This document shows, piece after piece, positions 1 to 64,000 of a stretch of 64,000 nucleotides of DNA. A program made the translations under genes and the position numbers. The stretch's first letter is position 1. Each line of letters opens with the position of its first letter. The notes under the pieces are model-generated. The model was not told the origin of the DNA. It saw only the letters and a program-made list of their open reading frames with translations, and searched no databases. Source of the DNA: Cytophagaceae bacterium (GTDB lineage Bacteria > Bacteroidota > Bacteroidia > Cytophagales > Flexibacteraceae); the NCBI GenBank assembly GCA_947458545.1, contig CANGYH010000004.1:1-64000 (forward strand), in the 5' to 3' direction.

Positions 1-87
1 CTCATTGAGCACGGGCTCTATCAAGGCCCAGTCCTGATCGGTAAGCCTGCCTGGATAGCCCAGGCCCGGCGTCGTTGCAGCTTTCAT
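1..87 (-). CDS. IS5-family transposase, N-terminal fragment (runs off the window)
   Basis: The complement of 85-87 is an ATG that opens 29 codons without a stop up to the window edge. The peptide contains LTDQDWALIEPVL about 14 residues in, which matches the start of IS5-family (DUF4096-type) transposases, usually written LTDEQWALIEPLLP. These enzymes are DDE transposases that cut and paste their own element. Only the substrate-binding N-terminus is visible, so the catalytic triad cannot be checked and the gene may or may not be intact. The ORF is read from the conserved motif rather than from length. An alternative is a decayed remnant. Confidence 0.75.
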   Translation of the reverse strand, partial: MKAATTPGLGYPGRLTDQDWALIEPVLNE

Positions 88-150
88 AGCTCATTCGGTT
101 TTTGTCCAAAACCTATACGAGCCAAAAACAAAAGAATCTAAACAGCTTCA
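1..150 (-). mobile_element. Outer end of an IS5-type insertion sequence
   Basis: The transposase reads leftward out of the window, so this is the 5' end of the element. About 60 nt of AT-rich sequence lies upstream of its start. The likely terminal inverted repeat is near 138-149 (TCTAAACAGCTTC on the plus strand), just before the sequence changes to the repeat found again at 22792. The boundary is inferred; the other end is outside the window, so neither the inverted repeat nor a target duplication can be confirmed. Confidence 0.5.
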
Positions 151-151
151 G

Positions 152-200
152 GAGACCGGGACCAGCATTTAGGGGGAGACCGGGACTAGCATCTAGGAGG
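152..200. repeat. Two tandem half-copies of a dispersed palindromic repeat
   Basis: GAGACCGGGACCAGCATTTAGGG (two parts: 152-163 and 164-174) is followed by a variant copy at 176-198. The same right arm and tail occur at 22792-22814, where the matching left arm GGTCCCGGTC is also present. Here the left arm is missing and is replaced by the putative IS end. The sequence match is seen directly; disruption by the IS is inferred. Confidence 0.65.
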
Positions 201-233
201 TGAGCGACACCAGCGGCCTTCGCCTTTGCTTTG

Positions 234-2543
234 CTACCGCCGCTTCTTCGGTGGGCGGTCGCTTTTGCCGCCGTTCTTTTGGCGGCGGGCCTGGGCGCGG
301 TCTTGGCTGCCCGGGCGCTTGGGGGCTTTGTCCCAACGGTCAAAGTCTCGGCCCCGGTCGTGGCGGGTGGCGGGGGCCTGGTCGGCCAGCTCCAGGTCTA
401 GGGTGCGCTTCAGCAGGTTGGCGTCTTTGACACGCACCCGCAGCCGGTCTCCAAACTGAAAGCGGCGGCCCCGGCGGCGGCCTGTGATGGTGAGGCGCTC
501 AGGATCGTACACGTAGTGGTCGTCGCGGATGTCGGCCAGGCGCACCATGCCCTCGCAGGCCGTGTCCACAATCTCCACATACAGCCCCCACTCCGTCAGG
601 CCAGAGACCAGGCCCTCAAACTCTTGGCCGATGCGCTCCATCATAAACTCTACCTGCTTGTACTTGATGCTGGCGCGCTCGGCGTCGGCGGCGCGCTTTT
701 CCATCTCGCTGCTGTGCTTGCAGCTCTTCTCAAGCAGTTCGGTGGCCTCCGGAAACTTGCCTTGCAGGTAGGCCGCCAGGCAGCGGTGGGCCAGCATATC
801 CGGGTAGCGGCGGATGGGGCTGGTGAAGTGCGTGTAGTGCTTGTACCCCAGCCCGAAGTGGCCCAGCGGATCTACCGTGTAGCGGGCCTTCATCATGCTG
901 CGGACGGCAAACTGCGCGATAACGGCCCCCTCAGGCCGGCTCTCTGTGTCAGAGCTGAGCTTGTTGAGGGCCGTTTGCAGGTTGCCGCTTTCGGTGGCCA
1001 GCCTATGGCCAAAGCGGGATACGAACTGCCGCAACTGCTCGATCTTCTCCCCATCGGGCGGCTCGTGGACGCGGTACACCATGGGGTTGGGCCGGTTGGG
1101 CAGGGCTGCCACCTGGGCCAGGCTTCGCTTGGGGCCGGTGGTTTTGAGGCCATCGGCCTTTAGGGCATAGACGTACTCGGCCACGTATTTGTTGGCCAGC
1201 AGCATAAAGTCTTCGATGAGCTTGTGTGCGTCTTTGCGCACCTTGGGCACGACCTTGACCGGCTTGCCCTCGGCGTCGAGCACAAAGCGCAGCTCGGGCG
1301 TCTCGAAAGAGACAGCACCGTGAGAAAAACGCCCCTCCCGCAGCTTGTAGGCCAGGCGGTTGAGGGTGAGCACTTCTTCTTTGAAGTCGCCCTCTGCGCC
1401 TTCCAGCATTTCTTGCACCTGCTCGTAACTGAAGCGGCGATCTGAGTGGATGACCGTACGGCCATACCAGGGGTTGTGCACGCGGCCATCCTCGTCTAGC
1501 TCAAACACGGCAGAGAAGGTCAGCTTGTCCTCGTGCGGCCGCAGCGAGCAGAGCTCGTTGCTGAGGCGCTCGGGCAGCATAGGCACCACCCGATCCACCA
1601 GATAAACGCTGGTGGCGCGGCGCAGGGCCTCGGCCTCTAGGGCGGTGCCCTCGCGCACGTAGTGCGTCACATCGGCTATGTGGACGCCAATCTCCCACCG
1701 GCCGTTGTCTAGCTTGCGGATGGAGAGGGCGTCGTCAAAGTCTTTGGCGTCAATCGGGTCTATGGTAAAGGTGGTGATGGCGCGCATGTCTCGGCGCTTG
1801 GCTACCTCGGCCTTGGTGATGCCGGGCTTGATCTGGTTGGCCTCGGCCTCCACCTCTTCCGGAAAAGCCTCCGGCAGCCCAAACTCCGACAGGATGCCCA
1901 GCATCTCGGCCTTGTGCGTCCCCGCCACACCGAGGCGCTCTACCACGCGGCCCACAAGATTGCCGCCGTCAGGGGCCCACTGGGTTACTTCTACCACAAT
2001 CTTGTCGCCCGGTTTGGCATCGGCCTCGGCGCCGGGCTCCAGGTGGATTTCTTCCCACATGCGCTTCATCTCCGGCTCCAGAAAGAGGCGGCGGCCGCTG
2101 GCGCGCAGCGTGCCCACAAAGCGGGTGCGGGCGCGCTCCAGCACCTGTAGCACCTGGCCTTCGGGCTTTTCGTCTTCGCCATAAGCGGGCATATAGCGCA
2201 CACGGATTTTGTCTCCGTGCAGGGCCCCGAGGAGGCGGTCGGGCCTCAAGACGATGTCTGGCGATACGTTCTCTACGATGGCAAAGGCCCGCCGGGCGCT
2301 AACGTAGTCTAGCACGCCCTCGGCCTCTTTGGCCGACAGCACGGAGGTGAACCCGCCTCCTTTGTGCCCGTCCAGGTAGAGAATCTGGCCCTGGTCTATG
2401 AGGTCTTCCAGGATGTCGGCCAGCTCATACAGATCGGCCCGGTGGTGCAGGTGGAAGTGCCGCGCCAGCTCCTGGTCTGAGAAGATGTAGCCGGGCCGTG
2501 CGTCCAGCACGCGCACCAGTTCTGTTGGGGTAGGGATAGCCAT
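234..2543 (-). CDS. rnr: Ribonuclease R (3'-5' exoribonuclease, RNB family)
   Basis: This 769-residue protein degrades structured RNA from the 3' end in the cytoplasm. It has N-terminal cold-shock/OB domains (about residues 65-230), the RNB catalytic domain with TIDPIDAKDFDDALS near residues 260-274, whose acidic residues bind the metal, a second conserved patch HFTSPIRRYPD, an S1 domain (about 640-720), and a very basic C-terminal tail rich in K and R, as in E. coli RNase R. The length fits the family (about 700-820). The start MAIPTPTELV gives the expected N-terminus. The next gene on the same strand ends 70 nt upstream of this start. Nothing suggests damage. Confidence 0.95.
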   Translation of the reverse strand: MAIPTPTELVRVLDARPGYIFSDQELARHFHLHHRADLYELADILEDLIDQGQILYLDGHKGGGFTSVLSAKEAEGVLDYVSARRAFAIVENVSPDIVLRPDRLLGALHGDKIRVRYMPAYGEDEKPEGQVLQVLERARTRFVGTLRASGRRLFLEPEMKRMWEEIHLEPGAEADAKPGDKIVVEVTQWAPDGGNLVGRVVERLGVAGTHKAEMLGILSEFGLPEAFPEEVEAEANQIKPGITKAEVAKRRDMRAITTFTIDPIDAKDFDDALSIRKLDNGRWEIGVHIADVTHYVREGTALEAEALRRATSVYLVDRVVPMLPERLSNELCSLRPHEDKLTFSAVFELDEDGRVHNPWYGRTVIHSDRRFSYEQVQEMLEGAEGDFKEEVLTLNRLAYKLREGRFSHGAVSFETPELRFVLDAEGKPVKVVPKVRKDAHKLIEDFMLLANKYVAEYVYALKADGLKTTGPKRSLAQVAALPNRPNPMVYRVHEPPDGEKIEQLRQFVSRFGHRLATESGNLQTALNKLSSDTESRPEGAVIAQFAVRSMMKARYTVDPLGHFGLGYKHYTHFTSPIRRYPDMLAHRCLAAYLQGKFPEATELLEKSCKHSSEMEKRAADAERASIKYKQVEFMMERIGQEFEGLVSGLTEWGLYVEIVDTACEGMVRLADIRDDHYVYDPERLTITGRRRGRRFQFGDRLRVRVKDANLLKRTLDLELADQAPATRHDRGRDFDRWDKAPKRPGSQDRAQARRQKNGGKSDRPPKKRR

Positions 2544-2613
2544 ATCGAAAGCCTTATACGGGCCGATGTGGCTGCAAGGTAAGCCCCCGCAGGCCGGGGC
2601 AGCCCGCTGGCGG

Positions 2614-4562
2614 CTACTCCCGCACCCACCGCAGGCTCTGGCTGCCCATGAGCAGCAGGTAGTTGCCGCGCGGCAGGGCGGAGAGGTCTAGGTGGGTGGT
2701 GCCGGGTTGTAGGTAAACCTGGCGGACGCGCTGGCCTTGGGGGGTGAGTACCTCTAACTGCCCGGCTTTCTGGCTCTCGAAGGACACCGTACCTGTGGAG
2801 GGGTTGGGGTAGGCAGTAAAGCTCGTGGTTGCGCTAACAAAGCGGGGCTGGGTGCGGGTGGGTTGTTGAGGAGCCAGGAGGGCCACGGAGAAGTCGCCCC
2901 CTGCCGCTACGGCATAAGCTCTACCTAACCCTTGAGGGACAGAACTTTGTGAGTAAAGATTTGCCCCCCATGCCACAACAGAGCCATCTTGCTTCAGCGC
3001 AAGGCTAAAGTCATAACCAGCAGCAATGGCTACAACATTCTGCAGACCCGCTGGCACCGAAGCTTGCCCTGAATCATTCCATCCCCATGCAACAACTACT
3101 CCATTACGCCTAAGAGCAAGACTGTGAAACCTCCCGGCTGCCACTGCAATAACATCGTTTAAGCCTTGTGGTACGTTTATCTGCCCGCGATAATTTGATC
3201 CCCATGCTACCACTTCTCCGGTGTACCTAATGGCCAAATTATGATCGCCACACGCAGAGATTGAAACCACGCTGTCCAGATTTTGCGGAACAGATATTTG
3301 GTTTTGTGAATTATCACCCCAAGCAATAACGTCTCCAGTCTCTTTTAATGCAATACTATGCCTTTCACCAGCAGCCACAGCAAATACGTTGCTTAATGAT
3401 GCCGGCACCTGAGTTTGAGAGGCGTTATTTCTACCCCAAGCTGTTACTGTTCCATCTAGATTAACTACAAGGCTATGATAGCTGCTTGCAGCAACAGCTT
3501 TTACTCGTCCTAAACCTGGGGGGACAGTTGACTGGTTGTATGCATTATTTCCCCAAGCTGATGTTGAGCCATCTGTATTGAGGATAAGGACATGATCTCG
3601 TCCAGCTGACATTGCAGATGCTTCGATTATACCTAAGGGTACGCTGCTGTTAAAGAAAAAATCTGTGCTCCATGTTACTACAGAACCATCGTTTCTAATG
3701 ACGTGGCAACTTTGCCATCCTGCATGGATTTTCTTAACACCACTAAGACCTGATGGTGGGCTCAATTGTCCATTCGGATTCCAACCCCAGGTCATTATTG
3801 TTCCATCCTTCCTAAGAGCCATGCTATATGAGCTGCTCGCAGAAATTGCAACAACACCATTCAGGCCTTGAGGCACATCGGTTTGGCCATGACTGTTTAA
3901 ACCCCAAGCTACAACTGTACTGTCTTCTTTAATTGCTAAACTATGCAAGCCACCACATGCTATGGCTGTAACATTGTTTAAGCCAGCAGGAATTTCAAGT
4001 TGCCTGTAAGTATTACTGCCCCAAGCGACAACCTGGCCATCACTTTTAAGTGCAAGACTATGGCTAACACCAGCCGCTATATTGACAACACCAGAAAGCC
4101 CAGGTGGTGGCGTAGATTCTCCTTGATCATTAACACCCCAGCATCTAACCGTTCCATTCCGCAATAATGCTATACTATGGTCTAAACCGGCTTCAACTCT
4201 AACAACTCCCCTTAATCCCGCAGGCACTTCAACTTGGCCGTACCTATTATTCCCCCAGGCTATAACGGTACTGTCAACGTTTATTGCCAAACTATGGATG
4301 CCACCTGAAGCAACAGCAAGCGCCTTTTTTACTGTAAAAGGCACAATACCTTGTCCGTATTGATTCATACCCCAGGATACAACGGTACTGTCTGGCAGAA
4401 GAACGAAATAAGGGTCTGGCCCGGCAATACTTTGGATCGGCTGATTGACAAAACCAGACAAACCTCTTAACCCCAAAACCGCAGATTAAATCCACCCTGT
4501 TGTGCCTGGGCAGTTAGTGCAAAAAAGCAAAGAAAAGCGAGGGTAAAGTTTAGATAACGCAT
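2614..4562 (-). CDS. RCC1-repeat secreted protein with T9SS tail; frameshift near 4475
   Basis: The main frame (2614-4476) encodes 13 full RCC1 repeats of about 39 residues (HSLALKxDGTVVAWG...GQxxVPxGL) plus a partial fourteenth, then a T9SS sorting domain (YPNPSTGTVSF ... LRWVRE). In that frame there is no signal peptide and the first codon would be TTG at 4476. In another frame an ATG at 4562 encodes a good signal peptide, MRYLNFTLAFLCFFALTAQA, then ends in RFWG and a stop. One extra base in the TTTTGGGG run at about 4471-4478 would join RFWG to LRGLSG, matching the layout QEFRAWGR of the paralogue at 15736-19185. The gene is therefore either frameshifted, phase-variable, or affected by a sequencing error. 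It is expected to be surface-exposed or secreted; its ligand is unknown. The propeller part is clearly lower in G+C than the tail. Confidence 0.8.
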
Positions 4563-4624
4563 ACGCAAAGAGACATTTAGGTTGCCAATATAGCGTCAAG
4601 GCACTTCACTTACAAATGGAGCCG

Positions 4625-4656
4625 GCGTTGGCAAAAGGTGGTTTTGCCTGCAACGC
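4625..4656. promoter_or_regulatory. Inverted repeat upstream of the alcohol dehydrogenase gene
   Basis: GCGTTGGCAAAA and TTTTGCCTGCAACGC pair around GGTGG: the inner arms GGCAAAA/TTTTGCC (4630-4648) are perfect and the outer GCGTTG/CAACGC arms pair across a small bulge. It lies in the divergent gap between the RCC1 gene and the dehydrogenase and could be an operator or a leader hairpin. There is no T-run, so it is not a classic terminator. Confidence 0.35.
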
Positions 4657-4723
4657 AACCCTCCCCCCGCACCTGCGTTAGCACGGGGGTAAAAACCCCA
4701 AACCACCCCTTCCGCTACCCCCT

Positions 4724-5884
4724 ATGAAAGCCTTACGCTACCACGGCATCAAAGACGTCCGCATAGACAACGTGCCCGATCCGGAAATACAAGACCGGCG
4801 CGACGCCATCATCCGCGTTACCTCCACGGCCATTTGCGGGTCAGACCTGCACATCTACAACGGGTCTATTCCGCAGCCGCTGCCGATGGTGCTGGGCCAC
4901 GAGTTTATGGGCGTGGTAGAAGAGGTGGGCTCGGGCGTGACCAAGCTCAAGAAGGGCGACCGCGTGGTGGTGCCTTTTCCGGTGGCGTGTGGGCACTGCC
5001 ACTTCTGCAGCAACGAGCTGCACCAGCACTGCGAAAACAGCAACGCCAACCACTACGGCCCCGAAGGCGGCCTGATGACAGAAAAAGGCGGGGCGCTCTT
5101 TGGTTATACCGACCTCTACGGCGGCTACGACGGGGGCCAGGCCGAGTTCGTCCGCGTGCCCTACGCCGACGTGGGCCCCGTGCACGTGCCCGAGGGTATG
5201 GACGATGAGCAGGTGCTGTTCTTGACAGACATCTTCCCGACGGCGTGGACGGGCCTGCAATGGGCCGAGCTGAAGGGCGGCGAGACGGTGGCCATCTTCG
5301 GGGCCGGGCCGGTGGGGCTGATGGCCGCCAAGGGGGCCTGGCTGCTGGGGGCCAAGCGTGTGGTGGTGATAGACCCGCTGGAGTATCGCCTGGCCAAAGC
5401 CCGCGAGACGACCGGGGCCGAGACGATCCGCTGGGAGAGCCACAAGCAGGTGGTAGAGCAACTGCGCGCCATGACGGACGGCCGCGGGCCAGAGGTCTGC
5501 ATAGAGGCCGTAGGCTTTGAGCCGGAGCGCAATCTGGGCGACCGTATCAAGGCGGTGGTCAACTTCGAGAAGGGATCGGCCAAGGTGCTGGAGGCGTGTA
5601 TGTCGGCCGTGCGCCGGGGCGGGTTTGTGTCGGTGCTGGGCGTTTACTCGACGCCGTTTGATAACTTCCCCATCCACCAATGGTTCGACAAGGGCATCAC
5701 GCTCAAAGGCGGGCAGGCGCAGGCGCAGAAGTACATCCGCCCCTGCCTGGAGCTAGTGCAGCAGGGCAAGCTACGGCTGGACGACATCATCACCCACCGC
5801 CTGCCGCTGGCCGAGGCACCGCATGCCTACAACATCTTTCGCAACAAGCTGGAAGACTGCGTAAAGGTGGTGCTGAAGCCCTAA
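4724..5884 (+). CDS. Zinc-dependent alcohol dehydrogenase, formaldehyde-dehydrogenase-like
   Basis: This 386-residue medium-chain dehydrogenase would oxidise an alcohol or aldehyde adduct with NAD(P). Catalytic zinc ligands are visible as C38 (ICGSDLH) and H59-E60 (GHE), structural zinc cysteines at C89, C92, C95 and C103, and the Rossmann motif GAGPVG near 193-198. The loop around residues 105-140 and the insert near 225-255 resemble the glutathione-independent formaldehyde dehydrogenase-like subgroup, so the substrate cannot be fixed from sequence. The start ATG agrees with the family N-terminus MKALRYHG. The next gene starts 72 nt downstream on the same strand but has no obvious functional link. 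Confidence 0.88.
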   Translation: MKALRYHGIKDVRIDNVPDPEIQDRRDAIIRVTSTAICGSDLHIYNGSIPQPLPMVLGHEFMGVVEEVGSGVTKLKKGDRVVVPFPVACGHCHFCSNELHQHCENSNANHYGPEGGLMTEKGGALFGYTDLYGGYDGGQAEFVRVPYADVGPVHVPEGMDDEQVLFLTDIFPTAWTGLQWAELKGGETVAIFGAGPVGLMAAKGAWLLGAKRVVVIDPLEYRLAKARETTGAETIRWESHKQVVEQLRAMTDGRGPEVCIEAVGFEPERNLGDRIKAVVNFEKGSAKVLEACMSAVRRGGFVSVLGVYSTPFDNFPIHQWFDKGITLKGGQAQAQKYIRPCLELVQQGKLRLDDIITHRLPLAEAPHAYNIFRNKLEDCVKVVLKP

Positions 5885-5956
5885 GGGCATAGGCCCGGGG
5901 TGGCAAGTGGCAAAGCAAGGAACTCCCATCTTCTGTGCCGACCTTTGCGGCCAGTC

Positions 5957-6913
5957 ATGCGGTATCTGATTTTTCTATGCCTGGCACTGGCCCTGCGGCC
6001 GAGCACGGCACGGGCTTGGGGGTTTTTGGCGCACAAGCGCATCAACCACCTGGCCGTTTATATGCTGCCTGAGCCGATGCTCAGCTTCTACAAGCGGCAC
6101 CAGGCCTACCTGGCAGAGGCCGCCCCCAACCCAGACAAGCGCCGGAACCTAGACCCAGCCGAGGCACCACGCCATTACATAGACCTAGATGTGCGGGCCT
6201 TCTCAGACTCGTTTTTGGTACGGAGCCGCCCGCCCTGGCAGCCAGCCGTAGCCCGCTATACCGAGGATACCCTCAACAAGTATGGCACCGTGCCCTGGCA
6301 GGTGCAGCTTACCTGCTACCGCCTTACCAAAGCCTTTGAGGCGCACGACTGGCCCGCCGTTATCTACCAGAGCGCCGAGCTGGGCCACTACGTGGGCGAT
6401 GCCAACGTACCCCTGCATACCACCGAAAACTACGACGGCCAGCTCAGCGGCCAGCGCGGCATCCACGCCCTGTGGGAGAGCCGCTTGCCTGAGCAGTTCT
6501 ATGCCACCTTTACGTTCTTGCCCGGCAAGGCGCAGCTGGTGCCAGACATCAACGCCCGTGTCTGGGCCGACGTGCTGACCACCCACCGCGGGCTAGACTC
6601 GGTGCTGCGGTTTGAGCAGGCCGTGCAGCAGCGCATCCCCGTAGAGCAGAAGACCGTCACCAACGAGCGGGGCACACGCATCCAGCGGCAATACTCAGAG
6701 GCGTTTTCGGCCGCTTACCACCAGATGCTGGCCGGGCAGGTAGAGCGCCGTCTGCACGCCTCCATTCGCCTGCTGGGCGACCTTTGGTACACCTGCTGGA
6801 TGAACGCCGGCCAGCCTACCCTGCCAGACGAGATGGGCCCCGACCCTCCCGCCCCGGCTGAGCCCGCCCCCCGCCCGGCAGGCAAAGCCACCATGAAACG
6901 CGACGAAGAGTAG
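5957..6913 (+). CDS. Secreted zinc-dependent phospholipase C / S1-P1 nuclease-like enzyme
   Basis: The chosen ATG gives a signal peptide, MRYLIFLCLALALRPSTARA, cleaved so that the mature protein begins with Trp. In this fold the N-terminal Trp is itself a zinc ligand. Further ligands are consistent with WGFLAHKRINH and the ELGHYVGDANVPLHTTENYDG region (H, D and H). Family members hydrolyse phospholipids or single-stranded nucleic acids outside the cytoplasm; the sequence does not decide which. The reading frame extends to a GTG at 5900, but that would bury the signal peptide. GACCTTTG lies nine bases before the ATG (5940-5947). The C-terminus is proline-rich and shows no T9SS domain. Confidence 0.82.
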   Translation: MRYLIFLCLALALRPSTARAWGFLAHKRINHLAVYMLPEPMLSFYKRHQAYLAEAAPNPDKRRNLDPAEAPRHYIDLDVRAFSDSFLVRSRPPWQPAVARYTEDTLNKYGTVPWQVQLTCYRLTKAFEAHDWPAVIYQSAELGHYVGDANVPLHTTENYDGQLSGQRGIHALWESRLPEQFYATFTFLPGKAQLVPDINARVWADVLTTHRGLDSVLRFEQAVQQRIPVEQKTVTNERGTRIQRQYSEAFSAAYHQMLAGQVERRLHASIRLLGDLWYTCWMNAGQPTLPDEMGPDPPAPAEPAPRPAGKATMKRDEE

Positions 6914-6948
6914 CAGCCCACCAGCCAACCCTGCCCGGCCCATTGCGC

Positions 6949-6978
6949 GTACTAGGGTTTCCACAAAACCGCTAGTAC
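6949..6978 (+). promoter_or_regulatory. Hairpin ending one base before a start codon
   Basis: GTACTAGGGTTT pairs with AAACC-G-CTAGTAC around a short loop: a 12-bp stem with one bulged G, ending at 6978, two bases before the ATG at 6980. In mRNA it would occlude the initiation region, so it may attenuate translation; it might instead be an operator or the terminator of the gene upstream. It lacks a clear T-run. Confidence 0.4.
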
Positions 6979-6979
6979 C

Positions 6980-8131
6980 ATGAAAAATCTATACCCGGCA
7001 GCCTGCCTGGCCCGCAGTTTGGCCCTGTTGGCACTGCCCCTAAGCCTGGCTGTCACTACGCGGGCGCAGGCCCCACCCCCGCATGTTTACGGCATTACGG
7101 CAGATGCGCGGCTGGTCAGTTTCTCTACCACGGCACCCAATGTTATCCGCAGCAGCAGGCCCATCAGCGGCGTGCCCACCGGCTATTTTCTGACGGGCCT
7201 CAGCCGCAGGCCCCGCACCGGCGAGCTTTACATGGCCGCCTACAATACCGGCATTGGCCGGGCGCGTATCTACCGGCTAGACACTGCCACAGGCCAGGCG
7301 AGCGAAATCCGCGCCGCACCGCTAGACCTACCGCTGGGCAACCGAGACAGCAAGGGCTTCTGCTTTGATACCCGCCAAGACCGTATGGTACTGGCAGGCT
7401 ATACCGACCGAGCCTATTGGCTAGATGGCGCTACCGGCAATGTGCTGGCCATAGACTCTGGCCTGGCCTACCCCGCCGGCGACCCCAACGCCGGGGCCAA
7501 CCCGGCCCTGGGTAGCGTGGCCATAGACCCCGGTGCCGATACGACGCTGCCGCCCCGGCGCTACGTCTTCGACGACAGCCTGGGCATTGTAGGCCATTGG
7601 GGCGACACGGGCCGGCTACGCTATGTAGGCTTTGCCCAACTCAACTTTCAGCCCCTGAACGGAGGGGTAGAGCTAGAGGTGCTGCGTACCCCGGGCGACA
7701 CCGCCTACCAGGCCTTTGCCAGCGGTGTGCTCCATGGCGGGGCAGCCTCTGCCCTTTATCGGGTAGATCTGCAGACGGGCTTTTTCAGCCCCTTCGGCCA
7801 GATAGGCCCAGCCCCGGGCCTCATCTTGCGAGACATTGCCCTGATGCCCCAGGCCGACCCGCTGGCGGCAGCCCAGCCTAGGGCCGTGTTTTTTATGCGC
7901 CTTAGCCCAAACCCGGCCGGGGTAGCCACACAACTGCACTTGAACCAGCCCACCGCCCCCGGCAGCCAACTGACGATTACCGATGCAGCCGGGCGCAACG
8001 TCTGGCAGCAGACCCTGGATGCAGGCATGCTATCGGTTCCCTTGCCGACGGCGCCTCTGCCGCCGGGCCTCTATCGCTGCGGCCTGGCTGCCCCCGGCAG
8101 CCCTGCCGCCTGGGTACGCCTTGTACGCTGA
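6980..8131 (+). CDS. DUF4394-type secreted protein with T9SS sorting domain
   Basis: The 383-residue protein begins with a signal peptide ending near TTRAQA. The body resembles DUF4394: VYGITADARLVSFSTTAP, then a run of turn motifs such as YRLDTATGQ and the YWLDGATGN segment, which suggests a beta-propeller-like domain of unknown function. The last 80 residues (FMRLSPNPAG ... LPPGLYRCGL ... WVRLVR) are a type A T9SS sorting domain, so the protein is expected to cross the outer membrane by T9SS and be anchored or released. A hairpin precedes the start and a terminator follows. Confidence 0.8.
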   Translation: MKNLYPAACLARSLALLALPLSLAVTTRAQAPPPHVYGITADARLVSFSTTAPNVIRSSRPISGVPTGYFLTGLSRRPRTGELYMAAYNTGIGRARIYRLDTATGQASEIRAAPLDLPLGNRDSKGFCFDTRQDRMVLAGYTDRAYWLDGATGNVLAIDSGLAYPAGDPNAGANPALGSVAIDPGADTTLPPRRYVFDDSLGIVGHWGDTGRLRYVGFAQLNFQPLNGGVELEVLRTPGDTAYQAFASGVLHGGAASALYRVDLQTGFFSPFGQIGPAPGLILRDIALMPQADPLAAAQPRAVFFMRLSPNPAGVATQLHLNQPTAPGSQLTITDAAGRNVWQQTLDAGMLSVPLPTAPLPPGLYRCGLAAPGSPAAWVRLVR

Positions 8132-8155
8132 TACCATAGCGGCCAAACCAAAAGC

Positions 8156-8193
8156 AAAAAGCCGCTGCTCTCGATGGGGAGCAGCGGCTTTTG
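8156..8193. terminator. Bidirectional terminator between the DUF4394 gene and fcl
   Basis: AAAAAGCCGCTGCTC and GAGCAGCGGCTTTT form a strong stem with A-run and T-run flanks on both strands. It sits between two convergent genes (ends at 8131 and 8223) and can serve both. Confidence 0.85.
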
Positions 8194-8222
8194 ATTTTTA
8201 AGTAACCTTCAGGCAGACCCAG

Positions 8223-9164
8223 CTACCAAACGCGGATGGCCTTGCCTGCTGACACCTCGTCGTACACCATGCGCAGGCCGTCTGCCAGATCGATCTTGTG
8301 GTGCCAGCCCAGGCCGTGCAGCTTGCTCACGTCCATGAGCTTGCGGGGGGTGCCGTCGGGCTTGCTGCTGTCCCATACGATCTGGCCTTGGTAGCCCACT
8401 GTTTGCGAGACGAGCTCTGCCAGCTCTTTGATCGTCACGTCTGTACCCGTGCCGATGTTGACAAGGCCCGGGGCAGAGTAGTTCTCCATCAAAAAGACGC
8501 AGGCCTCGGCCAGGTCGTCGGCATGGAGAAACTCGCGGCGGGGCGAGCCCGTGCCCCAGCAGGTAACCGTAGGCGCCCCAGCCAGCTTGGCCTCGTGGAA
8601 CTTGCGGATGAGGGCGGGCAGCACATGGCTGTTGTTGAGGTCGTAGTTATCGTTGGGACCGTAGAGGTTGGTCGGCATCACCGAGATGAAGTCAGACCCA
8701 TACTGAGCTCGGTAGGCATCGCACATCTCGATGCCTGCGATTTTGGCGATGGCATAGGGCTGGTTGGTGCTCTCCAGGGTTCCCGTCAGCAGGGCGTCCT
8801 CGCGCAGGGGCTGCGGGGCCATCTTGGGGTAGATGCAAGAGCTGCCCAAAAAGAGCAGCTTCTTGGCCCCATGCACGTGCGCCTGGTGGATGACGTTGCT
8901 CTGGATGAGCAGGTTCTCGTAGATAAACTGGCCGCGGTACACGTTGTTGGCGTGGATGCCGCCCACCTTAGCCGCCGCCAGAAAGACGTAGTCCGGCTTT
9001 TCGGCCGCAAAGAAGTCGGCCACGGCCTGTTGGCTGGTCAGGTCCAGCTCTTTAGAGCCGCGGGTGATGATATTTTGGTAGCCGAGCGTCTGCAGGCGGC
9101 GCACCAGGGCCGAGCCCACCATTCCGCGGTGGCCGGCTACGTAGATTTTGGCGTTGGTTTCCAT
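8223..9164 (-). CDS. fcl: GDP-L-fucose synthase
   Basis: The enzyme (313 residues) epimerises and reduces GDP-4-keto-6-deoxymannose to GDP-L-fucose with NADPH. It shows the Rossmann motif GHRGMVG (G11, G14, G17), the catalytic YAIAK pair (Y137, K141), and the family signatures [12 protein letters not shown] and LGSSCIYP. Length and start are typical. Its substrate is made by gmd, which lies 0.8 kb upstream on the same strand; the two genes are separated by a PIN toxin/antitoxin pair. Only 36 nt separate the toxin stop from this start, so fcl may be read through from the toxin transcript, because gmd is followed by a terminator. Confidence 0.95.
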
Positions 9165-9200
9165 GTTTTGTTCGATCGCCTCTCAAGTAGGTAAAGACTG

Positions 9201-9623
9201 TCAAAAGAATCTGGAGAGAGCTACCTCAGGACTTAAAACTTCTGGTTCAGTCAGACCAAGGTTTTGAAAAGCAATATCCCGGCTTAATACAGCCATGCAT
9301 TTGGCTTTGCGCGCTGCTTGGTATTGGAGGGCATCCTCAAGGTCAGGGATGGGTAAAGCAAATGCTTCGTCTACATCCTTTTTATCTTGGCCAACTACAT
9401 CAAAGTTTGGATATACACTTGCCACAAGGTCGTAAGCTACTCGCATAGGCATGACGCGCTGGGCTACATAAAAGGCTGTGGCTAGCCCTGGCGCAGAAAT
9501 GTACATCTTGATACCTTTTGCCGAAGCGGCCTCAAATACAACATCACTTGCCTTTCCCACTTCACGTCCTAGTAGAATATCAAGGAGGACGTTAGTATCT
9601 AGGAAGATTGAGCCCTCGTCCAT
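9201..9623 (-). CDS. PIN-domain toxin (VapC-like ribonuclease)
   Basis: This 140-residue protein starts with the PIN signature IFLDTNVLLDILLGRE (first acidic metal ligand) and has PDLEDALQYQAA and LSRD further on, which supply the remaining acidic residues of the active site. PIN toxins cleave RNA, often tRNA or rRNA, and are held inactive by a cognate antitoxin. The start overlaps the end of the upstream gene by 32 nt, the usual coupling in such pairs. Local base composition is about 43-47% G+C against roughly 58-60% in fcl and gmd, which suggests recent acquisition. Toxicity is inferred from family only. Confidence 0.82.
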   Translation of the reverse strand: MDEGSIFLDTNVLLDILLGREVGKASDVVFEAASAKGIKMYISAPGLATAFYVAQRVMPMRVAYDLVASVYPNFDVVGQDKKDVDEAFALPIPDLEDALQYQAARKAKCMAVLSRDIAFQNLGLTEPEVLSPEVALSRFF

Positions 9624-9909
9624 ACTTTTCTCTCAAGTGCTGCAGCTTTGCAAGCTCAAGATCTTCATCCGTGAAATTAGCAAATTTCTTTCCTAGCACT
9701 TCGTTTCGATAAGCAAAAAATGCAGTAGCGGCAGAAGAGAGCTGCTTGCTTGCGGTCTCAAGCGGTTTACGGTTGTTAGCAGGCATAAGTAAAGCGCGTT
9801 CGATCACATGATCAATGGCAGCCTCCAACGACCGACCTTGCTCTTTCAGGCGCTTCCTAGCAAGCTCTACTATCTCTTGATCGTGACGTAGCTCTAACAG
9901 CACTTTCAT
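9592..9909 (-). CDS. Probable antitoxin partner of the PIN toxin
   Basis: This is a 105-residue protein starting at ATG 9909 (MKVLLELRHDQEI). The frame is open further upstream, but that extension overlaps the gmd end and has no protein-like character. The N-terminal strand followed by two helices (VELARKRLKEQGRSLEAAI) resembles ribbon-helix-helix antitoxins, though I cannot assign a family. The C-terminal half would wrap the toxin. It precedes and overlaps the toxin gene, the normal order for this class, and shares its low G+C. Confidence 0.7.
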   Translation of the reverse strand: MKVLLELRHDQEIVELARKRLKEQGRSLEAAIDHVIERALLMPANNRKPLETASKQLSSAATAFFAYRNEVLGKKFANFTDEDLELAKLQHLREKYGRGLNLPRY

Positions 9910-9921
9910 ACTCCTAAAATA

Positions 9922-9954
9922 ACAGACAGGCTGGCTTTGGGCCAGCCTGTCTGT
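9922..9954 (-). terminator. Hairpin terminator after gmd
   Basis: ACAGACAGGCTGGC and GCCAGCCTGTCTGT form a perfect 14-bp stem with a 5-nt loop, followed on the minus strand by TTATTTTAG. It lies between the gmd stop (9966) and the antitoxin start (9909), so it should separate gmd transcription from the toxin/antitoxin and fcl. Confidence 0.8.
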
Positions 9955-9965
9955 ACTAAAACGGC

Positions 9966-11081
9966 CTACAGCTCGTAGTAGTTCATCGTCTTGTAGCCGC
10001 CTTCTTTGACGTACTTGTCGCGCTTGAAGAGCTCGAGGTCGCAGGTCATCATGTCGTTTACAAGCCCTTTGAGGTCGTACTTGGGCTTCCAGCCCAGTTG
10101 GGTCATGGCCTTGGTAGGATCGCCCAGCAGGTGATCTACCTCCGTAGGGCGGAAGTAGCGCGGATCTACGCAAACCACCTCTTTGCCAATCTCCAGTTGG
10201 TACTCAGGGTTGTGGCAGGCTTTCACGAAGCCAACCTCATCTGCACCCTCGCCGCGGAAGTCCACCTCAATGCCGGCCTCGGCAAAAGCCATGCGGGTAA
10301 AGTCGCGCACGGTGGTGGTTACGCCCGTGGCGATTACGAAGTCTTCAGGCTTCTCTTGCTGCAAGATCAGGTACATCGCCTCCACGTAGTCTTTGGCGTG
10401 GCCCCAGTCGCGGTAGCTCTCCAGGTTGCCCAGGTAGATTTTGTCTTGCAGGCCGAGGGCGATGCGGCTGGCCGCACGGGTAATCTTGCGTGTTACGAAG
10501 GTCTCGCCCCGCAGCGGAGACTCGTGGTTGAAGAGGATGCCATTGCAGGCAAACATGCCATAAGCCTCGCGGTAGTTGACCGTGATCCAGAAGGCGTAGA
10601 TCTTGGCGGCGGCATAGGGCGAGCGTGGGTAGAAGGGTGTCTTCTCGTCGAGCGGTTTGCCGTAGATGCCACCGTAGAGCTCAGAGGTAGAGGCCTGGTA
10701 GATTTTGGTCGTCTTCTCTAGGCCGAGGATGCGGATGGCCTCCAGCAGGCGGAGGGTGCCGATGCCGTCTGTGTTGGCGGTGTACTCGGGCGTGTCGAAA
10801 GAGACCTTCACGTGGCTCATCGCGCCAAGGTTGTAGATCTCGTCTGGCTGCACCTCTTGGACGATGCGAATCAGGTTGGTAGAGTCAGACAGGTCTCCGT
10901 AGTGGAGCTTAAACCGGATACCCTTGTCGTGCGGGTCTTGATAGAGGTGGTCTATCCGGTCTGTGTTAAAGAGCGAGCTGCGGCGTTTGATGCCATGCAC
11001 TTCGTACCCTTTAGAGAGGAGGAGGTCGGCCAGGTAGCTACCGTCTTGGCCGGTTATGCCCGTGATGAGAGCCTTTTTCAT
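9966..11081 (-). CDS. gmd: GDP-mannose 4,6-dehydratase
   Basis: The 371-residue enzyme converts GDP-D-mannose to GDP-4-keto-6-deoxy-D-mannose, the first step toward GDP-L-fucose. Visible features are [10 protein letters not shown] (NADP-binding, G8/G11/G14), the catalytic triad region STSELYG and YAAAK, and [17 protein letters not shown], all typical of Gmd. The start [14 protein letters not shown] is the standard N-terminus. A -33/-7 promoter candidate lies 130 nt upstream and a hairpin terminator follows. Together with fcl it supplies fucose for surface polysaccharide or glycoprotein. Confidence 0.95.
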
Positions 11082-11210
11082 GCAAAAAGTGTCAGGGAAA
11101 GGGTGCAGCCCGCCCGGTGCCAGAGGCGTACCTAAGCCAGGGGCCAGGGTTGCCAGAGGGGCCCACTAAACCTTTGGGTTGCTGTGGGGTTTGCTTTACG
11201 CGCTTTGGCC

Positions 11211-11242
11211 CAAAAATAACCTGTTGTGTACCAGCGCACCAA
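11211..11242 (-). promoter_or_regulatory. Candidate Bacteroidota promoter for gmd
   Basis: On the minus strand TTG (11240-11242) is followed after 21 nt by TATTTTTG (11211-11218), matching the TTG-N17-23-TAnnTTTG pattern described for Bacteroidota. Transcription would start near 11205, giving a leader of about 125 nt. Confidence 0.5.
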
Positions 11243-11410
11243 CGTTGCTGTAATGAAATGTACCGAAACGGGCTAGAATGGTGCAGGTTTCAGCCCATCA
11301 CACTGCTTTTACGCCGAAGCATTCTATTGATTTCAAATACGCAGGTAGGGTCGGGCAATAGGGCCAGACTACATACGCCAGTTGCCATAAAGTGGTGCCT
11401 GTAAACACAG

Positions 11411-11441
11411 AGCGCCCATCGGCAACCTGCCGATGGGCGCT
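11411..11441 (-). terminator. Terminator after the cytochrome oxidase genes
   Basis: AGCGCCCATCGGCA and TGCCGATGGGCGCT form a 14-bp perfect stem with a 3-nt loop, 33 nt past the stop of the subunit IV gene. It should end the cox III-cox IV transcript. Confidence 0.75.
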
Positions 11442-11473
11442 TTAAGCGTGCGTATGGTTTTCGCCTACAAGCG

Positions 11474-11803
11474 CTAGCGGACCTGGAATATGCTCTCGCC
11501 CTCTACCAAAAACACGCAGATGGCCCAGCAGACAAACACCATGGGTAGGATGATGCACCAGATCAGTGTCTTGGTCTCGTGGCGCAGGTGCATGAAGTTG
11601 CCCACGATGTAGAAGGCTTTGATTACCGTCAGGCCCAAGAAGAGCGCCACCCGCAGCATGCCCGCAGGCAGCGTAAAGGCAATGGCAAACTCTATGGCCG
11701 TTGCAATCAGAAGGATCCAGAACGTTTGCCAGATCTCTTTGGTCTGGGGCTTTTGGCGCACGCCGGCTTCGGCGGCATGGGTGTCGTGTGCGTGGGCAGC
11801 CAT
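11474..11803 (-). CDS. Cytochrome c oxidase subunit IV (caa3 type, small membrane subunit)
   Basis: This is a 109-residue membrane protein with a His-rich N-terminus (MAAHAHDTHAAE) and three hydrophobic helices around residues 25-47, 52-72 and 78-102, including the family segment VIKAFYIVGNFMHLRHE. Members are accessory subunits of haem-copper oxidases in the cytoplasmic membrane. It lies 60 nt downstream of subunit III on the same strand, with a terminator after it, so the two form a short operon. Length is typical (95-115). Confidence 0.88.
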   Translation of the reverse strand: MAAHAHDTHAAEAGVRQKPQTKEIWQTFWILLIATAIEFAIAFTLPAGMLRVALFLGLTVIKAFYIVGNFMHLRHETKTLIWCIILPMVFVCWAICVFLVEGESIFQVR

Positions 11804-11863
11804 GGTCAGATCAGTAGGAGCGTTTTTAGTACAATGTCTTGGAAGCGGTGGTGGGGCAGTGGC

Positions 11864-12616
11864 TTAGATCAGGTAGAAGAAGGTGAAAACAAATACCCAT
11901 ACCAGATCTACAAAGTGCCAGTACAGGCCCACTTTCTCTACCATCTCGTAATGGCCGCGCTTTTCGTAAACGCCCATGGCCGTGTTGTAGAAGATGAGGA
12001 AGTTGAGCAGCACACCAGACGTTACGTGCAGGCCGTGGAAGCCCGTGATGAAGAAGAACAGGTCTGCAAACAAGGGCGGGCCATACTGGTTTTGCACCAG
12101 GTTGGCACCGTAGAAGCGCACCCCGTTTACCATAGCGCCCTCATCTGTGCCGTGGATAAAGTGCGTCCACTCCCAGGCCTGGCAACCCAAAAAGGCAGCC
12201 CCGCCTACAATCGTCCAGAGCATCCATTTCTCCACATCGGCACGGTCGTTGCGGTGGCCGGCCTCTACGGCCAGTACCATCGTTACCGAGCTCATGATGA
12301 GGACAAACGTCATAATGCCCACGAATACAAGGGGCACGTCTAGCCCGTGCATAAAGGGCAAGGCATTAAACACCTTCTCTGGAACGGGCCAATAGGCTTG
12401 GCTGAACTCAAAGTCCTCTAGCTTGCCTTGGTAGGTAGGCCAGCTAAAGCGCTCCAGCCCGTAGGTAATCAGCAGGGCCGAGAAGGTGAAGGCGTCTGAA
12501 AGCAGAAAGAACCACATCATCAGCTTGCCGTAGCTGACTTTCATAGGTTCTACACCGCCTTGCCAGAGGCGTTGATCGGTGCCGGCAGCGGCGGGGGTAG
12601 CGGTAGAATGGGCCAT
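11864..12616 (-). CDS. Cytochrome c oxidase subunit III
   Basis: The chosen ATG at 12616 (MAHSTATPAAAG) gives a 250-residue protein; the open frame continues upstream to 12784, but that would cross the promoter. It has about six or seven membrane helices and the subunit III signatures GGAAFLGCQAWEWTHFI and FFITGFHGLHVTSGV. Subunit III stabilises the oxidase core that reduces oxygen. Bacteroidota often carry two tandem subunit III genes with sco and other assembly genes; here only this one and subunit IV are seen, and no catalytic subunit I or II lies in the window. Confidence 0.92.
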   Translation of the reverse strand: MAHSTATPAAAGTDQRLWQGGVEPMKVSYGKLMMWFFLLSDAFTFSALLITYGLERFSWPTYQGKLEDFEFSQAYWPVPEKVFNALPFMHGLDVPLVFVGIMTFVLIMSSVTMVLAVEAGHRNDRADVEKWMLWTIVGGAAFLGCQAWEWTHFIHGTDEGAMVNGVRFYGANLVQNQYGPPLFADLFFFITGFHGLHVTSGVLLNFLIFYNTAMGVYEKRGHYEMVEKVGLYWHFVDLVWVFVFTFFYLI

Positions 12617-12650
12617 TCCGAAAAAGGTTCGTAACGGGGGTGTCGGGCGG

Positions 12651-12658
12651 CAAAGATA
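12651..12658 (-). promoter_or_regulatory. Candidate -7 box for the cytochrome oxidase genes
   Basis: The minus strand reads TATCTTTG, an exact TAnnTTTG match, 34 nt before the subunit III ATG. No good -33 TTG lies at the usual distance. It supports the short start at 12616. Confidence 0.45.
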
Positions 12659-12770
12659 GGCCCCAAACCCCGGAGTACTAAACGGCTGCTTGCAGTTTTT
12701 GTGCCAAAACTGCGCATAAAATGGTACACCCGGCTCTCTGGCCAGGCCACTGTTGGCCTGGCCTGGCCCC

Positions 12771-12788
12771 ACTTTTGCAGGCAAAAGT
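12771..12788 (+). promoter_or_regulatory. Perfect 8-bp inverted repeat upstream of the DUF3817 gene
   Basis: ACTTTTGC-AG-GCAAAAGT lies 7 nt before the ATG at 12796. It overlaps a weak -7 box (CACTTTTG). Similar TTTGC-nn-GCAAA palindromes occur at 48031 and, with a 4-nt spacer, near 14650. It may be an operator or a start-region hairpin. Confidence 0.35.
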
Positions 12789-12795
12789 CGCGGCT

Positions 12796-13104
12796 ATGGC
12801 ATCTGCACGGTTCTCTCTTACTACGCCCTTGGGGCGCCTGCGTCTGCTCAGTTGGGTAGAAGGCATTTCGTATCTGCTGCTTTTTGGGCTAACCATGCCC
12901 CTCAAATACGGCCTTGGCATCCCACAACCCAACTATGTGATGGGTATGCTGCATGGTGTCTTGTTCATAGGCTATTGCGGCGCCCTGTTAGACGCTGGCC
13001 TAGAGCATCGCTGGGGCTTTAAAAAGTATGCCCTGGGCTTCGTTGCAAGCCTGGTACCCTTCGGCACGTTTTGGGCCGAGCGCAAGCTGTTTCTTGGCAA
13101 TTGA
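12796..13104 (+). CDS. DUF3817 integral membrane protein
   Basis: The chosen start MASARFSLTTPLGRL gives 102 residues with three membrane helices. WVEGISYLLLFGLTMPLKY and GMLHGVLFIGY are the conserved DUF3817 motifs (YdzA-like). Function is unknown; family members are small cytoplasmic-membrane proteins often found near oxidase or transport genes. It is divergent from cytochrome oxidase subunit III with a 179-nt gap. The frame extends upstream to 12721 but that part is not conserved-looking. A 7-bp-period repeat begins 20 nt after the stop. Confidence 0.82.
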   Translation: MASARFSLTTPLGRLRLLSWVEGISYLLLFGLTMPLKYGLGIPQPNYVMGMLHGVLFIGYCGALLDAGLEHRWGFKKYALGFVASLVPFGTFWAERKLFLGN

Positions 13105-13123
13105 GGCATGAGCCGCCACCCCA

Positions 13124-13172
13124 CTTTCAACTTTCAACTCTCAACTCTCAACTATCAACTCTCAACTCTCAA
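13124..13172. repeat. Seven tandem copies of the heptamer CTCTCAA / CTTTCAA
   Basis: Seven perfect 7-nt units (CTTTCAA twice, CTCTCAA twice, CTATCAA, CTCTCAA twice) are seen, followed by CTT. The last units are read on the minus strand as the C-terminal codons and stop of oxyR. Related tracts lie at 58581, 22247 and, degenerate, 24966. Confidence 0.9.
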
Positions 13173-14066
13173 CTTCCCCAATCCCACCGTACGGGCAGTG
13201 TCGGCTACGGCCAGCAGCAGGCGCTCTCTGGGGTAGCTTTCGGCACAGACGAGGCTGATTTGCCGGGTGGGGGCAGGCTCTGCAAAGGGTTGCACCCGGG
13301 CCTGCGCCTCGGGCCCGAAGGTGGCCACGGCCAGGGCAGGCACCACGGTGTAGCCTCCTAGCTGATCTACCAGTTGCCGTAGCGTTTCTATTGACCCTGC
13401 TTGGTATACGGGCCGCTCATTTGCCGGGTGTCGGCGGGCCAGTTGGCAAAAGGCCAGCACCTGGTCTCGCATGCAGTGGCCTTCTTCTAGCAGCCAAAGC
13501 TTGGCGGGGTCTAGCTGTTTGGGGTGGGTAGGTAGGAGCGGGCCCTGCTCGGCCGGGGTGGCGTAGAGCCTAAAGGGTTCGTCAAAGAGCACTTCTTGCC
13601 GCAGGCCAGCCTCCGCCAGGGGCGTAGAGAGGAGGGCCATGTCTAAAGTGCCGGTGCGCAGCTTATCAACCAGCACAGCCGTGGTATACTCGGCCATGTG
13701 GAGGCGCAGGCCAGGGTAAGCGGCCGCCAATGCGCCCAGCAAGGCTGGCAGCAGGTAAGGGGCCAGCGTCGGGATGATGCCCAGGTGCAGCTCGCCCTGC
13801 AGGCCTTGGCGCTCGTCGGTGGCCAGCTCTTGCAGGCGCTCGGCCTGGCGCACCACCTCGCGGGCCTGGGCCACGATGCGGGCCCCGAGGTCGGTGGGCA
13901 CAATGGGTTGCCGGCTACGGTCAAATAGGCGGCAGCCCAGCTCCTGCTCCAGCTTTTGCACCATCATAGAGAGGGTGGCCTGCGTTACATGGCAAGCCTC
14001 TGCCGCGCGGCCAAAGTGCCGGTGGGCATCCAGCGCCAAAATGTAATGCAGTTGTTGGAGTGTCAT
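13155..14066 (-). CDS. oxyR: Hydrogen peroxide-inducible LysR-type regulator OxyR
   Basis: The 303-residue protein has an N-terminal winged helix (FGRAAEACHVTQATLSMMVQ, about residues 18-37) and a substrate-binding-like domain. The redox switch is present: C198 and C207 in EEGHCMRDQVLAFC, matching the C199/C208 pair of E. coli OxyR with the same GHCxRDQ context. Peroxide would form the disulphide and switch on defence genes. It is 18 nt downstream of a hypothetical gene on the same strand, probably co-transcribed. Its last residues (LRVES) and stop are supplied by the heptamer repeat. No katG or ahpC is next to it in the window. Confidence 0.92.
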   Translation of the reverse strand: MTLQQLHYILALDAHRHFGRAAEACHVTQATLSMMVQKLEQELGCRLFDRSRQPIVPTDLGARIVAQAREVVRQAERLQELATDERQGLQGELHLGIIPTLAPYLLPALLGALAAAYPGLRLHMAEYTTAVLVDKLRTGTLDMALLSTPLAEAGLRQEVLFDEPFRLYATPAEQGPLLPTHPKQLDPAKLWLLEEGHCMRDQVLAFCQLARRHPANERPVYQAGSIETLRQLVDQLGGYTVVPALAVATFGPEAQARVQPFAEPAPTRQISLVCAESYPRERLLLAVADTARTVGLGKLRVES

Positions 14067-14084
14067 CTACCCCGTTAGGCTTCT

Positions 14085-14606
14085 CTAAAACAGCAGTGCC
14101 ACCTCGTCTTTCACCTGCCTTAAAGCGCGCTCTGCGGGGGCCTCCTCGCGGCGGATGAGGTTTTCGAAGATGGCGCGGGCCAGCTCCAGGCCTGGGGCGC
14201 CTGCGTCTAGGCCCTGGGCGCTGGTGTTGATAAGCGAAATCGTCTCCTCTACGGCCTGGCGCGTGAGGGCCCAGGCCTCTGGGCTGATGTAAATCTGCTG
14301 GCTTAGGTTGTGGTTGAGCTCCTCGCGCACCTCGTGCACCATCTGCTGCTGAAACTGCGCCACGCTAAACACCGGGTTGTTTACCCGCAGCACCAGGTTG
14401 TGGGGGCTGGTGCGCTCTAGCAGCAGGGCCATACGCTCGTAGGCTTGCAGGCGCAGGGGCAGCACGGCCTCTGTATTGCGGGCGCGCAGGTCTAGCAGCT
14501 TTTTCTCAAAGTCTTTCTGCAGCAGCGTTTTAATGGTAAGGTACATACCCATCAGCACCAGGCCGCCGGGCAGTAAGATCTGAAAGATGCTGGTAACGAT
14601 GTCCAT
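14085..14606 (-). CDS. Conserved hypothetical protein with one N-terminal membrane helix
   Basis: With the ATG at 14606 (MDIVTSIFQILLPGG) the product has 173 residues: one hydrophobic helix at about 5-27, then a soluble, helical region (LLQKDFEKKLLDLRARNTEA, LRLQAYERMALLLER). The repeated hydrophobic/charged pattern suggests a coiled coil. The type is common next to regulators in Cytophagales-like genomes, but I do not recognise a function. It overlaps nothing and is 18 nt upstream of oxyR. The frame extends to 14714 but crosses a divergent promoter. Confidence 0.65.
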   Translation of the reverse strand: MDIVTSIFQILLPGGLVLMGMYLTIKTLLQKDFEKKLLDLRARNTEAVLPLRLQAYERMALLLERTSPHNLVLRVNNPVFSVAQFQQQMVHEVREELNHNLSQQIYISPEAWALTRQAVEETISLINTSAQGLDAGAPGLELARAIFENLIRREEAPAERALRQVKDEVALLF

Positions 14607-14791
14607 CTGATGCAGGGGGGGTGGGGGGCGGGCCCAGATGTGGCGCCCTTTTGCCACTGCAAAGAAACGCACCCGCCCGGGCCTTGCGTATGCATACGGG
14701 CTTGTGCCTGCCATTTTTACGCCCGGCCCGGGTTGCCCAACTTGGCCCCAAGCCTATCCGCGGGTTGCGCTTTGCCCGTATCAGACTCTCC

Positions 14792-15727
14792 ATGGCCCGC
14801 CAACTTTCATCTACCTCCGACGACTGGACCACCCACGCCAAAGGCATCTGGAGCTTTGTGAGCGACCTTTTCACCGAGTTTTCTGACGATAACTGCTTTC
14901 GGCTAGCGGCGGCGCTGAGCTACTATGCCATCTTCTCGATAGCCCCAATTCTGATCATTGTCATCGCCACGGCGGGGGCTTTCTTTGGGCGCGAGGCCGT
15001 CTCCGGCGAGGTTTTCAGGCAGGCCAAAGACCTGATTGGGCCGCAAGGGGCTGAGGCCGTGCAAAATCTGGTGCAACACGCCTACCTAGAAGAAAGCGGC
15101 TTTGTCACCACCGTCATTGCCGCGGTAACGCTGTTTTTGGCTGCTACCACCACCTTTTCCGTCATTCAAGACTCGCTCAACACCATCTGGAAGCTCAAGA
15201 TCAAGCCCGAGCGCAGCCTCATCAAATACATCCTTTCTCGCGTGTTGAGCTTTGCCCTGGTGCTGGCCATCGGCTTTCTGCTGATGGTGTCGCTGGTGGT
15301 GAACGCCGTGCTGGTGGCCGTGCAAGACTACATCGCCCGCATCTTAGACGACTGGTCTGCCTATGCCATACAGGCTGGGCAGTTGGCTGCCTCGCTGGCC
15401 ATCGTTACGATGCTGTTTGCGATGATGTTCAAATACCTGCCAGATGTAATCATCCCCTGGCGCAAGGTCTGGAAGGCCAGCCTGCTCACAGCCGTGCTAT
15501 TCTCGATAGGGCGCGGGTTGATTGCCTTTTATCTGGGGCGCAGCAACCTGGCCAGCACGTATGGAGCGGCGGCCTCCATCATTATTTTGCTGCTGTGGGT
15601 CAATTACTCGGCCTGGATTTTCTTTTTGGGGGCCGAGTTCATATACGTCTCCATGCGCCGCAGTGGCGAGAAGATTGTGCCAACGCGCTATGCCGTCCGC
15701 CTCAAGATGGTGGTGGAAGAGGAGTAA
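14792..15727 (+). CDS. YihY/BrkB family membrane protein
   Basis: The start at 14792 (MARQLSSTSDDW) gives 311 residues with about six membrane helices. Family signatures are NCFRLAAALSYYAIFSIAPILII and FKYLPDVIIPWRKVWKASLLTA, plus GAAASIIILLLWVNYSAWIFFLGAEFIYV near the C-terminus. Proteins of this family are inner-membrane proteins of uncertain, possibly transport, role; they are often mislabelled as ribonuclease BN. The gene ends 8 nt from the convergent RCC1 gene with no room for a terminator. Confidence 0.88.
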   Translation: MARQLSSTSDDWTTHAKGIWSFVSDLFTEFSDDNCFRLAAALSYYAIFSIAPILIIVIATAGAFFGREAVSGEVFRQAKDLIGPQGAEAVQNLVQHAYLEESGFVTTVIAAVTLFLAATTTFSVIQDSLNTIWKLKIKPERSLIKYILSRVLSFALVLAIGFLLMVSLVVNAVLVAVQDYIARILDDWSAYAIQAGQLAASLAIVTMLFAMMFKYLPDVIIPWRKVWKASLLTAVLFSIGRGLIAFYLGRSNLASTYGAAASIIILLLWVNYSAWIFFLGAEFIYVSMRRSGEKIVPTRYAVRLKMVVEEE

Positions 15728-15735
15728 GCAGGCAA

Positions 15736-18700
15736 CTACTCCCGCACCCACCGCAGGCTTTGGTTGCCCATGCGCAGCAGGTATAGGCCGCGGGGCAGGG
15801 CGGAGAGATCCAGGTAGCTGGTGCCTTTGGGCAGATAGGCGCTGCGCAGCAGCGCCCCTTGAGCCGAGCGCACCTCGAGCTTGCCTGCAGCCTGGGCCGT
15901 GAGCTCCAGCTGGCCTGAGCTGGGGTTGGGCCGGGCCGAAAAGGTGCTTGGCAGCGCTTTTCGTGCCGAGGTGATGACCTGCACCGAGTCAGAGCGGCTC
16001 GTATCGACAACAGGCCGGTATAAGGTGTTGACCACCGTGTTTGTGCGCACCGGGTCGTTGAAGTCAAAGTAGATGTCGGCGTTGTTTTCAATCCTTGTGC
16101 CCAGCGGCGCGTCAGATGTTGGCAGGATGGAAAAGTCGATAAAGCCCTGCGAGGCCTGGCCAGAGCGCGTCGAGTCTGGCAGCTGAATGCCCGGGAAGGT
16201 GAAGGTCAAGACAGGTCGCCCTTCGCCAGACAGGCTTGCCCGGTAGGGGTGTGAGGCTGCACCGAATCTGAGGGTGGATAGGTCCAGGTGCAAAGAGAGC
16301 ATGTCTGTGATGCGCACGGCAAAGGCCGTGTCGTTGCCTTTGTTCATAAAGCGCAGGCGGTAGCGAAGCCGGGTGCCCGGCTCGATGTTGCCGGCCGTGC
16401 CGATACCCTTCGGGTCGACTTGCTTGTCGTTGGGGTCGTAGCTGTCTCGGATGGGCAGGCACTCTCTCGCCTCGATGGGCGAGTCTGAGCCGGGCAGTTG
16501 CACCTGCTGACCGCCTGCCTGCGATAGCGTGAGGCAACTGGCCCAGGCCCGCTGCCATCTACCCCTTGGCGAGAGCGAGTCTTGCTCGACTTCAACAACG
16601 GCCATCGTAGCAGCCGATAAGGGGCTGACGGCCAGAGCCAGCGTATCGCCTGCATCAAGGCGATAAGGCCGCTCATAGACCAGCACCGAGTCTTGCCAGA
16701 GCCGCAGGCGGCGCGCCCGGGCCATGCTCTGCCCTGTGTTGCGCAGTGTGAAGGTGGGGCGGCCTTGCTGGCAGTAGCCCGTGGCCTCGACAAAGGAGCC
16801 GTCGTAGCCCTGGGGCCAGGCGCAAGCCTCGGGGGCGGGGGTAAGCCAGGCCTTGGTGCATTGCTCCAGGCCCATGATGCCAGGCGCGCAGGCCACCGAG
16901 TCGCGAATCACAATCCTGCCTGCCTGACCGGCAGCAAGCGTGCCGATGGCAAAGCTGTAGCTAGAGTCTTGCGTGTTAAAGTTATAAGGCTTATCGGCCG
17001 ACAGAAGATGCAGATAGCGCGGTAGCTGCAGATGCGCCACCACGCCTGCTTGAGGGGCTTGGCCGGAGTTCACGTAGCTGATTACGGTCGAGTTAGGTAT
17101 GCAGCGCCTGCGGCGGTTAGAACCGACGGCGACCTCCAGCCTGGCGCATGCCTGCTCCTGGATGGCGAAGGCCAAGCCGGCTACCGTATCCCGTGGGCCT
17201 GCAAAGTCGGCCGTGTAGCCTGTGCCCGAGGGCGGGCAGACCTGGCGTCTCCGCATAAGGAATTCTTGGGCCAGCAAGGTCTCAACCTTATAGCGGCCCG
17301 AGTCTACTCCGATGTTAAAAATGCCCTGCTCCAACGAAAAGCCATAATATTTTTTGCCCGAAGCCGAGTCTTTAGCAATAATGCACGTAAAGGGCATGGC
17401 AACTTCGCCAGAGTCTTGGATGCAATCGGTGTTTCTGGCTAGAAAGACATGACCCTGTAACCTGTGTCTGAACCGTCTTGGAAAATTACTACGAGGCCTA
17501 GTAGTGGTTGGTGTAGAAATTCCGATTGAGAAATTATGACCCGCTGAGGCTTGAAAAGTGCCTGAAAGGTCACTGGGAATACTGCTTTGCCAATTCGAAT
17601 TGGTACCCCACGCTACTAAAGTTCCGTTTTTCCTGACGGCAATATTATGGTACTCGCCTGCAGAGATACCAATCACACTGTCTAAGCCTGGGGGTACATC
17701 GCACTGCCCCAGATTATTGAATCCCCAAGCTACCACCGTTCCATCAGCCTTTAAGGCTAGATTATGGTAGCTGCCAGCTGCAATTGCTACCACGCCTCTA
17801 AGGCCAGCAGGCACCGCAGTTTGGCCCCGCGTATTATCGCCCCAAGCCACTATAGTAGAGTCTGCCAATAATGCTAAGCTGTGTCGAAATCCACAAGACA
17901 CAGTCTCTACCTCCCTTAGTTGTCTTGTACGGGCGGTATTGATAACAAGAGAGTCTCCCCAACCAAAAACCGTGCCGTCCCTTCGGACAGCGAGGTTGTG
18001 CACATCACCTGCAGCGATATATACAATGCCCCTTTCTCTTGGATTGAGCGGTTTAAAATTGGGTATCCATTGTCCCAGGCCGCCCCAGTTATTAATAGTA
18101 CTATCAACCTTAAGGGCCACATTGTGGTATGTTCCCGCAGCCACTTGCCGGACCTTTCCCAAATTCGGCGGCACTCCTAGAGGCACCAAATTGCTGGCAC
18201 CCCAAATGGAAACAGAACTGTCACGGCCAAGAATTAAGCAGTGTAGCTTTCCAGCCGATACACTCAAGGCATTAGAAACCGATTTAGGAACAGGCTGAGT
18301 GCCCCAGTTTGTGGAACCCCATGACACTAAGGTACCATCACTTCTAAGTGCCAGAGAAAAATTTGCCTCTGCAGAAATAGCAACCACGCCGTTTAAGCCT
18401 GCAGGTACCTGGGATTGACCGAAATTGTTGAAGCCCCAAGCCACAACTGTTCCATCTGCTTTAAGCGCCAAGGTATGATTATGGCCAACTGCTACCGCTA
18501 CAACCCCACTTAAATTAGTGGGCACACTAAACATGCCACCACTACTATATTGTCCAAAACCAGTGACCGTCCCATCATCTTTGAGGCCAACAGTAAAACC
18601 AATGCCGCAGCCAATGGCTGTTATTTTGTTTAGCTGCCTTTCGATGCCACCCAAATTGTAAACAGCTACCGTACTATCAGCTAAAAGTGCGGAGAGACGA

Positions 18701-19185
18701 TATCCTTTACTGATAATTGCAACAGCATTATTTATGCCAACTACAGGGTAGCCAATTGTATCATAAGTGGTTGACCAATAGACTATTGTGCCATTACTTC
18801 TTAATGCATAATAAACACCCTCCGATGCTGCTACAGCTTTTATGTTTGTTAGTCCTCGAGGGGTACGGCTATTCTTGCCCCAGGCTACAATGGTACCGTT
18901 TTGTTTTAGGGCGATGGTAGAATTTTCGCTTCCTGCGATATCTACTACCCCTCGCAAGCCTACGGGCACGTCGCACTGCTTGTACAAGTTATGGCCCCAA
19001 GCCATCACGGTACTATCCTCAAGGATTGCTAGGTTATGCTCAAGCCCAGAGGTAAGCTTGGTTATTTGCTTGTTGTACTCGCCGACGAAAGCAATCCGCC
19101 CCCAGGCCCGAAACTCCTGCGTTTGCCCCCACCCAGGCAGGGCGCAAACACACAGCAAGAGCAATAAGTAAAGACGATTACTCAT
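15736..19185 (-). CDS. RCC1-repeat surface protein with long C-terminal module and T9SS tail
   Basis: The ATG at 19185 (MSNRLYLLLLLCVCALPGWGQ) starts a 1,149-residue protein with a signal peptide. Residues about 25-565 are 13 full and one partial RCC1 repeats, fitting two seven-bladed propellers. There follows an SdrD-like segment (GHVFLARNTDCIQDSGE), a cysteine-rich linker with RRRRC and GIMGLEQCT, then a DUF7619/DUF11-like domain (DSYDPNDKQVDPKGIG ... FADIYFDFNDPVRTNT pattern) and a T9SS sorting domain ending LRWVRE. It is a close paralogue of 52707-56120 in layout and of 2614-4562 in its tail. The propeller half is lower in G+C than the rest. Role unknown; adhesion or ligand binding is a guess. 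Confidence 0.88.
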   Translation of the reverse strand: MSNRLYLLLLLCVCALPGWGQTQEFRAWGRIAFVGEYNKQITKLTSGLEHNLAILEDSTVMAWGHNLYKQCDVPVGLRGVVDIAGSENSTIALKQNGTIVAWGKNSRTPRGLTNIKAVAASEGVYYALRSNGTIVYWSTTYDTIGYPVVGINNAVAIISKGYRLSALLADSTVAVYNLGGIERQLNKITAIGCGIGFTVGLKDDGTVTGFGQYSSGGMFSVPTNLSGVVAVAVGHNHTLALKADGTVVAWGFNNFGQSQVPAGLNGVVAISAEANFSLALRSDGTLVSWGSTNWGTQPVPKSVSNALSVSAGKLHCLILGRDSSVSIWGASNLVPLGVPPNLGKVRQVAAGTYHNVALKVDSTINNWGGLGQWIPNFKPLNPRERGIVYIAAGDVHNLAVRRDGTVFGWGDSLVINTARTRQLREVETVSCGFRHSLALLADSTIVAWGDNTRGQTAVPAGLRGVVAIAAGSYHNLALKADGTVVAWGFNNLGQCDVPPGLDSVIGISAGEYHNIAVRKNGTLVAWGTNSNWQSSIPSDLSGTFQASAGHNFSIGISTPTTTRPRSNFPRRFRHRLQGHVFLARNTDCIQDSGEVAMPFTCIIAKDSASGKKYYGFSLEQGIFNIGVDSGRYKVETLLAQEFLMRRRQVCPPSGTGYTADFAGPRDTVAGLAFAIQEQACARLEVAVGSNRRRRCIPNSTVISYVNSGQAPQAGVVAHLQLPRYLHLLSADKPYNFNTQDSSYSFAIGTLAAGQAGRIVIRDSVACAPGIMGLEQCTKAWLTPAPEACAWPQGYDGSFVEATGYCQQGRPTFTLRNTGQSMARARRLRLWQDSVLVYERPYRLDAGDTLALAVSPLSAATMAVVEVEQDSLSPRGRWQRAWASCLTLSQAGGQQVQLPGSDSPIEARECLPIRDSYDPNDKQVDPKGIGTAGNIEPGTRLRYRLRFMNKGNDTAFAVRITDMLSLHLDLSTLRFGAASHPYRASLSGEGRPVLTFTFPGIQLPDSTRSGQASQGFIDFSILPTSDAPLGTRIENNADIYFDFNDPVRTNTVVNTLYRPVVDTSRSDSVQVITSARKALPSTFSARPNPSSGQLELTAQAAGKLEVRSAQGALLRSAYLPKGTSYLDLSALPRGLYLLRMGNQSLRWVRE

Positions 19186-19393
19186 AAACAAAGGGATAAC
19201 CAGGCCAGCAATTTAAGAGGTACGCCCGCAGGGTGCAAACAGGGCGGGGATTAATACCGCTCCCTGGCCAGAAGTAACCCAAGGCAGGCCAACCGCCCCC
19301 CTAATCCGGCAGCAACGCCCCCAGCACCGCCGAGATGAGCGATCACCCCAACCCACGCAGCCCCCTTGCGTGCTTGGTTGGCTTTTAACCAAA

Positions 19394-19424
19394 AAAGCCT
19401 CTGCCCTAAACGGGCAGAGGCTTT
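19394..19424 (-). terminator. Terminator after the isomerase gene
   Basis: AAAGCCTCTGCCC and GGGCAGAGGCTTT form a 13-bp perfect stem with a 5-nt loop and T-rich or A-rich flanks on both sides. It lies 20 nt past the isomerase stop (19445). Confidence 0.85.
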
Positions 19425-19444
19425 GCTTTTTTGGGGCTGGGGGC

Positions 19445-20440
19445 TTAGTGCTTGGCCAGCTCGTTTTTGAGGAAGGTGATGACATCAACCGGGAAGGGGT
19501 CTACGTCGTTCTCCTCGGCCAGGTAGTAGCTCACCCAGTCTAGCAGGTGGATGAGGTAGAGGCACTGCTGGATGAAGTTGCCCCCGCGCGCGGGCAGGAT
19601 CTCCAACTTGGTGCCGGCCTTGCGGAAGATATCCTCGCAGATCTGCATCCGGATGCGGCTGCGGCTGTTGTCGTAGTCGGTGTGCAGCAGCACGGTTACG
19701 GTGTCTTTCCAGAGCCACTCGGGGAAGCGCCAGCCAACCAGCTCGTTGTGGTTCATCTCCGGGAAGACGTTCTGGTGGCTCAGCTGCTTGCTGTTTTCAG
19801 CAATCTGCTGTTGGTTGCGCACCAGCACCGGCTCTAGGCGGGCATCGCCGTAGAAGATGGGGAACTTGCCCTTCAGCTTAGCGGCCAGGGCCTGGGCATC
19901 GGCCTGGATCTGGGCCTGCTCGTCGGCCAGTTGCTTGCGGCTGGCGGCGATGTCGGCGGCGTGGTCTCCTTTGGCCAGGCCAAAGTGGCCGAAAATCTTG
20001 AGCAACTGCGTAACGGCATAGCCCACTCCTGCGCGCGGAGACTGGTCTCGGCTGGGGATGGCAATGTAGCTGGCGCCATGCTGCTTGAGTAGCTCGCCCA
20101 GTTTGCCGCCGCTGGTGACGCCTACCACCTGGGCACCCTTGGCAAAGGCTTGCTCTACGCCGGCGATGGTCTCTTCTGTACCGCCCGAGTAGGAGCAGGC
20201 GATGACCAGCGTGTTGGCCGATACGAAGGCCGGGATGTCGTAGCTTTTGTTGACGGCTACGGGCACCGTCAGCTCGTCGTACAGAAACGTCTGGATGAGA
20301 TTGGCCCCAATGCCAGAGCCACCCATACCGCAGATAAGTACGTTGTGGATGGGCTGCTTGGCAGCGGGCAGTTGTGCCTGGGCGGCAATGCCCAGCGCTT
20401 CCTCCAATTGGGCGGGGAAGCCTTCGATGAGTTTCTTCAT
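19445..20440 (-). CDS. Bifunctional phosphoglucose/phosphomannose isomerase
   Basis: The 331-residue protein has two SIS domains: the first shows ICGMGGSGIGANLIQ and ACSYSGGTEETI (sugar-phosphate loop), the second contains PEMNHNELVGW, the conserved catalytic region of the archaeal-type bifunctional PGI/PMI. It interconverts glucose-6-, fructose-6- and mannose-6-phosphate in the cytoplasm. Length and start (MKKLIEGFPAQL) fit the family. By supplying mannose-6-phosphate it could feed GDP-mannose for the gmd/fcl pathway 9 kb away; that link is an inference. Confidence 0.9.
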   Translation of the reverse strand: MKKLIEGFPAQLEEALGIAAQAQLPAAKQPIHNVLICGMGGSGIGANLIQTFLYDELTVPVAVNKSYDIPAFVSANTLVIACSYSGGTEETIAGVEQAFAKGAQVVGVTSGGKLGELLKQHGASYIAIPSRDQSPRAGVGYAVTQLLKIFGHFGLAKGDHAADIAASRKQLADEQAQIQADAQALAAKLKGKFPIFYGDARLEPVLVRNQQQIAENSKQLSHQNVFPEMNHNELVGWRFPEWLWKDTVTVLLHTDYDNSRSRIRMQICEDIFRKAGTKLEILPARGGNFIQQCLYLIHLLDWVSYYLAEENDVDPFPVDVITFLKNELAKH

Positions 20441-20469
20441 AACGCGAAACGTGCGCCGTGCCGGCTGCG

Positions 20470-20477
20470 TAGCTTTG
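20470..20477 (+). promoter_or_regulatory. Candidate -7 box for yraN
   Basis: TAGCTTTG is an exact match to TAnnTTTG. Transcription would begin near 20482, shortly before a purine-rich stretch (AAGAGAGGAG) and the candidate start codons at 20494 and 20512. No clear -33 TTG is seen. Confidence 0.4.
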
Positions 20478-20511
20478 GCTAAGAGAGGAGATTGTGCCGC
20501 TACGCCCCCTG

Positions 20512-20901
20512 ATGACGCCTACCCCAGAACCCGCCAAAGCCGATTCTACCATAGCCGCCCAGCACGGAAAGCAAGGCGAAGATATGGCCTGCCGCCTGCT
20601 TACCGCACTCGGCTACAAGCTGCTGGCACGCAACGTGCGCCACGGCCGCGCAGAGATGGACGTGCTGGCCACCGAGGGCGGGGCCCTTGTCTGCATTGAG
20701 ATTAAGACCCGCACCAACACCGCCTTCGGCCGGCCCGAGGAGTTTATCACCAAGCGCAAGCAAGTGCTGCTTAACCAGGCCCTGCAGGCCGAGGTGGAGG
20801 CCCGCCAATGGCAAGGCCCGGCCCGGTTCGACGAGGTGGCCCTGGTGCTGCTGCCAGACGGCTACCAGGCGCAGGTATTCCGGGATGTGTGGTACGGCTA
20901 G
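20512..20901 (+). CDS. yraN: YraN/UPF0102 endonuclease-like protein
   Basis: The product of about 129 residues has the UPF0102 pattern: HGKQGEDMACRLLTALGYKLLARNVRHGRAEMDVLA, then CIEIKTR, that is the E-D-ExK nuclease-like core. The family is Holliday-junction-resolvase-like, but its biochemical role is not established. I chose ATG 20512 (MTPTPEPAK); an in-frame GTG at 20494 sits 3 nt after a purine-rich run and remains possible. The stop codon overlaps the convergent ARMT1-type gene: both genes end in the same CTAG at 20898-20901. Confidence 0.88.
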   Translation: MTPTPEPAKADSTIAAQHGKQGEDMACRLLTALGYKLLARNVRHGRAEMDVLATEGGALVCIEIKTRTNTAFGRPEEFITKRKQVLLNQALQAEVEARQWQGPARFDEVALVLLPDGYQAQVFRDVWYG

Positions 20902-22220
20902 GCAGGCTGCCAGAAGTCGAGCAGGCCCCAATGGCCGTTGACGCGCCAGGCGGGGTCTAGCCCATCCAACCGGGATGGCAGATGCGCAGGCAACCCTGCC
21001 ACCATCTCGCTTTTGAGCATGCGGATCATGAGCGCAGGCACGGGCAGGTAGCCAAGCAGATCAGCCAGGGGCGTGGTGGGGTCGTAGGCGCGGTCGTCGA
21101 GCAGGCGGCGGTAGTTGGCGTCTCCCTTTACGACCCAGAGGTTGGAGGTGAAGAGGTCGTTGGACTGGCTTCCTTTTTGTGCATGGGGGGAGGCCCCCTC
21201 ATCACCCTGCGGCCTTCCGTGCGTGGGGAGCACCCCCTCACCCCCCAACCCCCTCTCCCCCTCCAGGGGAGAGGGGGAGCTAGTTTGGATGCTTAGATGG
21301 TGATTTCTCGTCAGATCTCGGGGCAGGTCTGCAAAGGGCCAGGGGCCGTTCCAGAAGGGATGGTCTTGAATTTGAAGGCGGCCTTGGGTGATGGCCTGTT
21401 GCAGGGCGGCAGCCAGGGCTTGCAGGGGCGGTGCGCCGGCGGCAAAGGCAGCCAGGTGCTGCCGCACGTCTTGCGCGGTGGCGTCTGAGACGAAGGTGGG
21501 GTCGTGCTTGACGTGCAGCACCACCTGCCGCCCAGCGCCGCTGGCTAGCAGGTAGTAGATCAGCACCAGGTCTAGCCCTAGCTCTAGCCCGGCGTTGTCG
21601 GCCAGCCAGTCTAGGCGAGGTAGGGGGGTGCGCGGGGCCAGATAAGCCAGCAGATTGGGGGTGCGGTCTAGCAGCAGGTGCTCGTCGGCTACCTCTGTGC
21701 GGGCATGGGCGGCCAGCTGGCTGAGGTCTGCCGTGTTGCCATACAGGTTGGCCCGCAGCAGGCCGGGCAAGGCCTGGGCTAAGGGCACCTGCGCTGCCAG
21801 CAGGGCTCGCACCCGGCCCGCCGCCTCCGCCAAGATGGGCAGGCTGCCCTGCAAACTGGCCTGCTTGGCCGGAGCAAAAGGATCAAGGCTGCGGTCTGCC
21901 CCGTAGCCCAATACGATGCCTATCTGCGTATAGAACCAGGCCTCGACCTGCGAAAAGGGCACCTGGGTGGCCATTTGCCCGGCGTAGGTCTGGTTGAAAC
22001 GCTCCCAACCCGCCCCGGCTGCTACTTGAGTGGTATCTATGGGCGGAAGGGGCTGGTTCTGGTGGATGACACCCAGCAGCGCCTCTAAGGCCTGCACCTG
22101 CCCAGACTGCAAGGCCACAGCCGCCTGCACCTGCGCCACCACCTTCGGCAGCCGCTCCCGAAAGGTGAATGCCCCAAACGAGGCCGGGTCGGCAGCGGTG
22201 ATGTATGGCGCAATCAGCAT
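20898..22220 (-). CDS. ARMT1/DUF89-type damage-control phosphatase, with an in-frame repeat insertion
   Basis: The 440-residue protein matches the DUF89/ARMT1-like fold: WLADNAGLELGLDLVLIYYLL carries the metal-binding D and N, KHDPTFVSDATAQD the next acidic pair, and LWVVKGDANYRRLLDDR is the C-terminal signature. Family members are metal-dependent phosphatases acting on damaged or excess sugar phosphates; the substrate here is unknown. Between IQT (about residue 307) and NDLFTSN there is an extra stretch of about 40 residues starting SSPSPLEGERGLGGEG, encoded by palindromic repeat DNA; it is probably a loop insertion. GACCTTTG lies 8 nt before the ATG, followed upstream by a heptamer tract. 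Confidence 0.8.
   Translation of the reverse strand: MLIAPYITAADPASFGAFTFRERLPKVVAQVQAAVALQSGQVQALEALLGVIHQNQPLPPIDTTQVAAGAGWERFNQTYAGQMATQVPFSQVEAWFYTQIGIVLGYGADRSLDPFAPAKQASLQGSLPILAEAAGRVRALLAAQVPLAQALPGLLRANLYGNTADLSQLAAHARTEVADEHLLLDRTPNLLAYLAPRTPLPRLDWLADNAGLELGLDLVLIYYLLASGAGRQVVLHVKHDPTFVSDATAQDVRQHLAAFAAGAPPLQALAAALQQAITQGRLQIQDHPFWNGPWPFADLPRDLTRNHHLSIQTSSPSPLEGERGLGGEGVLPTHGRPQGDEGASPHAQKGSQSNDLFTSNLWVVKGDANYRRLLDDRAYDPTTPLADLLGYLPVPALMIRMLKSEMVAGLPAHLPSRLDGLDPAWRVNGHWGLLDFWQPA
21168..21290. repeat. Palindromic repeat inserted in frame in the ARMT1-type gene
   Basis: The core CCCCCTCTCCCC-CTCCA-GGGGAGAGGGGG (21249-21277) is a perfect 12-bp palindrome. Next to it, GGCCTTCCGTGCGTGGGG (21211-21228) resembles GGCCTTCCGTGGGTGGG at 22767 in the repeat-rich intergenic block. 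The whole stretch is translated without a stop and separates two conserved blocks of the protein. The exact edges are approximate. Confidence 0.7.
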
Positions 22221-22246
22221 AAGGGACGCAAAGGTCGGGGGGGGAG

Positions 22247-22277
22247 TTGAGAGTTAAGAGTTGAAAATTGAGAGTTG
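22247..22277. repeat. Heptamer tract TTGAGAG, inverted relative to the one at 13124
   Basis: Four units (TTGAGAG, TTAAGAG, TTGAAAA, TTGAGAG) plus TTG. On the minus strand this reads as CTCTCAA units, 27 nt upstream of the ARMT1-type start codon. Confidence 0.8.
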
Positions 22278-22306
22278 CCGCTGGTACCGGTCTCCGCAAG
22301 ATTCCT

Positions 22307-22329
22307 GGTACCGGTCAAAGACCGGTACC
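22307..22329. repeat. Palindrome GGTACCGGTC-AAA-GACCGGTACC
   Basis: Perfect 10-bp arms with a 3-nt loop. An incomplete copy of the left arm precedes it at 22283-22292 (GGTACCGGTC, then TCCGC). It has the same shape as 22781-22803 with one compensated base pair. Confidence 0.85.
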
Positions 22330-22346
22330 CACCTAGCCGTTACCCT

Positions 22347-22362
22347 GCGGTCTCCAGACCGC
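22347..22362. repeat. Palindrome GCGGTCT-CC-AGACCGC
   Basis: Perfect 7-bp arms with a 2-nt loop. The same element occurs in the opposite orientation (loop GG) at 22748-22763. Confidence 0.8.
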
Positions 22363-22528
22363 TGAAAGGGAGGGCTTGGGGGTGCGTTAGTTTGGGCCGC
22401 CCCAGGCAAAAGCCGTGGGGCTACTAGAATAGCGACGGCTGAAACCGCCCGCTGCTTATTTGCTGAATTTTAGGAGGTTGCAAGCGGTTTTTGTCGGCAA
22501 ATGTCGGTAGAATTGTCGTGTGTAGCTC

Positions 22529-22608
22529 TAGTCTGAAGACTGCTTTTCCATGGGCGTCACAAGTCATCGCTCCCCTAATCGGGTCGCTAAAGACTTGCGA
22601 CAGGTTGC
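22529..22608 (+). repeat. 80-bp dispersed repeat, copy A
   Basis: Begins TAGTCTGAAGACTG and ends GCTAAAGACTTGCGACAGGTTGC (first part at 22585). It contains two internal pairings: AGTCT/AGACT at the left end and GTCGC/GCGAC near the right. The reverse complement of 59143-59223 matches it over nearly the whole length, with one length difference and a variable block after the first palindrome. Confidence 0.85.
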
Positions 22609-22679
22609 ACCAAGGGACGCGGAAGGGACGTTCTTCGCCTTCGGCGGCGCCGTGCAACTGCTGAACATGGGGGACACAA

Positions 22680-22695
22680 GACGCAGCCTTGCGTC
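22680..22695. repeat. Palindrome GACGCA-GCCT-TGCGTC
   Basis: Perfect 6-bp arms with a 4-nt loop. It shares GCAGCCT with the hairpin at 22855-22871. Confidence 0.6.
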
Positions 22696-22747
22696 AGCGG
22701 TGGAGGTGCAGACCGTAGCCTGGACGTACCCGATGCCATCCGTTTGA

Positions 22748-22763
22748 GCGGTCTGGAGACCGC
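22748..22763. repeat. Palindrome GCGGTCT-GG-AGACCGC
   Basis: Same arms as 22347-22362 with the complementary loop, so it is the same element inverted. GGCCTTCCGTGGGTGGG follows directly. Confidence 0.8.
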
Positions 22764-22780
22764 GGGGCCTTCCGTGGGTG

Positions 22781-22815
22781 GGTCCCGGTCAGAGACCGGG
22801 ACCAGCATTTAGGGG
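22781..22815. repeat. Palindrome GGTCCCGGTC-AGA-GACCGGGACC with AGCATTTAGG tail
   Basis: Perfect 10-bp arms, 3-nt loop, then the tail AGCATTTAGGGG. The loop, right arm and tail recur at 152-174, and with changes at 176-198. Confidence 0.85.
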
Positions 22816-22854
22816 CTATTCGCAGGCTGCCAGGTCTGACGCCCTGGCCTACAT

Positions 22855-22871
22855 GCGAGGCGCAGCCTCGC
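22855..22871. repeat. Palindrome GCGAGGC-GCA-GCCTCGC
   Basis: Perfect 7-bp arms with a 3-nt loop; the inner AGGCGCAGCCT recurs at 57470-57480. Confidence 0.65.
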
Positions 22872-22919
22872 GAGAGCACGTGACAAGGGCACAGCCATTG
22901 CACAGAACTGGGGGGCTTT

Positions 22920-23453
22920 TTACGCCTCCATGGCCTCTGCTCCTTTGCGGGCTTTGGCCTTGGGGGCCGGGGCCGCACCGTTGGAGGCCGTGCGGTCTTC
23001 GGGTTGGAAGTCGCGCTGGCTGGGTTTCTTCTCGGTGGCCCGGCTAATCAGGTCCTTACCTTTCTCAAAGGCGCGGTCCAGGGCGGCGGGGGTGCGGCCG
23101 CTGTAGGCGTTGGGGTCAGAGAGCAGCACTACGCCCAGCTCTGCGGCGGCGGCGGCCAGAAAAGGCCAACGCGTCCGTCTGTTAAAGCCGAAAATCCAGG
23201 GGGCAGCACCCAACAGAAGTGCGCTGGCCACATCGCTGCGCAGGTGCGTGCGCATGGAGTACATCTTATTGACGCCCCACTCATAGTCCGTAAACAGGCT
23301 CTGGGGCACAATGGCCGCCCCCGCCACCGAGCTTACCCACAGCGGGGCGCCGCGGCGTTTGTCTCGGCTCAGCAGCCAGGGCAGGGCCAGCAGGGTACCG
23401 GCCATGGCATAGTCCATAAAGCCGTGTGTTTTAGAAGAGATTGGCTTGCGCAT
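22920..23453 (-). CDS. Conserved four-helix membrane protein of unknown function
   Basis: With ATG 23453 (MRKPISSKTHGFMDYAMAG) the product has 177 residues: hydrophobic segments at about 11-28, 38-56, 75-92 and 98-116, then a charged, disordered tail of about 50 residues rich in K, A and P. The SKTHGxxDY start is shared by small membrane proteins common in Bacteroidota; no function is known to me. The frame extends to 23519 but the added part lacks features. It is divergent from the GH1 gene with a 150-nt gap. Confidence 0.72.
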   Translation of the reverse strand: MRKPISSKTHGFMDYAMAGTLLALPWLLSRDKRRGAPLWVSSVAGAAIVPQSLFTDYEWGVNKMYSMRTHLRSDVASALLLGAAPWIFGFNRRTRWPFLAAAAAELGVVLLSDPNAYSGRTPAALDRAFEKGKDLISRATEKKPSQRDFQPEDRTASNGAAPAPKAKARKGAEAMEA

Positions 23454-23603
23454 AACAAGGGTACAAGGTTTTTGTGTGGTTTGCCTACTTCTTACGGCAT
23501 TGGGGCAGAAGGTTGCCACCTCGTGCCTGAAAAGTCTGAATAGCCCTCAACTTTTAGCCGGGCAGGCCAACCTAGGCGGCGTAGGGCCGTACCCAAGCAT
23601 GTT

Positions 23604-24953
23604 ATGCCCTCTACCTCAACCGGCTTCATGTTTGCCACCGGCATCGAAAACTCCATCCCCACCGTCAATGGGCGGCGGGTAGATGAGATGGAGAAGTGTG
23701 GCCACTACCGTTACTGGAAAAAAGACCTGGAGCTATGCGTAGAGATGGGCATCCCCTTTCTGCGCTATGGCCCGCCCCTGCACACCTCTTTGCGAGGGGC
23801 CGACGACTACGACTGGGAGTTTGCCGACGTTACCTTCAACGAGCTCTACCGCCTGGGGCTGACGCCGATCGTGGATCTGTGCCACTTCGGCCTGCCCGAC
23901 TGGCTGGGCAACTTCCAAAACCCAGACTGGCCCGAGGTGTTTGCGCGCTATGCCCGGGCCTTTGCGCAGCGCTTCCCCTGGGTGCAGCTCTATACGCCGG
24001 TGAACGAGATGTTCATCTGTGCCGTCTTCTCGGCCAAATACGGCTGGTGGAACGAGCAGATGACTACGGACCTGGCCTTTGTGACGGCGCTCAAGCACAT
24101 CGTCAAGGCCAACGTGCTGGCCATGCAAGAGATCCTGGCCGTGCGGCCGGATGCCATATTCATCCAGAGCGAAAGCTCAGAGTACTTCCACGCCGAAAAT
24201 CCAGATGCCATCAAACCCGCCGAGCTCATGAACGCCAAGCGGTTCCTCTCGCTAGACCTCAACTACGGCCGCCGGGTAGACAGTGAGATGTACGAGTACC
24301 TGATGGACAACGGGATGACGCGGGACGAGTATCACTTCTTCCTCGGCCAGAAGCTGAAGCACCACTGCATCATGGGCAACGACTATTACTGGACCAACGA
24401 GCACCGCGTCCAAGCCAACGGGTCGTCCACGGCCAGCGGAGAAATCTTTGGGTACCACGTCATCACCATGCAGTACTACGACCGCTACCGCCTGCCTGTG
24501 ATGCACACCGAGACCAACATCATCGAAGGGCCTACCGGGCAGGAGGCCGTCAACTGGCTCTGGAAAGAGTGGGCCAACGTGTTGCGCGTCCGCAACGACG
24601 GCGTGCCGATGGTTGGCTTCACCTGGTACAGCCTGACAGACCAGGTAGATTGGGACACCGCCCTGCGCCAGGATAACGGCAAGGTGAACCCCCTCGGCCT
24701 CTACGACCTGAACCGCGAGATACGCGCCGTGGGCAAGGCTTACAAGCAGATTATCGAAGACTGGGGGCCGATTCTACCCACGCAAAGCCTCTGCCTGCAG
24801 GTGCCGGTCATTCCGCCCAAAGACTACCGCAAGGGCTACTCGCTCAACGTCCGCAATCGGACGCACCAGGTCCAGAAACCCTCTGCCGCCCAAGAGCAGT
24901 TGCAAGCCGCCACAGCCCAACAAGCAGGCAGCGGCTCCGAGGGTGCCCAATAA
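23604..24953 (+). CDS. Glycoside hydrolase family 1 protein (beta-glycosidase-like)
   Basis: The 449-residue protein keeps the GH1 (beta/alpha)8 landmarks: YRYWKKDLELCVEMGIPFLRYG, the acid/base glutamate E135 in TPVNE, and a nucleophile candidate E303 in MHTETN. No signal peptide is present, so it should act in the cytoplasm. The catalytic sequences depart from the classic TFNEP and ENG, which places it in a divergent branch; the substrate cannot be named. The last 40 residues are Q/A-rich and probably disordered. An SDR gene follows after 45 nt on the same strand. Confidence 0.82.
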   Translation: MPSTSTGFMFATGIENSIPTVNGRRVDEMEKCGHYRYWKKDLELCVEMGIPFLRYGPPLHTSLRGADDYDWEFADVTFNELYRLGLTPIVDLCHFGLPDWLGNFQNPDWPEVFARYARAFAQRFPWVQLYTPVNEMFICAVFSAKYGWWNEQMTTDLAFVTALKHIVKANVLAMQEILAVRPDAIFIQSESSEYFHAENPDAIKPAELMNAKRFLSLDLNYGRRVDSEMYEYLMDNGMTRDEYHFFLGQKLKHHCIMGNDYYWTNEHRVQANGSSTASGEIFGYHVITMQYYDRYRLPVMHTETNIIEGPTGQEAVNWLWKEWANVLRVRNDGVPMVGFTWYSLTDQVDWDTALRQDNGKVNPLGLYDLNREIRAVGKAYKQIIEDWGPILPTQSLCLQVPVIPPKDYRKGYSLNVRNRTHQVQKPSAAQEQLQAATAQQAGSGSEGAQ

Positions 24954-24965
24954 CCCGAATTTTTT

Positions 24966-24993
24966 ATTGTTGATTCTTAATTTTTAATTCCTG
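24966..24993. repeat. Degenerate heptamer tract ATTnnnn
   Basis: ATTGTTG, ATTCTTA, ATTTTTA and ATTCCTG are four 7-nt units ending five bases before the SDR start codon. It looks like a diverged member of the heptamer tracts at 13124, 22247 and 58581. Confidence 0.5.
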
Positions 24994-24998
24994 AGCAG

Positions 24999-25736
24999 GT
25001 GCGATTCAAGGATCAGGTCGTCATCATCACCGGTGGTGGCTCGGGAATTGGCCTGGCTACGGCTTGCCGCCTGGGGGCAGAGGGGGCGCAGGTTGTACTG
25101 GCCGACCTATCGGCCGATAACCTGGCTAAGGCTGAGCCGCAGGTTCGGCAGGCAGGCGCACCGGATGTGCTCTGCCAGGTATGCGACGTGGGCCAGGAGG
25201 CTAGTGTAGAGGCCTGTGCCGCCGCCGCCCTGCAACGCTTTGGGCGCTGGGACGGCCTGGTGAACAATGCAGGCCTCATGCTCTTTAAACCGCTGGAAGC
25301 CCAGACGGAAGAGGATTGGCTCCGCATCTTGCGGGTGGACCTGCTGGGGGCGTTCTTTTTTCTGAAGCAGGCCTTTTTGAAGATGCCGCCCGGCGGGGCC
25401 GTCGTCAACGTCAGCAGCATCCATGCGCTGGAGACTACGCCTAGGGTGGCCCCCTATGCTGCCGCCAAAGCCGCCCTGGTCAGCCTGACCCGCTCGGCCA
25501 GTATGGAGGGCAAGGCTAAGGGGCTGCGCGTCAATGCCATCTTGCCCGGGGCTATAGACACGCCCATGCTCTGGGAAAATCCCAACATCAAGGCTGGCAT
25601 TGAGACGCTCAATGCCAACGACGTCGGCAAACCCCAGGACGTGGCCGCCACCATCGCCTACCTCCTCAGCCTAGACGCCGCCTTTGTGGACGGCGCAGCC
25701 GTGCTGGTAGATGGGGGGCGGTTGAGTAAGCTGTAA
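24999..25736 (+). CDS. Short-chain dehydrogenase/reductase
   Basis: This 245-residue SDR uses a GTG start (MRFKDQVVIITGGG). It has the classical motifs: TGGGSGIG (cofactor), NNAG (about 89-92), the catalytic Ser at 139/140 (VNVSS), Y153 and K157 (YAAAK). An acidic residue after the second strand (ADLS) suggests NAD preference. The substrate is unknown; glucose dehydrogenase or oxidation of a sugar released by the GH1 enzyme upstream are possibilities only. It converges with the RDD gene, 12 nt apart. Confidence 0.87.
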   Translation: MRFKDQVVIITGGGSGIGLATACRLGAEGAQVVLADLSADNLAKAEPQVRQAGAPDVLCQVCDVGQEASVEACAAAALQRFGRWDGLVNNAGLMLFKPLEAQTEEDWLRILRVDLLGAFFFLKQAFLKMPPGGAVVNVSSIHALETTPRVAPYAAAKAALVSLTRSASMEGKAKGLRVNAILPGAIDTPMLWENPNIKAGIETLNANDVGKPQDVAATIAYLLSLDAAFVDGAAVLVDGGRLSKL

Positions 25737-25748
25737 CAACTATGCAGA

Positions 25749-26237
25749 CTATCCCTGCTCCGGGTAGTGGCGCACGCGGGTATTGGTCCAACTGTCGTAC
25801 CAGGTGAGGCGGTCTTTGTGCCACAGCATGGCAAAGTAGCCAAGTAGCAGTACAAGGGCTGCTGGAATTTTGGCCACATACCGGAAGAATGCGGTGCCGA
25901 AGGAGATGCGAGCGCCGTGGCCGTTTTCCACCTTTAGGTTCAGCAGCATCTTACCCGGTGTGCCCTGCCACTTGCTAGACTCCAGCCACATGGTGGCAAT
26001 AGCCAGAAGCACGTTAGTTAGGCCCTGGTTTACGTAGCTGAGCATCTCCTCATCAGAAATGGAAGACTTGAGGGCGAGTCCAAAGACTATCGTCAGGATG
26101 AGGCTGGCGAAGATCAGCACGATAAAATCGACCAGGGTAGCCCCCAGGCGGCGGCCAAAGGTGGCATTGCGGGCCTCAGGGTTAGCGGAAAGCTGCGGCT
26201 CTTCGCCTGGGGATGGTTTGTATGCTTCTGTAATCAT
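25749..26237 (-). CDS. RDD family membrane protein
   Basis: The 162-residue protein has the RDD signature (FGRRLGATLVDFIVLIFASLI), with the conserved R and D in the first helix, a second helix region (NVLLAIATMWLESS), the segment GTPGKMLLNLKV, and a final helix (AALVLLLGYFAMLW). Family members are cytoplasmic-membrane proteins; some are linked to transport or ion resistance, but most are uncharacterised. A hydrophilic N-terminus of about 25 residues precedes it. Length is typical. Confidence 0.85.
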   Translation of the reverse strand: MITEAYKPSPGEEPQLSANPEARNATFGRRLGATLVDFIVLIFASLILTIVFGLALKSSISDEEMLSYVNQGLTNVLLAIATMWLESSKWQGTPGKMLLNLKVENGHGARISFGTAFFRYVAKIPAALVLLLGYFAMLWHKDRLTWYDSWTNTRVRHYPEQG

Positions 26238-26324
26238 TTGGGTAACGGAGGTGGGTTAAGCCAGCTGCAAGGTGCAAACAAAAGGCAGAAAAACCAAACC
26301 ACTCATGTAATTACCCAATATGAA

Positions 26325-26352
26325 AAATGGCCCTACCGAGGCAGGGCCATTT
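26325..26352 (-). terminator. recA terminator
   Basis: AAATGGCCCT and AGGGCCATTT form a 10-bp perfect stem with an 8-nt loop, 40 nt beyond the recA stop, with A-rich sequence after it on the minus-strand template side. Confidence 0.75.
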
Positions 26353-26392
26353 GTATTACCGTTGATGCGGGCCAGCCACGAAAGCGGCAGGC

Positions 26393-27436
26393 TTAGTCTT
26401 CCTCCTCATCCTCGAACCCGCCGGCGGGCTCTACGACGGGAACTGCGGCAAACTTGGCGCGGATCTGCTTTTCGATGTCGTCTTGCAGCTCGGGGTTGTC
26501 TAGCAAGAGCTGGCGGACGGAGTCTCGGCCCTGGCCGATTTTGCTGCCATTGTAGCTGAACCAGCTACCCGACTTGTTGATGATGCCGGCCTCTACGCCC
26601 AGGTCGATCACCTCGCCGACTTTGCTGATGCCCTCGCCATACATGATGTCGAACTCCACCACTTTGAAGGGAGGCGCCACCTTGTTTTTGACGACCTTGA
26701 CCCGGGTACGGTTGCCCACGACGGCGTCGGCACCCTCTTTGAGCTGCGATACGCGGCGGATATCCAGACGCACGGAAGCGTAGAACTTGAGCGCGTTACC
26801 GCCGGTCGTGGTCTCGGGGTTGCCGAACATGACGCCGATCTTCTCGCGCAACTGGTTGATAAAGATGCAGCAGCAGCCCGTCTTGTTGATGGCGCCGGTG
26901 AGCTTGCGCAGGGCCTGGCTCATCAGGCGGGCCTGGAGGCCGACCTTGCTCTCGCCCATCTCGCCTTCAATCTCAGCTTTAGGCACCAGGGCCGCCACGG
27001 AGTCGATAACCAGCACATCAATCGCACCGGAGCGGATGAGGTGCTCGGCAATCTCCAGGGCTTGCTCGCCGTTGTCGGGCTGAGAGATGAAGAGGTTGCT
27101 GGTATCGATGCCCAGCTTTTCGGCATAGGTACGGTCAAAGGCGTGCTCGGCGTCGATGATGGCAGCTAGGCCGCCGGTTTTCTGGACCTCGGCCATGATG
27201 TGCATACAAAGCGTCGTCTTACCCGACGATTCGGGCCCATACACTTCGACGACACGGCCACGGGGCACACCGCCTATGCCCAAGGCAATGTCTAAGCCCA
27301 GGCTGCCGGTGCTGATGGAAGCTACATCCTGCACCTTCTCGTCAGAGAGTTTCATGACGGTGCCTTTGCCGAAGGTCTTGTCGAGCTTGTCGAGGGTTAC
27401 CTGGAGCGCTTTGAGCTTTTCGAGTTTATCACTCAT
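26393..27436 (-). CDS. recA: Recombinase A
   Basis: RecA polymerises on single-stranded DNA, drives strand exchange and stimulates LexA cleavage. The ATG at 27436 ([12 protein letters not shown]) gives 347 residues, the usual length. Walker A is GPESSGKTT (about 66-74), the L1/L2 DNA-binding loops lie near 157 and 200 ([25 protein letters not shown]), and the acidic tail GGFEDEEED ends the protein. The frame is open upstream to 27514 but only up to the promoter. A -7 box lies 75 nt before the start. Confidence 0.97.
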
Positions 27437-27511
27437 ACAGAGTCGGAGAAAGAGATAGAAAAAGGTTGGTTGTTGTACCTGTATTAAACCCCCGAGCGGG
27501 GTGCTGGGTTC

Positions 27512-27519
27512 CAAATGTA
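27512..27519 (-). promoter_or_regulatory. Candidate recA -7 box
   Basis: The minus strand reads TACATTTG, an exact TAnnTTTG match. No TTG is found at the -33 distance, which may suit a regulated promoter. Confidence 0.5.
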
Positions 27520-27544
27520 GGGTTTTGCCGGCAGAGTTTTATGT

Positions 27545-27577
27545 TTGATTATCAATTACTTATGTATTGCTTATCAA
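27545..27577 (-). promoter_or_regulatory. AT-rich inverted repeat upstream of recA
   Basis: TTGATTATCAATTAC and GTATTGCTTATCAA are imperfect inverted arms of about 14 nt, 26-58 nt upstream of the recA -7 box. The position suits an activator or repressor site; whether it is an SOS-type operator cannot be told. Confidence 0.3.
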
Positions 27578-27762
27578 ACTATTCCCTACTTGACTTTACA
27601 AAAGTGACAGGCAACATCGCCAATGGATGGCGAATTATCTATGCCCGTGCATTGACCGCTCTAAAGGTACAACGGCAGTGCCACGGAAAGGGTTGGTGGC
27701 AACCAAGCAGGAGCCGATATGCGAAACGCCCTTGCGTGAATTTCCGGCCTTTGGGATGAGGA

Positions 27763-28287
27763 ATGGATATTGCGCCCATGGACATGCTAACCGTGCCAGA
27801 GGCAGACATCATCGGGCGCATCTTCTACCTGCGGGGCCATAAGGTGATGCTGTCGCAAGATTTAGCCGCTTTATATGGTGTAGAAGTTCGTAGGCTTACC
27901 GAGCAGGTAAAGCGGAATGTGGAGCGGTTTCCCGCCGATTTCATGTTCGCACTTACCGAGTCAGAGTGGTCTGATTTGAAGTCGCAATTTGCGACTTCAA
28001 ATTGGGGAGGGATTCGCAAACCCCCATACGCCTTTACCGAGCATGGGGCCGTGATGCTGGCCAGCGTGCTCAAGAGCGAGCGGGCCATTGCGGCCAGTAT
28101 TCAGGTGGTGCGGGCCTTTGTGCAACTGCGCTCGGTGCTGACCGCCCATGTGGATCTGGCCCGAAAGCTAGACGACCTGGAGGCCCGCTACGACGACCAG
28201 TTCAAGCTCGTCTTCGATACCTTGCGGGAGCTGCTTACGCCGCCCGCCGAGCCGCGGGAGCCGATTGGGTTTAGGCCGGGGGTGTAG
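27763..28287 (+). CDS. ORF6N domain protein
   Basis: The 174-residue product carries an ORF6N domain (about residues 10-125): YLRGHKVMLSQDLAALYGVEVRRLTEQVKRN, then RFPADFMFALT and YAFTEHGAVMLASVL. ORF6N is a DNA-binding-type domain first seen in phage regulators and frequent as a lone gene in Bacteroidota. A coiled coil (LDDLEARYDDQFKLVFDTLRE) follows. No other phage gene is nearby, so it is best read as a domesticated or orphan regulator. Start codons at 27763, 27778 and 27784 are all in frame. Confidence 0.85.
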   Translation: MDIAPMDMLTVPEADIIGRIFYLRGHKVMLSQDLAALYGVEVRRLTEQVKRNVERFPADFMFALTESEWSDLKSQFATSNWGGIRKPPYAFTEHGAVMLASVLKSERAIAASIQVVRAFVQLRSVLTAHVDLARKLDDLEARYDDQFKLVFDTLRELLTPPAEPREPIGFRPGV

Positions 28288-28289
28288 AA

Positions 28290-28306
28290 TAGGGTAGCCT
28301 ACCCTA
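28290..28306. repeat. Small palindrome at convergent gene ends
   Basis: TAGGGTA-GCC-TACCCTA, perfect 7-bp arms, lies between the ORF6N stop and the carboxypeptidase and includes part of the latter's stop codon. It might act as a weak transcription barrier. Confidence 0.4.
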
Positions 28307-30739
28307 CTCTACCAAAAGGCGACCGTGTGCATGGCCGGCTTGCCAGGTGTAGAGGCCGGGGGCCAGGCCTTGCAGTGATATAGGCTGGCCGGGCTGGGCC
28401 ACGGTCTCGAGCACGGTGCGGCCGAGGGCGTCGGTCAGGCGCAGGGGGGTGGGGACTGTAAGCCCCAGCAGGGTGAAGCTCCCGGTGGCCGGGTTGGGCA
28501 CGGCTTGCAGGCCCTCTGCTGCGGATGTTGATGCCAACGCTGTAACCACGCCGGTCTGCACGTAGCGGATGCGGATGTCGTCTATGTAGATCCCGTCGTA
28601 GTCGTTGGGGGCTCCGGGGGTGGCACCCAGCATTAGCTGCATCCAGACCTTTTGGCCCAGGTAGGGGCGCAGGTCTGCCCATTGGCGGCGCCATGCCGGC
28701 AGGGCGGCATTCCACACCGGGCCGGGCTCTGCCTGCAACACTACGTTATCCTGGTTGTGGCGGTAGCTGGCGCGGCGCGTACCGTCGGTGCAGGTGGCCG
28801 TCCAAGCGGCACCGCTGTCGGCACTGAGCGAGAGCTGGCCGGCGTCGAAGAGGCGCAGCAGGTTCCGCCTCGTGAGCAAAGAGAGCTCGGCGGCCGCCAG
28901 CCTGGGGAGGCGCAGGTCGAACGGGCGGGTGCGCCAGGTGGTGTATTGGGTAAAGCCGCCAGCGTCGTGCACATAGTTGCCGGGCCCATCAGAGAGGCAA
29001 CCCGTGCCTTGGGCATGCCTGCTACGGTCTATCTCCCAAGTCCCGGCCCAGCCAGCTAGCGCATCGCAAGCATCTTGCAAGGTGGGGCGCGTCTGGGGGT
29101 AGCCGTCGTAGTGATAGATGGTGTCTGTCGTAGAAAACAGGCCATTGCTGACGCGTACCCGCCACCCAAGCCTGCGGCCCACGGGGCTGCCGATGGGCCC
29201 TTCCGGCACAAGGATGCTGTCTGTTGCGGCCTGCTCGGGGCGCAGGGTGTAGGTGCGCTCTACCGGGGCGGTGCTGGCATGCCCGGGCCCGAAGGGCTCT
29301 AGCCGCAGGGTGAAGGTGGCCTGGGGCCGCCTGTCTGCCCCTACCCGCCGCAGGGCGTAGCGTATCCGCTGGCGGCCCGGGTTGGCATTGGCGCCCGGGC
29401 GCAGAAACAGGCCTGTGCTATCTGCAAATATGGCGAAGGGGTGCGCGGCACGCAGGGCCGTGAGGTTTTGGTGCTGCTGGCCTAAGATGATGGGCAGAAT
29501 CTCGTCTTGCGCATGCCAGAAGGACCGGCCAATCTCGGGCGTGTAGCTAAAGATGCGCTCGGGCTTGCCCGCATCTGGGGTATAGAGGTAGTCGTCTGAG
29601 CCGCCGTTGGCGTTGTAGAAGATGGTCTCTAGCGTGGTGCCGGCCGGGTACTCGTTCTCTTTGGTCAGCGCCTGGGCCAGGTATCTGAACGACGATGAAT
29701 CTGCCGTCTGCCGCGAGGCATAGCCGAAGGGGTGTATCAATACATCCGAAAAGCTGTGGTAGTTGAGCGCAATACGGAAGGGGTAGCGCCGGGCTAGTGC
29801 ACGGATGGCTTGGGTCTCTGGCTCAGAGAAAGCGGCCGGGCCCCGGTACGTCTCTGCCATTTCATCGGGCGATGAGCCCCGGTCGTCGAAGCCCCAGAAG
29901 GTTCCATAGTTGCGGTTTGGGTCCACGCCGGTGCCCCCTGCAAAGGCTTGCCTGTTCTTGCGCCACATGCCACCTCCTTGCGGGGCCGTTTGCTGGTTGT
30001 AAACGTAGCCGTCTGGGTTCACAAACGGCACGGCGTAGAGCTGGGTATTGTTGACCAAGGCGCGGATATCAGCGTCTCTGTCGTAGTTTTCTAACAGATA
30101 CCACAAAAAGAAGATGAGTTGGTGCACACTCAACGGCTCGCGCGCGTGGTGGATGGCCGTCAGCAATACGTGAGGCTTGGTGGTATCGCTCACGGCGGCG
30201 TTACCTGCCAGGCGCACAAAGTGGATGGGACGGCCTTCGGTGGTGCGGAAACTCTCGATGGGGGCCCGGGCCGTAATCAAGCTCGGATAGCGTGCGCGCA
30301 TGCTGTCGAGGTGGGCCAGGGCTTCTTCGTAGGTGAGGTAGCCGCCCATGCTGCCGTAGCGCCACCCGCGTGGGATGGACCGGGGGCGCAGTTTGTCGCA
30401 GTCTTCTTCAAAGGCGGCGGGGGCGGCGGGCGGGCTGTCGGCTTTTTTTTTGGCTGCTTTGTTGCGCTCTACAAAGGCCTGGGTGGCATCAGCCTCCAGG
30501 ATGGTGATACCAAAGCCTGCCTGGCGGATGCGGGCCAGCTCTGCGGTAGAGAAGAAACTTGTAAAGGCCACCGGCGTCAAGGTGCCATGGTCTGTCTCGA
30601 TGCCGAGGGCGGCCAGCTCGGCCAGGCCTTTGCCCGGGCGCAGGGCGATGGTGGCTTTGCTGTGTACGTCTGGCGCTTGCTGGGCGCGGGCGGACGCGAG
30701 GGCCAGCCAGAGAAGGAGGGCAAGGGATAGGGTACGCAT
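28304..30739 (-). CDS. Secreted M14 zinc carboxypeptidase with T9SS tail
   Basis: With ATG 30739 (MRTLSLALLLWLALASARAQ) the protein has 811 residues and a signal peptide. The M14 domain (about 125-430) shows the zinc motif HHAREPLS (H198, E201), NPDGYVYN, the second zinc His in ALNYHSFSDVLIHPFGY, and the catalytic Glu in TPEIGRSFW. Residues about 560-720 are a beta-sandwich-like region (YIDDIRIRY), and the last 80 are a T9SS sorting domain (VPNPATGSFTLLG ... LAPGLYTW). It should trim peptides at the cell surface or outside. An earlier ATG at 30751 is in frame. Confidence 0.9.
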   Translation of the reverse strand: MRTLSLALLLWLALASARAQQAPDVHSKATIALRPGKGLAELAALGIETDHGTLTPVAFTSFFSTAELARIRQAGFGITILEADATQAFVERNKAAKKKADSPPAAPAAFEEDCDKLRPRSIPRGWRYGSMGGYLTYEEALAHLDSMRARYPSLITARAPIESFRTTEGRPIHFVRLAGNAAVSDTTKPHVLLTAIHHAREPLSVHQLIFFLWYLLENYDRDADIRALVNNTQLYAVPFVNPDGYVYNQQTAPQGGGMWRKNRQAFAGGTGVDPNRNYGTFWGFDDRGSSPDEMAETYRGPAAFSEPETQAIRALARRYPFRIALNYHSFSDVLIHPFGYASRQTADSSSFRYLAQALTKENEYPAGTTLETIFYNANGGSDDYLYTPDAGKPERIFSYTPEIGRSFWHAQDEILPIILGQQHQNLTALRAAHPFAIFADSTGLFLRPGANANPGRQRIRYALRRVGADRRPQATFTLRLEPFGPGHASTAPVERTYTLRPEQAATDSILVPEGPIGSPVGRRLGWRVRVSNGLFSTTDTIYHYDGYPQTRPTLQDACDALAGWAGTWEIDRSRHAQGTGCLSDGPGNYVHDAGGFTQYTTWRTRPFDLRLPRLAAAELSLLTRRNLLRLFDAGQLSLSADSGAAWTATCTDGTRRASYRHNQDNVVLQAEPGPVWNAALPAWRRQWADLRPYLGQKVWMQLMLGATPGAPNDYDGIYIDDIRIRYVQTGVVTALASTSAAEGLQAVPNPATGSFTLLGLTVPTPLRLTDALGRTVLETVAQPGQPISLQGLAPGLYTWQAGHAHGRLLVE

Positions 30740-30790
30740 AGGAGTAATCACGAATTGCTAGCTCAATATACCATACCTGGCTCTAATAGA

Positions 30791-30822
30791 AAAAGCCCAG
30801 GACTTGTAAGGCCTGGGCTTTT
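30791..30822 (-). terminator. Terminator of the giant surface-protein gene
   Basis: AAAAGCCCAGG and CCTGGGCTTTT form an 11-bp perfect stem with a 10-nt loop, 19 nt after the stop at 30841. Confidence 0.85.
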
Positions 30823-30840
30823 GGCTTTTAATCGAAAGGC

Positions 30841-33800
30841 TTAGCGCTTCATCAGCTTGAGCACTTGAACCTCGTCTGGCGTGGAGACTTTGACGTGGTA
30901 CATACCGGCAGGCAAGGCCTGCACACGGGCTTGGAGGGCCTCGTTCACGTCGGTGAGGGAGCCACTGAAGGTTTCAACCACGCGGCCATCCAGGTTGACG
31001 ATCTCTGTCGTAATCTGCAGGGCCAGATCGGTCAGCCCGTTGATGGCGATGCGCGTACCCTCGGCAGCCGGGTTGGGGAAGAGGCGGATCTGCCCAAGCT
31101 GCTTGCCATCTGTGCTGATGTAGGCCGTCTCGCTCAGCTCTTGCTTGCCGCTGGCGTCTTGCAGGCGCAGGCGGTAGTAGCTGTTCTGCACAAAGCCGAG
31201 GTCGTCGAAGCTGTAGCTGGTGGTGCGCCCGTTGGGCGTGCGTGCAGCTACGGTGCCAATGGCGGTAAAGGTGCGGCCATCGGCCGACTTCTCTACCACG
31301 AACTGCGTCCAGTCGCCCTCTTGGGTCATGGTCCAGCTGAGGCGGGCTATGCCCTTCTCGTTGCGGCCAGTAAAGGTGAGCAGGCCTAGCGGCAGCGGCT
31401 GGAAGTTGTCTGACACCGTCCAGTAGCTAAAGCTAGCTACATTGGGCACGGCCACGCGGCGGTAAGGGCCTACGTTGCCGTTTTGCACCTGCCATACGCG
31501 CTCGTAGGTGGCTACCCCGTCGGTGCTCTTGTACACCTGGGCCAGGGCCGGGTTGCGGCCGTTGTCGTCTTGGCTGGGCCAGAAGAGGAGCAACGTACGG
31601 TCTGCCTGGGCAGGTTGCACCGTGGGCTTAATTACCCAGAAACGGCTGATGCCCGCGTTGCCCGTGCAGCAAGGTGCCGCGCCAGATATCGGCGTGCCAG
31701 AGCTACGCACCACAGACACAGTGCCCAGGTTGGCACCGGCCGTCAGCTGCACGCCCATGCCCCCGAAGGTAGAGGCAGATGTACCCAACGTCTGGGTCAT
31801 CTTCAGGTTGCCGCGCACAAAGTGCTGATTTACGGCGCCGATGTTCTCTAGCAATTGGGCAGCCGAGGCCAGCACAATGGTATCTGCCGAGCCAGTAATC
31901 AGCTTGCCGAGTTGCACATCCAAAGCGTTGGTTACGGTTGGGCGGCCCGTCAGGCTCACGTTGGCGCTGTTGTTGATCACCAGGTTGCCATAGGTGCCGT
32001 TGCCGCTCATGGTTTGGCCGCTGCCGCCGTTCAGTACGATGCGGGCCGCGTTGTTGGCCGTAACCGTACCGTTGTTGCGCACATGGCCCCGGGCGTAAAT
32101 CGAAAGCGCACCACCCCAATCTACCGTGGTGCCAGCAGCAATCAGCAGTGAGTCTGCCACGCGGGTGGTGGTGTTGAGCTGCTTGGTGGCATTGCCCGAG
32201 AAGGCCAACTGGTTATAGCCCAGTGTCAGGGCAGTTTCAGCAGATGGGCCGCTGTACTCTACCCGGCCACCCAAGCTATCGCTAACCGTGCCGTTGGTGT
32301 AAACGCTAAAGCCTGCAATGCTGGTGCCGCCTGTGCGCAGCATTTGCCGGTTGGCAAAGCCTGCATCTATGCGGAGGGTATTACTGCCGGTGCCAAGGTC
32401 TAGGTTTAGGCCGGCCAGGTCGAACGTGCCGCCTTGGATACGCAAGGCCGTACCGCCAGTGCGGCTCAGCGTTGTGGCCACCTGCTGGGTTACGCTGGCC
32501 CCACCCGTCTTGTTAATCGTCAAGAAGGGGAACGTGGTGCCATTCCCTTTAATAACAGCATTGTTACTGCCGATAAAGGTCGTTAGGCGGTCGTTGGCCG
32601 TCAGCGTGCCGTTGTTCCTGAAGAAGTCTCCACCAATCTCCAGATCACCCCCTGCACTGTTAGACAAGAACAAGGTGCCCGCCAGCTCTAGCGTACCCCC
32701 AACACGCAGCGGTGCCGTCGTGTTGGGGAAGGTCATATCCACCGTAGAGCCCGCCCGGATGATGAGCGAGTCTCCCATGACATGGGTAAACCCAGTGCCA
32801 TTGGTGCCCAGCTTCAGAATGGTATTGTTGGCTACCTCTACCTTTTGCAGGGTAGATGCATCCCACTCTACGTTGCGGTTGAAGGTGCCCCCCCCGGCGT
32901 AGCGCAGTTTAGAGCCTGCCAGATACAGCGGCGCAGAGCCTGTAACAAAAGAGCCAGCGCGCAGCTCGAACGTGCCCGACAACTGTCCGCGAGGTGCACC
33001 GCCAAAGGCAAAGTTGATACCTGAGCCCGGCGCCAAGAGGATGTTGTGGAAGTTGGTCTGCACCAAACCTGTTACCTGCCCAGGCGAAGTGCCCTGGAAG
33101 TTGAGGGTACTGGTGCCCCTGTTAAAGGTACCGTCGTTGGTAAAGTTGCCGCCGTTCTGGTAGTTCATCACCAGGTTGTTGGCATTAAACACCGCACCGC
33201 TGCCGATAGACACGTTGCCGCCCGGCGTGATGGTGATGTTGTCGGCCGACACGTTGAAGGTGCGGTTCGGGTTGATGCGGAACGTACCCACCGTGATAGG
33301 TGTGGCCAGGTTCACACCTGATACTGCATCTGTATTGTCAATCGTTAAGAAACCGAAGCTGATCGGCCCGTTGGTGGTAATCGTCTGCGGCACCGTGCCA
33401 TTAAACCGTACGTCGCGGTTGTTGGCGTTCAGCGTCGCAGAGGCGCCGCTTGTCCAGTTACCCGCGATTATCAGGTCTCCGCCTACGGCAGTTGATTGGG
33501 TAAAGCTGCCATTGAGCACCATGTTGCCAGGAATGGTAACGTTGCCCGTCATATTACCCATGGTGGCCGCACCACCGGCATCTACGGTGAAGCTGCCCGT
33601 AATTGCCCGCGAGGTATTAGAGCCGTTGTTGATGTCCAGCGTTGTGCCATTGGCTACCCGTACGTTTACCGGGGTGTTGGTAGTGCTCCACTCCAGCGAG
33701 CGGCCATACGTGTTGCCAGAGGTATAAACCAGGGTAGAGGCCGCACCATAGTTGATGGTGCCGCTAAACACAAAGCCACCCGCTGCAATCTGCAGCTCGT

Positions 33801-36800
33801 TGTTAATCGTTGGCGACGTGCTGAAGGTGGTATTACCACCCAGGCGCAAGTTGTTAAAGGCCGTTGCATTGCCACCGCTAACCGTAGCAACACCGCTGAA
33901 AGCCACCGTGCCAGAGCCCAGGTTGGCCACAGCGCCAGAGCCATTCACAAACGCACCGCCGCCGTCAATCGTCAAGGTGCGGCCAGCGCTCATCACCAGG
34001 CTAGAGCCAGTGTTGAGCGTAATCGTGCTCACAGGGTTTGGATCTGCCGTAGTAATAGTTACCGGCCCGTTGATACAAACCGCGGCACTAGCTGGTGGCA
34101 AAGAGGCAGATTGCCATGTGCTGGTGTTGTTCCAGTCTCCACCACCTGCTACACTGGGGAAGCAAGGGAAGAACGCCGTGTAGTTGCCCACCGCAAAAGT
34201 GGCCCCGCTGCCAATCGTACCCGTAAAGTTGAAGGCCCCGGTATTTACAGAGAAGTACGGATTGGTGCCAGATGTCGCCAGCGTTGGCCGCGCCTGCCAC
34301 GCAGCACCATCCCAGTTGGCCAAGAACACACCCGCTCCGCGAGAGAAGTTGGCCGCCTCAGAGCCACGCGTCCAGCCGAAGGTGGTCACCAGGTTGTTGG
34401 CCCCAGCTACAGACTCGGTCAGCACATACTGAATGTTCACAGCCTGCGTGGCATCCGTCATGGCGCCAGCAAACGGAGGTGCATCAATAGCACGTACGGT
34501 AATCGTCTCTGAAGTGCCGTTCTGTACGAGATTAACTGACCCGAACTTGGTGGTGGTAGGCCCAACCGGGAAGAACTTAGCCGCACCCGCGACGGTGGTT
34601 GTGATTACGCCCGTCCCATTGGTTACTACGAAGCTGTTGGTATCTGATGCCGGCCATTGGATAAACGAGGCACCATTGAGCTGCACATTGTTGTTGCCGA
34701 TAACTAGCACACCACGCTCCATAGCCAGGCGGTTGTTGACGATAACGTTGCCAGAGGCTACCGTTACCCCAAGCCCCGCACCAGCTGTGTTGCGCACACG
34801 TACAAAGTCGAAGGTAGTGGTGCCCGTAAACGTCTGGCTGGTTGTGCCGTTAAACACCACCTCTCTGCTGTTGTGCGTCAGCGTACCGGTGCGGGTCCAG
34901 TTGCCACCCACAAACAGGTCTCCGCTAGAGGTGCTCAAGGATAGGCCACCAGCCAGCGTAACATCACCCAGCACATTAAAGTCGCGCGTCATCACGGCAC
35001 CTCCAAAGTCTAAGAACATGTTAGAGCCACCGGTGATGTTCAGGCTGCCGCTCATGTCAAGCACGGTGCCCGTGTTGCTGTTGCCCCCGGGGAGCATAGA
35101 TGTATTGTTGGCAATGGTCACGTTGGCTGGGTAGCCACGTGTTACGCCTGCCGTGCCCGAGGCGTTCCACTCAAAGCCGCGGCCGTAGTTGCCGCCGGAG
35201 TTGTAGCGTAGCGTAGAGCCTGCCGCATAAGCCGGAGAGCTGGCATTGGCAAAGCCACCAGCATTGATCTGGAACGTACCGCCATTTTGGATGGTAACCG
35301 TATTAGCTCCTCCTGGGAAGAGGATGCCGCCGTTGGCCGTTACGTTGTACGGGTTGCTGGTGCCGTTAAATGCCATCGTGCTCGGGTTGGCCGGGCTGGC
35401 GATGGTACCGCCCGTGGCGCCTGTGGCAAAACCGCCGCCCAGGCCGGCCACAATGCCGCCGTTGCTAAAGTTTAGCGTATTGCCGCTGCCGATGGCAAAC
35501 AGGCCCGATTGCAAATTCAGGGTTGCAGCCGTGGGGTTGGTGGTGCCAAGCGTTACCGTTACCCCTGCCGATGGGTTGATGTTGAGGGTACCCGTAAGCG
35601 GCGTAGGCAGTGCGTTGCCCGTGCTTTGGGCCACCGCACCGGTAAAGGTGTAGTTGCTGCCTGCGCCAAAAGTGCGCGTGGTTGTTTGCACGTTGCCGCT
35701 GGCCGTAGGTGCAGTTACGATACCGGCCGCGTGGCCCAGGCGCAGGTTGGCCCCGCTGTTAGAGACAAACGTGCCAGAGCCCGAGAGGACAAAGGCGGCC
35801 ATGTCTAGCGTAGCACCGTTGAAGACAGTGGTCGTTCCCGTCCCTGCCCCCAGGTTTACGTCAGACTGTAAGGCAACGGTGGGGTTCTGCGTAGTGCCGT
35901 TGCCTACATTGATGCCAATGTTACCCGTTACGGTGCCGCCGCCCGTCCACTGCTGGGTGCCGCTGGTGCGGGCAAAGTTCAACGTAGCAGAGCCAGAGCC
36001 TGCTCGCAACAGGGTGGTACCGGCTGGGTGGCTGAGGTTACCAGCCACATTCAAAACGGCGTTTCCGGTGCCTGCACCGAAAGACAGGGTACCGGTAGAT
36101 GTGAGGCTAACGTCGCCAGAGACAGTTGCAGTTACAGCTGCAGAGGTCTCCGTCAGGCGCATCGTTCCCGTACCACCATGTTGAAGGTTGCCGGTAACGT
36201 TTAAGTTGGTCGGGCAAGCACTTACTGACATGCTGAAGCTAAGCCCAGCCGTAGAAGTGTTTACCAGATTGCGGCCAACAGTTAATGTAGGTGTTGCTCC
36301 ACTTGAGTTGGCATTGGTGCCCGCCATGGTAAACGCCCCGGCCCCGCTGACCACAAAATCTCTGTTTACAGTTAGCGTCTGTGGCGTGCCAGGGGTAAAC
36401 GTGCTGCCTGCATTGGCAAACTGCACAATAGCAGTTGTGCCGGCGCCGGCGTTCACGGTAAAGTCTCTGCCTACAACCAGGGCCGTACCTGCTGAGCTAC
36501 CAAAGCGTAGGCTTCCTGACCCTGCATTGCCAGTAGATAGAACGGTAAAGTCGTTGGCAACCGTTATCCCATTGAAAGCACCTTGCAGGTTAACGTTGGC
36601 TGTCTGGGCCGTACAGTTCCATGTAAAGTCCCAGTAGTTTTGGCCGATGCGGTTGCTGTTGCTGCTACCGGGCGTGCCATTGATCCAGCCCGTTACGGTG
36701 CACAGCGAGCCTGTCTGCCAAGTGGCAGCAGGGATCGAGCCATCGTCCATGGCGTGCTCGTAAGTACCGGCAACGGTAACGGTAGCCAAGCTGCTGGGCG

Positions 36801-39800
36801 ATACCGTAGAGCGGATATATCCACCTGTAGGCACGCTTACTGCAGCACCGGTAGCCCAAACAGAAGCGGCAGCGTTGTTCAACCGCCCGGCAATGGTCAG
36901 ATCCGTGCCCGTGCCATCGGCCACGTTCAGCGGAGAGTTCGCATTCACAATGCCGGTGGCCTCAATCGTCATCTGATCTACAGAGACTGTCGCACCCACG
37001 TTCACCGTATGGCCGGCCTGCACCGTGATGCCCGCGCTGTTGACGGCGTTGGGCGCCACCGCTGCCGGCGCAGGGGCAGGAGATACAAAGGCAGGGTCAG
37101 ACGATACCTCCCACGTGGCTGCCGTGGCCCAGGTAGCCGGGCCGGCTGCTGCCGTGCGGTAATAGAGCGGCACTGTTTGCCGTGCCGTAAAGTCGTTGCC
37201 AGTGGCTACGGTAGATGAGGTTGGACCACTGACAACCGTCAGCACGTTAGAGGCGGCGCTGCTGCTGGCAAACTCCGTCCAACCTTGGTTGGTGGCGTCC
37301 CAGGCATTGAGCTTAAAGTTGCCTTCTGTCCCGTTTATGTCAGCGGCTGCATAGGTAAAGGTGGCGTTGGTCCAGTTGTAGCTGCTCAGGTTGGTGCTGT
37401 AAGTCCAGTAGCGGCTCAAGAAGTTGGTGGCCGGGCTGTTGTTGGGATGCGTGGCATCCGTCACACGCCAGCCGATGTTGCCTGCCAGGCTGGTAGAAAT
37501 GTTGTTGATGGTAACGGGCGAGTATTCAGCCGTACCGGTATTATCCCCAATAGGCCAGGTGAAGGGAATACCTGCCCCAGCACTGGTGATGCTGCGGATC
37601 AGCAGACCCGTACCATCTGCCACCACCATCCGGCTGGCAGAGAAGCTACCCGCACCTGCCGACACCGTAGCACTGCTGTTGAGCGTCAGGTTGTTGCTGC
37701 CCAGCGTTAGCAGACCATCGGTCTCCATCGTCAGGGCGGTGAGGGTCAGGCTGTTCAGGTCTAGCGTCAGGTTGCCCGTGCCGGCAAAGGTGAGGCCATA
37801 GTTATTCGTCAGACGAGAAGAGAAAGTACTCAGGCCCGTGCTTTGGTTGCTGCCCGTGTAGCGGAAGGTCATCCCTTGCGGGAAGGTCATGTTGGTAAGC
37901 GTAAACCCGCTAAAGGCGCTGGCCAGGCCCGTAGCGCTGCTGATGTTGATGGTAGCCGTACCGCCACCAGGAGGCGATCCGTTGAGCAGGTTGGCGGAGT
38001 TGCCAGCCACCACGGCAAAAGCACCGGGGTTGAAGGTGGCTCCGTTAGACAACACGAAGTTGTTGGCCGCGGCAGCCGTGCCCAGGTTCAGGTCGGTGAG
38101 CAGGGTTAGCGTGCCCGTTGCGCCTACGCCAAAACCACCCAAGTGCGTGGGAGCGGTGCCGGTATAGTTCCATTGGGTGGTGCCGGTCAGGTTCCAGCCT
38201 ACTAGGTTGGTAAAGGCCCCTGTGATCCCGAAGGTACCCGTGCCAGACTTGGTAAGATCGCCCGTCAGGTTGATGGCGTTGCCGATGCTGTTGGTAAAGA
38301 CAGCCGCCTGGGTTAGGTCTACGGCTGGTGTAGCCGTAGAGGTAACGGTCATGTTAGAGACGTTTACCACACCTACCGGGGTAGTGCCGGTAGTGGCAGC
38401 CTCAAGCACGAGGCGGCCCGTGCCGCTGATGGTGAGCCCACCATTGGCATTAAAGCGGTGCGTTACACCACCCGTGCCCGTAGCGCCTACCACAAACACA
38501 GTCCCGCTGCTGATGGTAGAGGCACCTGTGATGGTCACAAAAGCACCCGAGCCCGACGAGGCACCCGCCCCGCTGATGAACGTACCGCCCCCGTTCAGGG
38601 TAAACGTACCTGTAACCAACAATTGACTAGAGCCTGCACCACCGTTCTGGGCAATGTAGGTACCCGCTCCGCTGTGGACGAAGTTGCCCGCCACGTTGGT
38701 GGTAGTAACCGTAGCCTGTGCATAGGTTACACCCGTGCCGGGGGCAACCTCCAGGTTGTTGTAGCTAAAGCCTGGCAGGGTAATGGTGCCCGCCGTGGTA
38801 GAGCTGTAGCGCACTGAGCTGCCCGTAACTGTATAGGTGCCCGTGCCAGGCGTGAACGTGCCTGCAATGTCTATCACACCGCTGGAGGCCAGGGTGCGGG
38901 CTCCGTTGCCGGTGTTGGTGATGTTGTTATAGAAGAAGGCAGGCACCGTCTGCGCAGAGCCACTGCCGAAGTTGAAGGTGTTGCCAGATACCGCAGCCGT
39001 ATAGTTGCTGGCCGTGGCCGTAAACGTACCGCCTACGCCAATCGTACCGGCGGCCAGCGTAAGGGCGGCGCCGCCGCGGTTGCCAGAGATGGTGAGGTCG
39101 TTGTAGCTAAGCGCATTGATGGTCTGCGCACCTGGGCCGTTGAAGGCGATGTTGCTGCCCGTCAGCGTCAAGGCTCCAGCGCCGGGGGTGAGCGTACCGG
39201 CAATGCCCGTAGTGGCTCCGCTCTGGAAGGTGCGGTCTCCGCCCGTCAGGTTCAGGTTGCCGTAGCTGATGGCCGGGATGGTTTGGGCAGCGCTGCTGGT
39301 GATGTTTACGGTAGAGGCAGGATCTAGCGTGGCAGATTGCGTACCGCCGTTGGTGATGTTACCCGTGATGGTAAGCACACCCGCGCTGGTAGTGGTAAAC
39401 GTACCCGTGCCGCTCAGCTCGAAGTTGGTGATGCTCCGGCTGCTGTTGATGCTCAGCACGTTGGCGCCAGGCACGTTGAGGATGATGTTGTCTATGCTGC
39501 CGGGCACACCGTTGGGTGTCCAGTTGGTGGCCGTGGCCCAATCGGTATCCGTGCTGCCGTTCCAGGTGTAGGTGGTAATCGGGATGATGACGGCATTGGT
39601 GTTGCCTACCGCAAACGGATTGGCCGCAGCAAACGTGGTTAGGCCTGTGGTGGCTACAGTGTTTATGGTACCGGTGTTTATGGTAAGGCCACTGGCTACC
39701 AGCGGATAAGTGGCTCCGCCGGCCCGCTGGCCCACCTCGGCCGTTGCTGCCGTGCTGAAGCCCGCCGCCTGCGCCGCTGGCACCCAGCCGAAGGTAACGT

Positions 39801-42800
39801 CGGCCAGGTTGCTGGCAGAGGTCAGCTGGTAGTCCACATTAACGATCTGGTTGGCATCTGCCACCGAGCCAGAGATGGGCGTTACTACGCGAGCGGTGAA
39901 GTTGTCGGGCCCGGTAGCCTGCTGCGTAACCGTCAGCGGGGTGTACCAGCCATTGGTGCCGATGGGGAAGCTACGTGTCTGGCCCGTCGTCAGGCCACCG
40001 TGTACCATGCCCCCTGTTCCATTAATGCCTACATAGTTGGTGGTTCCGCCGCCGGTGATGGTGGCGGTATTGCCCAGTGTCAGGCTGTTGTTGCCAAGTG
40101 CTAAGATGCCGCTCGTCAGTGCCAGATTGTTGGCAATAATCGTAGCCTGAGATAGGGTTACACCCGCGCTGTTGTTGATTTCTAAGCCTACAACAGGGTT
40201 GGGCATGGCCGTGCTGGTTATCTGCGCGGCTGTGCCGTTAAAGCCATAAGTGGCACCAGAGTTTAGCGTACGGGTAGTAGTAGTGATGGCGGCAGCAACA
40301 CCGCCCGTATGGGCCGTGCGCAGTGTAGCGCCACCGTTTACCACGCAGGTGCCCGAGCCTGAAATTACGGCCGTAGCCGCCAGGTTGAGGGTACCGTTAA
40401 CGTTATAGACCGGGTTTGGCGTGCTGCTGGTGATAACAAGGCCCGTGCTCTGGTTTACGACTGCATTTGCATTAACCGTAAAGGGTACGCGGGCAGGGTT
40501 GTTGCCTGCGTAGCTAAAGGCCTGCGTATTGGTGCCTGCAAAGACTACGCCCGCAGGCGGCACCGTGTTGGTGCTTGTATTGGTGAAGGTTACGCCCGCA
40601 CCCACCGATAGCCCGTTCAGCACGCGGAACTCGTTCCCCGTCGTAACAGCGCCCGTAACTCCGCCAAAGTTGAGCGTACCACCTGTAAAGCTGGCGGCGC
40701 CATTGGCAATAAACAGGGCAGAGCCCGTGCCAGCGGTGCCATTCTCAAGCGTGATTGTGCCGGCGCTAACTGTTGTGGTGCCTGTTACATTCACCACGGC
40801 CTGGCCTGTGTTAAAGGTGCCATTAATCATCACCAGACCGCCGCCGGTTTGGTTGTAGACACCCACGTTGAGCGAGCATGCCAGGGCGCCCGTGCCGCTG
40901 GCGTTGGCCATATTCAGCGTACCACCGGCCAGATTGAAAGTACCACCAACCGTCAGGTTGTTGGCCGTTGTGTTGTTGATAATGTTGTAGGTGCCGGTGG
41001 TCAGCGTGAAGTTGCCCGTCGTCGTCAGGCTAAAGCCCGCGCTCTGGCTAAAGTTGCCTTGGCGGAACTCCACATTGTTGTAGTCTGTACCCAGCGAGGG
41101 GTTCGGTATCGCAAACATCGTCAGCGTACCAGACGTGTTGTACAACACCGTAGAGCCTGCATTGGTATTGGTACCCGTAGATGGGTTAAAGACCCCACCC
41201 CGCAGTTCAATCGTGCCTGCATTGGCCCACACACGTGTGCCACCGGCATTCACCGTAGTGCTGCCTACTTGCCAGTTGGTAATGTTGCCATAGATGAAGG
41301 CCGGGTACGTCTGCGAGCTCGCACTGCTGAAGTTGAACGTGACTGATCCGAGCGAGCCAGGCGTATAGTTGCTCAGGCCCGACACGTCGAATACGTTGGC
41401 GATATCTATCACGCCAGAGCCACCTGCAAAAGACAACGTACCCGCGCCACGGTTGCCGGTAATTGTCAGGTTGTCGTAGGCCATGGCAGGTATGCTCTGC
41501 GCACCTGCTCCGTTGAATACGATGGTGCTGCCCGTGGTGGTAATGGCCCCCGCACCTGGGGTGAGGGTGCCCGCAATGCCATAAGTGGCGCCACTGCTAA
41601 AGGTGCGCGCACCGCCTGTGAGCGTCAGGTTGCCGTAGTTGAAGGCAGGCACCGTCTGCGCAGACGAGCTGCTGATGCTAAAGGTGCTGGTAGCATCCCA
41701 TGTGCCTGTGCCAGAGACGTAGTTTACCGCGCCCGTGGCAACCAAGGTGGTGCCTGCCGCTACCGAGAAGAAGTTGCCCGTTCCGATGAACGACAGGCCC
41801 GTGACCGTTTGGCTGGTGGTGAGGTTCAGGTTGTTGGGTGCGCCGTCGGCTAAGGTTACGTTGTCGTTGGCGGCCGGTACGCCGGCGGGGGTCCAGTTGC
41901 CGGGCTCGTTCCAGGCAGCGCTTACGTTACCGTTCCAGGTGTACGAGACGGCGGCGCCGAGGCGGGCCGTCAGGATACTACCGTTGAGGGCCGACGTATT
42001 GACGTTGCTGATACCGCTCGTGATGAAAGTACCGGCAGCAGGGTTGGTGCTGCCTGTGTAGTTCTGCCAGAAAGCGCCCGTCCAGCGGCTGGGCAGGGCA
42101 TTGGCCACCGTGCCTACCTCATCCTCTACACCGGTTATGTAGGTAGCCGCGGCATTAAAGGTGTAGGTACCCAGGGTAGCGTTAGAGAGCAGCCAAGAGC
42201 GGCTCAGATAGTCGCTTGCGGTGCTTGGGGTGTTCAGGTTGGCAGGGTCTCCGTCGGCCACGCGCACACCGAGCGTACCGGCCGCGGCCAGCGTGGTGAA
42301 GTTGAGCGATAGCGGCGAGTACGACTGCGTGCCCGTAGCCTCGCCGACGGGGTACACGTAAGTGCCCGTGGTGTTAAGTGTGCGTATGAGCGCGCCCGAG
42401 CCGCCCCGCAAGATGTACGCCGTAGCGCTAGGGGTAGCGATGGCACCCGTACCACCGTTGAGCAGCGTCAGGTTGTTGGCCGCGCCCACATCTATTACAC
42501 CGTTGGTCAGCGTAAGGGTAGATGCGCTACCGAGCGTAATGTCGCCTATGTTGAAGGTGACTGCCACCGGCGTGGCAGTGTTGTTGACGGTGATGCCGCT
42601 GAAGTTGGCCGTCGGGCTGGTGGTAGCATTCCGGAAGGTGCCACCGCCGCTGATCGTCTGTGCCGTTGTGGCCGGATTCAGTGTCAAGCCCGTGCGAAGG
42701 CCCAGCCAAAGGTCTGTAGCCAGGGTCAGGGTTCCGTCGTTGACCAGGTTGCCGCCTAGCGTCATGCGGCCCCCTCCAGAGAGGGTACGCAGCTCGCTGT

Positions 42801-45800
42801 TGGGATTGATGACAACGTCGCCTTGTATATCTAAGCTGTTGGCACTGGCTGTAGAGCCAGACACAAACCGGCTGGCGCCACTGCCACCGTTGATGACGAC
42901 ATTGCCTAAGCGCAGGTTGCCTCCGCCTACATAAGTATCTACGTTAAACCCGTTGGTGGCCGTGCTGCTGTTGGTGCCAGAGCTGCCACCGAAGGTGATG
43001 GTGTTGCCCAGCATCGTGCGGGTGCCGGTCATGTTGTAGCGTAAAGACAGACCCGCGCCAGAGAATGGAGGATCTACAATGACGATGCTGCCCCCGTTAA
43101 CGTTAAACGTCGTCGGGGCCGTAGTCAGGTCGAAGGTGTGGGTACCGGCCGCAACAGACCCACCCGAAGTACCATCGTTAGGGTCTATGGTGAAGGTGCC
43201 GTTGTTCATCGTCCACTCCACCACGCCGGTGCTAAACACCACGTTTCCGTTTACTGTAAGCGCCGGCGCGCCTGTCAGCAGCCGCAGTACGCCGCCAGAG
43301 CCCATCGTAAAGACACGATTGCCACCGCCGTTGGGGCCGACGGTAAAGTTGGCCGTACCGCTCAAGGCCAGGGTATTGTTTAAGGTGACATTGCCATTCA
43401 CGGCAATGGTACCGGCAGAGTGGTCTAATGAGCTGCCAGTGCCAATGGTTAGGTTGCCGGCGTTGCCACGCGAGCCCGACGTATGGTTCAGGTAAGTGCC
43501 CGCACCCTGGATGGTGATGTTCTGCGGCACACCTGCGCCTGCGGTAGTGCCGGTGGCGGTCCACTCTTGGCCAGGGCCGGTGATGTTGGCGCCTGTGGCA
43601 TACACCAGGTTGCCGGTGATCGTATATGTTACGGTGGCAGCGCCCGTCATCGGGGCAGCGCCTGCGCCCAGCGTCAGGTTGGCCGATACCGTCGGAGAGG
43701 TTGTCAGCGAGGCCGTGCCGTTCACGTTCCACGGGCCCGAGAAGGTTACGCCCGTCGTACCGTCTAGTGTTACGGTGCCAGTGCTGAAGGTCGTCGTACC
43801 CGCCAGGGTAGCCGTGCCGTTGTTGGTCAGGCTGCTGCCGCCCGCAAGGGTAATCGCACCCGTGCCGGCAGAGGTCAGCGTGCCGTCGTTCAGCACCGTA
43901 CCTGTAGGCGCTATGGATCCGCCGGCGTTCACCGCCAGGCTAGCCCCGCCGAGGATGGTAACCGCCGTAGGCGCGTTGGCCGCCGAGGCCAGCGTAACGG
44001 CATGGGCTATGGTAACCGGCTGCCCGGCAGGCGGCACGGCATTGCCCAACCAGGTGCCCGCCGTGGTGTAAACACCGGCGGCCGTGGTTATGTAGCCCAG
44101 ATAGGTAAAGCTGCTGCCAGACGTTGCCGTGCCGCCATTGTTGGTTACCGAGATGGTGCCCGAGGCACCTGCCCCCACCGTAACGGTAGCCTGGGTGCCC
44201 GTCTGCGTTATGATGTTGGCGGCCACGCCACCAATGGTTACGGCGCTGAGGCTCGTCAGGTTGGTGCCGTCTATGGTGATGGTGGTGCCCGTGTAGCCGG
44301 TGGCCGGGCTAAAGCCGGTGATGGTAGGCGCAGGCACCGCTGCGGCAAAGGCATTGGGGCGGCCCATGCCCAAGGCGTAGGTGGTGGCAGCCGGGGCCAG
44401 CGCTGCGGTGTAGGTAAATGGGTTGCCGCCGCTGTTGGTGGCAGCTACCTCTGTCGTCCAGGTGCCGGGGCCGTTGCTGGTGAGGCCGATGACGTTGCCC
44501 GAGCCTGCACTGTAGTTGGCCCCGACGGGGTCGGCCGAGTTGGCTTGCGTGGCAACCGTTAGGCCGCCATTGCCGCCAGCCGTGCCCTCGGTAACCACCC
44601 ACATCCGGTTGATGGCCAGCGTAGCATCGCTGGGGGTGTAGATGGGGGCGCCATCTACCACCCGCACAGAGAAGTTATCCGTAGTGCCAGAGGCCGTCTG
44701 CGTAAACGTTACCGGGTTATAGGCACTGTTGCCTACCGGGAAGAGCACCGCCGTGTTGGTATTGGGCACAGACATGGTGAGCGTACCCGCGCCGTTGGTC
44801 TGCACATAGCGGGCAGCCGTGGCCCCGGTGATGGCCGTATTCACCGTCAGGTTGTTGGCGCCTAGTGGGAGGCTGCCCGCGGTAAATGCCAACGTGCCCG
44901 TGCTGGTGGCGTTTGTCAGCGTTACGCCTGCGCTGTTGTTGATGGTAATGGTACCCGCCGTGGTAGAGGCTACACCATTGCCGGTAAACTGCGCTGCAGC
45001 ACCGTTGAAGGTGTAATTGGTGCCAGCCGTGTAGGTGCGGGTGCCGGTAGTTTGTACGCTGCCAGTGGCACCTGACGTAGAAAACGCACCCGAACCATTT
45101 GTATTGGCAGACCGGAGTGTTGCCCCTGCTGCGGCAGTAAATGCACCGCCGCCCGTAATTTCTGAAGTACCAAAATCTAGCGTTGACCCAGACCCGACAG
45201 CAACTGTACCTGTGCCGCTGCCCTTTGCCAGAGATGTTAGCAGCTGTACCGTATTAGTGGTTGATCCGTTGCCAAACACCCAGTTGATACCGTTCTGTGT
45301 ACCCATAGTGCCACCAGTTTGAGTGATGGTTTGAGTGCCAGTGCTCCTTACAAAATTCAGGTTGTTTGTCGTGCCGCCTCCTGCATTAGAAATTCTGGCA
45401 ACGCCTGTTCCAGTGGCGTTGTGAATCAAATTGCCAGAAATATTTAAGTTTAGTGTACCTGATGCTCCACTACCTAAATCAAATATGGAAGTAACACCTG
45501 TGGCTGCAGAGACTTCAAGGTTACCACCGATATTAAAAGTAGCAGTACCAGCGGTAAGACGCACACCATTTGTAGAGGTAAAGGTATTTAATATCTGAAG
45601 GTTTCCACCCCAGTTTAAAGTACCTGTCAGGGATAGTTGAGCTGTGGAGGTTTGCCCAGGGCAGTTCCAAACCACGTGGTGGAAGTTCTGGCCCATACCA
45701 CCAGGGGCAGTTGCTGTTGTTCCTGTAATAAGGCAAGTAGAACCCGCAGACCAACTGGCTGTGGGTACTGCCGCCGAATTCAATGCATGATCGTATGTGC

Positions 45801-47280
45801 CTGTTGCCCCGATTACCAACGTGGTTGAGCTTGTTGTTAGCGTTGATGCTCCAGTCCTCCTAAAGGTTCCGAAAACATTCATTAAGGAGCTAGCCCCTAA
45901 GGTGAAGGCCCCCGTGCCACCATGTACGAAGGTGGCGCCTGGCAAAATCTGAAATGAGCCGTTATTTACAAAAGCCCCTGAGCCGGCTGAATGTGTAAGG
46001 GTAGCGCCACCAACCAATGCTACTCTACTACCAGCATTAAAGGTCACAGTATTGCCTGCTGTGGTAGAGTTCAGATTGGATGCAATGCGTACAGAGTCTG
46101 TTGTATTGCTTACCAACAAGAACATGTTACCTCCCTCTGCCGTGCTACTACTAAAAGTTTGCTTGATTGTTCCGTTAAAATTTAATTGCCGTCCATTGGG
46201 CGTAAACGTGCCTGCCGTCTTGGTAAAGTTGCCGCTGACGTTCAGATCACCCCCGGCAACTGTAGAGAGGCTGTGGGTGCCGCCGCTTTGCAACACGTTT
46301 ACAGCCGTTACGCTGTTGCTAGAGGTGCCGTAGCTCAGCGTACCTGCGCCCACTACGAGGTTGCGCCCGATCGTCCAAGCACCGCCCGCGCCTGTGGTCC
46401 GGGTAATAGAGCCAGTAGCAGAGTTGATGGTAAAGTCAAAAACAGAGATGCCCCCAAAGCTTCCGTTTACGTTGCCGGGAGGGTGGGTATAACTATTGTT
46501 GAGGAAAGGAGAGTTACCACCCGAAACGGTGGTGGGCACCGTATAGTAGCGCACCAGGCCATTGGTGCCGCTGGTGTTGGCTACAACAGAACCACCGTCG
46601 TAGTTTTCTACGGGTAGCTCTCCATACATACCATTGTTGTAAGAGATATATCCCAGCCAGTTGAAGGCTGTCGGGCGCGCGCCACTGTTGATGGTGCCTT
46701 GCAGGCGGCTCCAACTGATACGCATTTCGCGCCTGTCGTCTGCACCCAGGCCGTTGCCGTTTTGGTTGCTGGCGTAGTGGCCGTTGGCATTGCCTGAGGT
46801 ATAGTCAGAGGTACCGTCGCCGCGGATACCGTTCGGGGTGCCTCCCAGGCTCGTCCATCCACCCGAGCCGTTGCGGCGGAAAATCTCGCGGTAGCCACTG
46901 TGGGCATAGATCAGCACGTCTGCGCGGAAGGGCAGGTTGGGCGGCGTGGTGTAGCCGTCGTAATTGATACCCACCAAGCTGCCATTCGCATCGGTGCCCC
47001 CGTTTACCGGAGAGATCGGGTCCACATCCAAGAAGATGGAGACGGGTTCGTTCTCTTGGGCATTTTGGATATGGATATAAAGGTCTGTGTCCGTCCACGA
47101 CATCCGGTACGTTGTAGTACTGCCAGAGCCGGCCACGGCACTGTTCGGGTACGATGTAACCCCATCGGCGGTGGCATCGATGGTTGGTGCGGTGCTAACA
47201 AACTGCCCCCACGCCCGAGGCGCAGCCAACAGCACGAACAACAGGAGAAGAAGACGTAGAGGTGTAGAGGTAGACTTCAT
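30841..47280 (-). CDS. Giant beta-strand-repeat surface protein (5,479 aa) with T9SS tail
   Basis: The ATG at 47280 starts a signal peptide (MKSTSTPLRLLLLLFVLLAA...WGQ). The frame is open to 47592, but that part is arginine/proline-rich and looks like leader. Order of domains: a CBM9/DOMON-like region (about 25-280; DTDLYIHIQN, FLDVDP); thousands of residues of short Gly/Thr/Asn/Ser-rich beta-strand repeats (GxLNxSGNLxxN, NNSAGVTL, YGNLTLTGG) that suggest a long beta-solenoid; an IPT/TIG domain at about 980-1060; two copies of a YTWNG...NWTPxGVP module (41425-41948 and 39050-39575); a second long duplication (44920-45805 and 35545-36770); an FN3-like segment (PLGLLTFTGRNEKGIARLSW); and a T9SS sorting domain (LFPNPAAEG ... 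LKLMKR). A filamentous adhesin is the best guess. It fills a quarter of the window in one intact frame. Confidence 0.9.
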   Translation of the reverse strand: MKSTSTPLRLLLLLFVLLAAPRAWGQFVSTAPTIDATADGVTSYPNSAVAGSGSTTTYRMSWTDTDLYIHIQNAQENEPVSIFLDVDPISPVNGGTDANGSLVGINYDGYTTPPNLPFRADVLIYAHSGYREIFRRNGSGGWTSLGGTPNGIRGDGTSDYTSGNANGHYASNQNGNGLGADDRREMRISWSRLQGTINSGARPTAFNWLGYISYNNGMYGELPVENYDGGSVVANTSGTNGLVRYYTVPTTVSGGNSPFLNNSYTHPPGNVNGSFGGISVFDFTINSATGSITRTTGAGGAWTIGRNLVVGAGTLSYGTSSNSVTAVNVLQSGGTHSLSTVAGGDLNVSGNFTKTAGTFTPNGRQLNFNGTIKQTFSSSTAEGGNMFLLVSNTTDSVRIASNLNSTTAGNTVTFNAGSRVALVGGATLTHSAGSGAFVNNGSFQILPGATFVHGGTGAFTLGASSLMNVFGTFRRTGASTLTTSSTTLVIGATGTYDHALNSAAVPTASWSAGSTCLITGTTATAPGGMGQNFHHVVWNCPGQTSTAQLSLTGTLNWGGNLQILNTFTSTNGVRLTAGTATFNIGGNLEVSAATGVTSIFDLGSGASGTLNLNISGNLIHNATGTGVARISNAGGGTTNNLNFVRSTGTQTITQTGGTMGTQNGINWVFGNGSTTNTVQLLTSLAKGSGTGTVAVGSGSTLDFGTSEITGGGAFTAAAGATLRSANTNGSGAFSTSGATGSVQTTGTRTYTAGTNYTFNGAAAQFTGNGVASTTAGTITINNSAGVTLTNATSTGTLAFTAGSLPLGANNLTVNTAITGATAARYVQTNGAGTLTMSVPNTNTAVLFPVGNSAYNPVTFTQTASGTTDNFSVRVVDGAPIYTPSDATLAINRMWVVTEGTAGGNGGLTVATQANSADPVGANYSAGSGNVIGLTSNGPGTWTTEVAATNSGGNPFTYTAALAPAATTYALGMGRPNAFAAAVPAPTITGFSPATGYTGTTITIDGTNLTSLSAVTIGGVAANIITQTGTQATVTVGAGASGTISVTNNGGTATSGSSFTYLGYITTAAGVYTTAGTWLGNAVPPAGQPVTIAHAVTLASAANAPTAVTILGGASLAVNAGGSIAPTGTVLNDGTLTSAGTGAITLAGGSSLTNNGTATLAGTTTFSTGTVTLDGTTGVTFSGPWNVNGTASLTTSPTVSANLTLGAGAAPMTGAATVTYTITGNLVYATGANITGPGQEWTATGTTAGAGVPQNITIQGAGTYLNHTSGSRGNAGNLTIGTGSSLDHSAGTIAVNGNVTLNNTLALSGTANFTVGPNGGGNRVFTMGSGGVLRLLTGAPALTVNGNVVFSTGVVEWTMNNGTFTIDPNDGTSGGSVAAGTHTFDLTTAPTTFNVNGGSIVIVDPPFSGAGLSLRYNMTGTRTMLGNTITFGGSSGTNSSTATNGFNVDTYVGGGNLRLGNVVINGGSGASRFVSGSTASANSLDIQGDVVINPNSELRTLSGGGRMTLGGNLVNDGTLTLATDLWLGLRTGLTLNPATTAQTISGGGTFRNATTSPTANFSGITVNNTATPVAVTFNIGDITLGSASTLTLTNGVIDVGAANNLTLLNGGTGAIATPSATAYILRGGSGALIRTLNTTGTYVYPVGEATGTQSYSPLSLNFTTLAAAGTLGVRVADGDPANLNTPSTASDYLSRSWLLSNATLGTYTFNAAATYITGVEDEVGTVANALPSRWTGAFWQNYTGSTNPAAGTFITSGISNVNTSALNGSILTARLGAAVSYTWNGNVSAAWNEPGNWTPAGVPAANDNVTLADGAPNNLNLTTSQTVTGLSFIGTGNFFSVAAGTTLVATGAVNYVSGTGTWDATSTFSISSSSAQTVPAFNYGNLTLTGGARTFSSGATYGIAGTLTPGAGAITTTGSTIVFNGAGAQSIPAMAYDNLTITGNRGAGTLSFAGGSGVIDIANVFDVSGLSNYTPGSLGSVTFNFSSASSQTYPAFIYGNITNWQVGSTTVNAGGTRVWANAGTIELRGGVFNPSTGTNTNAGSTVLYNTSGTLTMFAIPNPSLGTDYNNVEFRQGNFSQSAGFSLTTTGNFTLTTGTYNIINNTTANNLTVGGTFNLAGGTLNMANASGTGALACSLNVGVYNQTGGGLVMINGTFNTGQAVVNVTGTTTVSAGTITLENGTAGTGSALFIANGAASFTGGTLNFGGVTGAVTTGNEFRVLNGLSVGAGVTFTNTSTNTVPPAGVVFAGTNTQAFSYAGNNPARVPFTVNANAVVNQSTGLVITSSTPNPVYNVNGTLNLAATAVISGSGTCVVNGGATLRTAHTGGVAAAITTTTRTLNSGATYGFNGTAAQITSTAMPNPVVGLEINNSAGVTLSQATIIANNLALTSGILALGNNSLTLGNTATITGGGTTNYVGINGTGGMVHGGLTTGQTRSFPIGTNGWYTPLTVTQQATGPDNFTARVVTPISGSVADANQIVNVDYQLTSASNLADVTFGWVPAAQAAGFSTAATAEVGQRAGGATYPLVASGLTINTGTINTVATTGLTTFAAANPFAVGNTNAVIIPITTYTWNGSTDTDWATATNWTPNGVPGSIDNIILNVPGANVLSINSSRSITNFELSGTGTFTTTSAGVLTITGNITNGGTQSATLDPASTVNITSSAAQTIPAISYGNLNLTGGDRTFQSGATTGIAGTLTPGAGALTLTGSNIAFNGPGAQTINALSYNDLTISGNRGGAALTLAAGTIGVGGTFTATASNYTAAVSGNTFNFGSGSAQTVPAFFYNNITNTGNGARTLASSGVIDIAGTFTPGTGTYTVTGSSVRYSSTTAGTITLPGFSYNNLEVAPGTGVTYAQATVTTTNVAGNFVHSGAGTYIAQNGGAGSSQLLVTGTFTLNGGGTFISGAGASSGSGAFVTITGASTISSGTVFVVGATGTGGVTHRFNANGGLTISGTGRLVLEAATTGTTPVGVVNVSNMTVTSTATPAVDLTQAAVFTNSIGNAINLTGDLTKSGTGTFGITGAFTNLVGWNLTGTTQWNYTGTAPTHLGGFGVGATGTLTLLTDLNLGTAAAANNFVLSNGATFNPGAFAVVAGNSANLLNGSPPGGGTATINISSATGLASAFSGFTLTNMTFPQGMTFRYTGSNQSTGLSTFSSRLTNNYGLTFAGTGNLTLDLNSLTLTALTMETDGLLTLGSNNLTLNSSATVSAGAGSFSASRMVVADGTGLLIRSITSAGAGIPFTWPIGDNTGTAEYSPVTINNISTSLAGNIGWRVTDATHPNNSPATNFLSRYWTYSTNLSSYNWTNATFTYAAADINGTEGNFKLNAWDATNQGWTEFASSSAASNVLTVVSGPTSSTVATGNDFTARQTVPLYYRTAAAGPATWATAATWEVSSDPAFVSPAPAPAAVAPNAVNSAGITVQAGHTVNVGATVSVDQMTIEATGIVNANSPLNVADGTGTDLTIAGRLNNAAASVWATGAAVSVPTGGYIRSTVSPSSLATVTVAGTYEHAMDDGSIPAATWQTGSLCTVTGWINGTPGSSNSNRIGQNYWDFTWNCTAQTANVNLQGAFNGITVANDFTVLSTGNAGSGSLRFGSSAGTALVVGRDFTVNAGAGTTAIVQFANAGSTFTPGTPQTLTVNRDFVVSGAGAFTMAGTNANSSGATPTLTVGRNLVNTSTAGLSFSMSVSACPTNLNVTGNLQHGGTGTMRLTETSAAVTATVSGDVSLTSTGTLSFGAGTGNAVLNVAGNLSHPAGTTLLRAGSGSATLNFARTSGTQQWTGGGTVTGNIGINVGNGTTQNPTVALQSDVNLGAGTGTTTVFNGATLDMAAFVLSGSGTFVSNSGANLRLGHAAGIVTAPTASGNVQTTTRTFGAGSNYTFTGAVAQSTGNALPTPLTGTLNINPSAGVTVTLGTTNPTAATLNLQSGLFAIGSGNTLNFSNGGIVAGLGGGFATGATGGTIASPANPSTMAFNGTSNPYNVTANGGILFPGGANTVTIQNGGTFQINAGGFANASSPAYAAGSTLRYNSGGNYGRGFEWNASGTAGVTRGYPANVTIANNTSMLPGGNSNTGTVLDMSGSLNITGGSNMFLDFGGAVMTRDFNVLGDVTLAGGLSLSTSSGDLFVGGNWTRTGTLTHNSREVVFNGTTSQTFTGTTTFDFVRVRNTAGAGLGVTVASGNVIVNNRLAMERGVLVIGNNNVQLNGASFIQWPASDTNSFVVTNGTGVITTTVAGAAKFFPVGPTTTKFGSVNLVQNGTSETITVRAIDAPPFAGAMTDATQAVNIQYVLTESVAGANNLVTTFGWTRGSEAANFSRGAGVFLANWDGAAWQARPTLATSGTNPYFSVNTGAFNFTGTIGSGATFAVGNYTAFFPCFPSVAGGGDWNNTSTWQSASLPPASAAVCINGPVTITTADPNPVSTITLNTGSSLVMSAGRTLTIDGGGAFVNGSGAVANLGSGTVAFSGVATVSGGNATAFNNLRLGGNTTFSTSPTINNELQIAAGGFVFSGTINYGAASTLVYTSGNTYGRSLEWSTTNTPVNVRVANGTTLDINNGSNTSRAITGSFTVDAGGAATMGNMTGNVTIPGNMVLNGSFTQSTAVGGDLIIAGNWTSGASATLNANNRDVRFNGTVPQTITTNGPISFGFLTIDNTDAVSGVNLATPITVGTFRINPNRTFNVSADNITITPGGNVSIGSGAVFNANNLVMNYQNGGNFTNDGTFNRGTSTLNFQGTSPGQVTGLVQTNFHNILLAPGSGINFAFGGAPRGQLSGTFELRAGSFVTGSAPLYLAGSKLRYAGGGTFNRNVEWDASTLQKVEVANNTILKLGTNGTGFTHVMGDSLIIRAGSTVDMTFPNTTAPLRVGGTLELAGTLFLSNSAGGDLEIGGDFFRNNGTLTANDRLTTFIGSNNAVIKGNGTTFPFLTINKTGGASVTQQVATTLSRTGGTALRIQGGTFDLAGLNLDLGTGSNTLRIDAGFANRQMLRTGGTSIAGFSVYTNGTVSDSLGGRVEYSGPSAETALTLGYNQLAFSGNATKQLNTTTRVADSLLIAAGTTVDWGGALSIYARGHVRNNGTVTANNAARIVLNGGSGQTMSGNGTYGNLVINNSANVSLTGRPTVTNALDVQLGKLITGSADTIVLASAAQLLENIGAVNQHFVRGNLKMTQTLGTSASTFGGMGVQLTAGANLGTVSVVRSSGTPISGAAPCCTGNAGISRFWVIKPTVQPAQADRTLLLFWPSQDDNGRNPALAQVYKSTDGVATYERVWQVQNGNVGPYRRVAVPNVASFSYWTVSDNFQPLPLGLLTFTGRNEKGIARLSWTMTQEGDWTQFVVEKSADGRTFTAIGTVAARTPNGRTTSYSFDDLGFVQNSYYRLRLQDASGKQELSETAYISTDGKQLGQIRLFPNPAAEGTRIAINGLTDLALQITTEIVNLDGRVVETFSGSLTDVNEALQARVQALPAGMYHVKVSTPDEVQVLKLMKR

Positions 47281-47604
47281 GGCCACTCGGTGGAGGAGAG
47301 CGATAGGGGCGAGAAAGTATCGGGGGTGCTGCACTTGCGTTGCCGGGCGGGAGTCTGCCCAGCCCACAAGGGCCGCGAGTAGAAAAAGGCGAATCTTCAG
47401 TAGTAAGGCAAGCAAATGGCTATCCCCCTGTGGACGGGGATACGCGCCTGCACATGCCGGTAAGCACCGGGGTAGGTTGGCAGGCAATCTGTCTTCAGCC
47501 GAAAGGTTAACGCAACTGCCGGCCCTTGGAAAGGCCGGTAAGTGTAGAGCGGGTAGCCGCAGGGCTCGTAGGCAAGTTGGCCTACACACCATTTAGCTAA
47601 CTTA

Positions 47605-47637
47605 CAAATGTAAGGTTACGGTAGTATTATCCTGCAA
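47605..47637 (-). promoter_or_regulatory. Promoter candidate of the giant gene
   Basis: On the minus strand TTG (47635-47637) is followed after 22 nt by TACATTTG (47605-47612). Both parts match TTG-N17-23-TAnnTTTG. The distance to the ATG implies a 5' untranslated region of about 320 nt. Confidence 0.55.
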
Positions 47638-48004
47638 GAGGGTGATGCAAAAACAAGTTTGTTGGCTGGCCAAAACCGCTTCGGCTGGCATAGAAACAAC
47701 CTTAGCGGGGTAAGGTTTTGCGGTATATCCCCGCAGGGTGGCCAAGGTAACCAGCCCTCCAATGGCCCAAAACCTGCCCCGAGGCATGTACAGATATGAT
47801 GCCTGCGTTATGCTTATCGCCACTTTACAATAAATTCATTCAAGGCTACTAGCCCAACCTTACCACATCTGCCTAGGGCCAAACTAAGATTATTAAAGTA
47901 AATTTTTTCAGAATAAAGCCAACTATTGCTCCGTGTATCGGGTGTTGTGCACTACCTTGCCTAGGCAAAGTTCTAGCCTGCCTTGCCTGGGTATCATCCC
48001 ATCC

Positions 48005-48042
48005 TTGGGCAAGGGGGGCTGGGCCTGGCTTTTGCACGCAAA
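48005..48042 (+). promoter_or_regulatory. Weak promoter and palindrome upstream of the 28-repeat gene
   Basis: TTG (48005-48007), 19 nt, then GGCTTTTG (48027-48034); the -7 box lacks the usual TA. Overlapping it is TTTGC-AC-GCAAA (48031-48042), like the palindrome at 12771. The ATG is 24 nt further on. Confidence 0.35.
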
Positions 48043-48066
48043 CCCCAAATCTCCGTATTTCTTGTT

Positions 48067-51000
48067 ATGAGACTAACCTTTACCTACTTGCTAAGCCTGG
48101 TCTGTTGCCTGGGCTTCGGCCTGGGCTTGGCGCAGGCGCAGCCCGTCAGGCGGCATTTTATCGAGACCAACGGCACCGTCAAAACTATGGCCCGAGACGG
48201 CAACCGGCTTTACCTCGGCGGCAGTTTCAGCCAGGCAGGGTATGCCGCCAATGGGGTGGCCTGGCTCTCGCCAGGGTCAGACATGGTGCGGGCGGGCTTC
48301 CCGCGGTTTAACAGCACTGTGCAGGCAGCCTTAGAAGACGGTGCCGGCGGCTGGTATATAGGCGGCAGCTTCACCCAGGTATCTGGGCGTAGCGCGCCCT
48401 ACCTGGTGCATATCCTGGCAGACCTGTCTATAGACCCCAACTTCGAGCCTGCTCCTAACAGCACGGTACACGCCCTGGCCTCGTACGGCAACGATTTGAT
48501 TGTGGCAGGCTCGTTTACCAACATCGGCGGCACAGCCGCGGCGCGGTTGGCACGCATCAGCAAGGCCACGGGCCAGGCCGACGCTGCCTTTACGCCCAAC
48601 CCGGGCAGTACCGTCCGCACCCTGTGGGTGGGCGGAGACATCCTCTACGCCGGCGGAGACTTTACCCGCATCTACGACCAAGAGGTTGCTTACATGGCCA
48701 AGATAAACCTGGCCACCAATGCGCTGATGCCCTACGCAGGCGCCAACAGCACCGTCTATCGTATGGCCAAAAACGGCAACAACCTGTATGTAGGCGGTTC
48801 TTTCTCTAACGCTGGCTTCTGGACGGGCTACCACGCCTACTACCCCACCGCCACAGACGTACCCAGCTTTGCCATGCCCAAAGCCAACAGCACCGTGCAA
48901 GTGGCCGTGCCCGACGGCGCCGGCGGCTATTACATAGGCGGCAGCTTCTCGCAAGTGGGCGGCGTAAACCGGCGCTACCTGGCCCACATTTTGGCAGACC
49001 AAACCGTTGACCCTGCCTTCGACGCTGCGGCCAACAGCACCGTGTTTGCCATGCAAAAGGTAGGCAATCTGCTCTATGTGGGCGGCAGCTTCACCAACCT
49101 GGCAGGCTCCAACATCAACCGAGTGGGGTGTATCGACCTGACCAGCGGCCAGCTCACCAACTGGAACCCAGACATCGGCTCGGGCAGCGTGCAGGCCATC
49201 TATGCCTCTGCCACAGACGTTGTTTTGGGCGGCAGCTTTACCCGTGTCGGCGGCAAAGACCAAAGCTACATAGCCCGCGTAAGCCTGGCAGACGGCACCC
49301 TTCTGCCAAGCCCGGCCGCCAACAGCACCGTACAAACGCTGGCCCCGGTAGGCAACACGCTTTATGCAGGTGGCTCATTTACCGCATCGGGCTGGCAAAC
49401 GGGCTACGCAGCCCAGCTCAGCACCACGAGCGACAATCCCAGCTTCAACTTTCCCAAGGTAAACGGCACCATAAACGCCCTCCAGCCCGATGGTGCCGGC
49501 GGCTGGTACCTTGGCGGCAGCTTTAGCGAGGTAGGCAACACGCAAGTGCGCAACCTGGCCCACCTGCTGGCCAGTGGCGAGGTAGATGCCAGCTTTGTGC
49601 CCGGGCCCAACTCTACTGTGCACGTGCTGCGGCTAGATGGCAGCACCTTATACGTAGGTGGCAGCTTTACCACCATAGGCGGCAGCAGCATCTCTCGCCT
49701 GGCAGCCTGCGATGCGGCCACTGGCACCAGCAACCCCTCCTGGAACCCCGCCCCCAACAGCACCGTGCAAGCCATTGAGGTAGATGGTGCCTCCGTTTAC
49801 TTCGGCGGAAGCTTTACGCAGGTAGGCAGCACCCCCCGCAATTACGTGGCAGCCGCCTCAAAGGCGTCGGGGGCCGTCTTGCCCTGGAACCCCAACACCA
49901 ACAGTACCGTCCTAAAGCTGCTGCTGGTGGGCAACAGCATGTATATGGCCGGCAACTTTAGCACCATCAGCGGCACCAACCGCCGATACCTGGGCGTGGT
50001 AGATAAAGGCAGCGGTGCCCTCGGTGGCTGGAACCCAGACGCCAACAGCCCCGTGTACGACATACTCATAAACCGCAGCCGTATGTATGTGGCCGGTGCC
50101 TTTACCACCATCGGCGGCCAGCCCCGCAACCGGGTGGCCCAGCTAAGCCTGGCCACGGGCAATGCCACTACCTTCAACCCCAACTCCAACAGTTCGGTAG
50201 AGTCTCTGGCATTGGCAGGGGGCACCCTGTACCTGGCAGGCAGCTTTACCACGCTGGGCGCACCCGCCCGTACCCGCGAGTACCTGGCCCAGATAGACAC
50301 CACCACCGGCCTGGCTACAGACTGGCGGCCTAAGCCCAATGCCAGCGCCAATGTGGTGCGTATCGTAGGCACCAACGTGCTGGTGGGCGGCAACTTCACC
50401 TGGATCAAATACAGCGATGCACGGTATATGGCAGGCATAAACCTGGCCACCAACCTGATCACCAGTTTTGACGCCAACCCCAACGGCATTGTGTACAGCA
50501 TCGTCGTAAGAGATGCCAATACCCTGCTGGTAGGCGGCAGCTACACCAGCATCGGCGGGCAAACGCGCAACCGGCTGGCGGCGCTCAATGCCACCACCGG
50601 CGCAGCCAGCACCTGGAACCCCAACCTGAACGGCGACGTCTATTGCCTGGCCCTGCAAGACACCCTGCTCTATGCCGTGGGCAACTTTACACAGGTAGGC
50701 AACACCCGCCGGGCCTATGCGGCGGCCTTTAACACAAGCAACAACCGCCTCACCGCCTGGGACCCTCGCCTCTCGGCCAGCGCCAACTGGGTGGCCACCG
50801 CCGGGCAGAGCGTTTACGTTGGCGGCACGTTTACCTTCGCCAAGGCCGTACCTAACAACTACGTGATGGCCGTGGCCGACGATAATCAACAAGTTACGGC
50901 CTGGGCCCCAACCGTCAACAGCACCGTGCACGCCATCGCCTTCGAGGGCACAAATGTGTACATCGGCGGAGATTTTTCGGCCGTGGCAAGCACTACGCGC

Positions 51001-52458
51001 AACCGCCTTGCAGCCGTCAATATCAATACGGGCGCCCTCCAAACCTGGAACCCTAACCTCAACAGCAGCGCCTACGACATCCAGATCTCTGGCGGCAACG
51101 CCTATGTGGTGGGGGCCTTTACCCAGGTGGGCGGCCAGCCACGCAATTACGCCGCCGCCATCGGCCTGGCAAGCGGCACCCCCACGGCCTGGAACCCCAA
51201 CCTCAACACCACTGCCAACGAGGTAGAGCTGCAAGGCAACAACCTGCTGGTGCTGGGGAGCTTTTCTTACGCTAAGCACCTAGACCGCACCGGGGCCCTG
51301 GCCATAAACCTAACCACCAATACGCTAGAAGACTGGGCACCGCGTGTAAACGGCACCGTAGAAAAACTGCTCGTTACGCCCACCAGTGTCATCGTCGGGG
51401 GCTCGTTCTCGTCTGCAGGGGGGCAGCCCAGGCAAAACCTGGCAGAGGTGCTCAAAACCAATGGGAATGCCACCACCTTCAACCCCGGGGTAAACAGCAC
51501 GGTAAATGCACTGGCGCTGCAAGGCACAACCCTATATCTGGGCGGAGCCTTTACGCAGGTAGGCACCGCAAACCGCAACTATGCCGCCAGCACAGACCTG
51601 GCCACCGGCGTAGCCCTACCGTGGAACCCCAACGCCAACAGCACCATAAACACCCTGGTGCTGCGCGGCAATACGCTGCTGGCAGGGGGAAGCTTTACCA
51701 CCGTCGGCGGCCAGCCCCGCAACAGGCTGGCACAGCTAGAGCTGGCCAGCGGCAATGCCACCGCCTGGAACCCCAACATGAACAGCACCGTGCAGGCCTT
51801 GCGCCTGAATGGAGACATCCTCTACGTGGGTGGCAGCTTTAGCCGCGTCAACAACAACGCGGAAACCCGCAACTACCTGGCCAGTTACGACTGGGCCACC
51901 GGAGGCACCCTCATGCCGTGGGACCCTGGCACCAACGGCACCGTCGGCACCATAGATACCAAGGGCAATGCCATCTTGGTGGGGGGCAACTTCCGCTCGG
52001 CTGCCGGGCAAACGGTAGGCAACATGGCCGTGCTGGGCACAGGTGGCAACTCGCAAGATTACTACCCCAACTTTAGCCAAACGGTTGAGTCCATCTTCAT
52101 AGACGACTCGATTGTCTATGTAGGAGGCTCTTTTTCAACGTACAACGGTGCGCCCGTGTTGGGTTTGGCTAAATTCCGTTACCAAGACGCAGACTTTGTA
52201 GTAAGCACCCGCCCTGCGTCGCAAGCCCTGCGCCTGGCCCTGGCCCCCAACCCGGCAAGCGGCACCACCCGTCTGCTGGCAGAGCCCGGTCAGCCCGTTA
52301 CTTACCAGGTTTTGGATTTGCAAGGCCGTGTCGTAGCACAAGGCCAGGGGCAGGGCACCCAGCTTCTGAACACCGATGGCCGCCTGATGCCTGGCACCTA
52401 TCTGGTGCATGCGCGCCTGGGCGGGCAAGCAGGCACAAACCTGTTGGTCGTCAGGTAG
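48067..52458 (+). CDS. 28-repeat propeller-type surface protein (delta-60/DUF5122-like) with T9SS tail
   Basis: ATG 48067 starts a signal peptide (MRLTFTYLLSLVCCLGFGLG...AQAQ); the frame is open to 47983 but crosses the promoter. From residue 35 to about 1375 I count 28 repeats of 46-51 residues with consensus NSTVxAL..GNxLYVGGSFTxVGGxxRNYLA...TGxxxxWNPN, close to delta-60/DUF5122 propeller blades; 28 fits four seven-bladed propellers. Repeats 1-12 form three copies of a four-repeat unit (the second of each has DGAGGWYIGGSF), while repeats 16-24 form three copies of a three-repeat unit. The last 80 residues are a T9SS sorting domain (LALAPNPASGTTRLL ... LVVR). Ligand unknown. It is followed by a terminator. 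Confidence 0.88.
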   Translation: MRLTFTYLLSLVCCLGFGLGLAQAQPVRRHFIETNGTVKTMARDGNRLYLGGSFSQAGYAANGVAWLSPGSDMVRAGFPRFNSTVQAALEDGAGGWYIGGSFTQVSGRSAPYLVHILADLSIDPNFEPAPNSTVHALASYGNDLIVAGSFTNIGGTAAARLARISKATGQADAAFTPNPGSTVRTLWVGGDILYAGGDFTRIYDQEVAYMAKINLATNALMPYAGANSTVYRMAKNGNNLYVGGSFSNAGFWTGYHAYYPTATDVPSFAMPKANSTVQVAVPDGAGGYYIGGSFSQVGGVNRRYLAHILADQTVDPAFDAAANSTVFAMQKVGNLLYVGGSFTNLAGSNINRVGCIDLTSGQLTNWNPDIGSGSVQAIYASATDVVLGGSFTRVGGKDQSYIARVSLADGTLLPSPAANSTVQTLAPVGNTLYAGGSFTASGWQTGYAAQLSTTSDNPSFNFPKVNGTINALQPDGAGGWYLGGSFSEVGNTQVRNLAHLLASGEVDASFVPGPNSTVHVLRLDGSTLYVGGSFTTIGGSSISRLAACDAATGTSNPSWNPAPNSTVQAIEVDGASVYFGGSFTQVGSTPRNYVAAASKASGAVLPWNPNTNSTVLKLLLVGNSMYMAGNFSTISGTNRRYLGVVDKGSGALGGWNPDANSPVYDILINRSRMYVAGAFTTIGGQPRNRVAQLSLATGNATTFNPNSNSSVESLALAGGTLYLAGSFTTLGAPARTREYLAQIDTTTGLATDWRPKPNASANVVRIVGTNVLVGGNFTWIKYSDARYMAGINLATNLITSFDANPNGIVYSIVVRDANTLLVGGSYTSIGGQTRNRLAALNATTGAASTWNPNLNGDVYCLALQDTLLYAVGNFTQVGNTRRAYAAAFNTSNNRLTAWDPRLSASANWVATAGQSVYVGGTFTFAKAVPNNYVMAVADDNQQVTAWAPTVNSTVHAIAFEGTNVYIGGDFSAVASTTRNRLAAVNINTGALQTWNPNLNSSAYDIQISGGNAYVVGAFTQVGGQPRNYAAAIGLASGTPTAWNPNLNTTANEVELQGNNLLVLGSFSYAKHLDRTGALAINLTTNTLEDWAPRVNGTVEKLLVTPTSVIVGGSFSSAGGQPRQNLAEVLKTNGNATTFNPGVNSTVNALALQGTTLYLGGAFTQVGTANRNYAASTDLATGVALPWNPNANSTINTLVLRGNTLLAGGSFTTVGGQPRNRLAQLELASGNATAWNPNMNSTVQALRLNGDILYVGGSFSRVNNNAETRNYLASYDWATGGTLMPWDPGTNGTVGTIDTKGNAILVGGNFRSAAGQTVGNMAVLGTGGNSQDYYPNFSQTVESIFIDDSIVYVGGSFSTYNGAPVLGLAKFRYQDADFVVSTRPASQALRLALAPNPASGTTRLLAEPGQPVTYQVLDLQGRVVAQGQGQGTQLLNTDGRLMPGTYLVHARLGGQAGTNLLVVR

Positions 52459-52706
52459 ACAGGGCACTTTGTGATCCTCAGATTGTCCTCAAAGGCCCGC
52501 CTGCGTTTGCAAGCGGGCCTTTGGTTTTTTAGTAACACGGGTTACTTACCCGCTTGTTTTTGTATGCATCTATGCGGCAATCCGTACAAAATACAGCAAG
52601 ACCACGATATTTTGCCGCATCTCTTCTTACTTTAGCTGCTTTCCTTGCCTGCACCTTCCAACCGGTTGAGGGACAGCCTCAGAGCCCTGGCCAACACCTC
52701 CTTTCT
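52459..52706. other. Region between the 28-repeat gene and the third RCC1 gene
   Basis: Holds the terminator at 52491-52530. The RCC1 frame is open through 52554-52706, and an in-frame ATG at 52572 would give a longer N-terminus with its own hydrophobic stretch (FAASLLTLAAFLAC); I prefer the later start. Confidence 0.5.
52491..52530 (+). terminator. Terminator of the 28-repeat gene
   Basis: AAAGGCCCGC and GCGGGCCTTT form a 10-bp stem with a 12-nt loop, followed by GGTTTTTT, 32 nt after the stop. Confidence 0.85.
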
Positions 52707-55700
52707 ATGAATATGCGCTACTTTCTTAGCCTGGCGGCCGCTTTTTGTGCCGCAACCGTAGCCATGGCCCAATCAACGGGCTCGGCTTATATGCTGGCGG
52801 GCATTTTCCAGAGCCCAGCCCCCTCTGCCCAGCCCTACGTACAGATTAGCCTCGGCGATAACTACGGCCTGGGCCTGCGGGCCGACGGCTCTGTGGCTGC
52901 CTGGGGCAACAATGCCTGGGGCCAGGCGACGGTGCCCCCCGGCCTGCGTGCCCTGCAGGTGCATGTCGGATTTCGCCTCAGCGCCGCCCTGCTGCCCAAC
53001 GGCCGCCTGCGCTGCTGGGGCCAAGATGCCTGGCAAGATAGCGGCATCGCCCTACCCCCCGGCTTGCGTATCCGCAGCCTGTCTAAACGGAGCCGGACCA
53101 TCGTTGCCATCAGCACCAGCGGCCAGGCCTACCTTGTAAATACAGACTCGCTGATGCAGGCCTTTCCGGGCCAGGCCTTGCGAGATGTGGCCATCGGCCA
53201 AAATTTTGGCATCGGCCTACGTACGGACAGTACCTTGGTAACCGGGGGCTTCTCCATCAACCCCGCCCCGCAAGACCGTTTTGTTGCCGTCGGTGCCGGA
53301 GACCGCTACCTGGTAGCCCTGCGCAAAGACGGCCGCCTCTTTGTGTGGGGCACTACTCCTATCGGCGCCTTGCTCACCGAGGGCAACCAGGTGCAAGATG
53401 CCGTAGATTTTGCCACCGGGCCTACCCACATGCTGGTGCAGCGGCGCAATGGCCAGGTTATTGGCATTGGCAGCCAACAGGGAGGTGCTACGGATATACC
53501 CCCAGGCCTAAGGGCGGCGGTGCAATTGTCTGCCGGCAACAATTGCAGCGCCGCCTTGATGGCAGACGGAACCGTGCGCGTCTGGGGCTTTTACCAAAAC
53601 GGGCAAACGCTTGGCGCCCCGCTGCGGGTGCGCATACGCAATGTTGACAATAGCAATGTTTTTAGTGGGCATATCGTGCGGTCTGACGGCACCGTGGGCT
53701 TGGTGCAGGCCCCCCAAATAACCCCTACAGAAGCGCGCAGCCTGCGCAATGTGTCGGCCATAGCAGGCTTGGCCAGCCACATTGCCTGGCTTACGCCCCA
53801 AGGTCAGTTAGGTGCCAAGGGGTTTCTGTTGCCCGTGCCCACTGGCACCTACCGCAGCGTTACAGCCATGAGCGACCGCAGTGGCCTGGCCCTGCGGGCA
53901 GATGGCACCTTGATTTCCTTTGGCCAGGCCCCTATGGCTATCCCGCCTAGCCTGGGCCGGGTGGTGCAGGTAGCAGCTTCTACCTATTATGCTTTTGCGC
54001 TGCGGGCCAACGGCACCGTGGTCGCGCTTGGCGACACCCTCGGCCGCCCTGTGGCGCCGCCGCGGGGCCTGGCCAACGTGCGCGCCGTTGCCGCCGGGGT
54101 AGATCATGGCCTGGCTCTGTTGGCAGACAGTACGGTGGTGGCCTGGGGCGGTAATGGGCAAGGGCAGCTCAATGTGCCGCCAGGCCTTGGCCGCGTGGTA
54201 GAAATTGCCGCCGGCTTTGGGTACTCTGCCGCGCTGCGGGCCGATGGCTCGGTGGTGGTTTGGGGCCGGTTGGTTACGGGCAATGGCACCGTCCCCCTCA
54301 TCTTGCCCGATGGCCTGCCGCGTATAACCGGCATCCGCGGCAGCGACTACTTTCTGGCCCTGCTGTACGATGCTGGCCAGGGCCCGAGGCAAAGCTTAAC
54401 GGGCAACATCTTTCTGGGCCGTAATACTGACTGCGTACAAGATGCCGACGAGCCAGGCCTGCCTGGCCGCGTTGTGGTGGCCAACCCCGGCCTCTACTAT
54501 GCCATGACGGACGACGCTGGCCGCTACACCCTCCGCGTTGATTCGGGTACCTATACCGTAGAGCAAGGCCTGGTAAATTCGGCCAGCATGGGCTTGCTAC
54601 AGCGGCAGCTTTGCCCTGCCAACAACGCTGGCTACACCACCACGGTGGGGCCTGCTGCACCCCAGGCCACCGGGCTAGACTTTGCCAACAGCGTGGTGGC
54701 CTGCCCCCTGCCCTCGGTGACGGTTTCGGCCAATCGCCGGCGCCGCTGCTTCAAAAACTGGACTTACATCACCTACGGCAACCGCGGCGCAGCCCCGTTG
54801 GCCGGGGCTGTCGTACACCTGCGCATGCCCCGTTTTGTACACCTGCTGGCAGCCAGCCGGCCTTACACCTACACGGCCCAAGACTCTACCTACCACTTTG
54901 CCGTAGGAGACCTAGCCCCCGATACCAGCGGCACCATCTCAGTAGTAGATTCGGTAGCCTGCCTGCCCGGCCTAATGGGCCTGGAGCAATGCACCCAGGT
55001 CTGGATTACCCCTGGCATCCAGCGGTGCCAGTGGCCGCAGAGCTTCGACGGGTCAGACATCGTGGCACGGGGCTTCTGCCGCCAGGGCACGCCGCGTTTT
55101 GTGCTCCGCAACCAGGGGCAGGCCATGTCTGCCTTCAGGCCATACCGCGTCTTTGCAGACTCGGTGCTGGTCTATGAAAGCGGCTACTTCCTCGGCGCCG
55201 GAGACTCGCTTGAGCTTTACGTACCCAACGCCTCGCCCCAAGCGGCCTACTACATCGAGGCCCGGCTAGACAGCACCTCGCCCTTCGGGCGCTTTGCCGT
55301 AGCTACGGCCAGCTGCCTGGCGGGCCCCACCGGTGGCCGCCAGATAGGCAGTTGGTTTGCAGGCGCCAGCAGCCCCGTGCAAGACATAGACTGCCAACCC
55401 ATCAGAGACAGCTACGACCCCAACGACAAGCAGGTGGCCCCGGCCGGCCTGGGCCCCGATGGCCGCATAGAGCCCGGCACCACGCTCAGCTACCGCATCC
55501 GCTTTATGAACAAGGGCAACGACACCGCCTTCGTCGTCCGCATCGTAGATACCCTCTCGCCCTTTTTGGATGTAAGCACCTTGCAGGTAACAGGCAGCTC
55601 GCACCGGGCCCAGGTAAAACTTTTGGGCCAGGGCACCCGCCCCGTGCTGGAGTTTCTCTTTGCAGGCATCAACCTGCCAGACTCTACCCGCCATGGCGCC

Positions 55701-56120
55701 CAGCGGGCAGGTGGCTTTGTCAGCTTTGAGGTTGAGCCCCGGGCCGATCTGCCGCTGGGTACCCGCATCTCCAACTTTGCCGACATCTACTTCGACTACA
55801 ACGACCCCATCCGCACCAACACCACGGCCAGCACCCTCTTCCGCCCCATCAGAGACCCTGGCCGCACAGATACCGTTGTAACCAGCCTCTGGCGCAACCC
55901 CCGCCGCACCGGCTTTGCGCTTTACCCCAACCCCGGCAACGGACACCTCACCCTTGTAACAGCCACTGGCGGCACCCTCCAGGTCATTGCCGCAGACGGC
56001 CGCCAAGAGCAGGTGCTGCTGCGCCCCGGCACGCAGGCCCAGAACCTCAGCCACCTGGCTCCGGGTGTGTACGTGCTGCGCCTCAACGGGCAGGCCCAGC
56101 GTTATGTGCGCCAGCCGTAG
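52707..56120 (+). CDS. RCC1-repeat surface protein with DUF7619-like module and T9SS tail
   Basis: The start at 52707 (MNMRYFLSLAAAFCAATVAMAQ) gives about 1,137 residues and a clean signal peptide; ATG 52572 is an alternative. Thirteen full and one partial RCC1 repeats are followed by the same C-terminal series as 15736-19185: LTGNIFLGRNTDCVQDADE (SdrD-like), RRRRC, GLMGLEQCTQVWITP, a DUF7619/DUF11-like domain (DSYDPNDKQVAPAGLG ... FADIYFDYNDPIRTNT) and a T9SS sorting domain (LYPNPGNGHLTL ... APGVYVLRL). Unlike its two paralogues it is GC-rich throughout, and its early repeats are more degenerate. It ends three bases from the convergent oxidoreductase gene. Confidence 0.87.
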   Translation: MNMRYFLSLAAAFCAATVAMAQSTGSAYMLAGIFQSPAPSAQPYVQISLGDNYGLGLRADGSVAAWGNNAWGQATVPPGLRALQVHVGFRLSAALLPNGRLRCWGQDAWQDSGIALPPGLRIRSLSKRSRTIVAISTSGQAYLVNTDSLMQAFPGQALRDVAIGQNFGIGLRTDSTLVTGGFSINPAPQDRFVAVGAGDRYLVALRKDGRLFVWGTTPIGALLTEGNQVQDAVDFATGPTHMLVQRRNGQVIGIGSQQGGATDIPPGLRAAVQLSAGNNCSAALMADGTVRVWGFYQNGQTLGAPLRVRIRNVDNSNVFSGHIVRSDGTVGLVQAPQITPTEARSLRNVSAIAGLASHIAWLTPQGQLGAKGFLLPVPTGTYRSVTAMSDRSGLALRADGTLISFGQAPMAIPPSLGRVVQVAASTYYAFALRANGTVVALGDTLGRPVAPPRGLANVRAVAAGVDHGLALLADSTVVAWGGNGQGQLNVPPGLGRVVEIAAGFGYSAALRADGSVVVWGRLVTGNGTVPLILPDGLPRITGIRGSDYFLALLYDAGQGPRQSLTGNIFLGRNTDCVQDADEPGLPGRVVVANPGLYYAMTDDAGRYTLRVDSGTYTVEQGLVNSASMGLLQRQLCPANNAGYTTTVGPAAPQATGLDFANSVVACPLPSVTVSANRRRRCFKNWTYITYGNRGAAPLAGAVVHLRMPRFVHLLAASRPYTYTAQDSTYHFAVGDLAPDTSGTISVVDSVACLPGLMGLEQCTQVWITPGIQRCQWPQSFDGSDIVARGFCRQGTPRFVLRNQGQAMSAFRPYRVFADSVLVYESGYFLGAGDSLELYVPNASPQAAYYIEARLDSTSPFGRFAVATASCLAGPTGGRQIGSWFAGASSPVQDIDCQPIRDSYDPNDKQVAPAGLGPDGRIEPGTTLSYRIRFMNKGNDTAFVVRIVDTLSPFLDVSTLQVTGSSHRAQVKLLGQGTRPVLEFLFAGINLPDSTRHGAQRAGGFVSFEVEPRADLPLGTRISNFADIYFDYNDPIRTNTTASTLFRPIRDPGRTDTVVTSLWRNPRRTGFALYPNPGNGHLTLVTATGGTLQVIAADGRQEQVLLRPGTQAQNLSHLAPGVYVLRLNGQAQRYVRQP

Positions 56121-56123
56121 GCT

Positions 56124-57326
56124 TTAGCGCCAATCGGCTGCAAACCATGTAGCATCCCACCCGGCAGGCAACTGGCCGTGCACCATTTGGTGCGCGGCCA
56201 ACCGCCCCAGCGCATCGGCGCACATGGCCGAGTAGCCGTTGCAGCCTGCCACCACGGCCAGGCCCGGGGCAGCCTGGTCAATCACTGGCCGCAAGCTCGG
56301 CGTACGGTGGATGATGCAATGCCGCAATTGCCAACTGGCAAAAGCCACCCCCGGCAGCAGCGCCTCCACCTGGGCCCGCAGCCTGGGCAGCAAGGCCTGG
56401 CTGGCCGCCGTGTCTGCAAACCAGGCCTGCACCTGGGCCAGTGTGTTAAAGTAGGGGTCTTCAGGCACGTTGCAGCCCATTTTCACGTAATAGCGGCCAT
56501 TGGGGTAGCGCATGGGGCCCGTCAGGTAGATGCCGTCGCGGTCGTCAAACCAACCCTCATAGAGCAGGGCAGGTAGATGGGCCAGGCGCTGGGTGGTGTC
56601 GGCATCCACCTCGGCCAGCACGGTCAGCTCGCCTTTCAGAGTCATGGCCAGGGGCCTGGGCAGCACACCCGTCATATTGGTAAAGGCCCCGGCGGCCAGC
56701 AGCACCCTCCGGGCCCATAGGTGGGGCTGGCCGTCTGCCAGGCGCAGGCGGTAGCCGCCGTCCTCGGGTTGGGCGCCTATCACCGTTGCAGCCAGTTGCC
56801 GCCCACCCCGCTGCCGCATCCGGCTCTGTTGGGCCGCCACCAGCGCCCGGGGCATGATGATGCCCGCCGGGCCGCCTTCTAGCCACCCCACCGGCGTGCC
56901 CTCAAACCGATAGGCGGGCACCGCCTTGGCCAACGCGGCCGCATCGGGCAGGTAGGTAGCCTGCACCCCTGCTGCCGCCGCCAGAGCGGGTGCTGCTTGC
57001 AGATAATCATCCGCCCAGTGCGGACTCACATACAAACACCCCACCGGCGCATGAAAACGCAGCCCCGTCTCTGCCTCTAGCCCTGCGTAGGCCTGGGTGG
57101 CCTCCAGGTTCAGGCGGGTCCAGGTAGCGTCTTTGCCCGTAAGCCTTTGGATGCGCCCGGCGTCGTAGTGGCTGGCAAATACGGTGTGGGGCAAGATAGC
57201 CGCCCCCTCGGCGGGCTCTGGCGGGCCCACCAGGCAAAGGCCAGGGCCAGCGTCTTGGGCCAGGTATGCCGCTGCGGCAGAGCCTACCAGCCCAGCCCCC
57301 ACCACGGCCACGTCGTAACGCTGCAT
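56124..57326 (-). CDS. FAD-dependent oxidoreductase, DAO family
   Basis: ATG 57326 (MQRYDVAVVGAGLVGSAAAAYL) gives 400 residues and puts the FAD-binding GxGxxG at the N-terminus. Other family marks are the segment RVLLAAGAFTN and the C-terminal TPSLRPVIDQAAPGLAVVAGCNGYSA that contacts flavin. DAO-family enzymes oxidise amino acids, sarcosine or glycerol-3-phosphate; the substrate cannot be read here. CACCTTTG lies four bases before the ATG. The longer frame to 57491 has no domain. No substrate-pathway neighbours are present. Confidence 0.85.
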   Translation of the reverse strand: MQRYDVAVVGAGLVGSAAAAYLAQDAGPGLCLVGPPEPAEGAAILPHTVFASHYDAGRIQRLTGKDATWTRLNLEATQAYAGLEAETGLRFHAPVGCLYVSPHWADDYLQAAPALAAAAGVQATYLPDAAALAKAVPAYRFEGTPVGWLEGGPAGIIMPRALVAAQQSRMRQRGGRQLAATVIGAQPEDGGYRLRLADGQPHLWARRVLLAAGAFTNMTGVLPRPLAMTLKGELTVLAEVDADTTQRLAHLPALLYEGWFDDRDGIYLTGPMRYPNGRYYVKMGCNVPEDPYFNTLAQVQAWFADTAASQALLPRLRAQVEALLPGVAFASWQLRHCIIHRTPSLRPVIDQAAPGLAVVAGCNGYSAMCADALGRLAAHQMVHGQLPAGWDATWFAADWR

Positions 57327-57498
57327 GGCACAAAGGTGGCCACCCCATAGGACACTTGCCTTGCCGCGGTGTATTTTCGGGCCTGCACGTCCATGCCAAA
57401 CCTTTTGGCTCACTAACCTATTAACCCTCGGCAGGTGCCGTGCTTGCGAGCTGTGTGCGCACAGCCACAAGGCGCAGCCTCCTATTACCAACTAGCCT

Positions 57499-58563
57499 AT
57501 GATGCACCGCACCCTGGCCCTGGCGCTATGCCTGGCGGCCTCTAACACCGCCTGGGCCCAAACCAAGCCAGACTCTGCCGCCACCGCCGACGACGACTTT
57601 TCGGCCTACGGCGACGCCGACGCCCCCGCCACCAGCTACTGCACCCAAAAGGTGCTGTACCTAACCCCTACCCGCCTGTTTTCTTTTGGCTACGAGGCCC
57701 AGGGGCCCTTTACCATGAAAACTACCCGCGAGGCGGCCAACGACGCCGACGTTAGCCAGACGACCGACGTCAGCAGCCTGCGCGGCTTCCGCTTTCAGAC
57801 CAATACGCCTGTCATCTCGCGCAACAACATCATCTTGAACGTGGGCCTAAGCTACTGGAACTCCACCTTCGACATGGCCGCCGCCCCCGCAGCCGGAGAT
57901 GACGACCTCACCGGACGCCTCCGCAGCCGGGGCTTGCGCACGGGTGGTCTGCAGGCCACGCTCTTCAAGCCGCTAGACAACAAGCACTTCATCATCGCCC
58001 AAGCTCAGGCCGACGTGAGCGGCAACTACCTGGGCTTCAACGAGCTGACGGGCCAGCAGCTTACCTACTCTGGCACGGCTATCTATGGGTGGAAGCCCAG
58101 CGACAACCTAATGTACGGCTTTGGCCTCACGCGGACATACCGAGCAGGCCAGGTGCTGCACATCCCGGTTATTCTCTTTAACCGCACCTTCAACCCGCGC
58201 TGGGGTATAGAGGCCATCGTACCTGCCCGGGCAGCCGTGCGGTACAACTTCTCGCCCAGCTCTATGCTGCTGGCCGGCTATGAGATAGAGGGCAACGCCT
58301 TCTTCTTGCCCGGTGCCGGTGCCGGGCCCGACCTCTGGCTGCGCCGCGGCGAGCTCAAGCCCCGCATCGGCTACGAGCAAAAACTGGCAGGCTTTGTGTG
58401 GCTGGCCGTGCAGGCCGGCGTGCGCTACAACTGGCGCTTTGCCGCCTTCGACACCCAGAACGGTGGTGATAAAGACCTAAAGGACAACCAAGGCAGAATT
58501 TTTAACACAGACATGGGCCTGCCCTTTTATGCGAACGTGTCCCTCAACCTCGTTTCTCCCTAA
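57499..58563 (+). CDS. DUF6268-type outer membrane beta-barrel protein
   Basis: The 354-residue protein has a signal peptide ending AWAQ. The body consists of alternating amphipathic strands (FIIAQAQADVSGNYLGFN, YGFGLTRTYRAG, RAAVRYNFSPSSMLLAGYE) and ends with an aromatic-poor strand YANVSLNLVSP, fitting an outer-membrane barrel of the DUF6268 type. Function is unknown. The DUF2147 gene follows after 59 nt with a heptamer tract between, so co-transcription is plausible. Confidence 0.75.
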   Translation: MMHRTLALALCLAASNTAWAQTKPDSAATADDDFSAYGDADAPATSYCTQKVLYLTPTRLFSFGYEAQGPFTMKTTREAANDADVSQTTDVSSLRGFRFQTNTPVISRNNIILNVGLSYWNSTFDMAAAPAAGDDDLTGRLRSRGLRTGGLQATLFKPLDNKHFIIAQAQADVSGNYLGFNELTGQQLTYSGTAIYGWKPSDNLMYGFGLTRTYRAGQVLHIPVILFNRTFNPRWGIEAIVPARAAVRYNFSPSSMLLAGYEIEGNAFFLPGAGAGPDLWLRRGELKPRIGYEQKLAGFVWLAVQAGVRYNWRFAAFDTQNGGDKDLKDNQGRIFNTDMGLPFYANVSLNLVSP

Positions 58564-58580
58564 AGGATAGCTGCCCCGCA

Positions 58581-58620
58581 CATTCAACTTTCAACTCTCA
58601 ACTTTCAACTCTCAACTTTC
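58581..58620. repeat. Heptamer tract CTTTCAA / CTCTCAA upstream of the DUF2147 gene
   Basis: Five 7-nt units plus a partial one (CATTCAA, CTTTCAA, CTCTCAA, CTTTCAA, CTCTCAA, CTTTC), ending two bases before the ATG at 58623. Same unit as at 13124. Confidence 0.88.
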
Positions 58621-58622
58621 GA

Positions 58623-59078
58623 ATGACCCGCCTCCTCCTCTTGCTGGCCCTCGTTTGGGGCAGCCTCACCTTCAACACCGCCCAGGCCCAGTCTGGCGCA
58701 GATGCCGTCCTCGGCGTCTGGAAAAACGGCGAGGGCACCGGCATGGTGCAGATCTACAAAAAGGCCGACAAGTATTTTGGCAAGATCGTCTGGCTCAAAA
58801 TCCCCAACGACGCCAACGGCAAACCCCGTACTGACATCAACAACCCGGAAGAAAAACTGCGCAACCGCCCCCTGCGCGGCCTAGAGAACCTGCGCGACTT
58901 TACCTACGCCGGCGACAACCTCTGGGAGAACGGCCAGATCTACGACCCCAAAACCGGCAACGACTACAGCTGCAAAATGACCCTGACAGACGCCAACACC
59001 TTGGAGGTGCGCGGCTTCATCGGCATCTCCCTCCTCGGCCGCACCGACGTGTGGAAGCGCCAGCAGAAGAAGGGGTAA
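58623..59078 (+). CDS. DUF2147 domain secreted protein
   Basis: The 151-residue protein has a signal peptide (MTRLLLLLALVWGSLTFNTAQA) and the DUF2147 pattern: GVWKNGEGTGMVQIYKK, FGKIVWLKIPND, NGQIYDPKTGNDYSCKM and RGFIGISLLGRTDVW. It is probably a small periplasmic beta-barrel of the lipocalin type; the ligand is unknown. The ATG follows directly on the heptamer tract. A strong terminator follows the gene. Confidence 0.88.
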   Translation: MTRLLLLLALVWGSLTFNTAQAQSGADAVLGVWKNGEGTGMVQIYKKADKYFGKIVWLKIPNDANGKPRTDINNPEEKLRNRPLRGLENLRDFTYAGDNLWENGQIYDPKTGNDYSCKMTLTDANTLEVRGFIGISLLGRTDVWKRQQKKG

Positions 59079-59103
59079 TCCAACCCCTACCCATCCAACC
59101 AAA

Positions 59104-59133
59104 GAGCCAAGGCAAAAGCCTTGGCTCTCTTTT
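59104..59133 (+). terminator. Terminator after the DUF2147 gene
   Basis: GAGCCAAGGC-AAAA-GCCTTGGCTC, perfect 10-bp stem, followed by TCTTTTTT. Confidence 0.9.
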
Positions 59134-59142
59134 TTAATAGAC

Positions 59143-59223
59143 GCAACTCTCGCAAGTCTTTAGCGACGCGATTAGCGGAGCGATGACTTGTGACACGCCT
59201 ACTGACGCACAGTCTTCAGACTA
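59143..59223 (-). repeat. 80-bp dispersed repeat, copy B
   Basis: Its reverse complement starts TAGTCTGAAGACTG and ends GCTAAAGACTTGCGAGAGTTGC (last part), matching copy A at 22529-22608 including the shared core GTCACAAGTCATCGCTCC. It lies between a terminator and the acyltransferase stop. Confidence 0.85.
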
Positions 59224-59257
59224 ACCACGCCTGGTATCAGCCCCGACCCGCCTTGCC

Positions 59258-60487
59258 CTACACCGCGCTCTTCACGCGGGCAAAGCGCTCTTTAAAGCGC
59301 ATAAAGTAGCTCTCCAGATACGTGAAGCTCAAGGCCGCCAGCCCGAAAGACAGCGCCGTGGCTGCCACGTAGGCCAGTGCGTCTAGCCCGTAGCTCCAGC
59401 CCAGGCGGGGCACCAGGTACATTTTGATTACCAGCAGCGTAAAGCCAATGGCCAGCGTATGCAGCATATAAAAGCCATACCCTAGGCTGCCCAGGTAGCG
59501 GATAACCCGGTGCTCTAACCAGGCAAAGTTTTGTGGCCTGCTGGCCATGCCCATAAAGACAATCGCAAAGCAGACGGCCTTTAGCTCGTGCTGCACGTAG
59601 GGTACATACCAACGGAAGATCAGCATCCCGAAGGTGACCCCCAGCGCCCCCCAAACCATACCTGGCGAGGCCAGCCACGCCCAACGCTGTTTATGGAACC
59701 GAAACCACCAAGCCGCCAGGCCACCGATGGCCATGCAGTCTATCCGGGTTATAGAGATAAACTGAAAGATGCTCTGCCAAAGCTCGTACTCTGTCGTGCC
59801 GGCTGTGTAGGTACGTTTGATCAGAATCACCCCCAGCTTTAGCGCCAGGTAGCAGCCGATAATGGCCAGGCAGGCCACCACGTAATTTTTGGCTTTCAGC
59901 ACCAGCCATGGCCAAAAGAGGTAAAACTGCTCCTCAACACCAATGCTCCAGATGTGGGTAGTAAAGTAGCTAAGGTTGGGCAGCACGTACACCACGTTGG
60001 CCAGCATCGTCACAAAAAGGGCCCCATGCACGGCGTAGGTCTGGGCGCTGGCATCTACCAGCTGCGTCATCTCAGACTGGTTAAAGGGCCACAAAAAGGG
60101 CCAAACCAAAAAGCCCAGCAACAGCACCGCGTAGTAAAGTGGCCACAGCCGCAGTATCCGGCGCAGGTAAAAGTCTCGCACGGCAATGGTGCCTGTGCGG
60201 GCCAGCTCCTCAAACAACAGGTAGGTAATCAGAAAGCCCGACAGCACAAAAAAGCAGGTGACGGCCTCTTGCCCGCAATTGTCAACAAAGGGCACATGCA
60301 GGCGGCTGGGCAGACCCAAGGCATGCTTCACTATCTCTATGTGATAGACGAGCATCACCAGGCTCAGAATGGCGCGTACCCCCGTAAAGCCCGCAAAATG
60401 AATCCGCTTCCCTGCCGTACGCTCGGCCTTTTGGCCAGGTGCGGCTTGCACAGGGGCTAGGGCATCGGCTGCGGGATTGGCTTCCAT
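59258..60487 (-). CDS. Acyltransferase family 3 membrane protein (OafA/YrhL-like)
   Basis: ATG 60487 (MEANPAADALAPV) gives 409 residues with about ten membrane helices. The conserved N-terminal block FAGFTGVRAILSLVMLVYHIEI contains the catalytic His; later marks are CFFVLSGFLITYLLFEE, RRILRLWPLYY and IWSIGVEEQFYLFWP. These enzymes acylate sugars of exported polysaccharides in the cytoplasmic membrane. The target here is unknown. An earlier in-frame codon at 60529 exists. No glycan cluster surrounds it. Confidence 0.9.
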   Translation of the reverse strand: MEANPAADALAPVQAAPGQKAERTAGKRIHFAGFTGVRAILSLVMLVYHIEIVKHALGLPSRLHVPFVDNCGQEAVTCFFVLSGFLITYLLFEELARTGTIAVRDFYLRRILRLWPLYYAVLLLGFLVWPFLWPFNQSEMTQLVDASAQTYAVHGALFVTMLANVVYVLPNLSYFTTHIWSIGVEEQFYLFWPWLVLKAKNYVVACLAIIGCYLALKLGVILIKRTYTAGTTEYELWQSIFQFISITRIDCMAIGGLAAWWFRFHKQRWAWLASPGMVWGALGVTFGMLIFRWYVPYVQHELKAVCFAIVFMGMASRPQNFAWLEHRVIRYLGSLGYGFYMLHTLAIGFTLLVIKMYLVPRLGWSYGLDALAYVAATALSFGLAALSFTYLESYFMRFKERFARVKSAV

Positions 60488-60578
60488 AGAAAACGAGGGC
60501 TGCCACTGCCTGCCATCTGCTGGTGGCAAAGGCCCAGGCTTGGCACTTCAACGTACACTTTTGCGTTAGGTGAGGCAT

Positions 60579-60599
60579 GTTCTAAACTCAGTATAGAAC
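60579..60599 (+). promoter_or_regulatory. Inverted repeat GTTCTA-N9-TAGAAC
   Basis: Perfect 6-bp arms in the divergent gap between the acyltransferase and YceI genes, about 150 nt before the YceI start. A possible operator; no regulator can be named. Confidence 0.3.
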
Positions 60600-60747
60600 A
60601 AAACCGGGCAAAAGCACGCTAGCACAAAGATAGCGGGCAGGCCCGTTGGCACAAGTTGCCTTGGCACTTGCGGCCTACCCCAGCGGCAGCCCGTGCAGGG
60701 CCTGCCGGGCAAAACCCAAACTGTAACTGCCTAAGGGCGGTTATACT

Positions 60748-61290
60748 ATGATGATGCACAAACTCGGCCTGGTTGCTTGGCTTTGGTTGGCCGCCCTGCA
60801 AGCCCTGCAGGCACAGACGCCTTGGCACCCTACCCAGGCCAGCGTAACGTTTACCATAGATAAGCTGGGCGGCACGGCCGAGGGCAGCTTTGCCGGGTTT
60901 GAGGGTACCCTTTTGTTTGACCCTGCCCAGCCAGAGCGCAGCCGCCTGGAGGCCTCGGTGCAGACGGCTACGCTAAAAACAGGCATCGCCATGCGAGACC
61001 GCCACCTGCGCTCCGACGACTACTTCCACGCCGAGCGCTATCCGCGCATCCACATGGTTAGCCAGTCTGTGCGTGCTACGCCTGCCGGGTATGAGGGGCG
61101 CTTTCTGCTCACGCTCAAAAACGTGACGCGGCCCGTGACGATGCCTTTCACCTTTACGCCACAGCCGGGGGGCAAAGTCCGCTTTGCAGGCAGCCTTACC
61201 ATCAACCGCAGAGACTTTGGCGTGGGGCCCAAGACTTTCATGCTAGAAGACGAGGTGCGCCTCAAGCTCGTGGTAGATGCGCAGCCATAA
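60748..61290 (+). CDS. YceI family secreted protein
   Basis: The 180-residue protein has a signal peptide (MMMHKLGLVAWLWLAALQALQAQ) and the YceI lipocalin fold: ASVTFTIDKLGGTAEGSFAGFEG, MRDRHLRSDDYFHAERYPRI and FAGSLTINRRDFGVG. YceI proteins bind polyisoprenoid or other lipids in the periplasm. Three consecutive ATG codons begin the gene. ribBA follows after 101 nt on the same strand but is functionally unrelated. Confidence 0.9.
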   Translation: MMMHKLGLVAWLWLAALQALQAQTPWHPTQASVTFTIDKLGGTAEGSFAGFEGTLLFDPAQPERSRLEASVQTATLKTGIAMRDRHLRSDDYFHAERYPRIHMVSQSVRATPAGYEGRFLLTLKNVTRPVTMPFTFTPQPGGKVRFAGSLTINRRDFGVGPKTFMLEDEVRLKLVVDAQP

Positions 61291-61391
61291 AGACACCAGG
61301 CCATGTGCAGGCCCGAGCCAGGCAAACTTCGGCTATGTAAACAATCGCGTCTGCAGTTAAACCTTTCTGCCTATGCGACCTTTGTACCATC

Positions 61392-62654
61392 ATGGCCGAC
61401 CTTGCCCCCATTCAGCTCGACTCTATTGAAGACGCTATCGAAGACATCCGCGCCGGGCGGGTCGTCATTGTGGTGGACGATGAAGACCGCGAAAACGAAG
61501 GAGACATGATCTGCGCCTCCGAGATGGTGACGCCCGAGATTGTCAACTTCATGACCAAGCGCGCGCGGGGGCTCATGTGCTGCTCCATTCCGGAGGAGCG
61601 CTGCGACGAGCTGGGGCTCACGATGATGGTAGGCAGCAACACGGCCGCCTACGAGACGCCCTTCACCGTCTCGGTAGATTTGCTGGGCCACGGCTGCACC
61701 ACCGGCATCTCTGCTAGCGACAGGGCCAAGACCATCCGCGCCCTGATAGACCCCACCACCCGGCCCGAAGACCTGGGCCGCCCGGGCCACATCTTTCCGC
61801 TGAAGGCCAAGGCCGAGGGCGTGCTGCGCCGCACCGGCCACACCGAGGCCGCCGCAGACCTGGCCCGCCTGGCTGGCTGCTACCCCAGCGGGGTGCTGAT
61901 CGAGATACTGGACGATGACGGCGAGATGGCCCGCCTGCCCCGCCTGCGCCTGCTGGCCGACGAGCTCGGCCTCAAGCTGGTCTCCATCAAAGACCTGGTG
62001 GCCTACCGCATGCGCCACGAGCGCAGCGTACACCAAGAGATAGGTGTAGAGATGCCCACCGAGCACGGCAGCTTCGACCTGGTCTGCTACCGGCAGCAGA
62101 GCAACCAGCAGCTGCACCTGGCCCTGGTAAAAGGCACCTGGCAGCCAGACGAACCCGTGCTGGTGCGCGTCCACAGCAGTTGCCTAACCGGCGACGTGTT
62201 CGGCAGCTGCCGCTGCGACTGCGGGCCCCAATTGCGCCATGCCATGGAGATGGTAGAGGCCGAGGGCCGTGGCGTGATACTGTACATGAACCAGGAGGGC
62301 CGGGGCATCGGGCTACTAAACAAGCTGCGTGCCTATAAACTGCAAGAGCAAGGCCGAGACACGGTGCAGGCCAACCTGGAGCTGGGCTTCGGCATGGACG
62401 AGCGAGACTATGGCGTGGGCGCGCAGATCCTCTACGACCTGGGCATCCGCAAGCTGCGGCTGATTACCAACAATCCTAAGAAGCGTGTGGGCCTGATGGG
62501 CTACGGGCTAGAGATTGTGGAGAACCTGCCGATCGTGATTGCGGCCAACCCCCACAATGCTGCCTACCTGCAAACCAAGCGCGACAAGCTTGGCCACGAG
62601 CTGCCCGCCGATGCCCTGCCCCGCAACCTAGAGCAAGAGCCCAGCGCCACCTAG
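61392..62654 (+). CDS. ribBA: Bifunctional 3,4-dihydroxy-2-butanone-4-phosphate synthase / GTP cyclohydrolase II
   Basis: This cytoplasmic enzyme catalyses both entry steps of riboflavin synthesis. The RibB half (1-200) shows [14 protein letters not shown] and the acidic metal site, then [14 protein letters not shown]. The RibA half (about 205-405) has the zinc cysteines [19 protein letters not shown] and the GTP site [21 protein letters not shown]. Length (420) is normal for fused RibBA. GACCTTTG lies seven bases before the ATG. No FMN riboswitch is evident in the short upstream region. Other rib genes are not in the window. Confidence 0.96.
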
Positions 62655-62818
62655 GCCCGCCCCCTTTGCCGACTTGGCTCAGCCAACATAGCCTTATGCC
62701 TTGCGTTTGATTACGCAGGGCCATGGCTACCCATACCCGCCGCTGCCTATAGGCCGTAGATTTAGGGCGGCTAAGGCCAAAAAACCTCTCTCCGCTTTTT
62801 ATTAACCTCAAACTCCGT

Positions 62819-64000
62819 ATGAAACGTGCCTTATGGATCGTCGGCGGTGGGCTGCTGTTTGTGTTGGTGGCCCTGGCCATGGCGCCGCTGCTTTTCAAAG
62901 ACAAGATCAAGGCCAAGATAGATGCCGAAATCGCGGCCTCCGTCAATGCCAAGGTGTATTATGACGCTAGCTCGCTTAGCCTGTCTTTCTTTCGGCGCTT
63001 TCCCAACCTGTCGATAGGCTTGGAGCGATTCGGCGTCGTAGGCATCGGAGCCTTTGCAGGCGATACGCTGGCCGATGTGGGCCGCTTTGGGGCTACCGTC
63101 AACGTAGGCAGCCTCATTGGCGGGGGTAAGATCGAGGTCGTCTCCATAGAGCTGGACCGGCCCCGCATCAACGCCATCCGCCTGGCTGATGGCCGGGCCA
63201 ACTGGGACATTGCCAAGCAAGACACCACGGCTAAGGACACCACGGCCCAAGAGCCTACCCAGTTTGCCGTGGCCATCCGCCGCTGGGCCATTACAGACGG
63301 CCAGGTGTTTTTTGCCGACGGCCAAACCCCCATGACGCTGGTGGTGCGCGGGCTCAACCACTCCGGCTCGGGCGACTTTACCCAGGACGTGTTCGACCTC
63401 GACACCGAAACCGAGGCGCAGTCCGTCACCTACGAGCTAGACTCAGCCACCTACCTGGCAGGCAAGCGCGTGCGGGCCAAGCTGGCTGCGCAGATAGACC
63501 AGCCCCGTAGCCGCTACACCCTGCGCCAGTCTGAGCTATACCTCAACGACCTGGGCCTGGGCCTGGACGGCTGGGTGCAACTGGCCGATGCCTACACCGA
63601 TGCCGACCTGACGTTTAAGAGCCTCAACGGCAACTTTAAAGATCTGCTCTCGCTGGTGCCCGGCATGTACACCAAGAGCTTCGAGGGCCTGCGGGCAGAG
63701 GGCACCTTTAGCTTGGCAGGCCTGGTAAAGGGCCGCCACCAAGACAGCCTGCTGCCCCGCCTCGCGCTAGACCTCAAGGTAGACCAAGGCCAGTTTCAAT
63801 ACCCTGACCTGCCAAGCGCCGTGACGGGGGTGCAGGTAGACCTAAACGTGCTCCACACGCAAGGCCCACTAGAGAACCTGGCCATAAACCTGCGCCGCTT
63901 CGAGATGAAGATGGGCAAAAACCCCGTACAGGCCAAGGGCCAGATCCGCGGCCTGCGCGAGATGCAGGTAGATGCCAACGTAGCCGCCCGGCTGAACCTG
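62819..64000 (+). CDS. AsmA-like protein, N-terminal part (runs off the window)
   Basis: An ATG at 62819 opens 394 codons without a stop to the window end. The protein begins with a membrane anchor (MKRALWIVGGGLLFVLVALA), then LLFKDKIKAKIDAEIAASVNAKV and a long series of beta strands with SLSFFRRFPNLSIGLERFGV and NVGSLIGGGKIEVVSIELDRP, the AsmA N-terminal pattern seen in Bacteroidota. Such proteins span the periplasm and are linked to lipid transport or outer-membrane assembly. The C-terminus is not visible. Confidence 0.85.
   Translation, partial: MKRALWIVGGGLLFVLVALAMAPLLFKDKIKAKIDAEIAASVNAKVYYDASSLSLSFFRRFPNLSIGLERFGVVGIGAFAGDTLADVGRFGATVNVGSLIGGGKIEVVSIELDRPRINAIRLADGRANWDIAKQDTTAKDTTAQEPTQFAVAIRRWAITDGQVFFADGQTPMTLVVRGLNHSGSGDFTQDVFDLDTETEAQSVTYELDSATYLAGKRVRAKLAAQIDQPRSRYTLRQSELYLNDLGLGLDGWVQLADAYTDADLTFKSLNGNFKDLLSLVPGMYTKSFEGLRAEGTFSLAGLVKGRHQDSLLPRLALDLKVDQGQFQYPDLPSAVTGVQVDLNVLHTQGPLENLAINLRRFEMKMGKNPVQAKGQIRGLREMQVDANVAARLNL

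Follow-up and report, generated by a model that had tools for sequence, protein, structure and literature searches.

A palindromic repeat translated within an ARMT1-like gene and its link to DUF559 endonuclease genes in Cytophagales

Small palindromes of the REP type occur widely in bacterial genomes, and for many of them RAYT has been proposed as the enzyme. DUF559 is also a widespread domain, still named as one of unknown function.

Rickettsia palindromic elements (RPE) are hairpin repeats of about 105-146 bp that occur both in spacers and in frame in unrelated genes (PMC2229807). REPs are likewise known inside genes, where some encode 20-30 residues (PMC3733652), and inside the tnpAREP genes of subclass 2.4 (PMC6006769). 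Given these precedents, and as far as the available portions of both sources go, the translation of repeats within genes is not new in kind (PMC3733652, PMC6006769). Among MITEs, the ERIC, NEMIS/Correia and RU elements form translated fusions to genes (PMC2229807, PMC2759123). The ShiLan insertion in a phage methylase carries its nuclease out of frame (PMC11855218). For VsrA of Caulobacter, mismatch repair at methylated sites has been proposed, and the available portion of that paper mentions neither a palindrome nor a mobile role (PMC12907096).

The element described here is, like RPE, translated in several unrelated genes, three of them in the source genome. It is linked to DUF559, and no such linkage is mentioned for RPE in the accessible text (PMC2229807); RPE sequences themselves were not compared. 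The first-pass annotation of this DNA had proposed RPE-like behaviour, which holds in so far as three genes here and genes in related genomes carry the repeat, but the closest relatives found are DUF559-linked palindromes. With REP/RAYT systems the element shares small palindromes, inverted pairs and a nuclease gene enclosed between palindromes, but that gene is DUF559 rather than a Y1 HUH transposase, and there is no GTAG or CGTC tag. With MITEs it shares short derivatives with inverted ends, but no target-site duplication was found here. Its nuclease domain is that of the DUF559/Vsr-like endonucleases (VsrA of Caulobacter; PDB 3hrl). Our preferred reading, to which we assign a probability of roughly 0.7, is that the segment in the window (the whole 64,000-nucleotide stretch of DNA analysed) is a solo palindromic end of a DUF559 nuclease element that was inserted and is translated.

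The insert in the ARMT1-like gene and its repeat family

The host ORF encodes 440 amino acids and is open throughout, with no stop across the palindrome (Table 1). It matches PF01937 (ARMT1-like) at 5.4e-46, as well as solved damage-control phosphatase structures, and the DNAG and KGDANYR blocks of the PF01937 domain are intact. We infer that the gene is functional despite the insert, its activity not having been shown. The PF01937 profile is split by the insert, with profile positions 1-256 matching at 21309-22166 and 258-303 at 20988-21158. Forty-nine residues are extra in this protein and missing from all 17 homologues that BLASTP could align, which are 26-37% identical to it and in which the preceding block joins the following block directly. 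These homologues were drawn from a sample of the phylum because none was found in the 58 other genomes of the relatives search; 30 ARMT1-family loci were fetched, of which 13 did not align at 1e-5, and no homologue above 38% identity to the host protein was found. Since it is absent from those 58 genomes, the ARMT1-like gene may have been acquired horizontally.

Table 1. Positions of the host gene, the insert and its component features in the window
Feature	Positions	Strand	Basis
ARMT1-like (DUF89) damage-control phosphatase gene, host of the insert	20898..22220	-	ORF, PF01937, solved structures
In-frame insert of 49 residues (protein 304-352)	21165..21311	-	homologue alignment, Pfam profile split
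Part of the insert alignable with at least one other genomic copy	21174..21291	+	DNA comparison
Second, partial head module (TGTGCATGGGG...CCCCCTCATCACCC) preceding the main copy	21178..21207	+	by eye
Full match to the 66-position family model R1, 89.6 bits	21217..21282	+	covariance model
CCTCACCCCCC, outer end motif common to DUF559 elements of related genomes	21236..21246	+	sequence comparison
Perfect palindrome with 12-bp arms and 5-nt loop	21249..21277	.	hairpin search, fold

The first-pass annotation had described a perfect 12-bp palindrome within about 40 extra in-frame residues (21168-21290), inserted into a formerly shorter gene. The palindrome was borne out, with perfect arms at 21249-21260 and 21266-21277. 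The extra residues are real, but their extent has to be corrected to 49 residues at about 21165-21311, and insertion into a shorter gene is supported by the 17 homologues without them. On sequence comparison, with no DNA-level empty site compared, a palindromic repeat lying in the ARMT1-like gene as an insert relative to its homologues, and read in frame, can be regarded as demonstrated.

A search of the source genome with the segment at the DNA level, also proposed in the first pass, returned 41 other matches with the covariance model (R1; 42 matches in all, one partial). This model was built from 26 of 30 copies, with L023, L027, L029 and L030 left out of the alignment; the consensus of the 26 copies is TGTGCGnGGGnnGCACCCCCTCACCCCCCAGCCCCCTCTCCCCCTCCAGGGGAGAGGGGGAGC. 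The exact 12+5+12 hairpin is present in 17 copies in the 3.23-Mb genome, the window copy included, against none for a reversed control pattern, and a 161-bp query gave 78 genomic matches, many of them overlapping or weak. By eye, a few copies, L017 and L018 among them, have a change in one arm matched by a change in the other, but the palindrome fold has a covariation term of nil. A second, partial head module is also seen by eye in some longer copies, such as L004 and L025. Over 20501-23400, Rfam returned only three matches, all below threshold; two of these were to microRNA families and fall on the palindrome. In L006, L014, L015, L016, L022 and L026 the palindrome appears by eye to lie within a larger inverted repeat whose arms resemble AATGGTCATTTC...GAAATGACCAT.

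The insert had further been compared with the repeat-rich block at 22767, taken as evidence for a mobile repeat. The letters are indeed alike (24 nt, 83%), but kinship is ruled out, because the family model has no match there and the stretch matches RAYT-flanking repeats instead: 22750-22805 and 22304-22360 both match repeats that flank a Y1/RAYT gene (L059) of the same genome on either side. In addition, 22855-22905 matches repeats flanking a second Y1/RAYT gene (L064), and 22394-22457 matches repeats beside an IS200-like gene (L058) elsewhere in the genome. Judged by these matches to transposase-gene repeats, which are matches of sequence alone, the spacer block 22221-22930 is largely a mosaic of other, transposase-linked repeats.

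Copies lie deep inside a long ORF at 3 of the 30 loci examined in the source genome. The host genes encode the ARMT1-like protein, a glycosyltransferase-polysaccharide deacetylase and a THUMP-like methyltransferase, and the orientation and frame of the element are identical in all three. In the methyltransferase, about 30-36 extra residues are absent from all 29 homologue rows. In the glycosyltransferase-deacetylase, about 25 residues are absent from every one of the 16 rows, representing 9 gene copies, that span the insert site; 13 other rows of the alignment do not reach it, and the homologues without the residues include three gene copies from the same family of genomes. Among 20 exact-arm copies (L027, which overlaps L023, was excluded), four frames are open in 16-19 copies, the fifth in 13 and the sixth in 4.

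Spread across the order and translation of the repeat

The model built from source-genome copies matches 58 of 290 other sampled genomes of the same order, and none of the 10 other genomes of the same family. This order-wide search used stricter filters and scored at most 17 candidates per genome. The core common to copies across the order, CCTCACCCCCC-RG-CCCCCTCTCC-loop-GGAGAGGGGGAGCC, establishes that the same repeat has spread over part of the order.

At 109 loci from element-positive genomes (29 + 80 fetched regions, not every place matched), we counted 161 copies. Five of the six frames are open in 150-159 of these, and the sixth never is. Survival within genes would be favoured because five of the six frames of the element are normally free of stops. 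When at least 60 codons of open frame on each side were required, 33 copies gave 35 placements within ORFs, distributed over frames R1 (18), F1 (7), F2 (5), F0 (4) and R2 (1). The share of R1 compares with 0.197 expected from open-frame counts, and the binomial chance of at least 18 such placements is 2.8e-5, a value that overstates the frame bias because some ORFs are unverified and some copies orthologous. In frame R1, which is also that of the three source-genome insertions, the element reads S-P-S-P-x-x-E-R-G-x-G-G-E, a hydrophilic, linker-like peptide.

Pfam domains lie on both sides of the element or span it in 9 of the 30 embedding ORFs, on one side in 5, and are lacking in 16. The nine hosts with domains on both sides or spanning it are MnmE, MeaB-methylmalonyl-CoA mutase, methylmalonyl-CoA mutase, glutamine synthetase and an E1 dehydrogenase, along with a GH106 protein, an AAA protein, a PurL-like GATase_5 protein with DUF559, and a DUF559 protein with RecQ. 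A methionine synthase (L213) also embeds the element by eye.

Palindromes at DUF559 endonuclease genes

DUF559 genes (PF04480; PD-(D/E)XK, Vsr-like) are present at 11 of the 109 element loci, some of which are orthologous or represent an identical place. None was found at 89 control loci of similar total length, at 60 own-genome loci (two overlapping sets), or at 30 loci fetched for Y1 genes of element-positive genomes. A directed search, covering 50 of the 59 element-positive genomes and 30 others, found DUF559 in 45 of the 50 and in 13 of the 30 without a listed element match. Besides the source genome, 4 of the 49 other element-positive genomes searched also lack it. Genomes were called element-negative by the model searches only, and variant palindromes are present at DUF559 genes in some of them (e.g. 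L353).

Ninety DUF559 loci, mainly the strongest, were taken, and 87 were used, three having short flanks. Flanking inverted repeats (score at least 18) are found at 70 of the 87 genes, with a median score of 31.5; the other 17 have no clear repeat of this kind. The same score was reached in none of 174 control windows (median 9, maximum 14) and in none of 60 windows taken from genomes with the element (median 9.5, maximum 13.5). Most of the 89 control loci and 174 control windows were taken from genomes in which the element is not known to occur; the 60-window set covers element-positive genomes.

Two palindrome types dominate at DUF559 genes. Type A is that of the window, where the element core is the core of the type A palindromes flanking DUF559; type B (GCTCCCCTCCT..AGGAGGGGCTGGGGGTGGTT) has its foot facing the DUF559 gene and belongs to a DUF559 clade of its own (L344, L345, L374, L382, L384 and others). 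By strict patterns within 350 bp, 38 of the 87 genes have type A, 19 type B and 30 neither, and these palindromes are near none of 87 control genes and in none of 60 windows from element-positive genomes. On the DUF559 tree, palindrome type needs only 2 changes among 68 labelled genes, and 67 of the 68 share their type with their nearest neighbour (500 shuffles: mean 40, maximum 55). The tree rests on 110 columns, with many forks unresolved and with 19 of the 87 genes excluded for want of a clear type. Since both types coexist in 11 of 42 genomes, the match between type and clade is not a reflection of host phylogeny; the A/B split may stem from one ancient event. Candidate active-site residues, whose role is inferred, are D52 and E63 (alignment columns), kept in 87 of 87 DUF559 sequences; D65 and H69 are kept in 86 of 87.

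The arrangement of the copies is strongly directional. Core copies less than 200 bp apart are ordered F then R in 45 of 47 cases, never R then F, and point the same way in 2; among copies 200-700 bp apart there are 19 F-R, 2 R-F and 7 same-direction cases. These counts include loci chosen for DUF559, which enriches the long class. DUF559 lies within 14 of the 17 F-R pairs more than 250 bp apart and within none of the 47 closer ones. From this geometry and the DUF559-holding spacers it follows that CCTCACCCCC and GGGGGTGAGG are the outer ends. We find strong support for the repeat family being the inverted ends (CCTCACCCCC ... GGGGGTGAGG) of a small element, roughly 0.5-0.6 kb long, with a gene for a DUF559 endonuclease. 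As in MITEs, there are inverted ends and a short form without the gene of the longer one, the F-R pairs comprising 47 short and 17 long cases. What the longer form carries is DUF559 rather than one of the transposases usual for MITEs. Three F-R spacers of 313-315 bp in one genome (L251, L254 and L276, all G664) contain no DUF559 but, by eye, other inverted repeats.

We propose that the intact unit would be a DUF559 nuclease gene between cognate inverted palindromes, and that short inverted pairs and solo ends would be derivatives of it without the nuclease, in the way that REPs relate to RAYT transposases. The nuclease is inferred to recognise, cut or resolve its cognate palindromes and thereby to spread them, an action that has not been shown; the mobility of the palindrome/DUF559 element is likewise an inference. 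Insertions within genes would persist where the frame is open and the peptide harmless.

The main rival to this proposal is that the repeats are ordinary REPs mobilised by RAYT (Y1 HUH) transposases, with the DUF559 genes as passengers between two REPs. RAYT-linked REPs are known inside coding genes, according to the available portions of two sources (PMC3733652, PMC6006769). Eight Y1_Tnp matches are present in the source genome, and 35 of the 45 element-positive genomes searched have at least one; next to one Y1 gene outside the 30 tested (L285 of G459, C25:85428-85822), a type A element abuts or interrupts the gene end. Yet type A or B palindromes flank none of the 30 Y1/RAYT genes tested from element-positive genomes, and by eye, within 200-260 bp, element palindromes flank none of the 8 Y1 genes of the source genome. 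As 17 of the 30 Y1 genes have other inverted repeats of their own, the test could detect a RAYT link. Moreover, at E 1e-5 a Y1 match is missing from 10 of the 45 element-positive genomes, and no REP tag is present in the consensus of the 26 copies. RAYT as the cognate enzyme is thus not supported by the counts of 0/8 and 0/30, and we consider this explanation unlikely, if the strongest of the alternatives.

We give still less credit to the possibility that replication slippage or recombination spread the palindromes with no dedicated enzyme involved, and that the DUF559 gene merely prefers to land at hairpins. This would accord with the missing target-site duplication: across 64 F-R pairs, direct repeats stay at shuffle level for k 3-4 and reach 3/64 at k 5 against 0.6 expected (shuffle maximum 3). 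The flanks do show inverted complementarity above chance, at 27/64 against 8.2 for 3 bases. The many solo copies in a genome without DUF559, and the duplications of the head module within copies, point in the same direction as the missing duplication. Neither the outward geometry of the F-R pairs nor the tracking of DUF559 clade by palindrome type within shared genomes, however, would be expected from random insertion at hairpins. Finally, that the 49 residues are an ancient, family-specific phosphatase loop resembling a palindrome by low-complexity chance can practically be dismissed: the sequence is C/G-rich and of low complexity and the closest homologue found is no nearer than 38% identity, but the 17 exact hairpins against none of the control pattern, the resemblance at the DNA level, over about 50-110 bp, to other genomic copies and the absence of the residues from every alignable homologue all stand against it.

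Two features of the source genome weigh against the preferred reading of a solo end of a DUF559 element: it has no DUF559 match (99.73% complete) and only 2 F-R pairs among its 42 matches. Because DUF559 is missing, the copies here appear orphaned; the nuclease would have been lost from this genome, or never present in it, and such a loss has not been shown.

DUF559 units inside genes and on plasmids

By a 150-residue rule, the 87 DUF559 loci comprise 48 stand-alone genes, 22 units internal to a long ORF, 11 C-terminal and 6 N-terminal ones. The internal hosts are LeuRS in 7 cases (L310, L312, L313, L320, L321, L343, L353), MetH in 4 (L324, L342, L372, L393), UvrD-like proteins and restriction-modification proteins in 3 each, IleRS (L330, L349) and PD-(D/E)XK proteins in 2 each, and MutS in 1 (L356). 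The IleRS call is based on domain make-up and reading by eye, and in the PD-(D/E)XK proteins the host domain was matched on one side only. Many of the internal units in essential or repair genes sit between translated palindromes. The unit in L312 is read in the two frames that solo copies use most, F1 at its left end (LTPNPLSKGEG) and R1 at its right end (LLERGLGGEV); the left ends of other internal units are read in several frames, not only F1.

In having an endonuclease inside a host coding sequence with the frame kept, these units resemble homing endonuclease genes, inteins and ShiLan, and four families of the order (L310, L312, L313, L320) have theirs at one common site in LeuRS, where the editing domain begins. 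They differ from ShiLan in that the DUF559 unit is in frame as part of the host protein, occurs also in spacers and is accompanied by many solo palindromes. They differ from inteins in that Pfam scans of the 22 internal DUF559 ORFs (E 1e-5 or 1e-8) revealed no intein domain.

Beyond the order, 42 plasmid records have a DUF559 match, of which 12 were inspected. Six of these have flanking inverted repeats scoring at least 18 (three from Deinococcus, two from Pseudanabaena and one from Sphingomonas), and the other six have none at the same score. The inverted repeats at plasmid DUF559 genes differ in sequence from the palindromes of the order. In Pseudanabaena galeata, a DUF559 unit lies in frame in a protein of 1621 residues with an Eco57I-type methylase domain. 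Only 3 phage records match DUF559.

The link between DUF559 and palindromic repeats appears to be undescribed: among the matches listed for DUF559/COG2852 in the literature, in a search that left out preprints and most subscription papers, none connects the domain with palindromic repeats or in-frame insertions. The broader proposition is that an undescribed class of bacterial mobile elements has DUF559 proteins as its enzymes, which would act on their own cognate palindromes, and that these elements give rise to dozens of inverted pairs and solo palindromes lacking the nuclease, are translated through in essential genes without splicing and extend over more than one phylum; we regard the case for and against it as evenly poised. 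If it is true, a second, unrelated nuclease with cognate palindromes would explain repeat families without RAYT, DUF559 would gain a testable role, and mobile DNA would be shown to add translated segments, even whole nuclease domains, to essential proteins.

Among the plasmid cases, the DUF559 genes of L396, L401, L404 and L406 lie between genes of the hpa, paa and NAD(P) transhydrogenase clusters, a placement that insertion would lead one to expect.
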